The notes below the pieces were generated by a model. It was not told the origin of the DNA. It saw nothing but the letters and a program-made list of their open reading frames with translations, and ran no database searches. Both the position numbers and the translations under genes were made by a program. Shown in pieces: positions 1 to 64,000 of a stretch of DNA of 64,000 nt (within the stretch, counting starts at the first letter, position 1; each line of letters begins with the position of its first letter). This stretch comes from Bacilli bacterium (GTDB taxonomy: Bacteria > Bacillota_I > Bacilli_A > RFN20 > CAG-826), in assembly GCA_017470115.1 (NCBI GenBank), contig JAFUEZ010000003.1, positions 237,064 through 301,063 of the forward strand, in the 5' to 3' direction.

Positions 1-371
1 ATTACTTTTCCTTCAGAAGAAGTGATATAGGATTTAAGATACATAGAAGTATCTTTTTTAATATATTCCATGTCACAATTCCAAGTATTATATTTACCTT
101 TCATTGTGGTTTTATAGTGTCCATCTTCATTATGAATATATGTGTATTCACGAAATTCACCTCTAGCATTTACATCAAATTTAGCACTGTAATTATTGAA
201 AGTTACTGAATGAGCTTTAATGTTTGCATTAATTTCGTTTGCTTTATTTTTAGAGATTTCTTTTTCAGTTATTTCTCCTGGATTTATATCATCTTTATTT
301 TCTGCAGTACATGAAACGATTCCTATTAAAAGAAAAGGAAGAATAATTAAACTTTTAATTATATTTTTCAT
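1..371 (-). CDS. Lipoprotein of unknown function (C-terminus outside window)
   Basis: Read by eye on the minus strand. The ATG complement is at 369-371, preceded by a GAGGTAACAACA ribosome-binding site, and the frame stays open to the window edge (123 codons seen). The N-terminus is MKNIIKSLIILPFLLIGIVS followed by C21, a lipoprotein signal peptide with lipobox GIVSC. The mature part is polar and rich in K, E, N and Y. No domain is recognised. The protein is probably anchored to the outer face of the membrane. It lies downstream of the other minus-strand surface genes, separated from them by a terminator-like hairpin. Confidence 0.75.
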   Translation of the reverse strand, partial: MKNIIKSLIILPFLLIGIVSCTAENKDDINPGEITEKEISKNKANEINANIKAHSVTFNNYSAKFDVNARGEFREYTYIHNEDGHYKTTMKGKYNTWNCDMEYIKKDTSMYLKSYITSSEGKV

Positions 372-438
372 TGTTGTTACCTCTTTTTTAGTATAGCAAT
401 AGTAGAGGATTTAACATAGATTTATTTAGAAGCAAATT

Positions 439-457
439 AAAAGGCTGCTGTGCAGCC
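439..457 (-). terminator. Intrinsic terminator of the surface-protein unit
   Basis: On the minus strand GGCTGC-ACA-GCAGCC (443-457) is followed by TTTT. It lies just after the 43-residue peptide gene and before the next lipoprotein start. Confidence 0.6.
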
Positions 458-485
458 AGTTAATTGCATTTAATCGATCTAAAAA

Positions 486-617
486 TTAGAAGTTCCAAAC
501 ATTTGGTTGGATGTCGCCTTCACTAGGAGTTGTGTCACCAAAACTGCTTGTCATGATGATGTCATCATTATTGAATGAAATTATTTCTAATTCAGGTGTT
601 ACAAATTTGTTATTCAT
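486..617 (-). CDS. 43-residue PELEII-type small peptide, unknown function
   Basis: This small ORF starts 20 bp after the stop of the InlB-repeat lipoprotein and has its own site (AGAAGGGATG, about 8 nt before ATG 615-617). The peptide begins MNNKFVTPELEIISF, continues with NNDDIIMTSS, and ends in an acidic/Pro tail closed by NVWNF. There is no signal peptide or membrane segment. Short peptides with a PE-hydrophobic-E start and a D-hydrophobic-hydrophobic-TS motif are, from memory, frequent beside surface genes in gut Firmicutes; no function is assigned here. It could be a peptide precursor or a co-expressed partner. The reading frame, Shine-Dalgarno site and tight spacing support a real gene. 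Confidence 0.6.
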   Translation of the reverse strand: MNNKFVTPELEIISFNNDDIIMTSSFGDTTPSEGDIQPNVWNF

Positions 618-637
618 ATATTAATCATCCCTTCTAA

Positions 638-3178
638 TTAATTTAAACTTGCAAGCCAAGCTAATGAACCGTTTGCTGTTTCATCATCATTTTCATCTAA
701 TTCTAATAAATCAGCAGCAATTTTTTGAACGCTTGTTGTTGTTTCGCCCATAAATATTGGAGCGCCATCAACTAATACATATGATACAGCAGTGTAGTTT
801 GTTGTAAAGTATGAATTTTCTGGATTCTCTTTAGCAACATATGCATTCCAGTAGTAGTGGCCTTCATCTAATGATGATGGAGTAGATTTTGCTGAGTAGT
901 AGTTTACAAGAGTTAAGCTTGTTTTTAATGCAGTAATTGCTTCTTCATGTGATTTGCCACCACTAATTTGTGCATCATATTGAGCTTTAATTGTTGATCC
1001 ACCTAAACCTGCTGAAGGAACAACAAATACTCCAAATCCATTGACTGTTCCTTGATTTTGAACTTTTGTCCAAAGATTCTTTGAAATAGTAGGTCCAAAT
1101 CTAGTAACAACTTTTGTGAATTGATATGTTTTTTCTTGATATGAATAAGTTACTGAGAAGGATTGTATTCTAGCACCTTTAGCACCGTTAGCATTTGTAA
1201 ATGTGATTGAATTTGATTCTCCCGCCCATACGTGTGTAGAAGAATCGTAGTTTTCATGATCAGAACTAATAGTTCCAACATTGGTTCCAGTAAAAGCAAA
1301 AGAAATATTTGTAATTTTTCCGTTTGGGCAGCTAAAAGTAAAAGAGTTATTTTGATAAATTCTAAATTCACCATCAGAATGATAAATTGGATTGCTGCCG
1401 CTATTTTTAGCAAAAGTTAGAGAAACTTGGTTAGAGACTTTTAATTCTGTACCATTTAAATTTTGGTTGCTATCTAATCCGTAAGAAGCAGCCGTTTTTT
1501 CAACTGTTTGTTCAGTTAAATTGCTAGCTACATCGAAATCATAAGCAAGTTTTGATGTAGTTTCGATAACAGATAGAGCGTCACCAACTGGTAGAGGTGT
1601 TTCAGTCCATTTTGCATATAATGTGATGTCAGAAGTGACTGGGGTATTGAAATCATATTCATTTTTTAATTCTTCATCGCTATACCAACCTGCAAATGTA
1701 TATGTATAGTTTTCGTCTTGTTCTTTTGCTGGTGCTTCAGGCGCATCGAAAGTTAAATTCTCTTGGACTATTATATTATCAATAGTTGTGCCACCATTTG
1801 TTTCAAATTGAACAGTATACATTGTGACAGGTGAAATAGTTTGAAGAATAATTTCTTTTGTTCCAGAGTAAATATCTATATAGCCTGTAACAAAAACGAA
1901 ATCTCCGGCAGCGTAATTAGTTGTATCAAATTCTCCACCATTTACTGTTCCTTCATAATAGAATAAAACTACATCACTTCCTTCAAGCTCAGCTTTTCTA
2001 GTTCCAGTTTCTCCAAAAGCAGTAGATAATTTTAATCCCTTGTAAGAAAAATACTTATAACGATTTGTTTCATTTACTTCATCAAGGGAAGAAATAGGAG
2101 TTTGATTAATTACTGTGTCAGAATTGATAACATCGCAGTAAACCAAACTATCAAAATATTTCTTAGTTGAACTTTCTTCGTGATATCTTCCATATAAATC
2201 AAGTGTATTACCAACTACATAAGTCCATTTTTCGTCTGGGTCATTAATTCTCATTGTATTATTACCGTTTTGAATATAAACATACTCTCTACCGGTTGTA
2301 GCAATAATTTCACCTTGTATACGATAAAATTCATCTTTTTCTAAAGCGCCAGAGATATTAAAGGTTTCTGTTAAATCAACTTTTACCCATTTAGCATTTA
2401 ATGTAATATTACCAGTAATAGGTGTATTAAAATCAAATTCTACTGATTCATCATCTAGGTACCAGTAAGCAAGTTTATATCCAGCAATAGGAGGATTAGG
2501 GTCATGTGGTTTTGTAGCGACATCTGTATCGGTGTTTGGAATATATTGTGTAGTTACATCAGAGCCACCATTTGAATTAAAAGTAACTACGTAATTACTC
2601 TGTAAGTCAGGTTCTTTATAACCCCATTCTAAAGTATATGATTCGCAATATAAGGAGTTAGTCGTTGCACTTATAACGATAGTAAAAGTATTAACATCTT
2701 CACCAGAAACAAAGGTAGTAAATTTATCATTATTAACATTTACTGTGACATATTGTGTCGACCATGAGCCGTGCCAATTTGCAGTATTAAAACGACTTGT
2801 TTCAATTATTGTTTCATCATTAATTTTAAGGTTTCCTGCTCCGCCTGAAGCGTTTGAACGCATACTTAAGGAAAGGCCTATTAAATAATAGTTTTCTGGT
2901 AATTTTACATCAACTGTTTGGCTATTTCCACTTGTCATTTGTTTTGATGTTGAATATGTTTCTTTCAAAGTCATCGTAGTTCCAGTAGGCGCAGAAGCAT
3001 ATGAAAGAGTATTTTTTGCAGTAATTGAAGCTGTAAAACTCCCTGTATCTCCGTCAGCAACGTTCTTCCTTACACCTCTAAACCCAAAAGCACTAACAGT
3101 ATTAGCACATCCAGCTAAAGCAGGAGTTAATGCAAGAATAGCAGCTGCTCCAAAGATTATAAATTTCTTACTTTTCAT
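638..3178 (-). CDS. Surface lipoprotein with two InlB/Listeria-Bacteroides repeats
   Basis: An 846-residue exported lipoprotein. The signal peptide ends in lipobox ALAGC with lipidated Cys at residue 24. Two InlB B-type repeats are visible at about 196-265 and 453-525; each opens with VxFxxNGG and closes with ITLxAKW. Between them (about 270-450) are beta-rich segments with an OB-fold feel (an IQGEIIATTG stretch and a VFVTGYIDIYSG stretch), a weak guess. The rest is beta-rich and threonine/asparagine-rich, typical of cell-surface adhesin or binding modules. The start has a strong GAAAGGAAATC ribosome-binding site. It is followed in the same unit by the 43-residue peptide gene. It probably binds a surface ligand or glycan; the target cannot be inferred. 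Confidence 0.85.
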   Translation of the reverse strand: MKSKKFIIFGAAAILALTPALAGCANTVSAFGFRGVRKNVADGDTGSFTASITAKNTLSYASAPTGTTMTLKETYSTSKQMTSGNSQTVDVKLPENYYLIGLSLSMRSNASGGAGNLKINDETIIETSRFNTANWHGSWSTQYVTVNVNNDKFTTFVSGEDVNTFTIVISATTNSLYCESYTLEWGYKEPDLQSNYVVTFNSNGGSDVTTQYIPNTDTDVATKPHDPNPPIAGYKLAYWYLDDESVEFDFNTPITGNITLNAKWVKVDLTETFNISGALEKDEFYRIQGEIIATTGREYVYIQNGNNTMRINDPDEKWTYVVGNTLDLYGRYHEESSTKKYFDSLVYCDVINSDTVINQTPISSLDEVNETNRYKYFSYKGLKLSTAFGETGTRKAELEGSDVVLFYYEGTVNGGEFDTTNYAAGDFVFVTGYIDIYSGTKEIILQTISPVTMYTVQFETNGGTTIDNIIVQENLTFDAPEAPAKEQDENYTYTFAGWYSDEELKNEYDFNTPVTSDITLYAKWTETPLPVGDALSVIETTSKLAYDFDVASNLTEQTVEKTAASYGLDSNQNLNGTELKVSNQVSLTFAKNSGSNPIYHSDGEFRIYQNNSFTFSCPNGKITNISFAFTGTNVGTISSDHENYDSSTHVWAGESNSITFTNANGAKGARIQSFSVTYSYQEKTYQFTKVVTRFGPTISKNLWTKVQNQGTVNGFGVFVVPSAGLGGSTIKAQYDAQISGGKSHEEAITALKTSLTLVNYYSAKSTPSSLDEGHYYWNAYVAKENPENSYFTTNYTAVSYVLVDGAPIFMGETTTSVQKIAADLLELDENDDETANGSLAWLASLN

Positions 3179-3335
3179 AAAAGATTTCCTTTCATAAATA
3201 GATGGTATAAGTCTTTAACTATATACCCATTATTAAGAAAATCCAGTGGGTAGTATAGCAGTAATGGAGCTATGTAGAAGCAGTCAACCTTACTATGACT
3301 TTATACCTTACACGTTTACTACTTTATAATATTTA

Positions 3336-3350
3336 TTGAATTTTATTCAA
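3336..3350. promoter_or_regulatory. 15-bp dyad upstream of the InlB-repeat lipoprotein
   Basis: TTGAAT-TTT-ATTCAA is a perfect inverted repeat. Read on the minus strand, TTGAAT is followed after 16 nt by TATAAA, so the dyad may overlap the -35 of the lipoprotein promoter. AT-rich DNA gives such dyads by chance. Confidence 0.25.
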
Positions 3351-3415
3351 TACGAAAACGAATAGATTTTAAAATCTCAATAGAAAATTAATATTTAGTT
3401 TAAAAAATTAACAAA

Positions 3416-4888
3416 TTATTCATCAAATAGATGTGATTCTTCAAAAGTCACATATTCAAGATTTGATGCAGTTACTTTTATATTTGCAGGAAATTTAAGT
3501 ACAAACCCAGTTGATTCTTCAGGAACGATACAAACTCGATATTCTGTATCTTCATAATAAGCAGAAGTAGAATTAATAAATTTATACATTTGTGAAAATA
3601 AAGCTGGTGCATCGCTTGATTCTACTTTATATGTTGAATTAACTAAATCTTGTTGCTCAGGATCATAATGAATTTCTTGAAATTCTAAAGAATCAAGCGT
3701 AATTATATATGCTTCATTTGTTTCATCGAACAAGAATTTAGATTTATCAAAAGCAAGACCCTTAGTTGATTCATCTAGATGTAAATCTTCAAGTATTCCA
3801 CCTGTCGACCAACTACCTTCTTTTATATTAGCTGGATCACGTGTGATTTTTCCATTTTCATCTAAGGTTAATGCTTTATATTTATACTTTAATGAACACT
3901 CTAGATTATAAAGTTCAGGGATGCTATTTAAGAATTCATCTTCGCCTTCAATTTGAGGCGTTTCACCATATTCATAATTTGTAACTTCAACAATTTTTTC
4001 TTTTAATTCGACTTCATCACTCTTTACTGGATTTTCAAAATAGTCGATATTATCTTGTTCAGCATTACTATGAACTTCATATAGATTTATACTAGAAACT
4101 AAATTATAAGATTTATCAAAAACAGTAATTAATTGATCATTAACGTGTTTTTTAACAAGATTATTATCTCCATAATACATATCATCTTTTTTAGATCCAT
4201 CCAAAATCAAAACATAATTATTATCAGTTTTAAAAGCAAAAGATTTTACGAAATACTCTCTTTTTTCTAATTTTGAATTAACTACGAAATCAATTTTATT
4301 AATGAGTTCTAAATTCCATTTATAAAAATCATAGTTATGATTAATTGGTGATTGTCCTTCATATAAATCTTGATACTCTTTTATTTTTCCTGCATATACA
4401 TTCCATACTTCAGAAGTTGAAGGCCCTACCTTTACTAACTCAGAATCATAAGACCTCGTAACGTGATTAGTATCGGAATCTCTATATTCTTCTTTATATG
4501 TGAGGATATCATTATTATAGAAATGGTAATCACTTGTTACATTATATTTAGAATATCTACCAATTTCTGGATCATAGTTAGGTCCAAAAGTAAAATAATT
4601 ATCACTATAGTGGTAGCCTAAAGACGTTACACTTTTAAATTTGCATTTTGAAAAGTCTTGAAAAAGTGCTCCGCTTGATTTATCAAATAGTGAGTTTACT
4701 AAATCGTAATCATTTGCATAACCTGTTGGATCAAATATTTCTAATGTATCTAATTCGCCTGTTAGGTATTTATTTAATATATTATTTGCTTCTTCTTTAC
4801 TTAATTTTTTTAATCCACCTTCGCCAATTGAGCAACTTGATAAAGCAATTAAAGAAATTAATCCAATTGATAAAATACTATTTTTCAT
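3416..4888 (-). CDS. Lipoprotein of unknown function
   Basis: 490 residues. The N-terminus MKNSILSIGLISLIALSS is followed by C19, a clear lipoprotein signal peptide. The mature chain is acidic and rich in D, E, N, Y and K without internal repeats, and I recognise no domain. It precedes the InlB-repeat lipoprotein on the same strand with about 240 bp between them, so it may be a separate transcript. The ATG has an AAGGA site about 14 nt upstream, slightly far. It is divergent from the DXS-like gene. It could be a substrate-binding or adhesion lipoprotein, but nothing in the sequence decides this. Confidence 0.8.
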   Translation of the reverse strand: MKNSILSIGLISLIALSSCSIGEGGLKKLSKEEANNILNKYLTGELDTLEIFDPTGYANDYDLVNSLFDKSSGALFQDFSKCKFKSVTSLGYHYSDNYFTFGPNYDPEIGRYSKYNVTSDYHFYNNDILTYKEEYRDSDTNHVTRSYDSELVKVGPSTSEVWNVYAGKIKEYQDLYEGQSPINHNYDFYKWNLELINKIDFVVNSKLEKREYFVKSFAFKTDNNYVLILDGSKKDDMYYGDNNLVKKHVNDQLITVFDKSYNLVSSINLYEVHSNAEQDNIDYFENPVKSDEVELKEKIVEVTNYEYGETPQIEGEDEFLNSIPELYNLECSLKYKYKALTLDENGKITRDPANIKEGSWSTGGILEDLHLDESTKGLAFDKSKFLFDETNEAYIITLDSLEFQEIHYDPEQQDLVNSTYKVESSDAPALFSQMYKFINSTSAYYEDTEYRVCIVPEESTGFVLKFPANIKVTASNLEYVTFEESHLFDE

Positions 4889-5026
4889 AACTTATCGTAT
4901 AATCCTTCTCTTTATATTTTTTCATATACAAATTAAATAATTAATAATTATTTTGATATTTTGATAAAAATCAAATATGTTTGAACTAATCTTTATATTA
5001 GAATTAAAAATGAAGGAAAGATTAAT

Positions 5027-6742
5027 ATGTTAGAAAAGATCAATTCACCAAAAGATTTAAAGAAATTAAAAATAGAAGAGCTTCCTGCTCTTGTTAAAGA
5101 GATTAGAGAAGTACTTATTAATAAGATATATACAACTGGAGGTCATTTAGGTAGCAACTTAGCAATGATAGAAGTAACAGTTGCTTTACATTATGTATTT
5201 GATTCTCCAAAAGATAAATTTGTTTTTGATGTCAGTCATCAATCTTATACTCATAAAATTTTAACTGGAAGAAAAGATGCATTTATTGATCCTGCTAAAT
5301 TTGGCTCAGTAAGTGGCTACACTACGCCAAGTGAATCTGAGCACGACTTTTTTAAAGTTGGCCATACTTCAACTGCAGTAGCTCTTGCTAGTGGCCTTGC
5401 TAAAGTTAGAGATTTAAAGCATCAATCATCTAACATTGTTGCAATCATGGGAGATGGTGCACTTTCAGGAGGAGAAGCTCTTGAAGCTTTAGATAATTCA
5501 GTTTTACTTAATTCAAATTTCATAGTTATTTTAAATGATAATGAAATGTCGATTCCTGAAAATACAGGAGGAATCTATTCTAATTTAAAATTATTAAGAG
5601 AAACTAATGGTGAAGCAGATATTAATATTTTTAAAGCTATTGGATTTGATTATGTTTATATAGATGAAGGAAATGATGTAGTTAAACTTGTAGAAGCTTT
5701 TAAGCGCATTAAAGATATTGATCATCCTATTTTAGTTCATGTTCATACTCTTAAAGGATATGGAGATGAATTTGCTACACTCAATAAAGAAGCAGGGCAC
5801 TATGTTATGGGTAAAAACTATAAAGTAGATCCAACAAAAGATACATATAAAAAGATTTTTGTTAATAAACTCATGGAGCATATTGATGAGTTAATTATGA
5901 TTAATGCTTCAACTCCAACTGCAGCAGGTTTATCTAAAGAAGTTAGAGAAAAAGCAGGGAACCATTATTTAGATGTAGGAATTTGCGAACCATATGCAGT
6001 AGCACTAGCTAGTGGCATTGCAAAAGGTGGGTTTAAACCAGTCTATTTAGTTTCGGCTTCATTTGTTCAACGTACCTATGATCAACTAAATCAAGATTTA
6101 GCAATGAACAATAATCCTGCTTTAATAATAGTTTATGATGCAGGAATATATGGAGGAGATTGTACTCATGTAGGGCAATACGATATTCCTTTAATTTCAA
6201 ATATTCCTAACATCAAATGTTTTGATGCCTCGTCTAAAGCAGAACTAGAAGCATTAATAGAATTTGGTATTAAAGAAAAAGATTTCCCAATGGTTATTAG
6301 AGTTGAAATGGCAAGTGTTAGCTATCATAATTCTTTATTTGATGAATCTCATCCATTTAAATATCACTATGTATCAAAAGGAAGTAGAGTTGCTTTAATT
6401 GCTCTTGGTAGTTATTTAGATAAAGCAATAAAAGTTAAAGAGATACTTAAAGCTCATAATATCGATGCGACACTTATTAACCCAATTTGCTATTCTTCTT
6501 TAGATGAAGAATTACTAAATGAATTAAAAGAAAATCACGAATTAGTAGTTACTTTAGAAAATGGATGTATTGAAGGCGGATTTGGAGAAAAGATATCTAG
6601 ATTTTATGGAGCATCACCAATGAAGGCTATTAATCTCGGTGGAGAAAAAGATTTTAATGACTTACTTCCTTCAAAAGAATTATTTGAGAAATTAGGTCTT
6701 AACGAAGATCAAATCGTCAAGAAAATAATTGAGAATTTATAA
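5027..6742 (+). CDS. DXS-family thiamine-diphosphate enzyme (DXS-like, possibly altered specificity)
   Basis: 571 residues, shorter than usual DXS (about 620). The order and motifs are those of 1-deoxy-D-xylulose-5-phosphate synthase: GGHLGSNL at 38-45, the thiamine-diphosphate motif GDGALSGGEALEALDN from 142 with NDN at 170-172, and the activating glutamate E321 in DVGICEP. The usual AEQHA is CEPYA here. The DRAG arginine is replaced (VYDAGIYGGD), and the PRG motif after the last conserved arginine is missing (MVIRVEMAS). In DXS those arginines hold the glyceraldehyde-3-phosphate phosphate group. The fold is safe; the reaction is not. The start has an AAGGAAAG site. No other MEP-pathway gene is in the window. 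Confidence 0.8.
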   Translation: MLEKINSPKDLKKLKIEELPALVKEIREVLINKIYTTGGHLGSNLAMIEVTVALHYVFDSPKDKFVFDVSHQSYTHKILTGRKDAFIDPAKFGSVSGYTTPSESEHDFFKVGHTSTAVALASGLAKVRDLKHQSSNIVAIMGDGALSGGEALEALDNSVLLNSNFIVILNDNEMSIPENTGGIYSNLKLLRETNGEADINIFKAIGFDYVYIDEGNDVVKLVEAFKRIKDIDHPILVHVHTLKGYGDEFATLNKEAGHYVMGKNYKVDPTKDTYKKIFVNKLMEHIDELIMINASTPTAAGLSKEVREKAGNHYLDVGICEPYAVALASGIAKGGFKPVYLVSASFVQRTYDQLNQDLAMNNNPALIIVYDAGIYGGDCTHVGQYDIPLISNIPNIKCFDASSKAELEALIEFGIKEKDFPMVIRVEMASVSYHNSLFDESHPFKYHYVSKGSRVALIALGSYLDKAIKVKEILKAHNIDATLINPICYSSLDEELLNELKENHELVVTLENGCIEGGFGEKISRFYGASPMKAINLGGEKDFNDLLPSKELFEKLGLNEDQIVKKIIENL

Positions 6743-6752
6743 GAATTTGATT

Positions 6753-6779
6753 AAAAAGTCTACAGAAGTGGACTTTTTT
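6753..6779 (+). terminator. Terminator of the DXS-like gene
   Basis: AAAAAGTCTAC / GTGGACTTTTT pairs as an 11-bp stem with loop AGAA and a T run, 10 nt after the stop codon. A near copy occurs at 8698-8724. Confidence 0.85.
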
Positions 6780-6883
6780 GTTTGAATTATAGATTGCAAA
6801 AACATTCAATTTATATTGAATTTCTATTTATATTATAAATTTTTCGGAAAAATTCCACTTTCAAATACGTTGTATTAGTGAAG
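6753..6883 (+). repeat. Promoter/leader cassette, copy 1
   Basis: About 130 bp nearly identical to 8698-8828. It contains the terminator hairpin, a TTGCAAAAACATTC stretch, an AT-rich TATATTATAAATTT promoter-like stretch, CGGAAAAAT, and the small hairpin AATAC-GTT-GTATT just before AGTGAAG. In this copy it precedes the broken DUF4160 gene. In copies 2 and 3 it precedes the toxin-like units. Confidence 0.8.
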
Positions 6884-6952
6884 AGCAAATTTTGTTTTTC
6901 GATTTATGTTGAAATTATGGTGTAAATACCATATTATTTAGGAGGTATAATA

Positions 6953-7207
6953 ATGCCAACAATTAGTTCCTTTTATGGAATAGTAATTAAAATGTATTTA
7001 AGAGAAAAGGACCACAACCCGCCACATGTTCATGCTGAATATGGAAATAAGGGAGCTTCGTTTTATATTTCAAGTGGAGAAATATGTGAAGGATAATTTC
7101 CTTATCGAGCAAGGAAACTTGTCAAAGAGTTTATTCTTAAGTATTAAAAAGAACTATTATGGATGCGGGAAAGTGGAGAGTATTACAAATTGAAAGGTTT
7201 AGATTGA
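6953..7207 (+). pseudogene. DUF4160 protein, broken by two in-frame stops
   Basis: ATG 6953 has a perfect AGGAGG site. The frame reads MPTISSFYGIVIKMYLREK then DHNPPHVHAEYG, the DUF4160 signature, and stops at TAA 7094-7096 after 47 residues. The same frame continues with recognisable DUF4160 sequence (FPYRARKLVKEF), meets TAA 7145-7147, then KELLWMRESGE and TGA 7205-7207. The full length would be about 84 residues, normal for the family. It sits one base before the DUF2442-HTH gene; DUF4160 and DUF2442 genes are commonly paired, and a toxin-antitoxin-like role has been suspected. Either stop alone would truncate the protein. Confidence 0.8.
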
Positions 7208-7208
7208 T

Positions 7209-7670
7209 ATGTTTATTCATGCGACAGAAGTTAAGTTTTTAGAAGGCGTAGAAGTTGAAGTTAGTTTTCAAGATGGGAAAGTAATTAGATATAACATGTC
7301 TAAAATGTTTTTAAAATACCCTCAACTTAAAAAATTAAAAGAAGATAGAACTCTATTTTTAAGAGGCCACTTAGATTCGTTAGGAAACGGGATTATTTGG
7401 AATGATGAACTTGATTTTGATTGCATGAGTATTTATGAAAACGGTGAAGTAATCGGAAGTTTTGAAACATCATTGAACCAAAAAATTGCAACGCTTCTTA
7501 TCAAAACAAGAGATAAAAAACATATAACTCAAAAAGAACTTGCAAGGCTTTCTCATATTGATCAAGGCGATATTTCAAAAATAGAAAAAGGCGTTGGCAA
7601 TCCAACATTTTCTAAAGTAGAAAAATTATTTAATGCTCTAGGAGTCAAATTGAACGTGACAGTAAAATAA
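7209..7670 (+). CDS. DUF2442 protein with C-terminal XRE helix-turn-helix
   Basis: 153 residues. The N-terminal half (about 1-80) looks like DUF2442 (VEVSFQDGKVIRYNMSKMF, then LGNGIIWNDELDFDC). The C-terminal half (about 95-150) is an XRE/Cro helix-turn-helix (KHITQKELARLSHIDQGDIS with KIEKGVGNPTF). This two-domain form is usual for the partner of DUF4160. It probably binds DNA and regulates its own operon. A GAAAGG site lies 13 nt upstream. Its partner gene just upstream is broken, so it may be an orphan regulator or antitoxin. Confidence 0.8.
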   Translation: MFIHATEVKFLEGVEVEVSFQDGKVIRYNMSKMFLKYPQLKKLKEDRTLFLRGHLDSLGNGIIWNDELDFDCMSIYENGEVIGSFETSLNQKIATLLIKTRDKKHITQKELARLSHIDQGDISKIEKGVGNPTFSKVEKLFNALGVKLNVTVK

Positions 7671-7838
7671 AAAATGAATAGTTAGTAAAATCAATCAATT
7701 GGTTTATTAAAAGTGAATTGAAAGTAAAAAATTATTAATGCTTCTCGTCAAGAAGAACAGAGGTAAAACAAATATAAATAAACCACAAAAGCCTATTATT
7801 TTAATAAGATTTGTTTTTAAATGTAGAGTCATTATTGA

Positions 7839-7844
7839 TAAAAT
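7839..7844 (+). promoter_or_regulatory. -10 box placed for a leaderless NERD mRNA
   Basis: TAAAAT ends 6 nt before ATG 7851; a weak TTTAAA -35 lies 17 nt upstream of it. No Shine-Dalgarno site precedes the ATG. The spacing would put the transcription start at the start codon. Confidence 0.45.
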
Positions 7845-7850
7845 TAATAC

Positions 7851-8555
7851 ATGGATTTTGTATTAATTTTTCTTTTAATATTAGGTGGGATTGTTGCATT
7901 ATATGCAATAATTTACACTTTAATATACATTTCTAAAAAAGACAGAGATAGTTCAAAAGAAGAAGACAATATAATTGAATATGATTTTAGTGATTCTCAA
8001 GAACTTGCAGGTATAAAGGGAGAAAAATTTGTTCAACATTTCTTAAATCTTTTAAAAAAAGATGATGAATATTTATTAACTAATTTGCTTTTACCATATG
8101 GCAAAAATAGAAAAGCTGAAATTGATATGGTTTTAATAACACGTAAAGGTGTATTTTGTATTGAAGTAAAAACTTGGTCTGGTCATATAATTGGTAATAA
8201 TGATGATAAATATTGGATTCAAACATTTGATGACGAGAGAAGAGAAAGCAAAAGACATCCTAATCCGGTTATTCAAAATGAAGGACATACTGATATTTTA
8301 TATCGTTTATTAAATAGAAGTTATCAAATCGATAATGTTGTTATATTTCAAAATCTAGAAGATGGATCTAGAATAAAATCAAATTATTGCTATTCTTTAT
8401 CTCAATTTATGACTTGTTATAAACACTATGATAATGAGATTACAATTGAAGATGTTAAATCAATATATGAAAAAGTGAAAACGTATGTTGGCACACCTTA
8501 TGAATTAGAAAGGCATAGAAACGAATTACAGAATAGATTTAAAAATCGAATTTAG
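7851..8555 (+). CDS. Membrane-anchored NERD-domain (nuclease-related) protein
   Basis: 234 residues. One transmembrane helix at about 3-28, then a NERD domain at about 52-165. The restriction-endonuclease-like core is visible: GIKGEKF (54-60), AEIDMVL with E90 and D92, and CIEVKTW with E105 and K107. NERD proteins are predicted nucleases or nucleic-acid-binding proteins; substrates are mostly unknown. The domain should face the cytoplasm. No Shine-Dalgarno site is present, and a -10 box ends 6 nt before the ATG. It lies in an accessory patch between broken and duplicated toxin-antitoxin-like elements. Confidence 0.8.
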   Translation: MDFVLIFLLILGGIVALYAIIYTLIYISKKDRDSSKEEDNIIEYDFSDSQELAGIKGEKFVQHFLNLLKKDDEYLLTNLLLPYGKNRKAEIDMVLITRKGVFCIEVKTWSGHIIGNNDDKYWIQTFDDERRESKRHPNPVIQNEGHTDILYRLLNRSYQIDNVVIFQNLEDGSRIKSNYCYSLSQFMTCYKHYDNEITIEDVKSIYEKVKTYVGTPYELERHRNELQNRFKNRI

Positions 8556-8590
8556 TTTGTGTGTCACTTTTCTTTTCTCAACAAACTAAA
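8551..8590. repeat. Perfect 10-bp inverted repeat after the NERD gene
   Basis: TTTAGTTTGT (8551-8560) and ACAAACTAAA (8581-8590) flank a 20-nt pyrimidine-rich loop; the first arm overlaps the NERD stop codon. No T run follows on either strand, so it is not a standard terminator. Confidence 0.5.
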
Positions 8591-8697
8591 AAAAACATAA
8601 AAACTTCTCTAAAGATTTAATGTTTTAGCTCTTAAAAAGAAGTAGAAAATATCAGAGTCTGCATAGAATAGAATTTTTCAAATAAAATAAATTTTTT

Positions 8698-8828
8698 AAA
8701 AAGTCTGCAAAAGTGGACTTTTTTATTTGAATTATAGATTGCAAAAACATTCTATTTTCATTGAATTTTTATTTATATTATAAATTTTTCGGAAAAATCC
8801 CACTTTCAAATACGTTGTATTAGTGAAG
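8698..8828 (+). repeat. Promoter/leader cassette, copy 2 (toxin leader)
   Basis: Near-identical to 6753-6883. It includes its own terminator hairpin (8698-8708 with 8713-8723) and ends with AATAC-GTT-GTATT and AGTGAAG. It leads directly into the toxin leader. The region 8556-8697 before it holds no gene that I can see. Confidence 0.8.
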
Positions 8829-8846
8829 GGGTGGTTCTCCTTCAAC

Positions 8847-8876
8847 TAAGCACTGTCCTTAGAAAGGAGATGCTTA
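8847..8876 (+). promoter_or_regulatory. Hairpin that hides the toxin ribosome-binding site
   Basis: TAAGCA (8847-8852) pairs with TGCTTA (8871-8876), and TCCTT (8856-8860) pairs with AAGGA (8864-8868). This closes both the AGAAAGGAG Shine-Dalgarno site and the first base of the ATG in one 30-nt stem-loop. An alternative upstream arm TCTCCTT (8836-8842) can also pair with AAGGAGA. Self-sequestered start sites are typical of type I toxin mRNAs. Confidence 0.6.
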
Positions 8877-8956
8877 TGCAAGATATAATAATGATCTTAA
8901 TTTTAATTTTGTTATTATTTAAACTTATGGAAAATAAAAATTCAAAGCCTAAATAG
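8876..8956 (+). CDS. 26-residue hydrophobic peptide, probable type I toxin
   Basis: ATG 8876 to TAG 8954-8956. The peptide starts MQDIIMILILILLLFKLM and ends in a charged tail ENKNSKPK. One transmembrane helix followed by a polar tail is the standard shape of Fst/Ldr/holin-like type I toxins, which depolarise the membrane. The AGAAAGGAG site is nearly perfect but sits in a hairpin. A minus-strand promoter (TTGCAC, 16 nt, TAAAAT) and a hairpin/T-run terminator flank the 3' end, as expected for an antisense antitoxin RNA. A decayed copy follows at 9145-9330. Toxicity itself is inferred. Confidence 0.6.
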   Translation: MQDIIMILILILLLFKLMENKNSKPK

Positions 8957-8974
8957 CTTTGAATACAAAACCCT
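8932..8974 (-). ncRNA. Predicted antisense antitoxin RNA, copy 2
   Basis: The minus-strand promoter is -35 TTGCAC (9003-9008) and -10 TAAAAT (8981-8986) with a 16-nt spacer, giving a start near 8974. The RNA runs into the stem TTCAAAGC / GCTTTGAA (8956-8963 and 8941-8948, 7-nt loop), then a T-rich tract (8931-8940). It would be about 43 nt and complementary to the last codons and 3' end of the toxin mRNA. Confidence 0.5.
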
Positions 8975-8980
8975 AGCTTT

Positions 8981-9008
8981 ATTTTAGCAGGAACCATTAA
9001 AGGTGCAA
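8981..9008 (-). promoter_or_regulatory. Antisense promoter, copy 2
   Basis: On the minus strand TTGCAC - 16 nt - TAAAAT. The homologous promoter in copy 3 has a perfect TATAAT. Confidence 0.55.
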
Positions 9009-9202
9009 GAGAAAATTAGTTGAAGCTGCTAAAATCAAACATAAGATCCTTTCTTAAAACGTTAAAAATTTGGATGTAAATTTTTGAAATGAAACACCAA
9101 ATATATTGCATTTATTATCAATAAGGAGGTTACAAACAAAAATATCGGAAAAAAGGCATTTTCAAATACATTGTATTAGTGAAGGGGTAGTTCTCCTCTA
9201 AT

Positions 9203-9240
9203 AAAAAAGCCCCCTTAGAAAGGAGGTGCTTATGTAAGAT
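9203..9240 (-). ncRNA. Predicted short RNA antisense to the toxin start region, copy 3
   Basis: A consensus minus-strand promoter (TTGCAC 9269-9274, 16 nt, TATAAT 9247-9252) points left with a start near 9240. The RNA would carry CACCTCCTTTCTAAGG and fold as AAGC-CC-CCTT / AAGG-GG-GCTT (two 1-nt bulges, loop TCT), followed by six T. That is an intrinsic terminator giving about 38 nt. It is complementary, with two mismatches over about 27 nt, to the start region of the intact toxin mRNA (about 8855-8882). Confidence 0.45.
9232..9237 (+). pseudogene. Remnant start of the second toxin gene (ATG followed by TAA)
   Basis: The perfect AGAAAGGAGGTG site and the start ATG are kept, but the second codon is TAA where the intact copy has CAA, and the ORF body is deleted. 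This copy can no longer make toxin. Confidence 0.7.
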
Positions 9241-9246
9241 ATTTTT

Positions 9247-9274
9247 ATTATAGCAAGAACCATAAAAGGTGCAA
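9247..9274 (-). promoter_or_regulatory. Antisense promoter, copy 3
   Basis: On the minus strand TTGCAC - 16 nt - TATAAT. The -10 is a perfect consensus and better than in the intact copy, although the sense ORF here is dead. Confidence 0.6.
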
Positions 9275-9399
9275 GAGAAAATTAGCTGAAGCTGCTGAAA
9301 TCAAACATAAGATCATTTCTTAAAAGTTTAATAAATTTAATTTTCTAATTTTATTAGAAAGTTAAAAAGTTTATCATATATTTAAGAGGTTAAATTATT

Positions 9400-11109
9400 A
9401 TGGACACGAAGACAATCGAGAATTATAAAAGATGGTTAAATAGTGAGGTTCTCTCAAAAGAAGACAAAGAGAAACTTCAAAAAATGAGCGAAAGCGAAAT
9501 CGACGACGCTTTCTTTAAAAATATTCAATTTGGTACCGCAGGAATGAGGGGTATTCTTGGACCTGGTACAAATAGAATGAATATTTATACAGTCAGAAAA
9601 GCTTGCGTTGGTTTTGGTAAATATTTGCTCAAACATTATAAAGCACCTGTTAGCTGTGCTATTTCTCACGACAACAGATATATGAGTAGAGAATTTACGT
9701 TACTTTGCGCAGATATCTTAAACAAAATGGGTGTTGATGCTTATATTTTTGATTCACTTCGACCAACTCCAGAATTAAGTTATGCTGTTAGATATCAACA
9801 TTGTAGTGGCGGTATTATGATTACAGCTTCACACAATCCAAAAGAAGATAATGGTTATAAAGTCTATGATGAAGAAGGTTGTCAACTTGTTCCTGAAAAA
9901 ATTAAAGATTTAATCGATATTATTGCAACACTTGGTGATGAGCTTGAACTTGAAGTTCCTGAAGCAAAAGTTAAAGGCAAAACACATGTATTTGGTAAAG
10001 ATGTCGATGATACATATGTTGCTCTTTGTGAAAGTGTTCAAATTAATCCAGATTTACCAAAGAAAAATTTCAAGATTGTCTATACTCCAAATCATGGCAC
10101 AAGTTTTGTAAACGCAATGAGAGTTTTCAAAGAATGCGGATATGAAGTTTATCCTGTTTTGAGTCAATGTGATCCTGATCCAGCATTTAGTGGAACTTTA
10201 TCTCCAAATCCAGAGAATCCAGATTCTTATATCGAACCAATTAAACTTGCTAAAGAGGTTGATGCAGATATTATTTGTATGACTGATCCTGACGGAGATA
10301 GAGTTGGTTTAGCTTGCAAAAATAGAAAAGGCGAATATGTCTTAATGACTGGTAATGAAAGTGCTGCAATTTTACTTGATTACCTCATTCAAGAATATAT
10401 CAGATTAGGCAAAATGCCTGCTTCACCAGTTGTTTATAACACAGTTGTTTCATCTTCTTTAGGTGGAAAAATATGTGATCACTATGGTGTAAAATGTGAA
10501 TCTTTCTTAACTGGTTTTAAATATATTGGCGATAGAATTCATTATTATGAAGTTAACGGTGGCCCAACATATATTTTTGGATATGAAGAAAGTTATGGTT
10601 GTTTAATCAAAGATTTTGCTAGAGATAAAGACGGAATCCAAGCGATCTTACTCTATTGTGAAATGGCTTTGTGGTATAAATTACATGGCCTTACTCTTGA
10701 TGAAGCTTATGCTAAACTTGGTGAAACTTATGGATACCATAAATCTAAACTTTATAACATTTACTTCAGAGGTTCAGAAGGCTTAAATGAAATGAAAAAG
10801 ATCATGAAAGAACTTCAAGAACATCCACTAAGCGAATTAAATGGCATGAAAGTTGCTGTGTTTGAGGATTATTTCAAACTCGAAAGAAAAGATTTAAGAA
10901 GTGGAAAAGTAGAAAAGATTCCTGTTTTACCACTTGGAGATTTAGTTAAATTCATTTTTGAAGATGGTTCAAATATCTGTGTTAGACCATCTGGTACAGA
11001 GCCAAAATGTAAATTCTATATCGAAATGGTTGATGAGAATTTAGAAAAAGCAGAAATTAGATGTGATGAAGCTTATAAAGCTTTAAAACATATTGTAGGG
11101 ATTGAATAA
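9400..11109 (+). CDS. pgcA: Alpha-phosphoglucomutase / phosphomannomutase
   Basis: 569 residues, normal for the PgcA-type family (B. subtilis about 580). It interconverts glucose-1-phosphate and glucose-6-phosphate in the cytoplasm, feeding glycan and polysaccharide precursors. The active-site loop TASHNP has phosphoserine S144, the metal loop DPDGDR is at 296-301, and the C-terminal phosphate-binding loop RPSGTEPK is at 529-536. All catalytic motifs are intact. An AGAGG site lies about 12 nt before the ATG. It is followed 11 bp later by a membrane-protein gene, probably in the same operon. Confidence 0.93.
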   Translation: MDTKTIENYKRWLNSEVLSKEDKEKLQKMSESEIDDAFFKNIQFGTAGMRGILGPGTNRMNIYTVRKACVGFGKYLLKHYKAPVSCAISHDNRYMSREFTLLCADILNKMGVDAYIFDSLRPTPELSYAVRYQHCSGGIMITASHNPKEDNGYKVYDEEGCQLVPEKIKDLIDIIATLGDELELEVPEAKVKGKTHVFGKDVDDTYVALCESVQINPDLPKKNFKIVYTPNHGTSFVNAMRVFKECGYEVYPVLSQCDPDPAFSGTLSPNPENPDSYIEPIKLAKEVDADIICMTDPDGDRVGLACKNRKGEYVLMTGNESAAILLDYLIQEYIRLGKMPASPVVYNTVVSSSLGGKICDHYGVKCESFLTGFKYIGDRIHYYEVNGGPTYIFGYEESYGCLIKDFARDKDGIQAILLYCEMALWYKLHGLTLDEAYAKLGETYGYHKSKLYNIYFRGSEGLNEMKKIMKELQEHPLSELNGMKVAVFEDYFKLERKDLRSGKVEKIPVLPLGDLVKFIFEDGSNICVRPSGTEPKCKFYIEMVDENLEKAEIRCDEAYKALKHIVGIE

Positions 11110-11120
11110 GGAGGGTAATT

Positions 11121-11780
11121 ATGGCACCTTTTGATCAATTAAATATTATTATTGCTAGCGTTGTTGGTGGAGTCGCTCTTCTTTATATTATTTTTGCTTC
11201 AATAATTCACCATAGTTTCAAAGTTAGATTGCAAAGCGGAGATGGACTTGAAGTTTATAGAGAAACAGCAAAGCGTAAAGAAACATCAGCTCTTGATAAT
11301 AGAAAAAGAATTTATTATACAACTGAACCATGCAATTTGATTGTTAATCAATACAACCAATTTGAAGAACAAAGAAGTAGCGATCAAATTAAATATTTTA
11401 CGTTTGTCTCAAGAAAAAAAGCACTACTTGGCAGAAGAATATTACGTTTTATTGCTGTTATATTATTTATTCTTGCTTTCCTTGTTGTTTTGGTTTCAGC
11501 AGCTCTAATTTTAGCTGAATTCTTTACCCAAGAAGAGTTGATTACTATCGGATTTTTTGCATCAATTCCTGAATTAGTTAAATTCTTAATGAGTTACAAT
11601 ACTCTTATGGTAGCTTTTGGAGTATTATTAATTTCATTTGTTACAATGAAACTTGTGTCTTCTTCAATTAGAACTTATAGAATCTGCGAGCCATTCTATC
11701 TTGAAAAGTTAAATATTGATGAAGTTAATAGAGCATTTGAACCAGTTCGTATTAAGGTAAAAGTACAATGCCAAAATTAG
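11121..11780 (+). CDS. Membrane protein, three predicted helices, unknown function
   Basis: 219 residues with transmembrane segments near 8-30, 108-135 and 157-180. The loop between the first two helices (about 80 residues) is basic and probably cytoplasmic. No family is recognised. The AGGAGGG site is strong. The 3' end overlaps the next ORF by 13 bp, so the two are probably translationally coupled. They sit behind phosphoglucomutase, but nothing in the chain suggests a role in sugar metabolism. Confidence 0.75.
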   Translation: MAPFDQLNIIIASVVGGVALLYIIFASIIHHSFKVRLQSGDGLEVYRETAKRKETSALDNRKRIYYTTEPCNLIVNQYNQFEEQRSSDQIKYFTFVSRKKALLGRRILRFIAVILFILAFLVVLVSAALILAEFFTQEELITIGFFASIPELVKFLMSYNTLMVAFGVLLISFVTMKLVSSSIRTYRICEPFYLEKLNIDEVNRAFEPVRIKVKVQCQN

Positions 11781-12232
11781 TTACTTATAAAGACAATTTT
11801 AAAGATGATATATTTCGTCTTATTACTACAGGCGAAATAGTAATGAAAGATGAATCTTATGATTTTTTAACTGAATCAAAGATTCCTTTTAGGGTTAAAA
11901 AAGGGGATTTTGCCTATATTGCTTCTAATGAAAATAAGAAACAAGCTGATGGAGTTTTAGTTCATGATAAAGATGGCAAGATTGTTTTACTTGTTGCCGC
12001 AAAGGAAAATATTGAAGCTACAATTGAGTTCTTAATTAAAAATTTAGAAGAGAAAAATTTAAGTAAATCATTAAAAAGTTTAGAGGGCTTAGCAAACCCA
12101 AATGAGATTTTGGTACTTAATAAATTAGGTTTTCAAACTGTCAAATATGTTTTAAAACCAAACAACCAAAATTGTGTTTTCTTCGTTAAAAAAGAATTAG
12201 ATTGCGTGAAAGCAAAGAAGAATAAAGAATAA
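11768..12232 (+). CDS. Small soluble protein, unknown function
   Basis: 154 residues, mixed alpha/beta and lysine-rich. The ATG overlaps the end of the upstream membrane-protein gene by 13 bp. The middle (about 35-85) reads like a small beta-sheet domain (IPFRVKKGDFAYIASNENKK, then ADGVLVHDKDGKIVLLVAA). No catalytic motif is recognised. A strong terminator follows at the stop codon. It is probably the last gene of the pgcA operon. Confidence 0.65.
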   Translation: MPKLVTYKDNFKDDIFRLITTGEIVMKDESYDFLTESKIPFRVKKGDFAYIASNENKKQADGVLVHDKDGKIVLLVAAKENIEATIEFLIKNLEEKNLSKSLKSLEGLANPNEILVLNKLGFQTVKYVLKPNNQNCVFFVKKELDCVKAKKNKE

Positions 12233-12260
12233 AAACCTTGCAAAACAAGGTTTTTATTTT
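12231..12260 (+). terminator. Terminator after the pgcA unit
   Basis: AAAAACCTTG (12231-12240), loop CAAAA, CAAGGTTTTT (12246-12255), then ATTTT. The left half is also one of the dispersed TGCAAAAC-type motifs of this window. Confidence 0.85.
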
Positions 12261-12279
12261 AAAAACTCATAGAAAGCAA

Positions 12280-12306
12280 ATAAAAAATTGAGGTAACCCT
12301 CAATTC
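12280..12306 (-). terminator. Terminator of the minus-strand membrane-protein gene
   Basis: On the minus strand AATTGAGG-GTTA-CCTCAATT is followed by TTTTTTATTT. Confidence 0.8.
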
Positions 12307-12326
12307 TTTATTTCTTGAATTTTAGC

Positions 12327-12839
12327 TTATTTCTTAGCAACAAAATCCATGACTGTTGGAAGGATAGCAACTGCGCCAGCACCTAATGATAAGATTGCGC
12401 CGATAACCCATCCAGCTCCTAAGCCATATGTGCCACCAGCTCCACCGATACTGAATGAAGCATCACCAGCAGCAGCTTGGAAAGCAGGAACTTCACAGAA
12501 CATGAAGATACCACTTGCGACTAAAAGTAAGACAGCAAGAAGGTTTAAAACTCCGGCAAATTTTTGAAGAGCTTTGACCTTAAGTAGTGGTAAAACAACA
12601 CCAGCAACTAAGATAAGAAGTGAAACAAGGACAAAAATCCATGACATTAAGCCAGCCCATGAAGGACCATAGTCATCACCACTACCAAAAATTGCATTCA
12701 CACCAGCAACAGTTGATGTACTTGAACTACCACCGATTGTAAGTGTGTAAGTGACAGCAGGTGTAGCCATCATTAAAATAAAGGCAACAAGAGCGAGAAC
12801 AGCTGAAATTGCACCAGAGAATTTTAAGAATGTTTTCAT
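12327..12839 (-). CDS. Four-helix membrane protein, unknown function
   Basis: 170 residues with hydrophobic helices at about 8-32, 62-85, 92-113 and 138-163. The first loop (about 33-60) is Gly/Ser/Thr-rich and the third loop carries GGAGGTYGLGAG. It is overall small, non-charged and rich in A, G and V. The start has GAAAGGAAATAAA. It resembles in size and layout the small membrane protein after the GH3 gene (33906-34382), although I see no strong sequence match. No function is assigned. Confidence 0.75.
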   Translation of the reverse strand: MKTFLKFSGAISAVLALVAFILMMATPAVTYTLTIGGSSSTSTVAGVNAIFGSGDDYGPSWAGLMSWIFVLVSLLILVAGVVLPLLKVKALQKFAGVLNLLAVLLLVASGIFMFCEVPAFQAAAGDASFSIGGAGGTYGLGAGWVIGAILSLGAGAVAILPTVMDFVAKK

Positions 12840-13026
12840 ATTTTATTTCCTTTCGTAAAAATTTTATCATAAAGAATTAATAAATAAAGATATGATGTTA
12901 ATCTTTTTCAATAATTTTTTGCCAATTTTCTTGTAGCATTCTTTTCTATTTATATATTGCAAAAGCAGTTTAATAATTATTCATTATTAACAAATAGCAA
13001 ATCAAATTTGGAAGAAAAGTTAAAAA

Positions 13027-13059
13027 CATAGCAAAATATAAAAATGAGACTTTGCTATG
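13027..13059. promoter_or_regulatory. 9-bp inverted repeat in the enolase upstream region
   Basis: CATAGCAAA (13027-13035) and TTTGCTATG (13051-13059) are perfect complements with a 15-nt loop. It lies in the 387-bp divergent gap 12840-13226, which otherwise holds no gene. It could be an operator or an RNA hairpin. Confidence 0.4.
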
Positions 13060-13194
13060 ATTATAAAGAGGCAAAGATAGTAATTCCACAAGATGCACAA
13101 ACAAGTTTACTTTAAAAATTAATCTATATAGATAAAAATTTATTAATTAATTAATAATATTTTTGTTTTTGTTTAATCTACACCTCAAATTGTT

Positions 13195-14531
<1,337 letters not shown>

Positions 14532-14552
14532 TTTAATCTAAATAAATGAAAG

Positions 14553-14580
14553 GCCGTCAAGTGTATTCTTGGCGGCTTTT
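14553..14580 (+). terminator. Enolase terminator
   Basis: GCCGTCAAG (14553-14561) pairs with CTTGGCGGC (14568-14576) with one G-U pair, then TTTT. Confidence 0.85.
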
Positions 14581-14678
14581 CTTATACTTTATTAATGTTA
14601 AATATACTAATTAAAAACCATGCAATTTTGTAAATAAACCCCTAAAATCAAAATATTTTGAAAATTTTTGAAAAAGTA

Positions 14679-14706
14679 TTGACATCAGAATTATTCGTTT
14701 TATAAT
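14679..14706 (+). promoter_or_regulatory. SigA-type promoter of the hydrolase gene
   Basis: TTGACA (14679-14684), 16 nt, TATAAT (14701-14706). Both hexamers are perfect consensus; the predicted 5' UTR is about 30 nt. Confidence 0.8.
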
Positions 14707-14743
14707 GAAGGCAGAATTATCAAAAAGCTAGGAAAATTAGATA

Positions 14744-15679
14744 ATGTGTATAGTAAGTTATTTGTTAAAAAAGAAGATTCAAAGTAAAATGCCATCTAGG
14801 CAAGAAGGCAGTCCTTATTTGAAAGTCTTAACTGTTGATGATTTTGAAAACCTAAAGTCTACTCCTTTTAGTTTCTACTCAAAGAAGCTAAAGCTTAATG
14901 GTTTCAAATATTATTATCAAAGAGATTCATATAAAGGGTTGGTTATCTTTTTTCATGGTGCTGGAAATGGTCATTTAGCTTATACTAGGGAGATTAATGC
15001 ACTTGCTGAAGCTAGTTATTTAGTTTATGCATATGATAATTCGTGTTGTGGATCGAGCGAAGGAGAGAATTTTTGGAATTTTTCTCAATCACTAGTCGAT
15101 CAAAAATATTTCTTCGAATATCTTGAAACTGATGAAGAAGCAAAAGGATTAAAGCGATTTGCTATTGGGCATTCTTGGGGCGGGTTTACCGCAATGGCAA
15201 GTCTAGCAAATAAGAACTATAAAGTTGAAAAAGTGGTGGAATTTTCAGGTTTTAGGTCTGTTTTGCAGGTTTTTTTGTCAAATTCTCCAGAATCAAAAGG
15301 TATTTCGTGGCTATTAAAAATAATGAATTGGCGTTATTTTGGCAAACTTGGAAATTTAGATACACTTAAAGTTTTAAAGAAGACCGATAAGAAAGTTATG
15401 TTAATACATGGTGACTTAGATGAGGTCGTTAGCTATGAAAAAGTATTCTTGGAGTTTAAAGGTGAGCTTAAAGATAACGAAAATATTACATTTGTAGTAT
15501 CTCATAATAGGCATCATCAACCTTATTTTTCTTTGGATGCACAAAATTATTATTTAGATTTGATTTCAAAAGGCGTTCTTGAAGGGAAATTAGGTAAGGA
15601 TTATAACATTGATTATTTTAAATTGACCGAAGAAGATCCTGAAATTATGGGGCAAGTATTCAAATTTTTAAATGAATAA
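14744..15679 (+). CDS. Alpha/beta hydrolase
   Basis: 311 residues. An alpha/beta-hydrolase fold with oxyanion region FFHGAGNGH near 68-76, nucleophile elbow GHSWGG near 142-147, the acid in IHGDLDEVV, and the histidine in SHNRHH near the C-terminus. The N-terminal about 20 residues are basic and hydrophobic with no clear signal. Serine esterase, lipase or peptidase activity is possible; the substrate is unknown. It follows a near-perfect promoter and overlaps the next gene by 8 bp, so the two are co-translated. Confidence 0.85.
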   Translation: MCIVSYLLKKKIQSKMPSRQEGSPYLKVLTVDDFENLKSTPFSFYSKKLKLNGFKYYYQRDSYKGLVIFFHGAGNGHLAYTREINALAEASYLVYAYDNSCCGSSEGENFWNFSQSLVDQKYFFEYLETDEEAKGLKRFAIGHSWGGFTAMASLANKNYKVEKVVEFSGFRSVLQVFLSNSPESKGISWLLKIMNWRYFGKLGNLDTLKVLKKTDKKVMLIHGDLDEVVSYEKVFLEFKGELKDNENITFVVSHNRHHQPYFSLDAQNYYLDLISKGVLEGKLGKDYNIDYFKLTEEDPEIMGQVFKFLNE

Positions 15680-16205
15680 AAAAGAAGCTAGAATTTATTT
15701 TAAAAAACTCAGACATGAAATCATTAATAAAGATGATAATAATCATATTATTTATGATAGAGTCATGAAATTAATTAACGAGGCTAACAAAAAGCGAATT
15801 GCCATATATAATTCGTTTAATGAGGAAGTTGAAACAGGAAAAATTATTGAAGCTTTGTTAGCCAATAATTTAATGGTTTATCTTCCAAAAATAGAAAATG
15901 ATTCTTTAAATTTTTATAGAATTACTAAAGATACTGAATATGTTAAGAATAGATTCGGAATTTTTGAGCCAAATTCTAGTGAAATTATAAATCCTGAGGC
16001 ATTAGAAATTATACTTGTTCCTGGACTTGCTTTTAATGAGAAGAACAAAAGGCTAGGTTATGGCAGAGGCTATTATGATAAATATCTTCCGATGTGTAAA
16101 AAAGCATTAAAAGTAGGTTTATTTTATAAAGAGCAATTTGATAAAAATGGTGTTATTGAGTTTGATGAATTTGACTATCCATTAGATAGAATCATTACAA
16201 ACTAG
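15672..16205 (+). CDS. 5-formyltetrahydrofolate cyclo-ligase
   Basis: 177 residues. It makes 5,10-methenyl-THF from 5-formyl-THF using ATP. The family signature is clear near the C-terminus: ILVPGLAFNEKNKRLGYG followed by RGYYDKYL, the ATP/folate site. The N-terminus NKKEARIYFKKLR is typical. The start overlaps the hydrolase end by 8 bp and lacks its own Shine-Dalgarno site, so translation is probably coupled. Confidence 0.93.
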   Translation: MNKKEARIYFKKLRHEIINKDDNNHIIYDRVMKLINEANKKRIAIYNSFNEEVETGKIIEALLANNLMVYLPKIENDSLNFYRITKDTEYVKNRFGIFEPNSSEIINPEALEIILVPGLAFNEKNKRLGYGRGYYDKYLPMCKKALKVGLFYKEQFDKNGVIEFDEFDYPLDRIITN

Positions 16206-16233
16206 CAAAAGCAAATTAAATTTTGTAAGAAAA

Positions 16234-16274
16234 ATGACAATTTTGTAGTTTTACATATAATAAAATATGTAAAA
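16234..16274 (+). promoter_or_regulatory. Promoter with perfect 26-bp operator dyad, sugar operon
   Basis: ATGACA (16234-16239), 16 nt, TATAAT (16256-16261). Over the -10 lies TTTTACATAT - AATAAA - ATATGTAAAA (16249-16274), perfect over 10 bp per arm. A repressor bound here would block the polymerase. No regulator gene is adjacent. Confidence 0.65.
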
Positions 16275-16300
16275 ATGATAGAATTTTAAAGGTGAATTTT

Positions 16301-17846
16301 ATGTTTATAAATAAAACATTTGAAGGCGACAACATACCTAAAGCTACAAAATGGCTATATCTTTCTAGTGCAATGTTTAGAGACTTAGCTTATCAATTTG
16401 TCTCGATGTTTTTGTTGATGTTTGCTCAATATTGTGGACTTGGTGGCGAATCAGATTATTCACAATATCTTGCGATGTATGGTGTGATTTCTCTCATCAT
16501 AATTATATTGAGACTATGGGATGGCTTTAATGACCCAATTATGGGATTCATTTTAGAAAAATCTAAACTTAGAAAATTTGGCAAATATCGTCCATGGATT
16601 TTTATAGGAGCTGTCGGTTCAAGTATAATGACGCTTTTAATGTTCTGGCTTCCAGTCCACGGGTGGGCTTATGTAGCATGTTTTGCAGTTTTCTATTTCT
16701 TCTGGGATCTTACCTATACAATGAATGATATTGCATATTGGTCAGTTCTTCCTTCATTATCGCACCATGAAAAAGTGAGAAGTCATTTGACAACTATAAT
16801 CTCTATATTTGTTTCAATTGGTGCTTTTGCTGCTGGTGGAATTGTTCCAATTTTATCAAGTGCGCTTGGATACACTGTTTCTTATAGGGCCTTTTCATTG
16901 ATTGCTTCTGTTCTTTATTTAGTTTCACAAGTTGTATTGTGTGTATTCATGAAAGAAAGAAAAGAAGATGAAAGTCAAATTAAAGCTAGTGAAAGCATGA
17001 AAATGAGAGATATTTTTACTGTTTTAGGTAAAAATAGCCAAGTTAGAAGTTCGATTATTGGAGTATTGCTTTATTACACAGGATCATCAATCTTAGTCAC
17101 TTTAGGGTTAAATTATTTCTATTTCAATTTTGGATATAGTGATGCAGGTTCATATCAATTCTATTTTACAATTGTTTATGCTGCAGCAACTTTATTAGCA
17201 CAATTTAGTTTCCAATTTATTTTGAATAAACTCAAATGGACTCTTAAAAAGCTTATGACTATATCTGGAATTGTTGTAGGGGTTGGATATTTAGGGTTAT
17301 TTTTCTATGTATTTTTAGATCCATTTGCCTTTTTCCCACTTATGGCAGTCCTTGGATTTATAGTATTTTATTTCCAAACATTCTTCCAACTTATTATCTA
17401 TATTAATATTCAGGATTCAATCGAATATAACGATTATAAATTTGGTGAAAGAAGAGAATCTGCTGTATTTTCTTTAAGAGCTTTAGCAGCAAAACTTGGT
17501 AACTCTATTCAACAAGGTGTTTTATATCTTGCTTTGTTGATTGGTGGACTTTTAGCTATTTCAAATCAAATAAGTGGTTTTGAGCAAGAAGCAATTGTTC
17601 AATTTAATGGAGACGTAGCTCAAATTAGCGAATATGTTAAGACTCATGCAGATGCAATCACAGGAACAGCAAATGTTGAGTTATGGCAAAGAGTAGTTTA
17701 TCAAGTTGGCTTTACAATCGTACCAATGTTATTTATGGTAGGGTGTTTTATTTTTATGGGTGCAACTTTCAGAATTAACGAAAAGAATCATGAAGAGATG
17801 GTTGCTGAAATAGAAAAAAGAAAAGTTAAAAATGAAGAAAGGGTAA

Positions 17847-17854
<8 letters not shown>
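16301..17854 (+). CDS. GPH-family sugar:cation symporter (MelB-like MFS)
   Basis: 517 residues from ATG 16301, chosen over the upstream GTG at 16292 because AAAGGTG lies 6 nt before the ATG. About 12 hydrophobic helices. The N-terminal RDLAYQFVSMFLLMF stretch and the LWDGFNDPIMGFILEKSK motif with GKYRPWI are typical of glycoside-pentoside-hexuronide symporters, which couple sugar uptake to H+ or Na+. It is the first gene of an operon with GH13 and GH2 enzymes, so the cargo is probably an alpha- or beta-linked oligosaccharide. It overlaps the GH13 gene by 8 bp. Confidence 0.88.
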
Positions 17855-22537
<4,683 letters not shown>

Positions 22538-22554
22538 ATAGTGGAGAAATAAAG

Positions 22555-23208
22555 ATGAGATTTTTAAGAAAATTCCATCCTGCAATCTTTGGCATTGTGG
22601 GTTCAATAATTTTAGTTTTAGTTCATTTGCTCACTTTGCTTTCGCTTGTTTTGTCTAAGGCTTATGAAAATGGACTTTACGAATTACTTATGACAGCAGT
22701 AAATGTCATTTTTTATTTAAATATAGGAAGATTTTTTCTTAGGGCTAAAAATTATGATGATCCAAGATCAATGGCAATTGCTTTAGGCGTGGTAATTATA
22801 TTTGATTATATTGTTCCTGCGCTTAGAACTTTAATTCAAGGTGTTATTTATGGTGAAATAGAAATAGCGATTATATCAATTTTATTTTCAGGAATCGCGA
22901 TAGGCATCCTATATTTTGTGTTTTTAATCCTTGAATTGAAAAGAAGGATTAGAAATCCATATATTTTTCTTATTATATTTGGAGCATTACTTTTAGCTTT
23001 AAATTTAGCCTATGGCGTTTTACAAATTGTTGTTGGAGCTGATTATCTTATTGCAGCGAGTGGAGCAGAGCTAGAAACAAGTCTACTTGTATCATCTGTT
23101 ATCACTGGTATCACTTATTTTTTAAGTGCTGCTGGAGGTGTTTGTTTTGGACTTTCCTATTTAATTTATCCAATCATTAAGAACATAAGAGTAAATAGAG
23201 GATATTAA
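22555..23208 (+). CDS. Six-helix membrane protein, unknown function
   Basis: 217 residues with about six transmembrane helices (near 8-34, 40-62, 72-97, 100-126, 133-160, 178-205). No family is recognised. A GGAG site is present. The gene begins 17 bp after the beta-galactosidase and is probably the last of the sugar operon. Its 3' end overlaps by 4 bp the end of the convergent YolD-like gene. No transporter signature is visible. Confidence 0.75.
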   Translation: MRFLRKFHPAIFGIVGSIILVLVHLLTLLSLVLSKAYENGLYELLMTAVNVIFYLNIGRFFLRAKNYDDPRSMAIALGVVIIFDYIVPALRTLIQGVIYGEIEIAIISILFSGIAIGILYFVFLILELKRRIRNPYIFLIIFGALLLALNLAYGVLQIVVGADYLIAASGAELETSLLVSSVITGITYFLSAAGGVCFGLSYLIYPIIKNIRVNRGY

Positions 23209-23534
23209 AGGACATCTTCAAAAGGATTTGGGTCTTCAATATCAATAATATTTTTAATAGGGATTGTGATATTTTCTAAAACAATCCTTTTTTTATTGAT
23301 ATCAAGTTTCATTATCTTACCTTCATATTCATAAATATATCCATCAACATAAATTTTCATATTTAAAATAGAGTTATCGTATTCTTTTAAAATACGATCA
23401 ATCTTTCTTGCTTGCTCTGTACTGACTCTTGGTTTTTCTACCTTGTATTTTTCATAAATCATTTTATCAAGATAGACTTGTTGTTCAATAAGAGCAGAGA
23501 AAGGTAACCATCTTTTCATTCCTCTATCTGCCAT
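23205..23534 (-). CDS. YolD-like protein
   Basis: 109 residues. The N-terminus MADRGMKRWLPFSALIEQ matches the YolD-like family, small proteins that often accompany UmuC/DinB-type DNA polymerases and may be functional analogues of UmuD. No polymerase gene is in the window, so it is an orphan here. The ATG has no Shine-Dalgarno site; a TACAAT box ends 6 nt before it (leaderless prediction). Confidence 0.8.
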   Translation of the reverse strand: MADRGMKRWLPFSALIEQQVYLDKMIYEKYKVEKPRVSTEQARKIDRILKEYDNSILNMKIYVDGYIYEYEGKIMKLDINKKRIVLENITIPIKNIIDIEDPNPFEDVL

Positions 23535-23540
23535 ATAATA

Positions 23541-23568
23541 ATTGTACCAAAATTATGATGTAATCCAA
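23541..23568 (-). promoter_or_regulatory. Promoter of the YolD-like gene (leaderless)
   Basis: On the minus strand TTGGAT - 16 nt - TACAAT, ending 6 nt before the ATG at 23534. Confidence 0.6.
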
Positions 23569-23642
23569 ATGTTTAAAATGTAAATATAAATGTTTAAGAT
23601 TGAGAAAATTCATTAAAAACCTTGCAAAACTTAAACATTTTA

Positions 23643-23669
23643 ATAAAAAAAGATGTTTTCACATCTTTT
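23643..23669 (-). terminator. DegV gene terminator
   Basis: On the minus strand AAAAGATG-TGAAAA-CATCTTTT is followed by a T run; the stem begins at the stop codon. Confidence 0.8.
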
Positions 23670-24543
23670 ATGCTTGTTTTCTACAAGTCTCTGAAACAGT
23701 TACTGCTAAAGACCCCGGACCAATATGAGTAGCGATTGATAGAGACAATGGATCAAGTTCAATTTTCTCTTCTTTAATTCCTAATGATTTCGCATATTCT
23801 TTTCTAAACTCTAGAGCGGCTTCACGATCTTTAGTATAAGCCATTTGATATATCAAATTTTCTTTTTCAGTATACTTGAATCTAGTTTGGACATCCTTTT
23901 TAATAGCTTCAATCATAGCTGATTTTGCTTTTTTAACACCAATTGCTTTAAAGAAAGCATCTAGCTTTTCGCCTAAAATAGTCAAAACTGGCTTTATATG
24001 GAGTGCACCACCTAAAAGTGCACCAGCAGCAGAAACTCTACCACCTTTTTTAAGGTATTTAAGAGTATCAACCATGATATAGATTGTAGATTTGTATGCT
24101 GAATTTAATAAGTATTCAGTAATCTCTTCTGGAGTTTTGCCATTACTTGCAAGATAAAGTGCTTCACGAACACTTTCTTTCAAAGTGACTGAAATTCTAT
24201 GATTATCTATAACAAAAACCTTTCCTTTATAGTCTTCGGCTAGCATTTTTGCGGTAGCACATTCTTGGCTAAGACCACTTGACATAGGAATGTGGATAAT
24301 TGCGTCAAATTCTTTTAATGTTTCATCCCACAAATTAGTTATTACGCCAGGTGAAGGTTGGGAAGTTCTTACATCAGCACCTTTTGCCAATTTATCATAG
24401 AATTCTTCTTCGGTAATTGTTCTATTTTCATAGAATGCTTCACCATCAATAATAATTGGCATAGGGAGAAGTTTTAAATTACTTTCCTTAATTTCGCTTT
24501 CTTTGAAACCAGCGTTATCATCAGTAATAATGCAAATTTTCAT
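23668..24543 (-). CDS. DegV family protein (fatty-acid binding)
   Basis: 291 residues. DegV/FakB-type fold: N-terminal IITDDNAGF, the TSQPSPG motif near 60-66, the IPMSSGLS loop, LKYLKKGGR in the middle, and the hydrophobic GALLGGALHIKPVL segment. Family members bind a fatty acid and deliver it to a FakA-type kinase for phospholipid synthesis. No kinase gene is nearby. AAGGAAA precedes the ATG. It is divergent from the macro-domain gene. Confidence 0.92.
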   Translation of the reverse strand: MKICIITDDNAGFKESEIKESNLKLLPMPIIIDGEAFYENRTITEEEFYDKLAKGADVRTSQPSPGVITNLWDETLKEFDAIIHIPMSSGLSQECATAKMLAEDYKGKVFVIDNHRISVTLKESVREALYLASNGKTPEEITEYLLNSAYKSTIYIMVDTLKYLKKGGRVSAAGALLGGALHIKPVLTILGEKLDAFFKAIGVKKAKSAMIEAIKKDVQTRFKYTEKENLIYQMAYTKDREAALEFRKEYAKSLGIKEEKIELDPLSLSIATHIGPGSLAVTVSETCRKQA

Positions 24544-24690
24544 ACTCTGTTTCCTTAATAGATAATATCATATATGAAAACTTATTAAAATGTTGTATTA
24601 AAAAATTTAATTTATGACAAAAGTTTGAATTCTATATAAAAAAATAATTTTATTTATCATTAAATATATCTCTCTTATATTTAAATTTGC

Positions 24691-24710
24691 TATAATTTCT
24701 AAGAAATTAT
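24691..24710 (+). promoter_or_regulatory. Extended -10 with perfect 19-bp palindrome, macro-domain gene
   Basis: TGC-TATAAT (-10 at 24691-24696) is an extended -10. It is overlapped by ATAATTTCT-A-AGAAATTAT (24692-24710), which ends directly before the GGAGG ribosome-binding site. This fits an operator at the promoter. Confidence 0.5.
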
Positions 24711-24721
24711 GGAGGTGAAGT

Positions 24722-25630
24722 ATGCCATTTTATCTTAAACGCGGTGATCTTGTCTCAGCACAAGTAGATGCAATTGTAAACGCAAGTAACGTTAACCTCA
24801 AAATGGTAGAGGGCGTTGGAAGAGCAATATTTCACAAAGCAGGGGATGAAGAACTTGCTTTTGCTTGTAAACAAATTGGGCACTGTGATGTCGGCGATGC
24901 AGTTTTAACACCTTCTTTTAATTTGACAAATTGTAAAGCAATTATTCATGCTGTTGGCCCAATTTGGATTAATGGAAAACATGGCGAAGAAAAAAATTTA
25001 AAATCCGCTTATACCAAATCTTTAAAAATTTGTCTTGATAATGGTTTTAAAAGTGTTGCCTTCCCATTATTGAGTGGCGAATTCAATTATCCTGCCGATT
25101 TAGCTTATGAAACTGCTGAATCAGTATTCAAAAAGTTTTTAAAACAAAACCCAGACTTTACAATTCATATGATTTTATTCAAACATTTCCCTGAATTTGC
25201 AGATGAAGATGCAAGAACTAAATTAACAAATTATGTAATTTCAAGATATAACAAAGAAAAAAGAAATTTGGATGATGTAAAATCATCAAACAAAGAATTT
25301 GTTAAGCTTGTTAAAAAATATCAACAAGAGAAAAATATTTCGGATGAACAATTATTAATTAATTCAAACGTTTCAAAAGAAGTACTTGATGAAGTTTTAT
25401 CAAATCCAGAAAAAGTACCTTCTAAGCATTGGGTTTTAGCTATTTGTGTTGGATTAAAATTAACTGAACCAGAAATTGCTAAACTTTTAGCTTCTCTTGG
25501 ATACAATTCTGTTGATGATTATGTTGTCACATTAATTGTTATCTATTTTGCTTCAAAAAATATCTTCGATATATATAAGATTAATACCCATTTATTCTTG
25601 TATGAAGCTAAACCTCTTGGGTTAGAATAA
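24722..25630 (+). CDS. Macro-domain (ADP-ribose processing) protein with C-terminal helical domain
   Basis: 302 residues. Residues about 1-165 are a macro domain: GDLVSAQVDAIVNASN, GVGRAIFHKAG, IIHAVGPIW and the loop AFPLLSGEFNYP. Macro domains bind ADP-ribose and often remove it from proteins or O-acetyl-ADP-ribose. Residues about 175-302 form a helical region that reads like an HTH-type fold (DEQLLINSNVSKEVLDEVLS, then KLTEPEIAKLLASLGY). Such a C-terminal extension is known in some Firmicutes macro proteins; its role is unclear. A strong GGAGG site is present. A dyad operator overlaps the promoter. Confidence 0.85.
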   Translation: MPFYLKRGDLVSAQVDAIVNASNVNLKMVEGVGRAIFHKAGDEELAFACKQIGHCDVGDAVLTPSFNLTNCKAIIHAVGPIWINGKHGEEKNLKSAYTKSLKICLDNGFKSVAFPLLSGEFNYPADLAYETAESVFKKFLKQNPDFTIHMILFKHFPEFADEDARTKLTNYVISRYNKEKRNLDDVKSSNKEFVKLVKKYQQEKNISDEQLLINSNVSKEVLDEVLSNPEKVPSKHWVLAICVGLKLTEPEIAKLLASLGYNSVDDYVVTLIVIYFASKNIFDIYKINTHLFLYEAKPLGLE

Positions 25631-25651
25631 GTCAGGTTATCTGACTTTTTT
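25629..25651 (+). terminator. Terminator of the macro-domain gene
   Basis: AAGTCAG-GTTAT-CTGACTT then TTTT. The next ATG follows only 3 nt after the T run. Confidence 0.8.
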
Positions 25652-25654
25652 AAT

Positions 25655-25867
25655 ATGAAAACGAACAGATTACCAAAAGTTGGACAAATAGCAATAGTTC
25701 ATAATGAAGATGATTTCAGTAAAACTAGGCTTGCTAGAGTCATTAATATAGATAAGAAAAATGAGACGATGTCTGTTGTTTTTCTTGATGAATTATTCTT
25801 TGAGCAAGAAGAAGGAACAACATCATTTTTATATGTAGAAAAATACGAAGGAAAGATGATAAAATAA
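25655..25867 (+). CDS. 70-residue protein, unknown function
   Basis: 70 residues, basic N-terminus then acidic middle. It reads like a small beta-barrel (KVGQIAIVHNED, then ARVINIDKKNETMSVVFLDE), similar in feel to SH3-like or KOW domains, but this is a guess. It starts directly after the macro-gene terminator without a Shine-Dalgarno site. Expression would need terminator read-through or a start inside the terminator region. Codon content looks coding, so I keep it at moderate confidence. Confidence 0.5.
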   Translation: MKTNRLPKVGQIAIVHNEDDFSKTRLARVINIDKKNETMSVVFLDELFFEQEEGTTSFLYVEKYEGKMIK

Positions 25868-25998
25868 GAAAAACTAAGGTTTTGCATGGTTTTTACAATT
25901 TAATGCAACTATTAGTTGCAAAAATTCCAAGTAAATTTGGTAGATTTAGTGCATTAAATAGACAATAATTTTATCAGTTGAAACAAAGGAGACAAAGT

Positions 25999-26760
25999 AT
26001 GGATTACAAAACAGGAGAAAGACTTACCAAATATAGAAAGAAATATGGTTATTCACAAGAAGCTTTAGCTGATAAGTTAGGAGTTAGCCGTCAAGCTATT
26101 TCAAAATGGGAAACCGGAGAAAGCGCACCAGATACAGACAACTTAATTGCTCTTGCTAAACTTTACAATGTTAAGATTGATGATTTATTAAACGTTGATC
26201 CTGAAGATTTAAATAATAAAGATAATAAAGATAGAAGAGATAAAGTCATAATCAATGAAGATGGTATCCATGTGACTAGTGATAATGCAGAGGTCAAAAT
26301 TGATAAAGATGGGATTTTTGTTGATGGTAAAAAGAAAGAATTTCATGACCATGATGACGATGATGATGACGATGAATATAAGAAAGCTAATCCAAAATTG
26401 AGATTAGTTAGAAAAATAATTGATGGAATCGGATTTGGAATTGCTTTAATTGTTTATATTATTTTAGGTGCGCTTCTTCCAAATCAAATGGGCTGGGCTG
26501 TTTATTGGACATTATTCTTCATTCCAGGGATTATCGACTCTATTTTTAGTGCCGTCATACATAAAAAAGTATCAAAATTTAACATTATATTCCTTGTTTG
26601 TTTTGCATATTTATTTGTTGGCATGAGATTTGGCATTTGGCATCCTACTTGGGCAGAATTTATCCTTATTCCTGTATTTTATGGAATCGCAAAACCTATT
26701 GAAAACTATTATAAAGAAAAGAACAATGATAAAGTTATAGATGCAGAAGTTAATGAATAA
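25999..26760 (+). CDS. XRE regulator with C-terminal membrane domain
   Basis: 253 residues from ATG 25999; AAAGGAG lies 7 nt upstream, better than the TTG at 25978. The N-terminal HTH (about 8-62) has YGYSQEALADKLGVSRQAIS and KWETGESAPDTDNL. An acidic linker with seven consecutive aspartates lies near 115-123. The C-terminal half has about four hydrophobic helices. Such membrane-tethered XRE proteins are thought to sense envelope stress and regulate nearby genes. The target is unknown. Confidence 0.85.
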   Translation: MDYKTGERLTKYRKKYGYSQEALADKLGVSRQAISKWETGESAPDTDNLIALAKLYNVKIDDLLNVDPEDLNNKDNKDRRDKVIINEDGIHVTSDNAEVKIDKDGIFVDGKKKEFHDHDDDDDDDEYKKANPKLRLVRKIIDGIGFGIALIVYIILGALLPNQMGWAVYWTLFFIPGIIDSIFSAVIHKKVSKFNIIFLVCFAYLFVGMRFGIWHPTWAEFILIPVFYGIAKPIENYYKEKNNDKVIDAEVNE

Positions 26761-26790
26761 ACATTAATTGCGTTAGTAATTACAAATAAA

Positions 26791-26818
26791 AAAATACGCA
26801 TGGTTATGCGTATTTTTA
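26791..26818. terminator. Bidirectional terminator between the XRE gene and tRNA-Ser
   Basis: AAAATACGCAT-GGTT-ATGCGTATTTT has A and T runs on both sides, so it can serve both strands. Confidence 0.85.
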
Positions 26819-26827
26819 ATTTAATCT

Positions 26828-26916
26828 TGGCGGAGAAAGGGAGATTCGAACTCCCGCAGGCTCTCACCTCTATCAGTTTTCGAAACTGACCCCTTCAGCC
26901 GCTTGGGTATTTCTCC
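26828..26916 (-). tRNA. tRNA-Ser (anticodon CGA)
   Basis: On the minus strand: acceptor stem GGAGAAA / TTTCTCC, D-stem CCC/GGG with AAGCGGCTGAA loop, anticodon arm TCAGT-TTCGAAA-ACTGA giving anticodon CGA (codon UCG), a long variable arm as in class II tRNAs, T-arm GGGAG-TTCGAAT-CTCCC, discriminator G and encoded CCA (26828-26830). A TATAAT box (complement of 26925-26930) lies 8 nt upstream. Confidence 0.96.
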
Positions 26917-26982
26917 GTGTGAATATTATAAAAAAGAAGAAGTTATTTTTAAAGTAAATTAAAACTAGCTTATTATAGATTT

Positions 26983-27012
26983 TTGATGTAGTTTCATCAA
27001 TTTTGTTATAAA
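26983..27012 (+). promoter_or_regulatory. Promoter with dyad before the EAL-like gene
   Basis: TTGATG (26983-26988) and CATCAA (26995-27000) form an inverted repeat. TTGATG is followed after 18 nt by TATAAA (27007-27012), so the dyad may be an operator at the -35. Confidence 0.4.
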
Positions 27013-27048
27013 ATAACAAAAGAAAAGGATTACTTTGCTTTTTTTGAT

Positions 27049-28791
27049 ATGGAAGTTAATATTTGGATCGTTGTTTTTCTGTCAATATTAGTACTATTTG
27101 GCATTGCTATGACAATTCTTTTCATAATGGCAAAAAATCACGATAAAAGATTTGAAACTACAATTGAGAACAATTTTGAAAATAGCATAACTTATATAGT
27201 TAATTTTGAAGATCAAACAGTTAAATATTTTAATTTTCACGACTTAAAAACCGTTACAACTATTCCTTATACAGAATTTTTGGGAAGACTTGCTGAAAAA
27301 GAAAGAAATAGAGTTTCAAATTGGATTATAGATTTAATTTTTGGAAAAGAATTATTAACTGATGAAGCCAAAATTTGTGTTAGCGATGTAATCTCTAGTA
27401 AATCTAGAAATAGAAATGTTCATAGAAGAATTCTTTTTGTTGCTAATGTTGTTGATAGAGCAAAGAAAATAGTTTACATAAATTCAAATATTTTGAATAA
27501 CTTATCAAGTGAATATAACTATTCAAAAAAAGGAATCAACAAGAAGGACGTTTATAAGGATAGTGAAGCTAATAGATATTACTCTCATGGCATGTTCTCA
27601 AGAGGTAATATGTATGTCATTAATATTTATAGAAATCCAAATACAATGGCTCAATTTAATGAGTATGGATATTGCTATTTTATTGCCAATGCAATAATGA
27701 AAAAGAAGTTTTTATCCTCATTTTACATGGTTTTTACCGAAAATGACCCACTTGAGATTATTATTTTAGATACAAGGCCACTCAATGAATTTCAAATAAG
27801 AAGACTTTTAAAAGCATTCACAATTGATATTAAAGAGAATTTAGAAGTTCATGGCTATTATAATTTCTATACTTTCTCAGTAGTTGGAGCTAAGACTTCT
27901 GATTTGGATAATAATTATCTTGATGCATATCAAAAATTACGTAATGTTGCAAAACTTTGCAAAGATAGCGACAAAGAATTCATGTATTTCAAAAATGAAG
28001 AGAACAACTCAGTAGATCCTGAAGAATCTTATAAAGCAGAAGTCCAGAAACTTCTTAAATTTAATTCAGTGCACTATGAATTTACTCCTGTAATTAAAAT
28101 TGCAGCTAAACGTGTTTTAACCCAAGGGTATATGAGTTATGTTTCTCCAAAAAATAGTATTTTTGAATCGATGAATGAAGCAAAAAAATACGCTGAAAAA
28201 TATGATTTAGATAAGGAACTATTTTCAATGGTTGCTCGTAAAGTTATTCCTATATTTAATAATGAGAAAGAATCTCAATCATTGAAACTATTTTACCCGA
28301 TTAAGATTAATGAGATTCAATATGTTATTAGAAGTTTCTCACATTTAGGTAGCGTTGGATCTACAAAATATGTATTGATTCTTGATAATAATGATTTGGT
28401 TGACAACGAAACAAATCAAGAATTAATCAACTCGATCAAGAATTTGCAATCAAAAGATTATGAAGTATATATTTCAATAAAAGTAGGTGATTACAATTTA
28501 AGAAATGCAACATATTCAATGTTTGATGGAATATTAGTTGATGCTAAACTTGGCCAATCTACTCGAGTTGAAAGTAGAGAATTCATGAATTCAAGAGCGT
28601 TAATTGAGAAATTATTCCAATTCAAAGTTCCAGTTATTTCTATTAATACGACTAGCTGGACTGAAATAGAGTTACTTGTCAAAGGTGGAGTTAATTCATT
28701 TATAAGTGAAGTTATAAGTGAAAAATCACCGATGATTATGCCTTTAGATAAGAGACCAATTAAAAAATTATTAAATATGAAACAGAAGTAG
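27049..28791 (+). CDS. Membrane protein with degenerate EAL-like (and GGDEF-like) domains
   Basis: 580 residues. One N-terminal transmembrane helix (about 5-27). Residues about 343-575 follow the layout of an EAL phosphodiesterase domain: FTPVIKIAAKRVLTQGYMSY where active EAL enzymes read FQPI...GYEALLR, a LILDNNDL strand in place of the ELTE motif, and VDAKLGQ late in the barrel. The EAL glutamate is absent (YMS), so catalysis is unlikely. Residues about 30-330 have no intact GGDEF motif but have the expected size. It might bind c-di-GMP or a partner. It precedes proS by 10 bp. AAAAGGA lies 18 nt before the ATG, unusually far. Confidence 0.5.
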   Translation: MEVNIWIVVFLSILVLFGIAMTILFIMAKNHDKRFETTIENNFENSITYIVNFEDQTVKYFNFHDLKTVTTIPYTEFLGRLAEKERNRVSNWIIDLIFGKELLTDEAKICVSDVISSKSRNRNVHRRILFVANVVDRAKKIVYINSNILNNLSSEYNYSKKGINKKDVYKDSEANRYYSHGMFSRGNMYVINIYRNPNTMAQFNEYGYCYFIANAIMKKKFLSSFYMVFTENDPLEIIILDTRPLNEFQIRRLLKAFTIDIKENLEVHGYYNFYTFSVVGAKTSDLDNNYLDAYQKLRNVAKLCKDSDKEFMYFKNEENNSVDPEESYKAEVQKLLKFNSVHYEFTPVIKIAAKRVLTQGYMSYVSPKNSIFESMNEAKKYAEKYDLDKELFSMVARKVIPIFNNEKESQSLKLFYPIKINEIQYVIRSFSHLGSVGSTKYVLILDNNDLVDNETNQELINSIKNLQSKDYEVYISIKVGDYNLRNATYSMFDGILVDAKLGQSTRVESREFMNSRALIEKLFQFKVPVISINTTSWTEIELLVKGGVNSFISEVISEKSPMIMPLDKRPIKKLLNMKQK

Positions 28792-28801
28792 GAGATGTTT
28801 T

Positions 28802-30229
28802 ATGGATATTAAGAATAAATCAATCACAAGTAGAGATGAAGATTTTGCACAATGGTACACAGATGTTTGTAAGAAAGCAGAATTAATGGACTATTCCAGT
28901 GTAAAAGGCTTTATTATTTATAGACCTTATGGTTATGCAATTTGGGAACAAATTCAAAATTATTTAGATAAAGAATTCAAAAAGACTGGGCATGAAAATG
29001 TTTATATGCCAACTGTAATTCCTGAATCTTTAATGCAAAAAGAAAAAGATCATGTCGAAGGTTTTGCTCCTGAGTGTTTAATTGCTGATATTGGTGGCGG
29101 TCAACCAATTCAAGATAAGTTAATTATTAGGCCAACCAGCGAATGTTTATTTACTGAACACTATGCGAAAATTATCAATTCATATAGAGATTTACCTAAA
29201 CTTTATAATCAATGGTGTTCTGTTGTTAGATGGGAAAAAACTACAAGGCCATTTTTAAGAGGTGCAGAATTCTTATGGCAAGAAGGACATACAATGCATG
29301 CAACCGAACAAGAAGCACGTCAAGAAACTTTAAGAATGCTTGAAATTTATGATAAGTGTGGCAAAGATTTACTTGCAATCCCATTTGTAAAAGGTAGAAA
29401 AACAGAAAAAGAAAAATTTGCAGGCGCTTTAGAAACTTATTCGATTGAAGCTTTAATGCATGATGGCAAAGCATTGCAAAGTGGTACTACACATTATTTT
29501 GGAGATGGTTTTGCAAAAGCTTTCGGTGTTCAATTTTTAGATAAAGATGGCAAAATCAAAAATCCACATCAAACCAGTTGGGGCGTTTCAACACGTTTAC
29601 TTGGAGCAATTATTATGGTTCATGGTGATGATAATGGACTAGTCTTACCTCCATTTGTTGCGCCTATTCAAATAGCAATTGTACCTATTAAAATGAATGA
29701 ACCTGGCGTACTTCAAAAAGCTCGAGAATTACAAAAAAACCTTGAATCTGCAGGGTTTAGAGTTAAATTAGACGATTCTGATAAGACTCCAGGATGGAAA
29801 TTTAGTGAATATGAAATGAAGGGTGTACCAATTAGAATTGAAGTTGGTCCTAAAGATTTAGCTGCAAATACATGCATGATTGCTAAACGTAATGACGGAA
29901 CTAAAGAAAGATATTCACTTGATAATTTAGAAGAAACAATTGGAAAACTCTTTAAACAAATTCATCAAGAAATGTATAACGCTGCATTAAATAATTTACT
30001 TAACAATATTCATGAAGGTCATACTCTTGAAGAAGTTGAACAAATTGTCAATAAAGGTGGTTATGCTAAGATGATGTGGTGTGGAAAACAATCTTGCGAA
30101 GACAAAATCAAAGAATTAACAAACGCTACAGCAAGATGTATTCCTTTTGATCAAATTTCTTTCCAAGATACATGCCCTGTTTGTGGCGATAAGTCTAAAT
30201 ACCTAGTTTTATTTGCGAAAGCTTATTAA
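28802..30229 (+). CDS. proS: Prolyl-tRNA synthetase, archaeal/eukaryal type (ProS type 3)
   Basis: 475 residues. It charges tRNA-Pro with proline. Lacking the bacterial editing insertion, it has the short ProS3 form. Class II motif 2 is FLRGAEFLWQEGHTMH and motif 3 is STRLLGAIIMVHGDDNG. The C-terminal domain has the zinc cysteines of this type (WCGKQSCEDK and TCPVCGDK) and ends in a conserved -AY. A TAGGAG site is present. This type is common in Mollicutes and some Firmicutes. Confidence 0.96.
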   Translation: MDIKNKSITSRDEDFAQWYTDVCKKAELMDYSSVKGFIIYRPYGYAIWEQIQNYLDKEFKKTGHENVYMPTVIPESLMQKEKDHVEGFAPECLIADIGGGQPIQDKLIIRPTSECLFTEHYAKIINSYRDLPKLYNQWCSVVRWEKTTRPFLRGAEFLWQEGHTMHATEQEARQETLRMLEIYDKCGKDLLAIPFVKGRKTEKEKFAGALETYSIEALMHDGKALQSGTTHYFGDGFAKAFGVQFLDKDGKIKNPHQTSWGVSTRLLGAIIMVHGDDNGLVLPPFVAPIQIAIVPIKMNEPGVLQKARELQKNLESAGFRVKLDDSDKTPGWKFSEYEMKGVPIRIEVGPKDLAANTCMIAKRNDGTKERYSLDNLEETIGKLFKQIHQEMYNAALNNLLNNIHEGHTLEEVEQIVNKGGYAKMMWCGKQSCEDKIKELTNATARCIPFDQISFQDTCPVCGDKSKYLVLFAKAY

Positions 30230-30236
30230 TTAATAT

Positions 30237-30282
30237 AAAGGATGAATTTAACTTACAAGATGTGTTAAAACATCCTTTTTTT
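30237..30282 (+). terminator. proS terminator
   Basis: AAAGGATG (30237-30244) pairs with CATCCTTT, with an inner stem TTTAAC / GTTAAA, followed by TTTTT. Confidence 0.85.
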
Positions 30283-30318
30283 GATTCCTTCATATAATTG
30301 GAAGTTTAACAAAAGAAA

Positions 30319-30375
30319 AGAATAGTGTCGTAGAAAACCAACATTTATGACCGCGATTCCCTACAAAACTATTCT
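30319..30375. other. Possible structured RNA element, unassigned
   Basis: AGAATAGT (30319-30326) pairs with ACTATTCT (30368-30375). A 3x3 internal loop separates this from GTAG (30330-30333) / CTAC (30361-30364). The apical part is less AT-rich than its surroundings. It matches no class I can name. The rest of 30283-30479 holds no gene. Confidence 0.3.
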
Positions 30376-30479
30376 GTCAAATACATATAAAAAATATATA
30401 AAAAAGGAAAAGGTATAATTTAAAATTTATAATTTATAGTTCATAAATTGCAATCAAGTGAGATAAATATTGCTATTTT

Positions 30480-30505
30480 AGTATATAGATATACTTGGTT
30501 ATAAT
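30480..30505 (+). promoter_or_regulatory. Promoter and operator-like dyad of the GH3 gene
   Basis: AGTATA-TAGA-TATACT (30480-30495) sits just before TATAAT (30500-30505). The -35 is weak, so regulation by a factor bound to the dyad is plausible. Confidence 0.5.
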
Positions 30506-30511
30506 TTAGAA

Positions 30512-30712
30512 AATGAAATATCTCTTTGTGATAAAACAAAATTTTGAGAAGACAAAATAGGTTTACTATTTGTTTTTACTTGTTGATTTATTAAAAGAGA
30601 TATTATGTGTTGATTTAATCTTTTTACAACACATGAGAAGCAATGAAATATAATGATTGAATTGCTTCTTAAAGAAAAAAAGAAACGAAGAAAAATGGAG
30701 GTTACAGAAATT
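30512..30712 (+). promoter_or_regulatory. 200-nt structured leader of the GH3 mRNA
   Basis: From the predicted start near 30512: an 11-bp closing stem (30517-30527 with 30594-30604) containing an 8-bp stem (30533-30540 with 30569-30576) and a 6-bp hairpin (30541-30546 with 30553-30558). Then ATGTGTTG / CAACACAT (30605-30612, 30627-30634) and AGAAGCAAT / ATTGCTTCT (30636-30644, 30661-30669). All are perfect, but the DNA is AT-rich. An alternative pairing AAATAG / CTATTT (30555-30560, 30566-30571) competes with the inner stems. Confidence 0.45.
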
Positions 30713-33700
30713 ATGTACAAACTTCGTCCACTCTTTAGAGGTATCGCTGCTGTAGGTGGTTTCTTCTTGGCTGCAACATGTTATGGCTCATTCATTCTCG
30801 AAGAGAATAAAATCATGGTCGACCAACAACTCGGCACAAAATCCTCTATTATCATTACTGAGGAAGATGATGACAGCTTATTCAAAACTTTTGTCCCAGA
30901 CGCTGACATGATGACAGAAGATGGCAAACTTAACCCAGAAGCATGGGATCAAGCTCACAAGAACGCTGCTCAAGCTCTTCAAGAATCTGGAACAGTTCTT
31001 TTAAAGAACACAAACAATTGTTTACCAATCGCCAAGACAGCTAAAGTTTCAGTCTTTGGTCAACGTGGTAAAGATTCCAACCTCACCAGCATTTTCACTG
31101 ATGAAGCTGCCGAAGGAAAATTCGTTCAAAACCCAACACTTAAAGCTGCTTATGCTGCTGTAAGAGGATCAAAGAGTTCACCAGGTTATGCAAACAACAA
31201 ATCATTAACAAATCATTTTAGTGATGGTGAAATTTCAAAAGCTCAACTTTTAGAACAAAACGCTGACCTTGAAGATTCATTTACTGAATATGATACAGCA
31301 ATCGTTGTTTTAGGTCGTCAAAACGCTGAAGGTGCTGATTATCAAAAGGGACCAGACGGTGTTGCTGAAGGTAGAGGTTTAAGAAATCCTTTAGCAGGTT
31401 CAGATGTTGAAAAAGAATTAGTTGAATGGGTTTCAAGTAAATTTAGTAAAGTTATCGTCATGATTGAAACAGTTTCACAAATGGAAATTGGTTACATCAA
31501 GGACAATCCAAACGTTCAAGCAATTATGTACGTTGGTTTATTAGATAACTATGGCTCATCCGCAAAAGGTCTTTACAATATTTTAACAGGTGAAGTTAAT
31601 CCATCAGGTGGATTATATGACATCTATTCATCATGTGTTGAAAATACTCCTGCAGCTGTCAACGTTGGTTTATATGAATTTGCAAACAAGGATGATGTTG
31701 CTTTAATTCAAAACAAAGCATTATCAGGACGTTCAGCAAGAGTTTCTGCTGCTGATATTACAGCATTATTAGAACAAAGAGAAACACAAGGTGGTGGTCG
31801 TATTGATACATCATCAATCGGTACTGGTGGTACAGACTTTGGTTTCTATAACTATTTAGTTGAAGCAGAAGGCTTATATGTTGGTTACCGTTATTATGAA
31901 ACACGTTATGAAGATTGTGTTTTAGATCAAGGTAATGCAAAAGGATCAAAAGGTATTTTTGATTCAACAGGTAGTGAATGGAAATATTCAGAAGAAGTTG
32001 ATTATGGCTTCGGATTTGGCTTAAGTTACACAACATTTGATTTCGAAATCACTGAACCACATTTCGAAAAGAATGGTAAACATGAAATTTTAGCTAAATT
32101 TGATGTTAAAGTTAAGAATACAGGCAGTGTCGCTGGTAGAACTCCAGTTCAAATATACTCACAATCACCTTATACTGCATATGATAAAACTAATGGAGTT
32201 GAAAAAGCAGCCGTCCAATTAGTTACATTTGAAAAGACTGGAATTCTTCAACCAGGTGAAACAAAAACATATCCAGTAATCGTTGATTTACAAGACGTTG
32301 CAAGCTATGACTCATTTAATAAAAAGACATACATCATGGAAGAAAGCTCCGAATACTACTTCTCAGTAGGTAATGGTGCTCATGATGCTTTAAATAACAT
32401 CTTAGCTCTTAAAGGCAAATCAACATCAGATGGCATGGACTATAACGGCAATAGCAAAGCCGCTAAGAAATGGACATATCAAAACGGTGCTGCTGAAGAT
32501 GGTATTGATTCATACACATTTGCATATTCAAAGACCGGTGAACAAATTACTAATCAATTAGGTAAAGTCGATTGGAATGATTTCTTTGATCAACAACAAA
32601 CAAAGAGACTTTCAAGACAAAATTGGCAAGAAACATGGCCAGAAGAATACACTAACTTAACCGCTCCTAAAGAAATGGTTGATCTCTTAAAAGGTAAATA
32701 TTTCGACATTAAGAGAAATGCTGCAGAAAGAAATTTATCAGAAGAAGAATTCAATGCAATGTGGGGTCAAGAAACAGAACTTAAGTTCTCAGACTTCAAA
32801 CTTGCTGACTTCAACGATGATCGTTGGGAAGAATTACTCTCTGGTATTAAATTTGAAGATGCATTAATGTATGCTATTCAATCAGGTCGTGGATTCTCCG
32901 CACTTAATGATATTGGTGTCCCTGCAGGTTCATTTGCAGAAAACGGCGCTGGTATTACCTGGAGACAAAATACTGAAGAAATTCAAGCTCCATGGAAAGT
33001 CGAAAAACCATCAACAGGTTCATATCCATCATCAACAGTTGGTTACTTCAATACATACGCAATTTGGGCATCCTCATTTGATAGAGACGTTATGCACGAA
33101 ATTGGTAGATTAATGGGTAATGACGCAATCGTTGGTGATAAACCAATCGTTTGGTTACCAGGCGCAAATACACACCGTTCAGCATTTGGTGGCCGTGCTT
33201 CACAATACTTCTGTGAAGACCCAGTCTTAACTGGTATTTGTACTATGGAAGTTGCTCATGGCGCTCTTGCAAAAGGTGGTATTATTACAGCTAAACACTT
33301 TGCATTCAACGATCAAGAAGCAGGTAGATCTGGTATCTCACCATTCATGACAGAACAAAGAGCACGTGAAGTTGAACTTCGTGCTTTCCAAATCCCATTT
33401 GAAATGCATAAATACGATACTCCTGAAGAAGACGTTGGTATGATGGGCGTTATGACATCATTCTCAAAGATTGGTGCCATTGAATGTACAGCTCACGAAG
33501 GTTTAATGACAAACATTCTCCAAAAAGAATGGGGCTTCCACGGCTATTGTGTCAGCGACCTTAAAGATGACTTAGACATTATGCCAGAAACATTTAGAGC
33601 AGGTTCAACAGGATATGACTGGAGAACTCAAAATGTTGACGTTGATCCATATAACAATGTCGAATACTTCAAGTATGATAAAGATGTCGTTGCTGGTATT

Positions 33701-33901
33701 AGAAGCGCAGTTAAGAGAAAACTTTGGATGTTTGCTCATACACCACTCGTTAACTCAATTAATAAAACAACACACTCCGAATGGAATATGACATGGTGGA
33801 GAGGTGCTTATATTGCAGGTATTGCTACATCAGCAAGCCTTCTCGGAATCGGCGCCAGCTTATATGCCGTTTCCCTCTTCTTAAAGAAGAAAGGAGCATA
33901 A
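30713..33901 (+). CDS. GH3 beta-glucosidase-type hydrolase, reversed domain order, membrane-anchored
   Basis: 1062 residues from ATG 30713, chosen because GGAGG (30697-30701) lies 11 nt upstream; ATG 30653 and 30695 are also in frame. The order is swapped relative to most GH3: the alpha/beta-sandwich domain comes first (about 60-430, SGTVLLKNTNNCLPI, GFGLSYTTF), then an fnIII-like domain (about 443-560), then the TIM barrel (about 712-990) with KHFAFNDQE and nucleophile D949 in CVSDLKDD. Hydrophobic helices at about 8-26 and 1030-1055 anchor both ends, placing the enzyme outside the cell. Codon use is more C-ending than in neighbours, suggesting high expression. The sugar bond cleaved cannot be fixed. 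Confidence 0.87.
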   Translation: MYKLRPLFRGIAAVGGFFLAATCYGSFILEENKIMVDQQLGTKSSIIITEEDDDSLFKTFVPDADMMTEDGKLNPEAWDQAHKNAAQALQESGTVLLKNTNNCLPIAKTAKVSVFGQRGKDSNLTSIFTDEAAEGKFVQNPTLKAAYAAVRGSKSSPGYANNKSLTNHFSDGEISKAQLLEQNADLEDSFTEYDTAIVVLGRQNAEGADYQKGPDGVAEGRGLRNPLAGSDVEKELVEWVSSKFSKVIVMIETVSQMEIGYIKDNPNVQAIMYVGLLDNYGSSAKGLYNILTGEVNPSGGLYDIYSSCVENTPAAVNVGLYEFANKDDVALIQNKALSGRSARVSAADITALLEQRETQGGGRIDTSSIGTGGTDFGFYNYLVEAEGLYVGYRYYETRYEDCVLDQGNAKGSKGIFDSTGSEWKYSEEVDYGFGFGLSYTTFDFEITEPHFEKNGKHEILAKFDVKVKNTGSVAGRTPVQIYSQSPYTAYDKTNGVEKAAVQLVTFEKTGILQPGETKTYPVIVDLQDVASYDSFNKKTYIMEESSEYYFSVGNGAHDALNNILALKGKSTSDGMDYNGNSKAAKKWTYQNGAAEDGIDSYTFAYSKTGEQITNQLGKVDWNDFFDQQQTKRLSRQNWQETWPEEYTNLTAPKEMVDLLKGKYFDIKRNAAERNLSEEEFNAMWGQETELKFSDFKLADFNDDRWEELLSGIKFEDALMYAIQSGRGFSALNDIGVPAGSFAENGAGITWRQNTEEIQAPWKVEKPSTGSYPSSTVGYFNTYAIWASSFDRDVMHEIGRLMGNDAIVGDKPIVWLPGANTHRSAFGGRASQYFCEDPVLTGICTMEVAHGALAKGGIITAKHFAFNDQEAGRSGISPFMTEQRAREVELRAFQIPFEMHKYDTPEEDVGMMGVMTSFSKIGAIECTAHEGLMTNILQKEWGFHGYCVSDLKDDLDIMPETFRAGSTGYDWRTQNVDVDPYNNVEYFKYDKDVVAGIRSAVKRKLWMFAHTPLVNSINKTTHSEWNMTWWRGAYIAGIATSASLLGIGASLYAVSLFLKKKGA

Positions 33902-33905
33902 GAAA

Positions 33906-34382
33906 ATGTTAAATCTCCTTAAGAAATTATCGATTGGCTCATATTTATTACTCGCTGGGGCTCTTGCCGCAGTCGTAGCCTTAATCGTTATTATCGTTTC
34001 ATGTTCACCAAACGCTTTTGACTTTTGGTTTGTTCAAATGCCATGGGTCATAGTCTTAATCCTCGTTGCTCTTGTAGCTATCGCAGGTGTTATATTCTTC
34101 GCTATTAAAAAAGGCGATGGAATCATTCCTACAGTTTTAGCTCTTGTTGCAGTTATGGCTTTAGTCTTTGCTCTCATTCAAACAATCGAAGGAAAACAAG
34201 ACGTTTTAGGTACAGTTATGTTCTCAGACCTTGAAAAAGGCTATGCACCAGCTGAAACAGCATGCTATGTCGGATTCACAGGTATGATTATTGAAATCGT
34301 TTCCGCAGTCTTAGTTATGGCAAGTTTATTCTTTGGTTATGCAAAACCACAAGAAGCTGCTCCAGCTCCAGCTGCTGAATAA
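33906..34382 (+). CDS. Four-helix membrane protein, partner of the GH3 enzyme
   Basis: 158 residues with four hydrophobic helices (near 10-33, 43-67, 72-92, 120-145) and an Ala/Pro-rich tail (PQEAAPAPAAE). The gene begins 4 bp after the GH3 stop and ends at a strong UUCG terminator, so the two form an operon. No family is recognised. It may help place or stabilise the membrane-tethered glycosidase (inference from context only). Confidence 0.75.
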   Translation: MLNLLKKLSIGSYLLLAGALAAVVALIVIIVSCSPNAFDFWFVQMPWVIVLILVALVAIAGVIFFAIKKGDGIIPTVLALVAVMALVFALIQTIEGKQDVLGTVMFSDLEKGYAPAETACYVGFTGMIIEIVSAVLVMASLFFGYAKPQEAAPAPAAE

Positions 34383-34401
34383 TAATTTCAACTAAAAATT
34401 G

Positions 34402-34428
34402 AAAAGGGTTGCTTCGGCAATCCTTTTT
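34402..34428 (+). terminator. Terminator of the GH3 operon
   Basis: AAAAGGGTTGC-TTCG-GCAATCCTTTTT has a UUCG tetraloop and one G-U pair. Confidence 0.9.
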
Positions 34429-34523
34429 AGTTTCTTTGAAAAAATGCTACTTTTAAAGGGTTTTTATACAAACCACCTCTATAATTGTATGAAACGGTGT
34501 TTAATTTTTAATAACTAAATTGT

Positions 34524-34735
34524 TTATTCTTCTTTGTTTTCTTCTTCAAGTGGTAATTCTTTTTCTAATTGCTGAGGCTTAATTCTCATCATTATCTCTT
34601 TAGGGATAAATGTAAGTAAGATAACTGTGAACGCACAAATGATACATCACTTAAATAGTGTGTTGTAACAAGGATTCTAACAAAAGCGATTAACATTACT
34701 ATTGCTGAAGACCCAATAAATAAAGATAATTGTAA
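34524..34735 (-). pseudogene. Remnant of a PAP2-type phosphatase gene
   Basis: Minus-strand reading gives SSAIVMLIAFVRILVTTHYLSDV, the R-x5-HxxxD third signature of PAP2 phosphatases. Then, after a one-base frame shift, it continues as CAFTVILLTFIPKEIMM and a charged tail ending at TAA 34524-34526. No start or N-terminal part is found. This explains part of the 34383-34994 gap; the rest (34736-34908) shows no gene. Confidence 0.5.
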
Positions 34736-34908
34736 TTGTTAAATTTTTATTTGTAAAAGTTAAAAAATATCATAATTATAATCTAAAATGACAAAAATGG
34801 AGCTTTTTATCCAAGATAAATATATTAGTCAAATGATCACCTTTTTTTGTTGCCTTTGAATAAAGTTGTAAAAAGTCGATTGAATTAGAGCGATTTTGAG
34901 CGAATATG

Positions 34909-34956
34909 TCAATATTTAATCACAAAATTGCACCTAAAATGACTATTTAATATAAT
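34909..34956 (+). promoter_or_regulatory. Promoter and upstream site of the rhamnosidase operon
   Basis: TTGCAC (34928-34933), 17 nt, TATAAT (34951-34956). Directly upstream is TCAATATTTAATCA (34909-34922), 5 nt before the -35. The same 14-mer with the same 5-nt spacing lies at the rhaBD promoter. A direct repeat GAGCGA (34888-34893, 34898-34903) lies 10 bp apart just above. Confidence 0.65.
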
Positions 34957-34994
34957 TAAAAAAACAAAATAATTATTTTTAGGTGGAGGTCATT

Positions 34995-37553
34995 ATGATC
35001 AAAATTCGTAAATTTACAGTCGAATATTTAGAGAATAATTGTGTTACAGATAATAAAAAGCCAAGATTTTCATATGTTTTAGAATGTGATGAAAATGGGA
35101 TTGAGCTTGAAAGCGTCTGTGTCTCGTGTAATGGATGGGAATGTGAAGCAAAAGATTCACGAATAATTACTTATGAAGGTGAGGCTTTAAAACCATTTAC
35201 AAAATATGAAGCTCAAGTAAAAGTTTTAACTAAAAACGGTGAAGAAGCCAACGCTAAAGTCGAATTCGAAACTGGTTTTTTAGATGAAAAATGGGTTGCA
35301 GAATGGATTTCAAATCCAGAATATCAATTTGTTGAAAAGAAAGTTTCCCCAGTTCCTATGGTTTTCAAAAAAACTTTCTCATTTGATAAAAAAGTAAAAG
35401 AAGCAAAACTATTTATTACAGCAATGGGCATTTATGATGTTTATGTAAATAGAAAATTAGCTATTAATCGCTATTTTGCTCCAGGTTTTACTTCATATAA
35501 AACAAACTTACAATATCAAACTATAAATGTTACTGATTTATTGGAAGATAATAATGAAATTTTAGTCCCTGTAGCAGGTGGTTGGGCTGTTGGTTCATTT
35601 ATTTTTACACGTGGAAATAGAAATGCAGCTGATAGACAAGCACTTTTAGCTGAACTTCATGTTGAATTTGAAGACGGAAGTAAAGAGATTATTAAAACTG
35701 ATTCAAGCTGGCAAGTTACGATGGATGGACCAGATAGAGAAGCAGATTTCTATGATGGTGAAACATTTGATGCTCGTATTAATATTGATGAATCAAAATT
35801 TGTTAATGCAGCCAAAGAAACCTTAAAAATTAATCCAAGTTTATATGCTGAAATGGGTTCCCCTGTCATTGAACACGAAACAATGAAATATGTTTCTAAA
35901 AACAAATTAGAAAATGGGAAAATTGTTTATGATTTTGGTCAAAACTTTGCAGGTTTGGTTATTTTAAAGATTAAAGGTGCAAAAGAAGGCCAAAAAGTTG
36001 TTTTAAGACATGGTGAAGTTTTACTTCCAAACGGAGATGTAAACTCAGCGATTTTAAGAAGTGCAAAACAAATGATTACTTATATATGTAAGGAAGGAGA
36101 TCAACAATTTAAACCTAGATTTACATATATGGGCTTTAGATATGTCTCTGTTGAAGGCATTGAAGAAGAAAACGTTGACCTTGAAGCAGTTGTAATTTAT
36201 TCAGATATTGAAATAATTGGTGATTTTGAATGTTCGAATCCAATGTTAAATAGATTACATCAAAATATTATGTGGTCAGCTAAATCGAATTTTGTTGAAA
36301 TTCCTACAGATTGTCCTCAAAGAGATGAAAGAATGGGTTGGACAGGAGATATTTCAATATTCTCGCAAACCGCTAACTTTAATTTTGACATGACACGTTT
36401 CTTAGAGAAATGGTTAAAAGATGTCCAAGCTGAACAACTTAAAACTGGTGGTTTACCAAACACAGTTCCTGCAAACGGATATGGTTTCCCAGCAACAATG
36501 CCTGCAATGGCAATTGATTTCTGGGGAGATGCAATCTTAAATGTTCCTTATCAATTATATATAAGGACAGGAGATATCTCTTTCTTAACAAATTATTATG
36601 AAAACATGCAACGTTATGTTAAAGCTTGTAAATTCTGGGCAGGATTATTAAGTTTTGGCAAAAACAAATATATCTGGCAAAACATTTCAACATTCCATTT
36701 TGGAGATTGGCTAACAACTGATATTCCTAAGATGGGTGCATGGCAAGCAAGACACAAATATACTGCAACCGCATCACTTAGATATACATCAAATCTTTTA
36801 GGTGATATTGCAAATATTTTAAATAAACCTGAAGAAGCAAAAGAATATAAAGAATATAGTGAAAAAGTTGCTGATGCTTACGTTTGGAAGTTTATGGAAG
36901 ATGGAAAACTTAAAGGAGAAGAGTTCCAAACAGGTTATGTCCTTCCAATTCAATTCAAGATGTTTGATGAAGAAACAAACAAAAAAGCAGTTAATAACTT
37001 AAAATCACTTGTTGAAAGAAGAGATTATTGTATTTCAACAGGTTTCCCAGGAACACCTTATATTCTTTACGCTTTAGCAGATAATGGTGAAGTAGAAACA
37101 GCTTATAAGATGCTTTTAAATACGAAATGTCCATCATGGCTTTATGAAGTTAGAGTTGGTGGAACAACCATTTGGGAAAGATGGGATGGTTTAGATGAAA
37201 ATGGTCAAGCAAATTTAGGTGATGATGGAACTCATGGTATGATTTCATTTAACCACTATGCTGCTGGATCTGTTGGCAATTTCTTATACACAAGACTTGT
37301 TGGTTTAGAACCAGTTGAAGCGGGTTATAAGAAATTTAGAGTTAAACCAGTTTTAACTCCAGAAATTAGTTACGCTAAAGCAAAAACATTATCATTATTT
37401 GGTGAAATAAAAGCTGGATGGCGTAAAGAAAATAATCAATTTATTGTTGATGTTGAAGTACCTATTGGAACAGAATGTGAAATCTATTTACCAAGTGGTA
37501 AAATTGAAGTTGTTCAAAACGGTAAACATACTTTAACTGAAAAAATGGACTAG
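34995..37553 (+). CDS. GH78 alpha-L-rhamnosidase
   Basis: 852 residues from ATG 34995 (GGTGGAGG just upstream; the GTG at 34983 is inside that site). It releases L-rhamnose from rhamnosides. The layout is that of GH78: N-terminal beta-sandwich domains (about 1-380; KIVYDFGQNFAG is typical), a catalytic (alpha/alpha)6 barrel (about 390-740) with TDCPQRDERMGWTGD carrying the acidic residues, and a C-terminal beta-sandwich. No signal peptide, so it is cytoplasmic and acts on imported rhamnosides. It is followed 8 bp later by rhamnose isomerase. Confidence 0.93.
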   Translation: MIKIRKFTVEYLENNCVTDNKKPRFSYVLECDENGIELESVCVSCNGWECEAKDSRIITYEGEALKPFTKYEAQVKVLTKNGEEANAKVEFETGFLDEKWVAEWISNPEYQFVEKKVSPVPMVFKKTFSFDKKVKEAKLFITAMGIYDVYVNRKLAINRYFAPGFTSYKTNLQYQTINVTDLLEDNNEILVPVAGGWAVGSFIFTRGNRNAADRQALLAELHVEFEDGSKEIIKTDSSWQVTMDGPDREADFYDGETFDARINIDESKFVNAAKETLKINPSLYAEMGSPVIEHETMKYVSKNKLENGKIVYDFGQNFAGLVILKIKGAKEGQKVVLRHGEVLLPNGDVNSAILRSAKQMITYICKEGDQQFKPRFTYMGFRYVSVEGIEEENVDLEAVVIYSDIEIIGDFECSNPMLNRLHQNIMWSAKSNFVEIPTDCPQRDERMGWTGDISIFSQTANFNFDMTRFLEKWLKDVQAEQLKTGGLPNTVPANGYGFPATMPAMAIDFWGDAILNVPYQLYIRTGDISFLTNYYENMQRYVKACKFWAGLLSFGKNKYIWQNISTFHFGDWLTTDIPKMGAWQARHKYTATASLRYTSNLLGDIANILNKPEEAKEYKEYSEKVADAYVWKFMEDGKLKGEEFQTGYVLPIQFKMFDEETNKKAVNNLKSLVERRDYCISTGFPGTPYILYALADNGEVETAYKMLLNTKCPSWLYEVRVGGTTIWERWDGLDENGQANLGDDGTHGMISFNHYAAGSVGNFLYTRLVGLEPVEAGYKKFRVKPVLTPEISYAKAKTLSLFGEIKAGWRKENNQFIVDVEVPIGTECEIYLPSGKIEVVQNGKHTLTEKMD

Positions 37554-37561
37554 GAGGAAAT

Positions 37562-38803
37562 ATGTCTAGATATCAAGAAGCAAAAGCTATTTATGCAAAA
37601 GTCGGAATCGACACAGATCAAGTAATTGCAAAAATGAAAGAGATTCCAATCTCAATTCATTGCTGGCAAGGCGATGATGTTATTGGTTTTGATGGTTCCG
37701 ATTCTTTAAGTGGAGGAATTCAAACTACCGGTAATTACCCTGGAAGAGCAAGAACTCCTGAAGAATTAATGGCTGATATTAAAAAAGCAGCAAGTTTAAT
37801 GCCAGGAAAGAAAAGACTTAATTTACACGCTTGTTATGCACTTTTAGGTGAAGATAAAGGAAAGGTTGATAGAGATCAATACACATATAAATATTTCGAA
37901 CCATGGATTAAATTTGCTAAAGAAAATGGATTCGATGGAGTTGATTTTAACCCTACATTCTTTGCTCATCCTAAAATGAAAGATGGATTATCACTTTCTT
38001 CTCCAGATGAAGCTACACGTAGATTCTGGATTGAACATGGTAAAAGATCACTTGAAATTGCAGCTGAAATTGGTAAAGCATTTGGCAATAAATGTTTCGT
38101 TAACATTTGGATTCCTGATGGAATGAAAGATATTCCTGCAGATAGACTTGGTCCACGTCTTAGATTAAGAGATTCAATTGATGAAATCTTAACTGTTTTA
38201 GATAAAGAACACGTTCAAGTCGCGGTTGAAAGTAAGGTTTTTGGAATTGGTGTAGAAAGTTATACTGTTGGAAGTGGCGATTTCTATATGAATTATGCTG
38301 CAACTCGTGGCATTTTCTGCCTTATTGATAATGGTCATTATCACCCAACTGAAAATGTTGCTGATAAATATTCATCACTTTTAGCTTTCTATGATAATAT
38401 TGCTGTTCACCTAACTAGATCAGTTAGATGGGATAGTGACCATATGGCTATTTTTGATGACACTATGAAAGATATTTGTGCTGAAATCGTAAAATATGGC
38501 ATGGTTGATAAATTTATTATTGCAACTGACTGGTTCGATGCCTCAATTAATAGAATCTTTGCTTGGGTAGGTGGAGTTAGAGCAATTCAAAAATCATTGA
38601 TGCTTGGACTTCTTACTCCTTGGAAAGAAATGATTGAAGCAGAAGAAAAAGGCGATTTCACAAAACGCTTATATTTAACTGAAAGAAATAAAATGCTTCC
38701 TATTGAAGATGTTTGGGAAGAATATTTGAGAAGCCAAAATTTAAGCGAAGAATTCTACGACGAAATCAAAGAATACGAAGATAAAGTTCTCTCATTAAGA
38801 TAA
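37562..38803 (+). CDS. rhaA: L-rhamnose isomerase
   Basis: 413 residues, E. coli RhaA type. It converts L-rhamnose to L-rhamnulose with Mn2+ in a TIM barrel. Conserved stretches: ISIHCWQGDDV, GGIQTTGNYPGRARTPEEL, GVDFNPTFFAHP, AVESKVFGIGVESY, IDNGHYHPTE and RSVRWDSDH, which include metal ligands. A GGAGGAAAT site is present. It is in an operon with the rhamnosidase, so rhamnose released from a glycoside is isomerised by the next gene product. Confidence 0.96.
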   Translation: MSRYQEAKAIYAKVGIDTDQVIAKMKEIPISIHCWQGDDVIGFDGSDSLSGGIQTTGNYPGRARTPEELMADIKKAASLMPGKKRLNLHACYALLGEDKGKVDRDQYTYKYFEPWIKFAKENGFDGVDFNPTFFAHPKMKDGLSLSSPDEATRRFWIEHGKRSLEIAAEIGKAFGNKCFVNIWIPDGMKDIPADRLGPRLRLRDSIDEILTVLDKEHVQVAVESKVFGIGVESYTVGSGDFYMNYAATRGIFCLIDNGHYHPTENVADKYSSLLAFYDNIAVHLTRSVRWDSDHMAIFDDTMKDICAEIVKYGMVDKFIIATDWFDASINRIFAWVGGVRAIQKSLMLGLLTPWKEMIEAEEKGDFTKRLYLTERNKMLPIEDVWEEYLRSQNLSEEFYDEIKEYEDKVLSLR

Positions 38804-38851
38804 TTAATTTGCAAATATAATTCAATTTTCATTAATTATTTGTAATATCCT

Positions 38852-38900
38852 TCAATATAATCAAATTAATTTTGTAGAAACGGTTATAATAAATTATAAT
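38852..38900 (+). promoter_or_regulatory. Promoter of the GPH-type transporter gene
   Basis: TTGTAG (38872-38877), 17 nt, TATAAT (38895-38900). Upstream TCAATATAATCA (38852-38863) resembles the rhamnose site TCAATATTTAATCA with two T missing. Confidence 0.5.
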
Positions 38901-38938
38901 TAAATATAATTTAAAAAATATTTTAGGAGGTCGTTCTC

Positions 38939-40942
38939 ATGGCTGAAAAAGCAAAAAAAGGATTTTTTGAGACAAAATTAATGTCGACAAAAATCAAGAG
39001 CCAAACAGTCTCACTATTTCCTGAAGCAGCATTAGGTTATTTGCTTGGACCTATGCTTGCTTTAATGTCAAATGGCGTTGTTAATGGTTGGCTTGTCCAA
39101 TATTGGGACAAAGTTCTCGGCTTAGAAACTTGGGCAGCATTATTTGAAACAATCCTTCCAATTGTCTCCGCAATTATTATCGTTATCGGTAACTTAGTTG
39201 TTGGAAGATTGATGGAAAGAAAACCAAGTTTAGCCGGTAAGGCAAGACCACTCTTATTGATTGGTATGCCAATCGTTGCTATTGCTTTATTAGCATTATT
39301 CTTAGTGCCTTTCCCAGAAGCAGCTCGTGAAGTTCCAGAAGCAGGAGCTCAAGATAATGGCATTTTAGCATTAGCATTCGTTACAATTGGTTACAATTTA
39401 TACTACGCAATCGCATGGCCAATTTATTACACATCACACTCAGCACTTGTTGGTTTATCAACACGTGACAGTGGAAAACGTGGTTTACTTGGAACAGCTG
39501 TTATGGGTGCTCAATTAGCAGCCGCAGGTATTTCAGGTATGGCTGGTGGATTTCTTGTCGACTTATTAAAATTATTACCTGTTTATAAATATTCAGATGC
39601 GTTCTATGAAGCAAACAAAGAAAGTCTTAAATTAGCAGCACAAGTTACAAATAGTTTAAGTGAAGCACAACGTGATACTAACTATATAATTGAAGTTAGC
39701 CGTCAACAAGCAAATGAAAAATGGACTATTTTAATGATCGTTATGATCGGTGCTTTATTCCTTGGCGCTTTAATGGAATACTTCTTCACACGTGAAAGAA
39801 TTACTGAAGAAAACGTTAAATTTGAACGTTCACTTGGTGAAAAACAAGGTGAAGATAAGAAAGTTAAAAAAGGCTCAATGAAAGAGCAAATTTCCGTTTG
39901 TGTTAAAGATAAATACTGGTGGTTCATCATGATCTTCTGGTTCTTATATCAATTTGGTGGAATGATGAAGAATAATGGCATGTCATTCTACTCACAAGCA
40001 TTAACCGGAGAAAACGCACTTTCATCATTAATTAATACAGTTGGTGCAATTCCAACAGCAGTTGGTATGGCACTTGTCTGGCCAATTGCAATTAAATTCA
40101 CAAAAGCAAAATCAATTTCATTTGGTGGTATTCTTGCCGCTCTTGCAGCATCAGCAGCATTCTCATCATTAGCATTTATTGGAAATATTCCAGTTATCTC
40201 AACAATTTCTGTCGCTTCATTTGTTGTTAAAGCATTAGGCACAGCACCTGCAATGTATGTTTCAATGGCATTAATGGCAAACGTTCTTGATCACCAAGAA
40301 GCAGTTTATGGAATTAGAACTGATGGATTCTCAATGGCAGTTTATGGATCAATCATGGTCGCTATGGCAGGTGTCTGTAACGGTATCATCGTTGGTTTAA
40401 ATAATATCCCTGGCGTTGACAAAGCATTCTTAAATACATTCCTTGCTTATGGTGTTGAAGGTATTTGTTACTTAGCAATCGCTATTATGTTCTTATTCTT
40501 GAATGTTGAAAAATTCACAAGAGTTGACAACAAAGCAATCGTTGCTGATCATAAAGCTAAAGTTTTAGCAGAAGGTGGCGAATGGGTCGAACCTGAAGAA
40601 GCAACAAGACGTGAAGAAGAAGAAAATGCTCGTTTAGTTGAAGAAGCAAGAGTTGAACAATTAAAACTTGATTGTGAAAAGAAACATCTTAATTTCGAAG
40701 AAGAAAATGCTAAATATTTAGAAAAGAAAGCTGCAGCTGATAAAGCAGCAGCCGAAAAGAAAGCAGCTGCAGAAGCTGCAAAACAAGCAAAATATGACGC
40801 ATTAACTCAAGAACAAAAAGACGCAATTGAACAAAAGAAAGCTGCTAAGAAAGCTAAAGAAGATGCTGAAGATGAAAAAGCATTAGTCGAACTCAATAAA
40901 GCAAGAGAAGCTTTCAATAGACAAGCTGTTGTACTCGAATAA
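38939..40942 (+). CDS. GPH-type MFS transporter with long coiled-coil tail (probable rhamnose/rhamnoside uptake)
   Basis: 667 residues. The first about 530 form roughly 12 membrane helices in MFS/GPH arrangement; the N-terminus resembles GPH sugar symporters. Residues about 545-667 are a highly charged, Glu/Lys/Ala-rich coiled coil (DKAAAEKKAAAEAAKQAKYD), much longer than the usual tail and probably cytoplasmic. Position inside the rhamnose locus, behind a promoter with a related upstream site, points to rhamnose or a rhamnoside as cargo. An AGGAGG site is present. Bidirectional terminator after the gene. Confidence 0.85.
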   Translation: MAEKAKKGFFETKLMSTKIKSQTVSLFPEAALGYLLGPMLALMSNGVVNGWLVQYWDKVLGLETWAALFETILPIVSAIIIVIGNLVVGRLMERKPSLAGKARPLLLIGMPIVAIALLALFLVPFPEAAREVPEAGAQDNGILALAFVTIGYNLYYAIAWPIYYTSHSALVGLSTRDSGKRGLLGTAVMGAQLAAAGISGMAGGFLVDLLKLLPVYKYSDAFYEANKESLKLAAQVTNSLSEAQRDTNYIIEVSRQQANEKWTILMIVMIGALFLGALMEYFFTRERITEENVKFERSLGEKQGEDKKVKKGSMKEQISVCVKDKYWWFIMIFWFLYQFGGMMKNNGMSFYSQALTGENALSSLINTVGAIPTAVGMALVWPIAIKFTKAKSISFGGILAALAASAAFSSLAFIGNIPVISTISVASFVVKALGTAPAMYVSMALMANVLDHQEAVYGIRTDGFSMAVYGSIMVAMAGVCNGIIVGLNNIPGVDKAFLNTFLAYGVEGICYLAIAIMFLFLNVEKFTRVDNKAIVADHKAKVLAEGGEWVEPEEATRREEEENARLVEEARVEQLKLDCEKKHLNFEEENAKYLEKKAAADKAAAEKKAAAEAAKQAKYDALTQEQKDAIEQKKAAKKAKEDAEDEKALVELNKAREAFNRQAVVLE

Positions 40943-40961
40943 TAGTTATCAACATAAACAA

Positions 40962-40992
40962 AAAAGATGTGGAAAACTTTTCCACATCTTTT
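40962..40992. terminator. Bidirectional terminator between transporter and DeoR genes
   Basis: AAAAGATGTGGAAAA and TTTTCCACATCTTTT pair almost end to end, with T runs on both strands. Confidence 0.85.
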
Positions 40993-41009
40993 ATTGTTGA
41001 AAACTAATT

Positions 41010-41771
41010 TTAGTGAATCACTGTTATATTAAATTTATCGAGTTTTGCTTGTTCAGTTTCGTTAAATTTAAATGGTGTAATTAAAACATCAATATCACTT
41101 AATGTTGTTGATCTATAAAGAATTTTCTTTCCGTATTTTGATTCATCAGCTAAAACAATTGCTTTATCACTATTTGCACACATTGTCTTTTTTATTTCTG
41201 CTGAATCGATTGTAGATTCAGAAAAACCATAATCTAAATCAAAGCCTCCACAAGAAATTAATGCGAGATCTGCATGGAAATTTCTAATATCAGAGATTGC
41301 TTTAGGCCCTAAAATTGAATTTGTATTGGCTTGAACTTGGCCTCCACAAAGCATTAAATTACATGATGTATGAGCAATGATTTCGTTAGCAATGAATAAA
41401 CCATTTGTAATAATTGTTACGTTTTTAAAACTATTAAGGAAAGGAACAATGTGAAGAAGTGTTGTTGAAGAATCGATAAATACTGAAATGTTGTCATGTA
41501 AGAAAGTGACAGCTTTTTGACAAAGGGATCTTTTTTCAACAACATTAATCTTTTCTCTTAATTCAAATGCTGACTCTCTATTAGTTGGATTTGGATTTAA
41601 CATAACAGCACCAAAAGTTCTTGTAATTAAACCTTTTTGCTCCATTTTCGTTAAATCTCTTCTTACTGTCGCAGCCGATGCATAGAGCTGATCAGAAAGC
41701 TCATATACGCTATGAGATTTATTATCTTTTAAAATATCTAGAATTTTTCTTTGTCTTTCAATATCATACAT
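41010..41771 (-). CDS. DeoR-family regulator of the rhamnose locus
   Basis: 253 residues from the ATG at 41771. Upstream ATGs at 41783 and 41804 are in frame, but MYDIERQRKILDIL is the usual DeoR start and AAGGATGG lies about 12 nt before it. The N-terminal HTH (about 5-55) reads VYELSDQLYASAATVRRDLT; the C-terminal sugar-phosphate sensor domain includes IDSSTTLLHIVPFL, the LCGGQV strand and a VLADESKYGK motif. Family members sense sugar phosphates such as rhamnulose-1-phosphate. Divergent from rhaBD with about 120 bp between, which contains dyads that could be its operators. Confidence 0.88.
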   Translation of the reverse strand: MYDIERQRKILDILKDNKSHSVYELSDQLYASAATVRRDLTKMEQKGLITRTFGAVMLNPNPTNRESAFELREKINVVEKRSLCQKAVTFLHDNISVFIDSSTTLLHIVPFLNSFKNVTIITNGLFIANEIIAHTSCNLMLCGGQVQANTNSILGPKAISDIRNFHADLALISCGGFDLDYGFSESTIDSAEIKKTMCANSDKAIVLADESKYGKKILYRSTTLSDIDVLITPFKFNETEQAKLDKFNITVIH

Positions 41772-41828
41772 ACATTTGTCCATCCTTGATTGAATATGAA
41801 ACATTTTAGCATTTAGAATTACTAAATA

Positions 41829-41875
41829 TCAATATTTAATCAAAGTTTTGAGTAAATTATACTAAATAGTATAAT
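41829..41875 (+). promoter_or_regulatory. Promoter, upstream site and operator of rhaBD
   Basis: TCAATATTTAATCA (41829-41842), 5 nt, TTGAGT (41848-41853), 16 nt, TATAAT (41870-41875). Over the -10 lies TTATACT-AAAT-AGTATAA (41857-41874), a perfect 7-bp dyad typical of a repressor site. Confidence 0.65.
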
Positions 41876-41893
41876 TTTAAAGGATATGCGTTT

Positions 41894-44188
41894 ATGTCAA
41901 AAGTTTTAAGTATAGATATAGGAGCAAGCTCAGGACGATTTATAGTTCTCAGTTATGAAAATGGTTTATTCTCATCTAAAGAGATTTATAGATTTTCTAA
42001 TGGAATGAAAACTATAAAAGGTCATTTGAGATGGGATATTGATAAGATTTTTGAAAACATTTTAGAAGGTTTAAAAATTACCTTAACTACATATAAAGAC
42101 ATCTCATCTATTGGTATCGACACTTGGGGAGTTGATTATGGATTGATTGATGATAATGGCAAGTTAATCGATCTTCCAATTGGCTATAGAGACGAAAGAA
42201 ATAAATTAGCCGCTAGAGAGCTTTTAAGCAAAATTAATTACCAACAAATATATGAAGAAAGTGGCATTCAATATTTAGATTTTAATACTATTTTCCAATT
42301 ATATAGTGATATAAAAAGTGGGATTAAATTCGAAACTTTCTTGTTAATTCCTGATTTGCTCGTTTATCTTTTAACAGGTGAAAGACGTACAGAAATTACT
42401 AATTTTTCAACAACTGGATTATATAATCCAACTACGAGAAAGGTCTCAAAGAAACTGCTTGATTTAATTGGCTTAGATGAAAGTAAAATTTCTCCATTTG
42501 TCTATCCATCTGAAAGAATTGGAGTTTTAAAAGACTCCATTGTTAAAGAACTTGGAATTTATCCAGTTGATGTTGTTTCTGTTGGAAGTCACGATACAGC
42601 AAGCTGCGTAGCTAGTGTTAAATTAAAAGAAAATTCTGCTTATATTTCGAGTGGTACATGGTCTTTATTAGGGATTGAACTCGATGAGCCAAATAAAAGC
42701 GTTGAAGCCTTTAAAGCAAATTTAACTAACGAAATTGGTGTTGAACATAAAGTGAGATTCCTCAAAAACATCATGGGTATGTTTATTGTTCAAGAATTGA
42801 AAAAAGATTTTGAAGTATTGCATCCAAATTTAAGTTTCCAAGATCTTCAAGATGAAGCAGCGACTGTGACTAATAATGAAATATATGTAGATATTAATAA
42901 TGATTTATTTTCAAAGCCTGGTGACATGCAAAAGAAATATTATGAATATCTTGTAAAAACTAGACAATATAAAAATACTCTTACAAATGGTGAAATAATT
43001 AGGTCAATTTATGAATCAATGGCCTTTAAATATAGAGAAGAATTTGAAAGATTAAAAGCCGTATCTAAAAAAGATTTAAACGAAATCATCGTTATTGGTG
43101 GTGGCAAAAACGCAAAACTTTTGAATCAGATTATAGCTGATACGCTTGATATAAAAGTTAAAACAGGATTAGGTGAAGCTACGATTTATGGTAATGCACT
43201 TGCTCAATTCATCTATTTAAAAGAATTTAAAAATTTAGATGAAGCTAGACAAAAACTTGCATTATCTTATGAGGAAGAGGAATTTCTCCCACAAAATGTT
43301 GGAATTTACGAACAAAAATACTCAAGATATAGAAATTTAATAGAAAGTAGAGGGTTCAATATGAGAGTGTTAGAAGCAAAATTTGTTAAACAATTTATTA
43401 AATTGTGCGATGAAGGATGGAAGAAAGGTTGGCACGAAAGAAACGGAGGAAATCTTTCTTATAGAATGACTGAAGAAGAAGCTAATTCTATAAAAGAAAA
43501 CTTTGTTGAATCAAAATGGCAAGATATTGGAACTGAGGTTCCTGAACTTGCAAACGAATACTTCTTAGTTACTGGAAGTGGTCGTTATATGATGAACGTT
43601 AAGGAATATCCAGAGTCAAATATTTGTATCATTAAAGTCGATAGAACAGGAACTAAATTCATGATTCTTTGGGGTTTAGTTGATGGGGGAAGACCAACAA
43701 GCGAACTCCCAAGTCATTTAATGAATCTTGAAGTTGTGAAAAAGAGAACAAATGGAAAATATAGAGTTGTCTATCATTGCCATGCAACAAACATCATTGC
43801 CCTTACTTTTGTTTTACCTCTTAGTAATGAAGTATTTACACGTGAATTATGGGAAATGGCAACAGAGTGTCCTGTAGTATTCCCTTCAGGAGTTGGTGTT
43901 GTTCCATGGATGGTTCCAGGCGGAAAAGATATTGCAATCGCAACATCTAAATTGATGGAAAAATATGATTTAGCAATTTGGGCACATCATGGAATTTTTG
44001 GAACAGGCGAAGACTTTGAATCAACATTTGGACTTGTTGATACAGTCGAAAAGAGTGCTGAAATTTTAGTTAAAGTATTATCAATGACTCACGAAAAACG
44101 TCAAACAATTACACGTCAAAACTTTGAAGATTTAGCCGCTGATTTTAAAGTCACACTTGATCCTGAAACTTTAAAGATTTGTAAATAA
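41894..44188 (+). CDS. Rhamnulokinase / rhamnulose-1-phosphate aldolase fusion
   Basis: 764 residues in one uninterrupted frame. Residues 1-480 are RhaB: DIGASSGRF, SIGIDTWGVDYGLIDDNG, GSHDTASCVAS and a late VIGGGKNAKLLNQIIAD. Residues 490-764 are RhaD (275 residues, as the stand-alone enzyme): MRVLEAKFVKQFI, ERNGGNLSYRM, zinc histidines in YHCHATN and WAHHGIFG, and a C-terminal domain with no gaps. The product would phosphorylate L-rhamnulose and split rhamnulose-1-phosphate to DHAP and L-lactaldehyde. M490 has AGAGGG 8 nt upstream, so a separate RhaD may also be made. AAAGGA precedes the first ATG. Confidence 0.9.
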   Translation: MSKVLSIDIGASSGRFIVLSYENGLFSSKEIYRFSNGMKTIKGHLRWDIDKIFENILEGLKITLTTYKDISSIGIDTWGVDYGLIDDNGKLIDLPIGYRDERNKLAARELLSKINYQQIYEESGIQYLDFNTIFQLYSDIKSGIKFETFLLIPDLLVYLLTGERRTEITNFSTTGLYNPTTRKVSKKLLDLIGLDESKISPFVYPSERIGVLKDSIVKELGIYPVDVVSVGSHDTASCVASVKLKENSAYISSGTWSLLGIELDEPNKSVEAFKANLTNEIGVEHKVRFLKNIMGMFIVQELKKDFEVLHPNLSFQDLQDEAATVTNNEIYVDINNDLFSKPGDMQKKYYEYLVKTRQYKNTLTNGEIIRSIYESMAFKYREEFERLKAVSKKDLNEIIVIGGGKNAKLLNQIIADTLDIKVKTGLGEATIYGNALAQFIYLKEFKNLDEARQKLALSYEEEEFLPQNVGIYEQKYSRYRNLIESRGFNMRVLEAKFVKQFIKLCDEGWKKGWHERNGGNLSYRMTEEEANSIKENFVESKWQDIGTEVPELANEYFLVTGSGRYMMNVKEYPESNICIIKVDRTGTKFMILWGLVDGGRPTSELPSHLMNLEVVKKRTNGKYRVVYHCHATNIIALTFVLPLSNEVFTRELWEMATECPVVFPSGVGVVPWMVPGGKDIAIATSKLMEKYDLAIWAHHGIFGTGEDFESTFGLVDTVEKSAEILVKVLSMTHEKRQTITRQNFEDLAADFKVTLDPETLKICK

Positions 44189-44204
44189 TTTATGTTTTTA
44201 AAAT

Positions 44205-44233
44205 AAAAGGCATGTTCTTTGAACATGCTTTTT
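44205..44233 (+). terminator. rhaBD terminator
   Basis: GCATGTTC (44210-44217), TTT, GAACATGC (44221-44228), then TTTTT. Confidence 0.85.
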
Positions 44234-44289
44234 ATGTACTTTTATTGATTTAATTAATTTTTCTAGTAAAATCTTATTTAGGTAAAGTT

Positions 44290-44676
44290 ATGAAAAAGAA
44301 TAGACAATCAGAAGAAGATTATTTAGAGAAAATCTTGATGTTAGAAGAAGAAAACGGAAAAGTCAGATCAATTGATATTGCTAACTTAATGGGTTTTTCA
44401 AAGCCTTCAATTAGCATCGCAATGAAAAAGCTTGAGGCAAAAAAACTTATAGAATTTAATAAAGATAGCAATTATATTGTTTTAACAGATGAAGGAAAGC
44501 GCATCGCTGAATCAACTTATAGAAGACATAAGCTTTTAACGAAATTTTTTGAAAAAATTGGTGTTCCAGATAATGTAGCTGAAGAAGATGCTTGCGAGAT
44601 TGAGCACGGTCTAAGCGTAGAAACATTTAACAAATTAGAGGAATACTTAAAATCAATTGATATTGAAATTGAATAA
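44290..44676 (+). CDS. DtxR/MntR-family metal-dependent repressor
   Basis: 128 residues, no SH3-like C-terminal domain (MntR size). N-terminal winged helix: QSEEDYLEKI then a recognition helix in SKPSISIAMKKLE. Dimer and metal region: RRHKLLTKFF and DACEIEHGLS. In the metal site the N-terminal residue is Asp (as MntR D8), while the DACxxEH cysteine is as in DtxR C102. It senses Fe2+ or Mn2+; which one cannot be fixed. Its target genes are not obvious in the window. Confidence 0.87.
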   Translation: MKKNRQSEEDYLEKILMLEEENGKVRSIDIANLMGFSKPSISIAMKKLEAKKLIEFNKDSNYIVLTDEGKRIAESTYRRHKLLTKFFEKIGVPDNVAEEDACEIEHGLSVETFNKLEEYLKSIDIEIE

Positions 44677-44683
44677 AAATATG

Positions 44684-44720
44684 AAATCTAGGCTTAAATT
44701 CGGTCTAGATTTTTATTTTT
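44684..44720 (+). terminator. Terminator of the DtxR-type gene
   Basis: AAATCTAG (44684-44691) pairs with CTAGATTT (44705-44712), followed by a T run. Confidence 0.75.
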
Positions 44721-44733
44721 ACTATATTTGTAG

Positions 44734-44739
44734 TATAAT
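44734..44739 (+). promoter_or_regulatory. -10 box placed for a leaderless mRNA
   Basis: TATAAT ends 6 nt before ATG 44746; there is no Shine-Dalgarno site. A 5-bp dyad TACTA / TAGTA (44720-44724, 44731-44735) overlaps it. Confidence 0.5.
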
Positions 44740-44745
44740 CTAATT

Positions 44746-45972
44746 ATGGAAAAGCAAGTAGTTAGATTTGAATATAAAGAGTATGGTCTAAAAGAAAAGG
44801 TAAGATCATATACAATAATGCTAGAAGATGAGCATTTTGTTTTTGTTAATAATCGAAATAACAAAACTTATATATTAAATAAAGACGGAATGAATGAAAT
44901 CTTTGCAAAATACGATTTCAAAGATTTAACTGTTTCAAACATTTATCCTTTTAAGGTTAAAGAACAAATAGATTATGAGATTAAAATATATTTTGAAGAC
45001 AATCATGATATGATTGAAATTAATGGATATTCTCATTTCCCAGATTTTTATAACGAATTTATTAATGACATTTCTAAGTTAATTCCTAATCACAACTTGT
45101 CTTCTTTAAAAGTAAAAGATGAGATGCTAGATAAAGACAAAAAATACATCACTAACTATATTGAAAAAGTAACTATTAATACAAAGCAAGGAATTATTGT
45201 CATTCCTAAAGATAGACTTGGAGAAAACGAGTACGATATTGCCATCGATGTTTTTGATCTTAATAAATATTATAAGAAAGAAGACTTGAATTTTGTGCTT
45301 CCAGTTAATGTCCATTACTTCACTTATTTATTTAATAAGCTTTGTAATTTTGGAGAAACTGGTGATAAGAAAAATTCTTTAGATGATGAATATATTGATA
45401 TTAGACTACACAACAAAAAACACAGATATTTTGATTTAAATTTAGAAAAGAATCAAAAAAGCCTGCAGAAGTTGATTATTTTTCTAAAAATGTATTCAAA
45501 AATTGAAGTTTTAGATGCGTTAATTAATCCATCATTTGTTGAAAATTTTGAAAAAACACACGCTTTGCCAAAAACAAAGTCTGACTTAAATAGAGAATTT
45601 TTAAGCTTAATCAATGATAAGAAAATGGATCTTGTTGATGCACTTATACAACTTTCAAAAAACAATCCAAACTTTTCAATGTATGATTTGATTTCGATTG
45701 CTTATATGAATCAAGAAAATTATTTTGTCTACATCATTGATAAAGCGGGTAAGATTCATGAAGAAAAAATTGATGCTGACAATGAAAAGAAGCTTAATAA
45801 ATATTTTAAAGTTAAAGAATTTGATGAGCTAAAAATCATATCGCTTTCAGATAAATATGATGCTTTGGTTTATAGAGAAAATGGCGAGGCTCATATAAAT
45901 GTCATCTCATCACAATTTGAAGATCTTGAATTTTTGCAAATAGACAAATCACTTTTGTCAGTAATTGAATAA
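44746..45972 (+). CDS. Large soluble protein, unknown function
   Basis: 408 residues, acidic and Lys/Asp/Asn-rich, with no signal peptide or membrane helix. I recognise no domain; the chain alternates beta-rich stretches (first 130 and last 100 residues) with a helical middle. The ATG has no ribosome-binding site and a TATAAT box lies 6 nt before it. Its own terminator follows. Monocistronic. Confidence 0.7.
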   Translation: MEKQVVRFEYKEYGLKEKVRSYTIMLEDEHFVFVNNRNNKTYILNKDGMNEIFAKYDFKDLTVSNIYPFKVKEQIDYEIKIYFEDNHDMIEINGYSHFPDFYNEFINDISKLIPNHNLSSLKVKDEMLDKDKKYITNYIEKVTINTKQGIIVIPKDRLGENEYDIAIDVFDLNKYYKKEDLNFVLPVNVHYFTYLFNKLCNFGETGDKKNSLDDEYIDIRLHNKKHRYFDLNLEKNQKSLQKLIIFLKMYSKIEVLDALINPSFVENFEKTHALPKTKSDLNREFLSLINDKKMDLVDALIQLSKNNPNFSMYDLISIAYMNQENYFVYIIDKAGKIHEEKIDADNEKKLNKYFKVKEFDELKIISLSDKYDALVYRENGEAHINVISSQFEDLEFLQIDKSLLSVIE

Positions 45973-46007
45973 ATTTAATAATTTGCCTCTTTTAACCATA
46001 TTAATTC

Positions 46008-46042
46008 AATCCCTATAATGATATAATTATAGGGATTTTTTT
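46008..46042 (+). terminator. Terminator of the unknown gene
   Basis: AATCCCTATAAT (46008-46019), loop GATATA, ATTATAGGGATT (46026-46037), then TTTTT. Confidence 0.85.
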
Positions 46043-46102
46043 AAAGTTGAACTGAGATATTATCTATAATAATTGTTTGACTTGTAGTGGAGGCTTAATT
46101 AT

Positions 46103-46447
46103 ATGAGTGAAAAATTAAGTTTTAACGAATATCAAAAGCACGCCTTTAATCTTATCAGTGAAGAAGGCAAAAAAGACATGATTACAAATGGTGTATTAGG
46201 TCTTGCTGGTGAGGCTGGAGAATGCTGTGATATTGTTAAAAAGTTTAAATATCAAGGTCATGAACTTGATAAAGAACACTTAAAAGATGAATTAGGCGAT
46301 GTTTTATGGTACATTGCCGAAACCGCTAGTGGTTTAGGAATTACATTAGAGGAAGTTGCACAATTCAATTTAGACAAATTACATAAGAGATATCATGGGG
46401 AAACTTTCCATGCAGTTGATAGTATCAACAGAAAAGAAGGTAAATAA
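46103..46447 (+). CDS. MazG-like nucleotide pyrophosphohydrolase
   Basis: 114 residues. MazG-type NTP-PPase: GLAGEAGECCDIVKK (metal-binding ExxE) and the DELGDVLWYIAETA motif. It hydrolyses (d)NTPs or modified nucleotides to monophosphates, a cleaning role. The GGAGG site is strong. The last base of its stop codon is the first of the next ATG (1-bp overlap), so it is coupled to the glycerol-3-phosphate operon, although a functional link is not obvious. Confidence 0.85.
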   Translation: MSEKLSFNEYQKHAFNLISEEGKKDMITNGVLGLAGEAGECCDIVKKFKYQGHELDKEHLKDELGDVLWYIAETASGLGITLEEVAQFNLDKLHKRYHGETFHAVDSINRKEGK

Positions 46448-47889
46448 TGGAAAAATTATATGATTCAATCATCATTGGTGGTGGTGTTATTGGATGCGCA
46501 GTTGCGAGATATCTATCTCGTTATAATGGATCATTTTTAGTTCTTGAAAAGCATAATGACGTTGGCGATGAAACATCTAGTGCAAACAGTGCTATTGTTC
46601 ATAGTGGCTATGATCCAAAACCAGGTACAAAAAAAGCAATATTTAATGTAAAAGGTAACAAAATGATGCCTCAAGTTGCTGAAGAACTTGATGTACCTTT
46701 TATCAAAAATGGTTCTCTCACAGTTTCTTTTTCAGATGAAGAAGATGAAACATTAAAAGAACTCATGGAGAGAGCAAAAGAAAATGGTGTTAGAGCTGAA
46801 TTAATCGAACATGATGAGCTTTTAAAAATGGAACCAAATTTAAATCCTGAAGCTCATAAAGCAATTCTCTGTCCAGATGCTGGAGTTATTTCTCCATTCA
46901 ATCTTTGCGTTAATTTCATGGAAAACGCTATGGATAATGGAGTTGAATTAAGACTTAACTCAAAGGTAGAAAAAGTCGAACATGATGGCGATATTTTTAG
47001 AGTTACATTAGAAAGTGGTGAAGCATTTGAAGCAAAAACAGTTGTTAATGCAGCTGGTCTTTATAGTGATGAAATCGCTGCTCAACTTGATGACATCAAT
47101 TATCATGTTGTTCCAAGAAAAGGCGAATATTATGTTTTAGATCACTTCAATGAAAACTGGGTAAAACATACTTTATTCATGTGTCCAACAAAAGTTGGTA
47201 AAGGTGTTTTAGTTTCACCAACTTCAAGTTTAGATTATATTGTTGGCCCAACAAACGAAGAAGCAAGTAAAACTGATACAAGTACAGAAGCAAGTGTTTT
47301 AGCTGAACTTAAAGCAACAGCTGCTAAACTTGTCCCACAAATTCCTTATTTTGAAAATATTCGTCAATTTAGTGGTGTTAGAGCAAATTCATCAGTTGGT
47401 GATTTTGTAATTGAAGAAAGTAAGAAAAATCCTGGAATGTTTAATCTTGCATGTATTATGTCTCCAGGTTTAGCCTCATCTCCAGCAATCGGTGAATATG
47501 TTGCTGATCTTGTTAAAGATAAATTGCATCTTGAAGTAAATCCAAACTTTAATCCAAGGATAAGAAAACATATTAGATTTACAAAACTCGATAGAGATGA
47601 ATACAACAAAATAGTTAAAGAGAATCCAAAATATGGAAAAGTAATTTGTAGATGTGAAACAGTTACAGAAGGTGAAATTGTCGACGCAATTCATAGAAAT
47701 TGTGGTGCAAGAACTGTTAAAGGTGTCAAAAAGAGACTTAGACCAGGTTTTGGTAAGTGTCAAGGTACATTCTGCCAAAACGACGTTATCAAAATTCTTG
47801 CTCGTGAATTAAATGTTTCACCAGATGAGATTAATTATAGTGACCTCAATACTCAAATTATGAAGTATGACGTTAAAGGAGGAAACTAG
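46447..47889 (+). CDS. GlpA-like FAD glycerol-3-phosphate dehydrogenase with [2Fe-2S] domain
   Basis: 480 residues. The FAD Rossmann motif GGGVIGCAVARYLSRY lies at about 10-25, followed by DETSSANSAIVHSGYD as in GlpA/LhgO proteins. The C-terminal BFD-like [2Fe-2S] domain has C401-R-C403 and C438-x4-C443. It oxidises sn-glycerol-3-phosphate to DHAP in the cytoplasm. With the two genes after it and glpK, it forms a compact anaerobic glycerol pathway. L-2-hydroxyglutarate oxidase is the main alternative but is unlikely next to glpK. Confidence 0.87.
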   Translation: MEKLYDSIIIGGGVIGCAVARYLSRYNGSFLVLEKHNDVGDETSSANSAIVHSGYDPKPGTKKAIFNVKGNKMMPQVAEELDVPFIKNGSLTVSFSDEEDETLKELMERAKENGVRAELIEHDELLKMEPNLNPEAHKAILCPDAGVISPFNLCVNFMENAMDNGVELRLNSKVEKVEHDGDIFRVTLESGEAFEAKTVVNAAGLYSDEIAAQLDDINYHVVPRKGEYYVLDHFNENWVKHTLFMCPTKVGKGVLVSPTSSLDYIVGPTNEEASKTDTSTEASVLAELKATAAKLVPQIPYFENIRQFSGVRANSSVGDFVIEESKKNPGMFNLACIMSPGLASSPAIGEYVADLVKDKLHLEVNPNFNPRIRKHIRFTKLDRDEYNKIVKENPKYGKVICRCETVTEGEIVDAIHRNCGARTVKGVKKRLRPGFGKCQGTFCQNDVIKILARELNVSPDEINYSDLNTQIMKYDVKGGN

Positions 47890-47891
47890 AC

Positions 47892-49148
47892 ATGATTTAT
47901 AGAGATTTAGTTATTATTGGTGGCGGAAGCGCAGGTTTAGCTGCCGCTGTTAGTGCTTATGATAATGGTGTAAAAAGCATTTTACTTTTAGAAAAAAGTC
48001 CTGAATTAGGTGGTATTTTAAACCAATGTATTCATAATGGATTCGGTTTACATAGATTTAAAGAAGAATTAACTGGTCCAGAATATGCTGCTAGATACAT
48101 TAAAGAATTTAGAGCAAGAAACATTGAAGCAATGAATGAAACTCAAGTTTTGAAACTTCATGAAGATTTAACAGTTGATGTCATGTCTTCTAAACTTGGC
48201 TTAGAAACAATTCAAGCTAAAGCAGTTGTTTTAGCAATGGGTTGTAATGAAAGAACTGGTGGTCAAATTTCAATTCCTGGAGATAGACCAAAAGGTGTAT
48301 ATACTGCTGGTCTTGCCCAAAAACACTTAAATATCGATGGTTATCTTGTTGGTAAACGTGTTTATATTTTAGGAAGTGGCGATATTGGCTTAATTATGGC
48401 AAGACGTATGACACTTGAAGGCGCTAAAGTTTTAGGTGTTTCAGAACTTATGCCATATTCAAATGGTTTGAATAGAAACATTGTTCAATGTTTAAAAGAT
48501 TTTGATATTCCTTTAAGGCTTCATAACACAGTTACAAAAATTATTGGTAAACCAAATTTAACTGCTATTGAAATTAGTGATGTTGATGATAATTTACGTC
48601 CAATTAAGGGAACTGAACAAATTATTGAATGTGATACATTACTTTTAAGTGTTGGATTATATCCAATTAATACAATTTTTACTGAAGGCGCTCATGGCAA
48701 ACTTTACGCTAAAACAAAAGGTGCTTTCGTTGATCAAAATTTAGAGACTTCAATTCCTGGAGTTTTCTCAGCCGGCAACGTTTTACATGTTCATGATTTA
48801 GTCGATTTTGTTTCTATGGAAGGTGAGATTGCTGGTAAAAACGCTGCAAATCTCATATTAAATGGAAGAAAAGACGTTAAAAAAGTTGTTGAAGTTACTG
48901 AATCAAATAATGTTGGATATGTTTTACCAAATATCATTAACGTTACTGAAGCAACCGATTCTGTTGAATTTAGTTTCAGAGTTAGAAAGCCAATGAAACG
49001 TGGTGAAATTATTATTAGGGATGGCGACACAGTTGTTAAATCAATCAAAGCAATGGATTTATTGCCATCAGAAATGAAGAAAGTTACATTAAAGACAAAT
49101 GATTTTGAATCATATAATCATTTGTTCGTAGAAGTTAAGGAGCTTTAG
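47892..49148 (+). CDS. FAD/NAD(P)-dependent oxidoreductase, electron partner of GlpA
   Basis: 418 residues. A two-dinucleotide flavoprotein: FAD site IIGGGSAGLAAAVSAYDNG, a LGGILNQCIHNGFG motif, a second Rossmann loop ILGSGDIGLIMARRM, and a late SAGNVLHVHDLVD. It probably passes electrons from the GlpA subunit to NAD(P) or another acceptor. It starts 2 bp after the GlpA-like stop and ends 2 bp before the DUF1667 gene, so the three are co-translated. Confidence 0.85.
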   Translation: MIYRDLVIIGGGSAGLAAAVSAYDNGVKSILLLEKSPELGGILNQCIHNGFGLHRFKEELTGPEYAARYIKEFRARNIEAMNETQVLKLHEDLTVDVMSSKLGLETIQAKAVVLAMGCNERTGGQISIPGDRPKGVYTAGLAQKHLNIDGYLVGKRVYILGSGDIGLIMARRMTLEGAKVLGVSELMPYSNGLNRNIVQCLKDFDIPLRLHNTVTKIIGKPNLTAIEISDVDDNLRPIKGTEQIIECDTLLLSVGLYPINTIFTEGAHGKLYAKTKGAFVDQNLETSIPGVFSAGNVLHVHDLVDFVSMEGEIAGKNAANLILNGRKDVKKVVEVTESNNVGYVLPNIINVTEATDSVEFSFRVRKPMKRGEIIIRDGDTVVKSIKAMDLLPSEMKKVTLKTNDFESYNHLFVEVKEL

Positions 49149-49150
49149 TT

Positions 49151-49501
49151 ATGGATAGAGAATTTACTTGTATTGTTTGTCCAAAAGGATGCCATATTAC
49201 AGCTCATGAAGATGGCACAATTACTGGATACACATGTTTAAGAGGATTAAATTATGTTAAGCAAGAGCTTGTTGATCCAAGAAGAACTTTAACTTCAACA
49301 GTCAAAGTCGATAATGGTCAATTGAGAGTTTGCCCAGTTAAATCACAAGATACTTTACCAAAAGATAGAGTTTTTGATGTTGTTGCAGAAATCGATAAAA
49401 TGTCGATTAAAGCGCCAGTTCATATTGGTGATGTAGTCATCGAAAATGTTTTAGGGTTAGGCGTTAATATTATCGCCACAAAGAATATTGGGGCAAAGTA
49501 G
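49151..49501 (+). CDS. DUF1667 protein of the glycerol-3-phosphate operon
   Basis: 116 residues. N-terminal Cys cluster CIVCPKGC (C7, C10, C14) with a fourth at C29 (YTCLRGLNY) and the CPVKS motif near 62; the fold probably binds an Fe-S cluster or zinc. DUF1667 genes regularly accompany GlpA-like and NAD(P)/FAD oxidoreductase genes in Firmicutes, suggesting a third subunit. Immediately precedes glpK. Confidence 0.9.
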   Translation: MDREFTCIVCPKGCHITAHEDGTITGYTCLRGLNYVKQELVDPRRTLTSTVKVDNGQLRVCPVKSQDTLPKDRVFDVVAEIDKMSIKAPVHIGDVVIENVLGLGVNIIATKNIGAK

Positions 49502-49510
49502 GTCAGAAAT

Positions 49511-50986
49511 ATGAATAAATATATTTTAACAATCGATCAAGGTACAACTAGCTCAAGAGCGATGCTTTTTGACCATGATGGGAACGTTTTCTTTAAGGCT
49601 CAAGAAGAAGTTGAGTGTTTATTCCCTCACGATGGTTGGGTTGAGCAAAATGCAATTGATTTATGGTTAAGTGTTCTTTCTGTTATTAATGACGTTTTAG
49701 CAAGAACCAATTTAACTTATGACAACATAGATTCAATCGGTATTACAAATCAAAGAGAAACAACTGTTATTTGGGATAGAGCAACTGGTATGCCTGTTCA
49801 TAACGCAATTGTTTGGCAATCAAGACAATCAGCAAAAATTTGTGATGGCTGGAATGAATATAAGGATTTAGTTCATGAAAAAACTGGCTTAATTATCAAT
49901 CCATATTTTAGCGCATCAAAAATTAGATTTATTTTAGATTCAATTCCTGATGGTCAACAAAGAGCCGAAAAGGGCGAACTTATGTTTGGTACTATCGACA
50001 CTTGGCTAATTTATAAATTAAGTGGCGGAAAAGTATTTAGAACCGATATTACAAACGCTTCAAGAACGATGTTGTTTAATTTACATACACTTGATTATGA
50101 TGATGAATTATTAAAACTTTTTAGAATTCCTAGATGCATTCTTCCAGAAGTTTGTCCATCATCTTATTCATTTGCTGAAGCTAGTGTTTTAAAACCAGGA
50201 TTAATGATTACTGGTGTAGCAGGAGATCAACAAGCAGCATTATTTGGACAAAACTGCTTTAATGAAGGGGACTCTAAAAACACATATGGAACTGGTTGTT
50301 TCTTACTTATGAATGTTGGTAAAAAGCCTGTGTTATCGTCAAAAGGTTTAGTTACCACAATCGCATGGCAAATTGGAAAAGAAGTAGTTTATGCTCTTGA
50401 AGGTTCAGTATTTATTGGTGGAGCTTGTATTCAATGGCTTCGTGATGAAATGAGAATGATTAAAAAAGCAAGTGAATCTGAAGCGTATGCAATGAAAGTT
50501 GTAGGTGAGCCAGGAGTTTATGTTGTTCCTGCATTTGTTGGACTTGGTGCCCCTTATTGGGATGATCAATGTAGAGGTGCAGTTTTTGGACTTACAAGAG
50601 CTACAACTAAGGAAGAATTTATTAGAGCAACCTTAAACAGTATTGCTTTACAATCAAAGGATCTTATTAGAGCAATGGAAATTGAATCTAACAAAAAGAT
50701 AAAAGTATTAAAAGTTGATGGTGGTGCAACCGCAAATGACTATTTAATGCAATATCAATCTGATATTATAAGTAGTAAAGTAGTATTACCACACTGTTTA
50801 GAAACAACCTCTCTAGGAGCTGCTTATCTTGCTGGTCTTGAAAGCGGTTATTGGAAAGATTTAGAAGAAGTTAAACACATTCATAGAATTCAAAAAGAAT
50901 TCAATCCAAAGATGAATAAAGCTCTTATAAAAGAGATTGATAGAAAGTGGAAATCAGCAATTAAGGCAACTAGAACTTTTAAGTAA
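49511..50986 (+). CDS. glpK: Glycerol kinase
   Basis: 491 residues, FGGY family. It phosphorylates glycerol to sn-glycerol-3-phosphate with ATP. N-terminal DQGTTSSRAMLFD, then WVEQNAIDLW, SIGITNQRETTV, IVWQSRQSA and the FGGY signatures GAPYWDDQCRGAVFGLTR and DGGATANDYLMQYQSDI. The full-length, intact enzyme ends the operon; with the two dehydrogenase subunits it converts glycerol to DHAP. No GlpF facilitator is in the window. Confidence 0.97.
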   Translation: MNKYILTIDQGTTSSRAMLFDHDGNVFFKAQEEVECLFPHDGWVEQNAIDLWLSVLSVINDVLARTNLTYDNIDSIGITNQRETTVIWDRATGMPVHNAIVWQSRQSAKICDGWNEYKDLVHEKTGLIINPYFSASKIRFILDSIPDGQQRAEKGELMFGTIDTWLIYKLSGGKVFRTDITNASRTMLFNLHTLDYDDELLKLFRIPRCILPEVCPSSYSFAEASVLKPGLMITGVAGDQQAALFGQNCFNEGDSKNTYGTGCFLLMNVGKKPVLSSKGLVTTIAWQIGKEVVYALEGSVFIGGACIQWLRDEMRMIKKASESEAYAMKVVGEPGVYVVPAFVGLGAPYWDDQCRGAVFGLTRATTKEEFIRATLNSIALQSKDLIRAMEIESNKKIKVLKVDGGATANDYLMQYQSDIISSKVVLPHCLETTSLGAAYLAGLESGYWKDLEEVKHIHRIQKEFNPKMNKALIKEIDRKWKSAIKATRTFK

Positions 50987-51059
50987 AACTCACTTTTAAG
51001 AAAAATAGTTGAGTTCTGCAAGGTTTTTGTTAAAAAATGTACAAACAGAAAGGAATTTC

Positions 51060-52193
51060 ATGGCAAATTTAGCGAGATTAAACAAACACGATTTTGAACT
51101 TGTTGTAAAATCAAGTAATGTGTCATTTGATAATGATTTCGATTTTTTGTATGAAGTTTATAACGCTGTTATTGATGGGATTTATGAAGTCATGGAGGCT
51201 TTCCAAAGGAAATATAATCCTGTTAATCACTACATTGTTATTATGTACATTTTGAACGAATACCTTTTTGAAATTGGAATGACAAATAAGGAAGATGTAG
51301 CTCGTGTAAAAGAAAGCGATGACTTCTTTAATTTGTTAAGTTCAATTTGTGCAGACAAATATTTAACTAATGAACAACTCAACTATAGATCTCAATCTTT
51401 TATTAATAAATTTAATCCACCTGTTTCTACACTTGATTTATATTTAAATTTCATTTTGCAGTTTTTAGGAAACAATGCAACGCGAGATAGATATAACAAC
51501 TTAGTAAGGGATATGCTCGTAAAAGCTTTCCAAATGTCAAAGTGTATTTTGTCGTTAATAATCGATGGTTTTGAGACTGAGGGTTATTCAACTTGGAGAA
51601 CTTTGCACGAAAATGAATGCATTTTGATCACTCTTATAAATAATGGAAAAGAGTGTTTTGATGAATATTTTAAACACATAAGATATGCGTTTGCTTATCG
51701 TGGAGAGATTCCTTCAAAAGAAGAAACAGATAAAGTTTTTGCTGATATCAAAAATGAAATGAAAGAGCATGGTTTGAAGAGTAAAGACATGAAGAAATTT
51801 ATTGAATATGGATATCTTTATAAAGTTAAGAATCTTGATCAACTTGAAAATTTCAAACTTAACTTTAGAGATGGTGTTGAAAACGCTGCAGGGCTAAAAG
51901 AGTATTCAAAAACTTACGAATATGCTAGTGAAATTGCTCACTCATCACCATTATTGCTTTATTCAAAAAAGACATATTATTTTGGACAAACTATCATTAA
52001 TTTATACGAATCGTTCTTTAGATTAGAGCGAATATTCAGTATGTATTATAAGTCAACTGTACCTGATGAATTGTTCAGAAAATATGAAGATTTAAAGAAA
52101 CTTTACTTAACTCAATTACATTCAATTTATCGAATTTATAAACGCAATTTCCCTGCAAAAGTCGAACAAAAATTCGAAAGAGAGGAAAATTAA
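51060..52193 (+). CDS. DUF5677-like protein, unknown function
   Basis: 377 residues from ATG 51060 (AGAAAGGA 8 nt upstream; the TTG at 51009 is unlikely). All-helical and soluble. The middle STWRTLHENECILITLINNG resembles the conserved core of DUF5677 (WRxLxE). Family function is unknown; some members sit in accessory islands. A TGCAAGGTTTTT-type dispersed motif lies 32 nt upstream of the start. Confidence 0.7.
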   Translation: MANLARLNKHDFELVVKSSNVSFDNDFDFLYEVYNAVIDGIYEVMEAFQRKYNPVNHYIVIMYILNEYLFEIGMTNKEDVARVKESDDFFNLLSSICADKYLTNEQLNYRSQSFINKFNPPVSTLDLYLNFILQFLGNNATRDRYNNLVRDMLVKAFQMSKCILSLIIDGFETEGYSTWRTLHENECILITLINNGKECFDEYFKHIRYAFAYRGEIPSKEETDKVFADIKNEMKEHGLKSKDMKKFIEYGYLYKVKNLDQLENFKLNFRDGVENAAGLKEYSKTYEYASEIAHSSPLLLYSKKTYYFGQTIINLYESFFRLERIFSMYYKSTVPDELFRKYEDLKKLYLTQLHSIYRIYKRNFPAKVEQKFEREEN

Positions 52194-52196
52194 CCA

Positions 52197-52226
52197 AAAA
52201 GATGTGACCGAAGTCACACCTTTTTA
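52197..52226. terminator. Bidirectional terminator between convergent genes
   Basis: AAAAAGATGTGACC-GAA-GTCACACCTTTTT, with A/T runs on both sides. Confidence 0.8.
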
Positions 52227-53885
52227 TTCTGAATCTCTATAACAATTTCCACCAATAAATTCTTTTAAAAGCGAAGTACAAGGGATCCGTTTTTCTTCAA
52301 TTGGTTTGAAGTATTTAATCATATTTATAAGTCTAAATGCATCAGTGTAATATGGGCTATCATTTGAAATCTTTTTAAGAAGTGGAAGAGCATATTTAGC
52401 AAAGACATTAAGCTCATAATTTAAGAAACTGTCAAAGACATAATTTGCATCTTCTTGAGTTTTATAAATCCACTTAAACTCACCACGTCTGACACTAGGC
52501 CACATTTTTAATGTTTCTTCTGCACTTGTTCCCCTATATTGATTATCACGAACAATTCTTCTAAGTAATCTAATATCAGTGATGGAAATTGGATTTTCAT
52601 CATCGATGTTAATTTGAGCTTGAGGAGAAATGTAAATCTTAAATTTCAAATATTTAGGAATAGAAGAAGTCATTCTTTCGTTTAATGCATGAATGCCTTC
52701 AACAATAATAAGGTCATTATCGCCAATTTTGACTTTTCTTGAAAAATCTCTAGAGTTCGTTTTGAAATTGTATGTTGGAAGTTTAACCTCATCACCATTT
52801 AGAAGTGATAAAACATTTTCATTAAATAATTCTACATTTAATGCATCGATTGATTCAAAATCATATGATCCATCTTCATCTTTAGGGACGTCTTCTCTAT
52901 TTTTATAATAATCATCAAGTGAAATACGAATTGGATTCAATCCACGACTTTTCAGTTCGACTGTTAATCTATCAGCAAATGTTGTTTTTCCGCTGCTTGA
53001 AGGACCAGCAATACAAATAACACGAATGTTATCGATTTGTTGAGAGATTTTTTCACCAAGTTCACAAAGCATTCTGTTGTGTTTGTCTTCACAAATATTG
53101 ATGAGTTCAACTTGAGATAATTCACTCTTTTTAATTTTCTTATTAATAGAAGAAATATAGTTCAAACCAACGAGTTGACCCCATTTTTGTGAATTGATTA
53201 ATGAATCTGAGAAGTTTGGTTCATCATTAAATTCAGGAATTTCACCATTTGTTTCGCTACGTGGATATTGAATGAGTAATCCTGGAGCGTAGAAAAGAAG
53301 TTTGAAGTTTTTTAAATAACCAGTTGATGGAACCATTTTTCCATACATGTAGTTGTAATATCCGTTGCAGTTATAGAAGTGAACAGTTTTTTCAGGTCTA
53401 TATTCTAAAATTGCTGCCTTATCAGCTAAATTAAAATCTTCATAAATCTTTTTTGCTTCTTCGTTTGTTTTGATTAATCTAAGGAAAGGATAATCGGCTT
53501 TAACGATTTCATGCATCTTTTCTTCGATTTGTTTAACAAGTTTTGGTGTTAAATATAATTCTTTGTTACTTCCTTTGTGAATGAGTTGAGCATAAATCGT
53601 TCTTGAAACACTATATGTCATTCTGAATTTGATGCCAGGAATGACTAAGTGAGAAGCCATAGTAAAAATAAAACGCAAACTACGTTCATAAATGCCCATT
53701 GCATCATGGTCTTTAAGTGTTAAGAATTCAACATTAGCATCATAATAAACATCGTAATCAAGCTCACGAAGTTGGCCGTTGACAAGAGCACATATATAAT
53801 CTTTATTTCCGTTAGTTAAATCTAAAAGCTTAACTTTCTTTTCAAAAGTATCACTTTTATTTTCATAAGTGATAGTAAATGCCAT
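52224..53885 (-). CDS. Uridine-kinase-like nucleoside kinase with N-terminal SAD-type domain
   Basis: 553 residues. The C-terminal half is a PRK/uridine kinase P-loop NTPase: GPSSSGKTT near 292-300, ISLDDYYKNREDVPKDEDGS, FESIDALNVELF, PTYNFKTNSR and IVEGIHALN. The N-terminal half (about 60-230) resembles the second additional domain of threonyl-tRNA synthetase, the arrangement of the long kinase form known from Thermotoga and many Firmicutes. The substrate is uncertain (uridine/cytidine or another nucleoside). AAAAGGA precedes the ATG. Confidence 0.87.
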   Translation of the reverse strand: MAFTITYENKSDTFEKKVKLLDLTNGNKDYICALVNGQLRELDYDVYYDANVEFLTLKDHDAMGIYERSLRFIFTMASHLVIPGIKFRMTYSVSRTIYAQLIHKGSNKELYLTPKLVKQIEEKMHEIVKADYPFLRLIKTNEEAKKIYEDFNLADKAAILEYRPEKTVHFYNCNGYYNYMYGKMVPSTGYLKNFKLLFYAPGLLIQYPRSETNGEIPEFNDEPNFSDSLINSQKWGQLVGLNYISSINKKIKKSELSQVELINICEDKHNRMLCELGEKISQQIDNIRVICIAGPSSSGKTTFADRLTVELKSRGLNPIRISLDDYYKNREDVPKDEDGSYDFESIDALNVELFNENVLSLLNGDEVKLPTYNFKTNSRDFSRKVKIGDNDLIIVEGIHALNERMTSSIPKYLKFKIYISPQAQINIDDENPISITDIRLLRRIVRDNQYRGTSAEETLKMWPSVRRGEFKWIYKTQEDANYVFDSFLNYELNVFAKYALPLLKKISNDSPYYTDAFRLINMIKYFKPIEEKRIPCTSLLKEFIGGNCYRDSE

Positions 53886-54080
53886 AATCTTTATGTCCTT
53901 TTATATACAAATTATACAATATATTGGTTAATGAGATAAACCAATTTACGTAACACGCTTTAATATTAAAAATCAAAATTATGAGAATTTCAAGTGAAAA
54001 TTTATTGATTTTATATGGTTTTTGCAGTGTTTTTCATTAAAATCCATAAAATTCAATAATTTAATATCATTAATAAGTTT

Positions 54081-54113
54081 CTTTATTTAAATATTAAATA
54101 AAGATGTTATAAT
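54081..54113 (+). promoter_or_regulatory. Promoter with 23-bp dyad, mscS-ATP synthase operon
   Basis: CTTTATTTAA - ATA - TTAAATAAAG (54081-54103) is a perfect 10-bp inverted repeat covering the -35 position of TATAAT (54108-54113). The -10 ends 6 nt before ATG 54120, so the mRNA may be leaderless. Confidence 0.55.
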
Positions 54114-54119
54114 ATTTCT

Positions 54120-55049
54120 ATGAAAATTTTGAGTTTTGATTGGAGCAATTTTTGGGGAAGCATAGGTGATGCTTTCGTAGCTGGATGGGAACACTTTATA
54201 GAATTTTGGTTTTCATCTGAAAGCGGTGCAACTCCTTATGTTGTCACATTTTCAATTGGTTTAATATTTTTGGCTGTTTCTTATTTGATAGCAAAATTAG
54301 TTTTGTTGATTATCAAAAAGGCATTAAAGCTCGATACTGATTTTGTCAAAGAGAAAACTATAAAGAGATTTTTCTTTAATACATTAAAAGCAATAATTTA
54401 TATTCTTATTGTTTTAGTATTTTTAGTAATCCTCAAAGTTGATTTAACAGGCTTATCAACTATTATATCAAGTGCAATTTTAGCGATTGGTATCGCACTT
54501 CAAGATATCGTTGGTAATTTTGCTAGTGGTGTCATTATCGTTAATACAAAATTATTTGTAATTGGTGAATATATTGATGTTGGTGGCCTTTGTGAAGGTA
54601 CTGTTGAAGATGTTACTTTCTTAAATACCCATTTAAAGACAGTCGATGGCCAACAAGTTACAGTTCCAAATAAAACTATTACAAATTCAGTAATTAAAAA
54701 TTACTCAAGAAATGCTGTTAGAAGAATTAATGTAAATCTTGGAGTTGATTACAACACAGATATTGAACTTGCGAAGAAAGTTTTAATTGAACTTTGTAAA
54801 AACGATAAGAGAATTATGCAAGATCCAGCCCCTCAAGCAGTTTTAACAGCATTTAATGAATATAGTTTGAATTTATCGATAAGATGTTATGTTCCTACAA
54901 CAGTTTATTGGACTGTTTTATTTGATTTAAATGAGAAAATTCTCTATGCATTTAGAGAAAACAATATTTCAATTGCCTTCCCACGTGTTGCTTTATCGTC
55001 ACCTAGTGGTGAAGCGGTTTTACTAGAGAAAAAGGAAAGTAAGCGATGA
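54120..55049 (+). CDS. mscS: MscS-type mechanosensitive channel
   Basis: 309 residues. N-terminal helices, then the MscS pore helix region (STIISSAILAIGIALQDIVGNFASG), the beta domain (IGEYIDVGG, GTVEDVTFLNTHLKTVDGQ) and PNKTITNSVIKNYSR. It opens on membrane tension to release solutes. The stop TGA overlaps the next ATG by 4 bp, so it is translated with the first gene of the ATP synthase cluster. It has a leaderless-type promoter and no Shine-Dalgarno site. Confidence 0.95.
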   Translation: MKILSFDWSNFWGSIGDAFVAGWEHFIEFWFSSESGATPYVVTFSIGLIFLAVSYLIAKLVLLIIKKALKLDTDFVKEKTIKRFFFNTLKAIIYILIVLVFLVILKVDLTGLSTIISSAILAIGIALQDIVGNFASGVIIVNTKLFVIGEYIDVGGLCEGTVEDVTFLNTHLKTVDGQQVTVPNKTITNSVIKNYSRNAVRRINVNLGVDYNTDIELAKKVLIELCKNDKRIMQDPAPQAVLTAFNEYSLNLSIRCYVPTTVYWTVLFDLNEKILYAFRENNISIAFPRVALSSPSGEAVLLEKKESKR

Positions 55050-55468
55050 GTAAATTTTTTAATAATGATAAATCGTTGATATTAACTTATTTAGGTATTT
55101 CATTAATTTTTATAGGAGGGAGTTGTTTCTCTCTTTTTGCAAATACAGAATTTAATTATTATCCAATTGTTATAGCGGCAATCTCTTTTGTTTTTGGTTT
55201 AGCTTATTTGCTTTTTATGCTTAAAGCGGCAAACATTCAAATTAATGAGCAAAATAAGAAACAACCATCAGTTGCATCACTAATGATTATGAATTTTTTA
55301 AGATTCTTTATTGTAATTTTATCGATTGGATCTTCAGTTTTATTCATTTATTTTGGGCCAAGAACTGGAGAATTACCAAAGTGGGTTTTCTTACTTGTTT
55401 TAATTAATGGATTACCTTTAATGATCGATACAATTCTATTTTATATGAGGAGTAAATTCAGTGAATAA
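55046..55468 (+). CDS. AtpI-like membrane protein of the ATP synthase operon
   Basis: 140 residues with four hydrophobic helices (near 12-32, 38-60, 80-104, 112-133). Position directly before atpB is that of AtpI, which assists c-ring assembly; sequence similarity is too low to call it from residues. It overlaps mscS by 4 bp and atpB by 8 bp, so translation is coupled on both sides. Confidence 0.6.
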   Translation: MSKFFNNDKSLILTYLGISLIFIGGSCFSLFANTEFNYYPIVIAAISFVFGLAYLLFMLKAANIQINEQNKKQPSVASLMIMNFLRFFIVILSIGSSVLFIYFGPRTGELPKWVFLLVLINGLPLMIDTILFYMRSKFSE

Positions 55469-56294
55469 TGTCGTTCTAGACAGCATATTTGATGGATTCT
55501 TATCATTTGATTTTGATGATTGGTTTGTTCCAGAAATCATTTCATCTTTGATTGTAATTTTAATCATTATTATTCTTTCATTTGTAATTTATTTTAAATT
55601 CAAAGGGGCATCAGAAAATCCTTTAGAAGAACAAAAAGGTTTTAAACTTGTGATTTCAATGGCTGTTGAAAAAGTTGAAAACTTTGTTGTTGAAATAATG
55701 GGTGAAAATAATCGTGGTTTTGCTGGTGTAGCCTGTGGATTAGCTATATATGTGTTTTTAGCATTTATTTTTGGTCTTACAGGTTTAGCTTCTCCAATGT
55801 CCTATTTAGGAGTTTGCTTATCGCTTGGTTTTACAACTTTAATTTTTATCCACGTGACAGCAATAAGATATCAAAGATGGAGATATTTTAAACGTTACGT
55901 TGAACCTATTTTTATCTTTTTGCCTGTAAATATTATTACAACATTTACCCCAGGATTATCGCTTGCACTCCGTTTATTTGGAAACGCAATTGGTGGTTTT
56001 TGTATCATGGGTATCGTATATTTTTCGCTTGAAAATCTTTCAAACTTCATATTTGGAAGTATTTTTATGGGCAATTATTGGGCAAACTCACTTGGGGTTA
56101 CAGTGAGTGGAGCAGAGGGACCTGCAGGTATTTTCTTAGCTCCTGTAATAACTCCTATTTTACATTTTTACTTTGATTTATTTTCTGGATTCATCCAAAC
56201 ATTTGTTTATTTAATGCTTACATTAATTCAAATTCTTCAAGAAATTCCTGAAGAACCTGAATTGGTTATAGAAAAGGTATCACAAAATTCATAG
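55461..56294 (+). CDS. atpB: F0 ATP synthase subunit a
   Basis: 277 residues from GTG 55461 (GAGGAG 9 nt upstream; overlaps the AtpI-like end by 8 bp). Five to six membrane helices. The essential arginine R171 lies in LSLALRLFGNAIGG. The C-terminal helix is preceded by ITPILHFYFDLFSGFIQTFV, with the conserved polar residues of the proton/sodium half-channel. It forms the stator channel against the c-ring. Confidence 0.95.
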   Translation: MNNVVLDSIFDGFLSFDFDDWFVPEIISSLIVILIIIILSFVIYFKFKGASENPLEEQKGFKLVISMAVEKVENFVVEIMGENNRGFAGVACGLAIYVFLAFIFGLTGLASPMSYLGVCLSLGFTTLIFIHVTAIRYQRWRYFKRYVEPIFIFLPVNIITTFTPGLSLALRLFGNAIGGFCIMGIVYFSLENLSNFIFGSIFMGNYWANSLGVTVSGAEGPAGIFLAPVITPILHFYFDLFSGFIQTFVYLMLTLIQILQEIPEEPELVIEKVSQNS

Positions 56295-56307
56295 AGGAGG
56301 TATACGT

Positions 56308-56571
56308 ATGGAATTACTTACAAATCTTGTGAACGTTTTGGTCAATGATCCAACCGGTATGGCTTATATCGGTATTGGTTTAATGGCTATTGCACTTGGT
56401 GCTTCTGGTGCTATGGAAGGTGCAATTTGTATGAAGACCGTTGAAAGTATGGCAAGAAATCCTGAAATGTATTCTAAATTAAGAACTGCAATGATCATTG
56501 GATGTGCTTTAACTGAAACAACGGCTATTTACGGATTAGTTGTTGCTATTTTACTTATCTTCGTTGGTTAA
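56308..56571 (+). CDS. atpE: F0 ATP synthase subunit c, two-carboxylate type
   Basis: 87 residues, two helices joined by the ARNPE loop. Ion-binding carboxylate E70 in ALTETTAIYG; on helix 1 E37 replaces the Gln of Na+ enzymes (Ilyobacter Q32) in GAMEGAICMKTVES. T71 and Y75 also match the Na+ signature. A two-glutamate site is known from the Na+-driven Fusobacterium nucleatum c-ring. An AGAGGAGG site is present. It builds the rotor ring; the ion is probably Na+ (inference). Confidence 0.95.
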   Translation: MELLTNLVNVLVNDPTGMAYIGIGLMAIALGASGAMEGAICMKTVESMARNPEMYSKLRTAMIIGCALTETTAIYGLVVAILLIFVG

Positions 56572-56577
56572 TGGATT

Positions 56578-57189
56578 ATGAAAACTAAAAATAGAAATAA
56601 GAAATTATTTTTATTAAGTTTAGTTTCATTATTCGTGTTAACTTCTTGCGACACTGATAAGTTTGGAGATGATCTCGCATCGACTATTGAATCTAAATTG
56701 ATCCCAAATCTATGGGCGTTTTTGGTTCAATTCATCGCTTTGCTTGTAATGCTCTTTATCGTTGTTAAGTTTGCTTATAAACCTGTTTCAAAATATTTAA
56801 AAGCTAGACGTGAAACTTTGAAAAACGAAGTTGACGATACTTTTAAGAAAAATGAAGAGGCTAAAGTAAATCTTGAAAAATCTGAAGCTCAACTTGCTGA
56901 TACACGTCGACAAGCAGACGTCATTTTAAACGAGGCTACTTTAGAAGCAAATAAAACACGTAATGAAATACTTGAGCAAGCAAATCAAGAAGCTTTAGAA
57001 ACAAGGAACAAAGCTCTTGATGATATCGAAAGAGCAAAAGCAAAAGCTACTCGAGAAGTTAGAAATGAGATTGTTGATGTTGCTCTTGACGCAACAGGAA
57101 AACTTTTAGAGCGTGAAGTTAATACAAAAGACAATACGAAAATAGTTGATGATTTTATTAAAGGTTTAGAGGAAGAATCGGATAAGTAA
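56578..57189 (+). CDS. atpF: F0 ATP synthase subunit b, lipoprotein form
   Basis: 203 residues. N-terminal signal ending in lipobox FVLTSC with C24, then a second membrane helix (about 43-66) and a long charged coiled coil (about 70-185) typical of subunit b. The extra N-terminal lipidated segment is known from mycoplasmas. It anchors the peripheral stalk to F0. It begins 6 bp after atpE without a good Shine-Dalgarno site. Confidence 0.93.
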   Translation: MKTKNRNKKLFLLSLVSLFVLTSCDTDKFGDDLASTIESKLIPNLWAFLVQFIALLVMLFIVVKFAYKPVSKYLKARRETLKNEVDDTFKKNEEAKVNLEKSEAQLADTRRQADVILNEATLEANKTRNEILEQANQEALETRNKALDDIERAKAKATREVRNEIVDVALDATGKLLEREVNTKDNTKIVDDFIKGLEEESDK

Positions 57190-57191
57190 TA

Positions 57192-57725
57192 ATGGGTGAA
57201 GAAAGTTTGTTTAATAGATATGCAATCGCATTACTGAGCTTAGCAATTGAAAAAAATGAAGTTGCAAGTTTTCGTGATGAAGTTAAGCAAATTGTTGTTA
57301 TTTTAAGAGAAAACCGTGAATTTGCAGAGATTTTGGCAGATTCAAATTACACTCTTGAAGATAAAAACAAGATACTTGATAAAGTTTTTGCTTCTGTTAA
57401 CACTGATATACTTTCTTTTACAAAAATTATTATTCGTAATGGCAGAGCATTTTACTTATACGAAATTTTTAAAGAAACGCTTTATAGATTTGACGACTAT
57501 TTGAATATTGAAGAAGGCACTTTCTATTGTGTTTCATCTATGAAAGATGAAGATATTAAAAAAGCAATAGAAGCCGTAGAAAAGAAACTTAATAAAAAAG
57601 TTGAATGTGAAATTATTCGCGATGAAACGCTACTTGGCGGATTCAAATTAGTTGTTAAAGATAATGTTTTCGATGCAAGTTTAAAAACTAGACTAGCACG
57701 ACTAAAAGAAAGCGTTAAAAAATGA
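57192..57725 (+). CDS. atpH: F1 ATP synthase subunit delta
   Basis: 177 residues. N-terminal helical domain (RYAIALLSLAIEKNEVASF) and C-terminal KVECEIIRDETLLGGFKLVV motif with the GG turn, standard for OSCP/delta. It links the peripheral stalk to the alpha subunits. It starts 2 bp after atpF and ends 10 bp before the atpA ATG. Confidence 0.92.
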   Translation: MGEESLFNRYAIALLSLAIEKNEVASFRDEVKQIVVILRENREFAEILADSNYTLEDKNKILDKVFASVNTDILSFTKIIIRNGRAFYLYEIFKETLYRFDDYLNIEEGTFYCVSSMKDEDIKKAIEAVEKKLNKKVECEIIRDETLLGGFKLVVKDNVFDASLKTRLARLKESVKK

Positions 57726-57735
57726 GGTGCTTATT

Positions 57736-59244
57736 ATGCAAATAAAACCTAATGAAATCAGCTCTTTAATTAAAGAGCAAATAAAAGAATTTAAGTCTAC
57801 CCCAGAATATACAAAAGATATTGGTACAGTTGTTTCTGTTGGAGATGGAATTGCAATTATTTACGGCTTACGTAATGCTATTTTAGGTGAGCTTTTAGAG
57901 TTTTCATCAGATAGTTATGGTATGGTCATGAACTTAGAAGAAGATAGCGTTGCTTGTGTTCTTTTAAGTAACAAAAATGACATTAAAGAAGGTGAAAAAG
58001 TTAAACGTACTGGTAAAGTCATTGAAGTTCCTGTTGGTGACCAAATGCTTGGAAGAGTTGTTGATTCACTTGGAAGAGCAATCGATGATGGAGATCCAAT
58101 TGAAGTCAAAGAAACTAGACCAATCGAATGTAAAGCTCCATCAATTATGGAGCGTCAATCAGTCAATTCACCTTTAGAAACTGGTATCAAATGTATCGAC
58201 TCTGTTATCCCTATTGGTAAGGGTCAACGTGAGCTTATTATCGGAGATAGACAAACAGGAAAAACAGCGATTGCTATCGACACAATCCTTAATCAAAAAG
58301 GAAAAAATGTTTATTGTGTTTATGTTGCAATCGGACAAAAAAATAGTAGTGTTGCATCAATTGTTGATCGCTTAAAGAGAAATGATGCAATGAAATATTC
58401 ACTCGTTGTTAATGCTTCCGCAAGTGAGATTTCACCATTACAATACATTGCTCCATACGCAGGTCTTGCAATGGCTGAATATTGGATGAGAAATGGTAAA
58501 GATGTACTTATTGTTTTTGATGATTTGAGTAAACAAGCTGTCGCATATCGTGCTTTATCTTTACTTTTGAAACGCTCCCCAGGAAGAGAAGCTTATCCAG
58601 GTGATATTTTTTACTTGCACTCAAGATTACTTGAAAGGTGTGCAAGATTAAACGATAAATATGGTGGTGGTTCGATTACCGCTCTTCCAATTGTTGAAAC
58701 ACAAGCTGGAGATATTTCTGCTTATATTCCAACAAATGTCATTTCAATTACTGATGGACAAATTTTCTTACAAACAGATCTTTTCAATGCTGGTCAACGT
58801 CCAGCTATTGATACTGGTTTGTCAGTTAGTCGTGTTGGTAGTAGTGCTCAATATAAAGCAATGAAACAAGTTTCAAAATCAATCAAAATGGATCTTGCAA
58901 ATTATCATGAACTTTTATCATTTGCACAATTTGGTAGTGATTTAGATGAATCGACTAAAAAGATTTTAAATCATGGTAGAGTTGTCACCGAACTTTTAAA
59001 ACAAGAACAATATTCTCCACTATCTTTAGATAAAGAAGTCGTTCAAATTTATGCAGGTATGAATGGATATTTAGATGCAGTTGATCCTGATAAAGTTAGC
59101 GCATTCTTAGAAAATTTATATACATATATTTCACGTTTTCATGGAGAGATTTTAGTTGAAATCAATGCAAAACACGAATTAAATTCTGAAATTGAACAAA
59201 AATTAAAAGAGGCAATTGAAAGTTTTATTAAAGAAAGAGCTTAA
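57736..59244 (+). CDS. atpA: F1 ATP synthase subunit alpha
   Basis: 502 residues from ATG 57736 (GAGGTG 7 nt upstream; the GTG at 57727 lies inside that site). Regulatory nucleotide-binding subunit: P-loop GDRQTGKT at 170-177, VYVAIGQKNSSVA, VIVFDDLSKQAVAYR-type motif (here VLIVFDDLSKQAVAYR), and the DTGLSVSRVGSSAQ signature. Full length and intact. Confidence 0.97.
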   Translation: MQIKPNEISSLIKEQIKEFKSTPEYTKDIGTVVSVGDGIAIIYGLRNAILGELLEFSSDSYGMVMNLEEDSVACVLLSNKNDIKEGEKVKRTGKVIEVPVGDQMLGRVVDSLGRAIDDGDPIEVKETRPIECKAPSIMERQSVNSPLETGIKCIDSVIPIGKGQRELIIGDRQTGKTAIAIDTILNQKGKNVYCVYVAIGQKNSSVASIVDRLKRNDAMKYSLVVNASASEISPLQYIAPYAGLAMAEYWMRNGKDVLIVFDDLSKQAVAYRALSLLLKRSPGREAYPGDIFYLHSRLLERCARLNDKYGGGSITALPIVETQAGDISAYIPTNVISITDGQIFLQTDLFNAGQRPAIDTGLSVSRVGSSAQYKAMKQVSKSIKMDLANYHELLSFAQFGSDLDESTKKILNHGRVVTELLKQEQYSPLSLDKEVVQIYAGMNGYLDAVDPDKVSAFLENLYTYISRFHGEILVEINAKHELNSEIEQKLKEAIESFIKERA

Positions 59245-59247
59245 TAA

Positions 59248-61522
<2,275 letters not shown>

Positions 61523-61523
<1 letters not shown>

Positions 61524-61930
61524 TGTCCGATAAAATCCATTTAGAATTAATTTCAATTGATGGAAAAGAAGAATATGTCGATGTGGATTCTGTTTACGTT
61601 GACATCCCATATTCTGGTGTTTTAGGTATTCTTCCAAATAGACAATCAATAGTTGCAATGCTTCATATTGGATATTTTTACTACACAATCGGTGATGAAA
61701 AAGTGGTTTTTGCAATTAGTGGTGGAGTTTTAAATTTTAGAGACAATAGATGTGTTATTTTGGCAGATACTTGGGAAAAGCAAGAAGAACTAGATCTTGA
61801 ACGTATTACAAGAGCAAAAGAAAGAGCTGAAGGGATCCTTGAAAAAATAGACAACAAGAACTCAATTGAATACCAAAACGCAACTTTTAGTCTTAAAAAA
61901 GCTGTAAATAGATTGAAACTTTTAAAATGA
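61523..61930 (+). CDS. atpC: F1 ATP synthase subunit epsilon
   Basis: 135 residues. N-terminal beta barrel (DVDSVYVDIPYSGVLGILPNR resembles the VxxPxxGxxGILPxH motif) and C-terminal helices (RAKERAEGILEKIDN, then a Lys-rich end). Regulates F1 rotation. Followed 10 bp later by an ATP-grasp gene. Confidence 0.9.
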
Positions 61931-61940
61931 GGTTATCGTT

Positions 61941-63149
61941 ATGAAGAATTTTATCTTTATCTCTCCAAATTTTCCTGAAACATATTGGAGATTTTGTATT
62001 TCTTTAAGAGATTGCGGATTGAATGTTTTAGGAATTGGTGATTGTCCTTGGTTTGAATTAGCAGATGAAGTTAAAGATGCACTCACTGAATATTATTATT
62101 GCTATGATTTATCTGATGATGAAGCTTTAATAGAAGCAATTTCTTATTTCCAAGAAAAATATGGTGAAATTAGTTATTTAGAAAGTAATAACGAATATTG
62201 GTTAGAACAAGATGCTAAAATGAGAACAATTTTTGGTATCACAACAGGACCTAATTTAGAAACAATTAAAAACTATAAACAAAAATCTTTAGAGAAATAT
62301 TTTTATGAACGAGCAGGCATCAAAGCTGCTAGATGGACACTTGATACTTCATTAGAAAAAGTTGCTGCATTTGCTAAAGAAGTTGGCTATCCAATCTTTG
62401 CAAAACCAGATAATGGCGTTGGAGCTCAAGATACATATAAAATTAAAAATATTGAGGATTTGCAGGCTTTTTTCAAGAAAAAGGATATAAATAAACCATA
62501 TATTGTTGAAGAATTTGTTGAAGGACAGATCATTTCATTTGATGGAATCACTGATTCAAAAGCTGAACCAGTTTTCTATTGTCATCATGTTTTTTTGAAT
62601 GATAATTCAGCAATCGTTCAACAAAAACTTGATGATATGTATTATTGCGTTCCGATGGATAAAGTGCCTCAAGATGTCTATGAGGCAGGCATTAAAACTC
62701 TAAAATCTTTTAATGTTCAAAATAGATTTTTCCATCTTGAATTCTTTAGATTAACAAAAGACCATCCTTTTTTAGGACCTAAAGGGACCATTGTAGCACT
62801 TGAAGCTAATATGCGTCCTGCTGGAGGCTATACTCCAGATCTGATTAACTTTGCAAACTCATTAAATTGTTATAATATTTATGCTCAAAGCATTGTTTAT
62901 GATGAAAATCGTGAATATATGGGACACGAAAAGTATTATTCGTGTGCGATTGGCTTAAGAGACGAGATTAAATATAAGAATAAATTAGATAAAGTATTAG
63001 AAATTTATAAAAATAACATTTGCTTTTATGGAAGATATCCTAAAGCAATCACTGATGATATGGGAGACTCATTTATCTTTGCAAAGTTTGAGACACTTGA
63101 TGAATTATTAAGTTTTGATAAATTTGTTAGAGAGAAGGAAGGAGAATAA
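61941..63149 (+). CDS. ATP-grasp family ligase
   Basis: 402 residues. ATP-grasp core about 110-320: GYPIFAKPDNGVGAQDTYKI, PYIVEEFVEGQIISFDG, and ALEANMRPAGGYTPDLINF with the metal-binding ExN. N-terminal Rossmann-like pre-domain starts MKNFIFISPNFPETYWRF. Family members join a carboxylate to an amine or thiol; the substrate is unknown. Same transcript as atpC by spacing, and its 3' end is directly followed by ppa. Confidence 0.85.
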   Translation: MKNFIFISPNFPETYWRFCISLRDCGLNVLGIGDCPWFELADEVKDALTEYYYCYDLSDDEALIEAISYFQEKYGEISYLESNNEYWLEQDAKMRTIFGITTGPNLETIKNYKQKSLEKYFYERAGIKAARWTLDTSLEKVAAFAKEVGYPIFAKPDNGVGAQDTYKIKNIEDLQAFFKKKDINKPYIVEEFVEGQIISFDGITDSKAEPVFYCHHVFLNDNSAIVQQKLDDMYYCVPMDKVPQDVYEAGIKTLKSFNVQNRFFHLEFFRLTKDHPFLGPKGTIVALEANMRPAGGYTPDLINFANSLNCYNIYAQSIVYDENREYMGHEKYYSCAIGLRDEIKYKNKLDKVLEIYKNNICFYGRYPKAITDDMGDSFIFAKFETLDELLSFDKFVREKEGE

Positions 63150-63150
63150 T

Positions 63151-63693
63151 ATGTACGAAGGTTTAAAAAAATTATTTAAGTCATTTGATCAAAAAACGAT
63201 AACACCCGAAAATTTTTATGCTTTCATTGAAATTCCTAAGGGTGGGAAAATTAAATATGAATTTGATAAAGAAGTTGGCTTAATTAGAATGGATAGAATT
63301 TTATTTACGTCGACACACTATCCACATAATTATGGTTTTATTCCTCTCACATACTGTGATGATGGTGACCCTCTTGATGTTTTGGTTCTTTGTAGTGATT
63401 CTTTAGCTCCTTCAACAATTGTTGAATGTAGGCCAATTGGAGTTTTAGAAATGTTGGATGGTGGAAAAAGAGATTCTAAGATAATTGCTGTCCCATTACA
63501 TGATCCTTATTACAATGTCTATAATGACATTAGCGAAATTCCAATTCATGTTGCTGAAGAATTAAAGCATTTCTTTGATGTGTATAAAAACTTAGAAAAT
63601 AAGGTTGTTAAAACTGGTGATGTTGAAAATGCTAAAGCTGCAAAAATGGTAATTGCAGAAGCAATCGATCTTTATAAAGCTACTCAATTTTAA
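63151..63693 (+). CDS. ppa: Inorganic pyrophosphatase (family I)
   Basis: 180 residues from ATG 63151 (AAGGAAGGAG upstream; the TTG at 63115 is unlikely). Family I motif CDDGDPLDVLVL with the three metal aspartates; HYPHNYGFIPLTY, KIIAVPLHDP and LKHFFDVYKNLE complete the active site. It hydrolyses PPi to drive biosynthesis. The position after the ATP-grasp gene suits removal of PPi or general energy housekeeping. Confidence 0.95.
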   Translation: MYEGLKKLFKSFDQKTITPENFYAFIEIPKGGKIKYEFDKEVGLIRMDRILFTSTHYPHNYGFIPLTYCDDGDPLDVLVLCSDSLAPSTIVECRPIGVLEMLDGGKRDSKIIAVPLHDPYYNVYNDISEIPIHVAEELKHFFDVYKNLENKVVKTGDVENAKAAKMVIAEAIDLYKATQF

Positions 63694-63722
63694 CTAAAAC
63701 CCTGCAAAACTCGATTATTTTT

Positions 63723-64000
63723 ATGATTGGAATCATTTTATATAGACCAGAAAAACCAAGCAATGTTGGTAATATTTTTCGAACAGCAATGGCAATCGAG
63801 GGCAAATTAATAATAATTGGTCCTCTATCTTTTGAATTAGATGACAAGTCACTTAAAAGAGCTGGCATGGACTATATTAAAGAAACTGATTATGAATATT
63901 TTGAAAACTACGATGCTTTTTTAAATGAATATAGAAACATAAATATTTATTATGTCACCAGATATTCAAAAAATATCTACACGCAAAATGATTATAGTAG
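63723..64000 (+). CDS. trmL: tRNA 2'-O-methyltransferase, TrmL/SpoU type (3' end outside window)
   Basis: ATG 63723, open to the window end (92 codons). The chain starts MIGIILYRPEKPSNVGNIFR and continues IGPLSFELDDKSLKRAGMDY, both diagnostic for TrmL, which methylates the 2'-O of position 34 in tRNA-Leu isoacceptors using SAM. No Shine-Dalgarno site is seen; a dispersed TGCAAAAC-type motif (63696-63710) lies 12 nt before the start. Confidence 0.88.
   Translation, partial: MIGIILYRPEKPSNVGNIFRTAMAIEGKLIIIGPLSFELDDKSLKRAGMDYIKETDYEYFENYDAFLNEYRNINIYYVTRYSKNIYTQNDYS

Follow-up and report, generated by a model that had tools for sequence, protein, structure and literature searches.

In the window, by which we mean the whole stretch of 64,000 nucleotides analysed, the genes for rhamnulokinase (RhaB) and rhamnulose-1-phosphate aldolase (RhaD) are fused into a single open reading frame (Table 1). 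The frame is free of stops over 764 codons and holds both proteins complete, RhaB from residue 1 to about 485 and RhaD from residue 490 to 764. Pfam recognises FGGY_N, FGGY_C and Aldolase_II domains in the product, with the kinase amino-terminal and the aldolase carboxy-terminal, and no dehydrogenase domain among its matches. The start codon follows a good Shine-Dalgarno sequence, AAAGGA. The original prediction of RhaB joined in frame to full-length RhaD is thus borne out by the uninterrupted frame and by the NCBIfam and Pfam domains.

Table 1. Features of the fused gene and its surroundings (positions in the window; L032 is a record of the fused locus of G148, a second species of the genus).
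Feature	Position	Strand	Basis
alpha-L-rhamnosidase	34983..37553	+	Bac_rhamnosid domains
L-rhamnose isomerase RhaA	37562..38803	+	PF06134; NF002203 567.5 bits, just below cut-off 572
GPH-family sugar transporter	38939..40942	+	MFS_2; TIGR00792 60 bits, far below cut-off
divergent DeoR-family regulator	41010..41804	-	Pfam DeoRC, HTH_DeoR; divergent beside rhaB in G148, G156 and G153 too
probable promoter TTGAGT-16-TATAAT of fused gene	41848..41875	+	promoter scan; overlaps palindrome also in L032
perfect 11-bp inverted repeat over -10 box	41854..41877	.	probable DeoR operator (putative role); similar element at L032 912-936
fused rhaB-rhaD gene	41894..44188	+	764 codons + stop; uninterrupted ORF; NCBIfam and Pfam domains; gapless counterpart in G148
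rhamnulokinase half, RhaB, residues 1 to ~485	41894..43348	+	TIGR02627 404 bits; structure matches; dN/dS 0.15; last part a predicted helix, 469-485
internal Shine-Dalgarno-like AGAGGG	43349..43354	+	ATG 43361 follows after six bases; similar sites in L032, L011
rhamnulose-1-phosphate aldolase half, RhaD, residues 490-764	43361..44188	+	NF002963; 47% identity to E. coli RhaD; dN/dS 0.07
intrinsic terminator-like stem	44203..44235	+	directly 3' of fused gene; 15-pair stem + T tail

Judging from its context, the GPH-family transporter upstream probably serves the uptake of rhamnose or rhamnosides. It carries a charged carboxy-terminal tail of about 150–170 residues, rich in Lys, Glu and Ala, the domain ending at residue 493 of 667. 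The promoter scan gives 17 matches in the region against 17.2 in shuffled sequences, so the probable promoter of the fused gene rests mainly on its overlap with the inverted repeat; terminator-like sites number 5, against 1.1 in shuffles. Flanked by a promoter-like site on its 5' side and, immediately 3' of it, by a terminator-like stem, the fused gene appears to be transcribed as a separate unit. A second inverted repeat (41786-41843; TTGATTGAATAT / ATATTTAATCAA) spans the start of the regulator gene, has a counterpart in L032 and is possibly another operator. The genome, an assembly of 23 contigs estimated to be 96% complete, encodes elsewhere a lactaldehyde reductase (577.3 bits, cut-off 523.15). 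No second RhaD was found in it, the sole other match to the fused protein being a kinase-like stretch with 26% identity.

In the kinase half, residues 6–457 score 404 bits with the NCBIfam rhamnulokinase model TIGR02627, against 165 bits with the fuculokinase model, and lie below the curated TIGR02627 cut-off of 527.95 bits. The half is 32% identical to E. coli RhaB (2cgj), with a Foldseek TMt of 0.93, and 39% identical to the nearest solved kinase by sequence, the fuculose kinase 4c23. Because the cut-off is missed and that nearest kinase acts on fuculose, the substrate has been assigned partly from the nearby RhaD, RhaA and rhamnosidase. RhaB is thus the best-supported name for a divergent sequence, resting also on gene context, rather than a strict equivalog call. 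The HDTAS motif starting at residue 233 is kept here and in the kinase of G148; the aspartate of this region is, we assume, the catalytic one of rhamnulokinase.

The aldolase half is named by the NCBIfam rhamnulose-1-phosphate aldolase model NF002963 (residues 491–760, 336.3 bits, above the cut-off of 170), while its 332.8 bits with TIGR02624 fall below the cut-off of 400.95. It shares 47% identity with E. coli RhaD and superimposes with a Foldseek TMt of 0.96. Glu604, His628, His630 and His699 of the fused protein align with Glu117, His141, His143 and His212 of E. coli RhaD, of which we take the histidines to be the zinc ligands and Glu117 the catalytic glutamate. A monomer model of the fused protein, calculated with an alignment of 50 sequences, has a mean pLDDT of 92.9 and a pTM of 0.73; a weak block, with a mean of 70, covers residues 481–490, around the linker that follows the carboxy-terminal kinase helix (469–485). 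Both domains of this model match their solved relatives in Foldseek, i.e., the rhamnulose kinase and the aldolase of E. coli.

A fused gene is also present in G148, a genome from another species in the genus. It too encodes 764 residues and aligns without gaps at 80% identity, and its downstream neighbours are like those in the window. At the amino-acid level, the aldolases are 91% identical, the kinases (codons 1–470) 74% and the linkers, of 19 codons, 53%. With dN/dS values of 0.15 for the kinase and 0.07 for the aldolase, both halves are under purifying selection; in the linker, synonymous sites are saturated. The prediction that the fusion joins consecutive steps of one pathway is supported by the domains, the retained residues that we take to be catalytic and this purifying selection. 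In G148, a TATAAT box lies some ten bases ahead of the start of the fused gene (L032 920-950), which has no Shine-Dalgarno core; its mRNA is possibly leaderless.

The proposal to look for the same fusion in other genomes was followed up, and a third fused gene was found in G185. With the window protein as query, a stop-free match over both domains occurs in 3 of the 279 genomes of the order (G000, G148 and G185); among the matches listed, a fourth over both domains, in G009, is interrupted by two stops. Searching with the G185 protein (E up to 1e-80) leads to the same three genomes. No further fusion was seen at E up to 1e-90 in samples drawn from the class (395 genomes), the phylum (392) and the phylum to which G746 belongs (398), which partly overlap one another. 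At most three candidates per genome were scored in the searches of the order and at most two in these samples; fusions too distant for the E thresholds used would escape them. The scan of the genome collection covers the best 80 of at least 560 confirmed stretches, among at least 592 candidates. An open reading frame scan of 112 records revealed fused frames in five, representing three distinct genes. Of 131 matching plasmid records, ten were listed, nine of them annotated with separate rhaB, rhaA and rhaD genes and the tenth unannotated.

Unfused neighbours are more numerous: in 17 of the 20 distinct loci examined, rhaB and rhaD lie next to each other as separate genes, at most 165 nt apart, against three in which they are fused. 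These 17 are a non-random sample, in which two loci (L037 and L043) share one RhaD; 14 of them share one frame, which is not evidence, most having come from a search that ranked in-frame pairs first. In L041, a Sharpea record (7340-7370), and also in L035, L044 and L049, the adjacent genes are near-fusions, in one frame with an in-frame stop between them. G444, with an in-frame TAG between rhaB and rhaD, has the same coordinates and score as L041. Other apparent fusions, including one of 809 residues in G746, were rejected: the open-frame length reads through stops, and the translation of L037 has three stops between the genes.

The layouts of relatives suggest how the window fusion may have come about. 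In many, among them G153 of the window's genus, the order is rhaB-rhaA-rhaD, which puts rhaD some 1.2 kb or more from rhaB. G156, of the same genus and unfused, has rhaA beside a rhamnosidase gene, a divergent DeoR regulator, and rhaB with rhaD right after it, the rhaB-rhaD junction being a TAA, one base and an ATG. The window has this layout with a transporter added and with rhaB and rhaD fused, so the touching genes of G156 are a plausible precursor state. Compared with the window RhaA, that of G156 scores 636.6 bits, and those of the genus mates G153 and G150, encoded between rhaB and rhaD, score 429.9 and 404.9 bits; RhaA proteins scoring close to the window type are also found in other genomes of the order. 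In several genus mates, the RhaA encoded between the two other genes is of another type than that of the window (37562-38803), which suggests gene replacement. Thus replacement of rhaA, rather than its relocation, may have left rhaB and rhaD side by side. At the junction, the fused genes align with eight bases more than G156 and no stop. A single-base insertion was considered as the cause of the fusion and rejected given this net difference of 8 nt, G156 being a relative and not an ancestor.

Quick trees, with SH-aLRT support only, were calculated from 104 RhaD and 100 RhaB sequences. In both, G185 groups apart from the window and G148, and the three fused genes need two state changes, two being forced by the starred branches. 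Both trees reject a clade uniting all three fusions, and with it a single origin (p-AU 9.5e-6 for RhaD and 7.8e-4 for RhaB, again from quick trees). By these trees, there have been at least two independent fusion events among related bacteria of the same order. Grouping the window, G148 and G156 together is not rejected in either tree; the trees held to this group outscored the free ones in both, so the quick search fell short of the best tree. By path length, RhaB of the window and G148 is marginally nearer to that of G232–G234, where rhaA separates the genes, than to that of G156. For G185, the nearest RhaD is that of G009 and G011, where rhaB and rhaD adjoin with gaps of 45 and 62 nt, and the nearest RhaB that of G005, whose rhaB and rhaD are 1212 nt apart; with different nearest relatives for its two halves, a touching precursor is not seen for this fusion. 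Beside the G185 fusion, an isomerase-like protein is encoded (L136 3738-5159) that is not RhaA by the models used and may replace it; it has weak similarity to sulfoquinovose (48.7 bits) and L-arabinose (42.6 bits) isomerases.

The fused gene contains a possible second translation start at Met490. The AGAGGG sequence upstream of it (43349-43354) ends six bases before the ATG at 43361, rather than 8 nt as had been stated. Among 97 unfused rhaD genes, 88 have an ATG exactly at the position of Met490, and in 96 a start codon lies no more than four codons away from it; 92 of those 96 starts are preceded by a Shine-Dalgarno core at least four bases long. The corresponding sites are AGAGGG-6-ATG in the window, GAGGA-6-ATG in G148 (L032) and AGGAGGA-6-ATG in G185. 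Their duplexes with an assumed anti-Shine-Dalgarno sequence (no 16S tail that could confirm it was found in the loci covered) have energies of −6.3, −5.9 and −10.2 kcal/mol, respectively. Duplexes as strong precede 5.4%, 6.7% and 0.07% of 1516 in-frame internal ATGs, and 49%, 54% and 19% of 223 first ATGs; all of this background comes from one genome, that of the window (the window itself and 16 stretches of 20 kb, with mechanical reading frame calls), and is approximate for the other two genes. The sites of the window and G148 are thus of moderate strength, that of G185 is near-consensus, and the window site taken alone is only moderately above chance. Within the window gene, Met566 and Met567 have stronger duplexes than Met490, so duplex energy alone fails to single out Met490; the position of their core is not good. 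The RNA structure at the internal start is unremarkable, with 34%, 20% and 35% of 1183 internal ATGs being as weakly structured as in the three fusions. Since the fusions of the window and G148 share descent, the retained site amounts to two observations and not three.

It is quite probable, in our view, that the gene encodes a bifunctional kinase-aldolase for two consecutive steps of L-rhamnose breakdown, arisen from near-touching rhaB and rhaD genes and with the start site of rhaD retained. In the course of events that we infer from the sequences, the amino-terminal FGGY kinase would phosphorylate L-rhamnulose and the carboxy-terminal class II aldolase would split rhamnulose-1-phosphate into dihydroxyacetone phosphate and L-lactaldehyde. 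In the ancestor, rhaA had probably ceased to separate rhaB from rhaD, so that the two genes almost touched; short indels would then have removed the rhaB stop and brought both genes into one frame, while rhaD kept its ATG and ribosome-binding site, now inside the fused gene. E. coli RhaD is a homotetramer, and the fused aldolase would presumably still form one, with up to four kinases attached. Initiation at Met490 part of the time, to which we give slightly less than an even chance, would supply free RhaD that mixes into the tetramer. The benefit of the fusion is likely to be fixed co-expression, or none, rather than channelling.

A trivial explanation would be a sequencing or assembly error that removed the stop between two ordinary genes. 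The fragmentation of the window genome into 23 contigs would allow for this, but the separately assembled G148, from another species, has the same gapless frame, making such an error very unlikely; G185, moreover, has another fusion. The fusion being real, its stop codon loss may have been nearly neutral, producing a pair of tethered enzymes that work no faster for it, and the fusion would persist as harmless in a small genome. We consider the chances of this evenly balanced. Few genomes carry a fusion (3 of the 279 in the order, with either query), a genus relative, G156, has rhaB and rhaD touching, and 17 distinct adjacent loci are still unfused; so many unfused pairs within 165 nt count against a strong advantage of fusion. 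However, the fusion has been kept since the split of two species whose kinase and aldolase halves are now 74% and 91% identical, and it arose twice. Substrate channelling, raised in the original prediction, in which the tether would hold rhamnulose-1-phosphate near the aldolase, could account for the joining of consecutive steps in two independent fusions. It gains no support from this analysis: adjacent unfused pairs outnumber fusions by 17 to 3 in the loci examined and the monomer model, with its pTM of 0.73, says little on domain placement; we regard it as improbable.

Closer to call is the suggestion, made in the original prediction, that one gene gives two products, with internal initiation at Met490 yielding free RhaD beside the fusion and the tetramer carrying fewer than four kinases. 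It gains from the comparison with stand-alone genes, Met490 being the ordinary rhaD start (an ATG in 88 of 97), and from the presence of a Shine-Dalgarno-like site in all three fusions; only 0.07% of the 1516 internal ATGs match the AGGAGGA duplex of G185. Free RhaD is plausible, because the site is rightly placed and present in both fusion origins. The fused gene also stands alone before a terminator-like stem, in a genome where no other RhaD was found. Against this, the sites of the window and G148 reach only the 5.4% and 6.7% levels, the local RNA structure is unremarkable, and the site may be a leftover. On balance, two products seem a little less probable than one. That the arrangement exists by design, one gene giving fusion and free aldolase that assemble together, with internal initiation deciding how many kinases the mixed tetramers carry, and that this evolved twice independently in the order, we think rather doubtful.

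Returning to the bifunctional kinase-aldolase, its halves belong by sequence and fold to the same families as RhaB and RhaD of the E. coli rhaBAD operon (2cgj, 1gt7), and their pathway neighbours are the same. In E. coli these are two separate proteins, whereas the window encodes one polypeptide, with no rhaA in between. The rhaB-rhaD fusion is a rare new combination of known enzymes. We found no report of it in the open-access literature, a scope that excludes most subscription journals, and the accessible parts of PMC3245297, PMC7478625 and PMC8600716 do not mention one. The nearest described case, going by the accessible part of PMC3870299, is RhaEW, a bifunctional aldolase/lactaldehyde dehydrogenase with an amino-terminal RhaE aldolase and a short-chain dehydrogenase. 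Here too, consecutive steps of rhamnose catabolism are fused and a class II aldolase is included, but RhaE is amino-terminal and joined to the following step, while in the window RhaD is carboxy-terminal and joined to the kinase of the preceding step (PMC3870299).

Two products from one gene by way of an in-frame internal start are described for phage endolysins, where the accessible text of PMC9430671 reports experimental proof of full-length and carboxy-terminal products able to co-assemble, and for archaeal Cas11b, in the part of PMC11899642 available. The window differs from the endolysins in presenting only the start site, and in a metabolic gene fusion. As a natural fusion with two origins and a touching-gene relative in the genus, it allows the separate, touching and fused stages to be compared. 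It also offers a simple case for the fate of a ribosome-binding site swallowed by a fusion, and one for whether a kinase tethered to a tetrameric aldolase alters flux.

Away from the rhamnose genes, the window encodes at 56578-57189 a protein like ATP synthase subunit b, named by eye and from its position in an ATP synthase cluster, beginning with a lipoprotein-type signal, SLFVLTSC. Such a signal on subunit b is a feature of mycoplasmas. The subunit b-like protein of G148 (L137 1485-2099) has a similar lipoprotein-type start.

What the first reader, a model, noticed from the sequence alone, without database searches (positions are those of the whole stretch)
56308..56571. ATP synthase c subunit with two carboxylates at the ion site (probable Na+ coupling)
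Aligned on the VES...ARxPE loop, E37 occupies the Gln32 position of the Na+-binding Ilyobacter c subunit, and E70, T71 and Y75 fill the others. A two-glutamate Na+ site is known from Fusobacterium nucleatum. Na+ coupling would tie energy metabolism to Na+ gradients, and GPH sugar symporters in this window can also use Na+.
Basis: partly seen in the sequence, partly recalled or inferred. Interest (0 to 1): 0.6.

Follow-up and report, generated by a model that had tools for sequence, protein, structure and literature searches.

The report
Probable sodium-type ATP synthase rotor subunit
The gene encodes an ordinary F-type ATP synthase rotor subunit with every residue known to hold a sodium ion, and many sister species carry a second, separately acquired ATP synthase lacking one of those residues, so the choice between sodium and protons can be tested within one genus.

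Summary
ORF 56308-56571 is the only F-type c subunit in this 1.41-Mb genome and lies in a complete atpBEFHAGDC operon. E37, E70, T71 and Y75 align with E32, E65, S66 and Y70 of the Fusobacterium nucleatum Na+ ring. The stated reason (two carboxylates, therefore Na+) is weak. E/D at position 37 occurs in essentially all 135 c sequences examined from this family, and two-carboxylate proton rings are known. The better argument is the complete ligand set including T72. New context: 15 of 26 genomes of the genus carry two F-type ATP synthases. Type I (the window's) always reads E-T-T. Type II always reads E-S/T-V/I/C, so it lacks the polar ligand, and its alpha and beta subunits group with another family's enzymes, which suggests horizontal transfer. 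The window's genome keeps only type I. It also has a complete rnfCDGEAB operon, a redox-driven ion pump whose ion is unproven. Most likely this is a Na+-coupled F1Fo (about 0.7). It is a new member of a known kind, and the type I/II pair is the interesting part.

The parts
56308..56571 (+). atpE, F-type ATP synthase c subunit, 87 aa; ion site E37, E70, T71, T72, Y75
   Evidence: AlphaFold2 helical hairpin (helices 15-50 and 52-86), best PDB fold match 3zk1
56416..56418 (+). codon of E37, the second carboxylate (E/Q32 position)
   Evidence: Alignment to 3zk1, 1yce and 4bem; conserved E/D across the family
56515..56523 (+). codons of E70-T71-T72, principal carboxylate, S66-type ligand and T67-type water ligand
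   Evidence: A. woodii c2 (Na+ ring) also reads ETT
56530..56532 (+). codon of Y75 (Y70 position, stabilises the principal Glu)
55461..56294 (+). atpB, a subunit, with the stator arginine in LALRLFGN
   Evidence: PF00119; alignment of a subunits
56578..57189 (+). atpF, b subunit with a lipobox signal peptide (LTSC)
   Evidence: PF00430; lipobox conserved in both enzyme types in the genus
57192..57725 (+). atpH, delta subunit
   Evidence: TIGR01145 above cutoff
57736..59244 (+). atpA, alpha subunit
   Evidence: Matches atpA in relatives
59248..60099 (+). atpG, gamma subunit
   Evidence: order and matches in relatives
60114..61523 (+). atpD, beta subunit
61523..61930 (+). atpC, epsilon subunit
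   Evidence: NCBIfam epsilon models (TIGR01216 61 bits, just under its 67.25 cutoff)
55046..55468 (+). 140-aa membrane protein in the atpI position, no family match
   Evidence: no hits; syntenic in the type I operons of G398 (L002), G199, G153 and G282, weak in G278

Best explanation
The ORF is the c (rotor) subunit of the cell's only F1Fo ATP synthase. Each c-c interface forms a two-carboxylate site. E37 keeps a proton throughout and acts like a glutamine, while E70, T71, the backbone carbonyl of residue 68 and a water held by T72 coordinate Na+, with Y75 locking E70. At physiological Na+ the ring carries Na+; at very low Na+ or low pH it carries H+. In this probably anaerobic cell the enzyme either makes ATP from the gradient built by the Rnf complex or hydrolyses ATP to build that gradient. 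Shown here: the residues, the operon, the family-wide conservation, the type I/type II contrast and the presence of Rnf. Inferred: Na+ binding, constitutive protonation of E37, and the direction of operation.
For: All Na+ ligands of solved Na+ rings are present, in the same spacing. The published sequence rule for position 67 is Ser/Thr/Gln/Arg in Na+ rings and Leu/Ile/Val in H+ rings, with Pro/Ser28 and Gly/Ala29 beside the water pocket (PMC2359735); the window has T72, S33 and G34. All 19 type I c subunits in the genus read ETT. The type II paralogues, mostly in the same cells (21 sequences), have V, I or C at that position, so T is kept in one enzyme and absent from the other. A complete rnfCDGEAB operon is on contig C18 of the same genome, with the window's tetranucleotide signature (distance 0.079 against 0.055-0.071 within the window). 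AlphaFold2 gives the c hairpin and 3zk1 is the top fold match.
Against: No measurement exists. Two-carboxylate rings include H+ rings (PMC3692424). One ring predicted to be Na+ from sequence proved H+-selective (PMC5376962), although it has Met where the window has T72. The nearest PDB sequences are Na+ rings, but the same is true of the type II paralogue, and the fold search also ranks H+ rings close behind, so those rankings say nothing about the ion. In the wider family, Rnf and the Na+-pumping decarboxylase beta subunit do not track T versus C at position 72. The ion pumped by this Rnf is unknown. The glycine motif is degraded (L30, A32, G34, M36, G38), so ring geometry may differ from c11.
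Confidence: 0.7

Rival explanations
1. A proton-coupled two-carboxylate ring: both E37 and E70 bind H+, only the E70 proton moves, and the remaining polar residues are relics of a Na+ ancestor.
For: Proton rings with two carboxylates exist (Streptococcus pneumoniae, Mycobacterium tuberculosis, B. pseudomallei N-type). Sequence prediction has failed once. E37 is family-wide whatever residue stands at position 72.
Against: The Thr at position 72, which bears on Na+ binding, is kept in all 19 type I sequences of the genus while the second enzyme has V, I or C there. B. pseudomallei lacks it (Met63).
Confidence: 0.17
2. A promiscuous ring that carries Na+ and H+ together under normal conditions, as reported for Methanosarcina acetivorans.
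For: A two-glutamate site with dual coupling has been described.
Against: The fuller ligand match is to F. nucleatum and A. woodii, where Na+ dominates.
Confidence: 0.12
3. A pseudogene or a c-like protein not part of an ATP synthase.
For: None found.
Against: The operon is complete and intact, gene order is conserved across the genus, and this is the sole PF00137 gene in the genome.
Confidence: 0.01

Closest known systems
Fusobacterium nucleatum F1Fo c11 ring (PDB 3zk1, PMC3692424)
   Same: Two glutamates (E32/E65), Tyr70, Thr67 and a hydroxyl at position 66; 38% identity over the aligned model
   Different: T instead of S at 66. The GxGxGxGxG motif is broken to L-A-G-M-G, so ring size may differ. 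No biochemical data here.
Acetobacterium woodii c2/c3 (PDB 4bem)
   Same: Identical E-T-T..Y block in a Na+ ring
   Different: Gln, not Glu, at position 32; the A. woodii ring also mixes in a larger c1 subunit (4bem_J)
Ilyobacter tartaricus c11 (PDB 1yce)
   Same: Same ligand positions
   Different: Gln32, Ser66, intact glycine motif
Burkholderia pseudomallei N-type ATPase c17 ring (PMC5376962)
   Same: Two-carboxylate site with Thr and Tyr; sequence-predicted Na+
   Different: Met at the T67 position, measured H+-selective; at that residue it resembles the type II paralogues more than the window
Type II F-type ATP synthase of the same genus (e.g. G199:C32, L152)
   Same: Complete F1Fo operon with the E37/E70/Y75 site
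   Different: V, I or C at position 72; a subunit about 35% identical; alpha and beta group with family f27

Membership tests
F-type ATP synthase c subunit (PF00137 / TIGR01260) | Curated profile match above cutoff | tested here: met
   55.1 bits against 24; 57.5 against 43.95
F-type ATP synthase c subunit (PF00137 / TIGR01260) | Helical hairpin with a carboxylate in the second helix | tested here: met
   AlphaFold2 pLDDT 82.7, helices 15-50 and 52-86; Foldseek top hits are c subunits with probability 1.00 but E only 3.8e-3, as expected for a short hairpin
F-type ATP synthase c subunit (PF00137 / TIGR01260) | Encoded in an atp operon with a, b, delta, alpha, gamma, beta and epsilon | tested here: met
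Na+-type c ring with two-carboxylate motif (F. nucleatum type) | Glu at position 32 and at position 65 | tested here: met
   E37 and E70
Na+-type c ring with two-carboxylate motif (F. nucleatum type) | Ser/Thr at 66, Ser/Thr/Gln/Arg at 67, Tyr at 70 | tested here: met
   T71, T72, Y75
Na+-type c ring with two-carboxylate motif (F. nucleatum type) | Glycine motif GxGxGxGxG in helix 1 (shared by known Na+ F-type rings, but a ring-size motif, not an ion ligand) | tested here: not met
   L30, A32, G34, M36, G38. Changing the motif in I. tartaricus alters ring size and does not necessarily impair Na+ coupling (PMC3692424)
Na+-type c ring with two-carboxylate motif (F. nucleatum type) | Na+ blocks NCD-4/DCCD labelling and ATPase activity depends on Na+ | not testable with these tools
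   Needs biochemistry
N-type ATPase | Own operon order with beta and epsilon first; alternate-F1Fo family models | tested here: not met
   Order is atpBEFHAGDC; TIGR03322, TIGR03321 and TIGR03306 score far below cutoff

The most novel reading that the evidence does not exclude
Members of this genus run two complete F-type ATP synthases with different coupling ions in one small cell: the native type I on Na+ and a horizontally acquired type II on H+. The difference comes down largely to one residue next to the ion-binding glutamate, and lineages such as the window's have only the Na+ enzyme.
Probability: 0.45. Interest if true: 0.6.

Novelty: new member of a known kind. Interest (0 to 1): 0.36.

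Why it matters
If right, energy coupling in this uncultured group of small-genome Bacilli is Na+-based, and the type I/type II pair is a natural comparison of two-carboxylate rings that differ at the water-ligand position. That would help settle whether ion choice can be read from a c-subunit sequence, a prediction that has already failed once (B. pseudomallei).

Tried and rejected
Nearest solved structure as evidence for Na+: rejected, because type II paralogues hit the same Na+ rings. Co-occurrence of Rnf or of the Na+-pumping decarboxylase beta subunit with T versus C at position 72 across the family: no clean association. Membrane pyrophosphatase, NhaC and decarboxylase beta in the window's genome: none found. 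A second c gene in the window's genome: none. N-type ATPase: rejected on gene order and model scores. GPH symporters as evidence for Na+: not informative. A two-ATPase precedent was searched for in the open-access library without a hit; that library is incomplete, so this is not evidence of absence.

Full report
What is there. ORF 56308-56571 (+) encodes an 87-aa protein that is a standard F-type c subunit by Pfam and NCBIfam and by predicted fold (two long helices, best PDB matches all c subunits, top hit the F. nucleatum sodium ring 3zk1). It is the only PF00137 gene found in the 1.41-Mb, 96%-complete genome that holds the window. It sits in a complete atpBEFHAGDC operon at 55461-61930. In the type I operons read across the genus this operon keeps much the same neighbours: a uridine-kinase-like gene, mscS and a small unclassified membrane protein upstream, and an ATP-grasp gene and soluble pyrophosphatase downstream.

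The residues. Against the solved rings, E37 falls on E/Q32, E70 on E65, T71 on S66, T72 on T67 and Y75 on Y70. A published survey states that predicted Na+ rings have Ser, Thr, Gln or Arg there and predicted H+ rings Leu, Ile or Val (PMC2359735). The Pro/Ser28 and Gly/Ala29 pair named in that survey is S33-G34 here.

What the two carboxylates do and do not say. In the family to which the genome belongs, 133 of 135 c sequences show E or D at position 37, and the other two are alignment slips. The motif is therefore an inherited family trait. Two-carboxylate proton rings are known, and the second glutamate is thought to be permanently protonated, equivalent to glutamine. The B. pseudomallei ring, predicted Na+ from sequence, was measured to be H+-selective; it has Met at the T67 position. 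The inference must rest on the complete ligand set.

A paired comparison. Of 26 genomes in the genus, 15 carry two F-type c genes, 4 (including the window's) only the window-like type I, 6 only type II, and one none. Several of these genomes are incomplete, so single-type counts are upper bounds. All 19 type I sequences read E-T-T. All 21 type II sequences keep the two glutamates and the tyrosine but have V or I (19) or C (2) in place of T72. In five genomes (G199, G153, G278, G402 and G380) both types were placed in the alpha+beta tree; G282 and the window were placed as type I. The remaining genomes were typed by c sequence alone, and G382 is a distant type I. The tree gives a type I clade (100/99). 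It places type II with operons of another family of the order, f27 (G404, G407, G410; 100/100), which points to horizontal transfer, direction not proven. A search of 279 genomes of the order finds close type II c genes (62% or more) only in this genus and in two f27 genomes.

Energetic setting. The genome carries a complete rnfCDGEAB operon followed by an ApbE-like gene on contig C18, whose tetranucleotide signature matches the window's. RnfD was found by profile search; the other Rnf genes were named from order, length and sequence character and from matches to the G380 and G065 operons. Only one other genome of the genus has RnfD. The genome lacks membrane pyrophosphatase, the decarboxylase beta subunit and NhaC, and has one CPA-type Na+/H+ exchanger gene. 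Rnf pumps Na+ or H+ depending on the species (general knowledge), so this supports an ion-gradient economy, not the identity of the ion. Across the family, Rnf and decarboxylase presence do not follow the residue at position 72.

Ring size. The helix-1 glycine motif is degraded to L30, A32, G34, M36, G38. Met at position 36 is seen only here and in the nearest relative G398; most of the genus has Gly or Ala there. Changes in this motif enlarge the I. tartaricus ring without necessarily impairing Na+ coupling (PMC3692424), so a ring size other than c11 is plausible, but this is inference.

Verdict. Na+ coupling is likely (about 0.7) but for a somewhat different reason than given. The gene is a new member of a known kind; the type I/type II pair is what a specialist might want to test.

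Noticed in passing
L150 767-6913 (G000:C18): Complete rnfCDGEAB operon followed by an ApbE-like gene and a NusG-domain-like protein in the window's genome; in the genus only G380 shares RnfD.
   Followed up: yes
L152, L154, L156, L258, L263 (type II operons); L287 (G404) and L288 (G389) in family f27: Second complete F-type ATP synthase in many genomes of the genus, grouping with another family's enzymes, with V/I/C in place of the Thr next to the ion-site Glu.
   Followed up: partly
window 56578-57189: The b subunit starts with a lipoprotein signal (LTSC); the lipobox is present in b subunits of both ATP synthase types in the genus, recalling the lipoprotein b subunit of mycoplasmas (from memory).
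   Followed up: partly
window 55046-55468: 140-aa membrane protein with no family match in the atpI position, syntenic in relatives but diverging fast (66% identical in the closest relative, 21-46% in others).
   Followed up: partly
G192 (same genus, 96% complete): No F-type c subunit detected at all, so one species of the genus may lack an F-type ATP synthase.
   Followed up: no
several family genomes, e.g. L168, L006, L120: Asp directly before the ion-site Glu (D-E-T-T / D-E-S-T), a possible third carboxylate close to the site.
   Followed up: no
window 16301-17854 and 38939-40942: Two GPH-type (MFS_2) sugar transporters confirmed by Pfam; coupling ion not readable from sequence. The second is unusually long (667 aa).
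   Followed up: partly
window 41894-44188: Single ORF fusing an FGGY sugar kinase to a class II aldolase domain.
   Followed up: no
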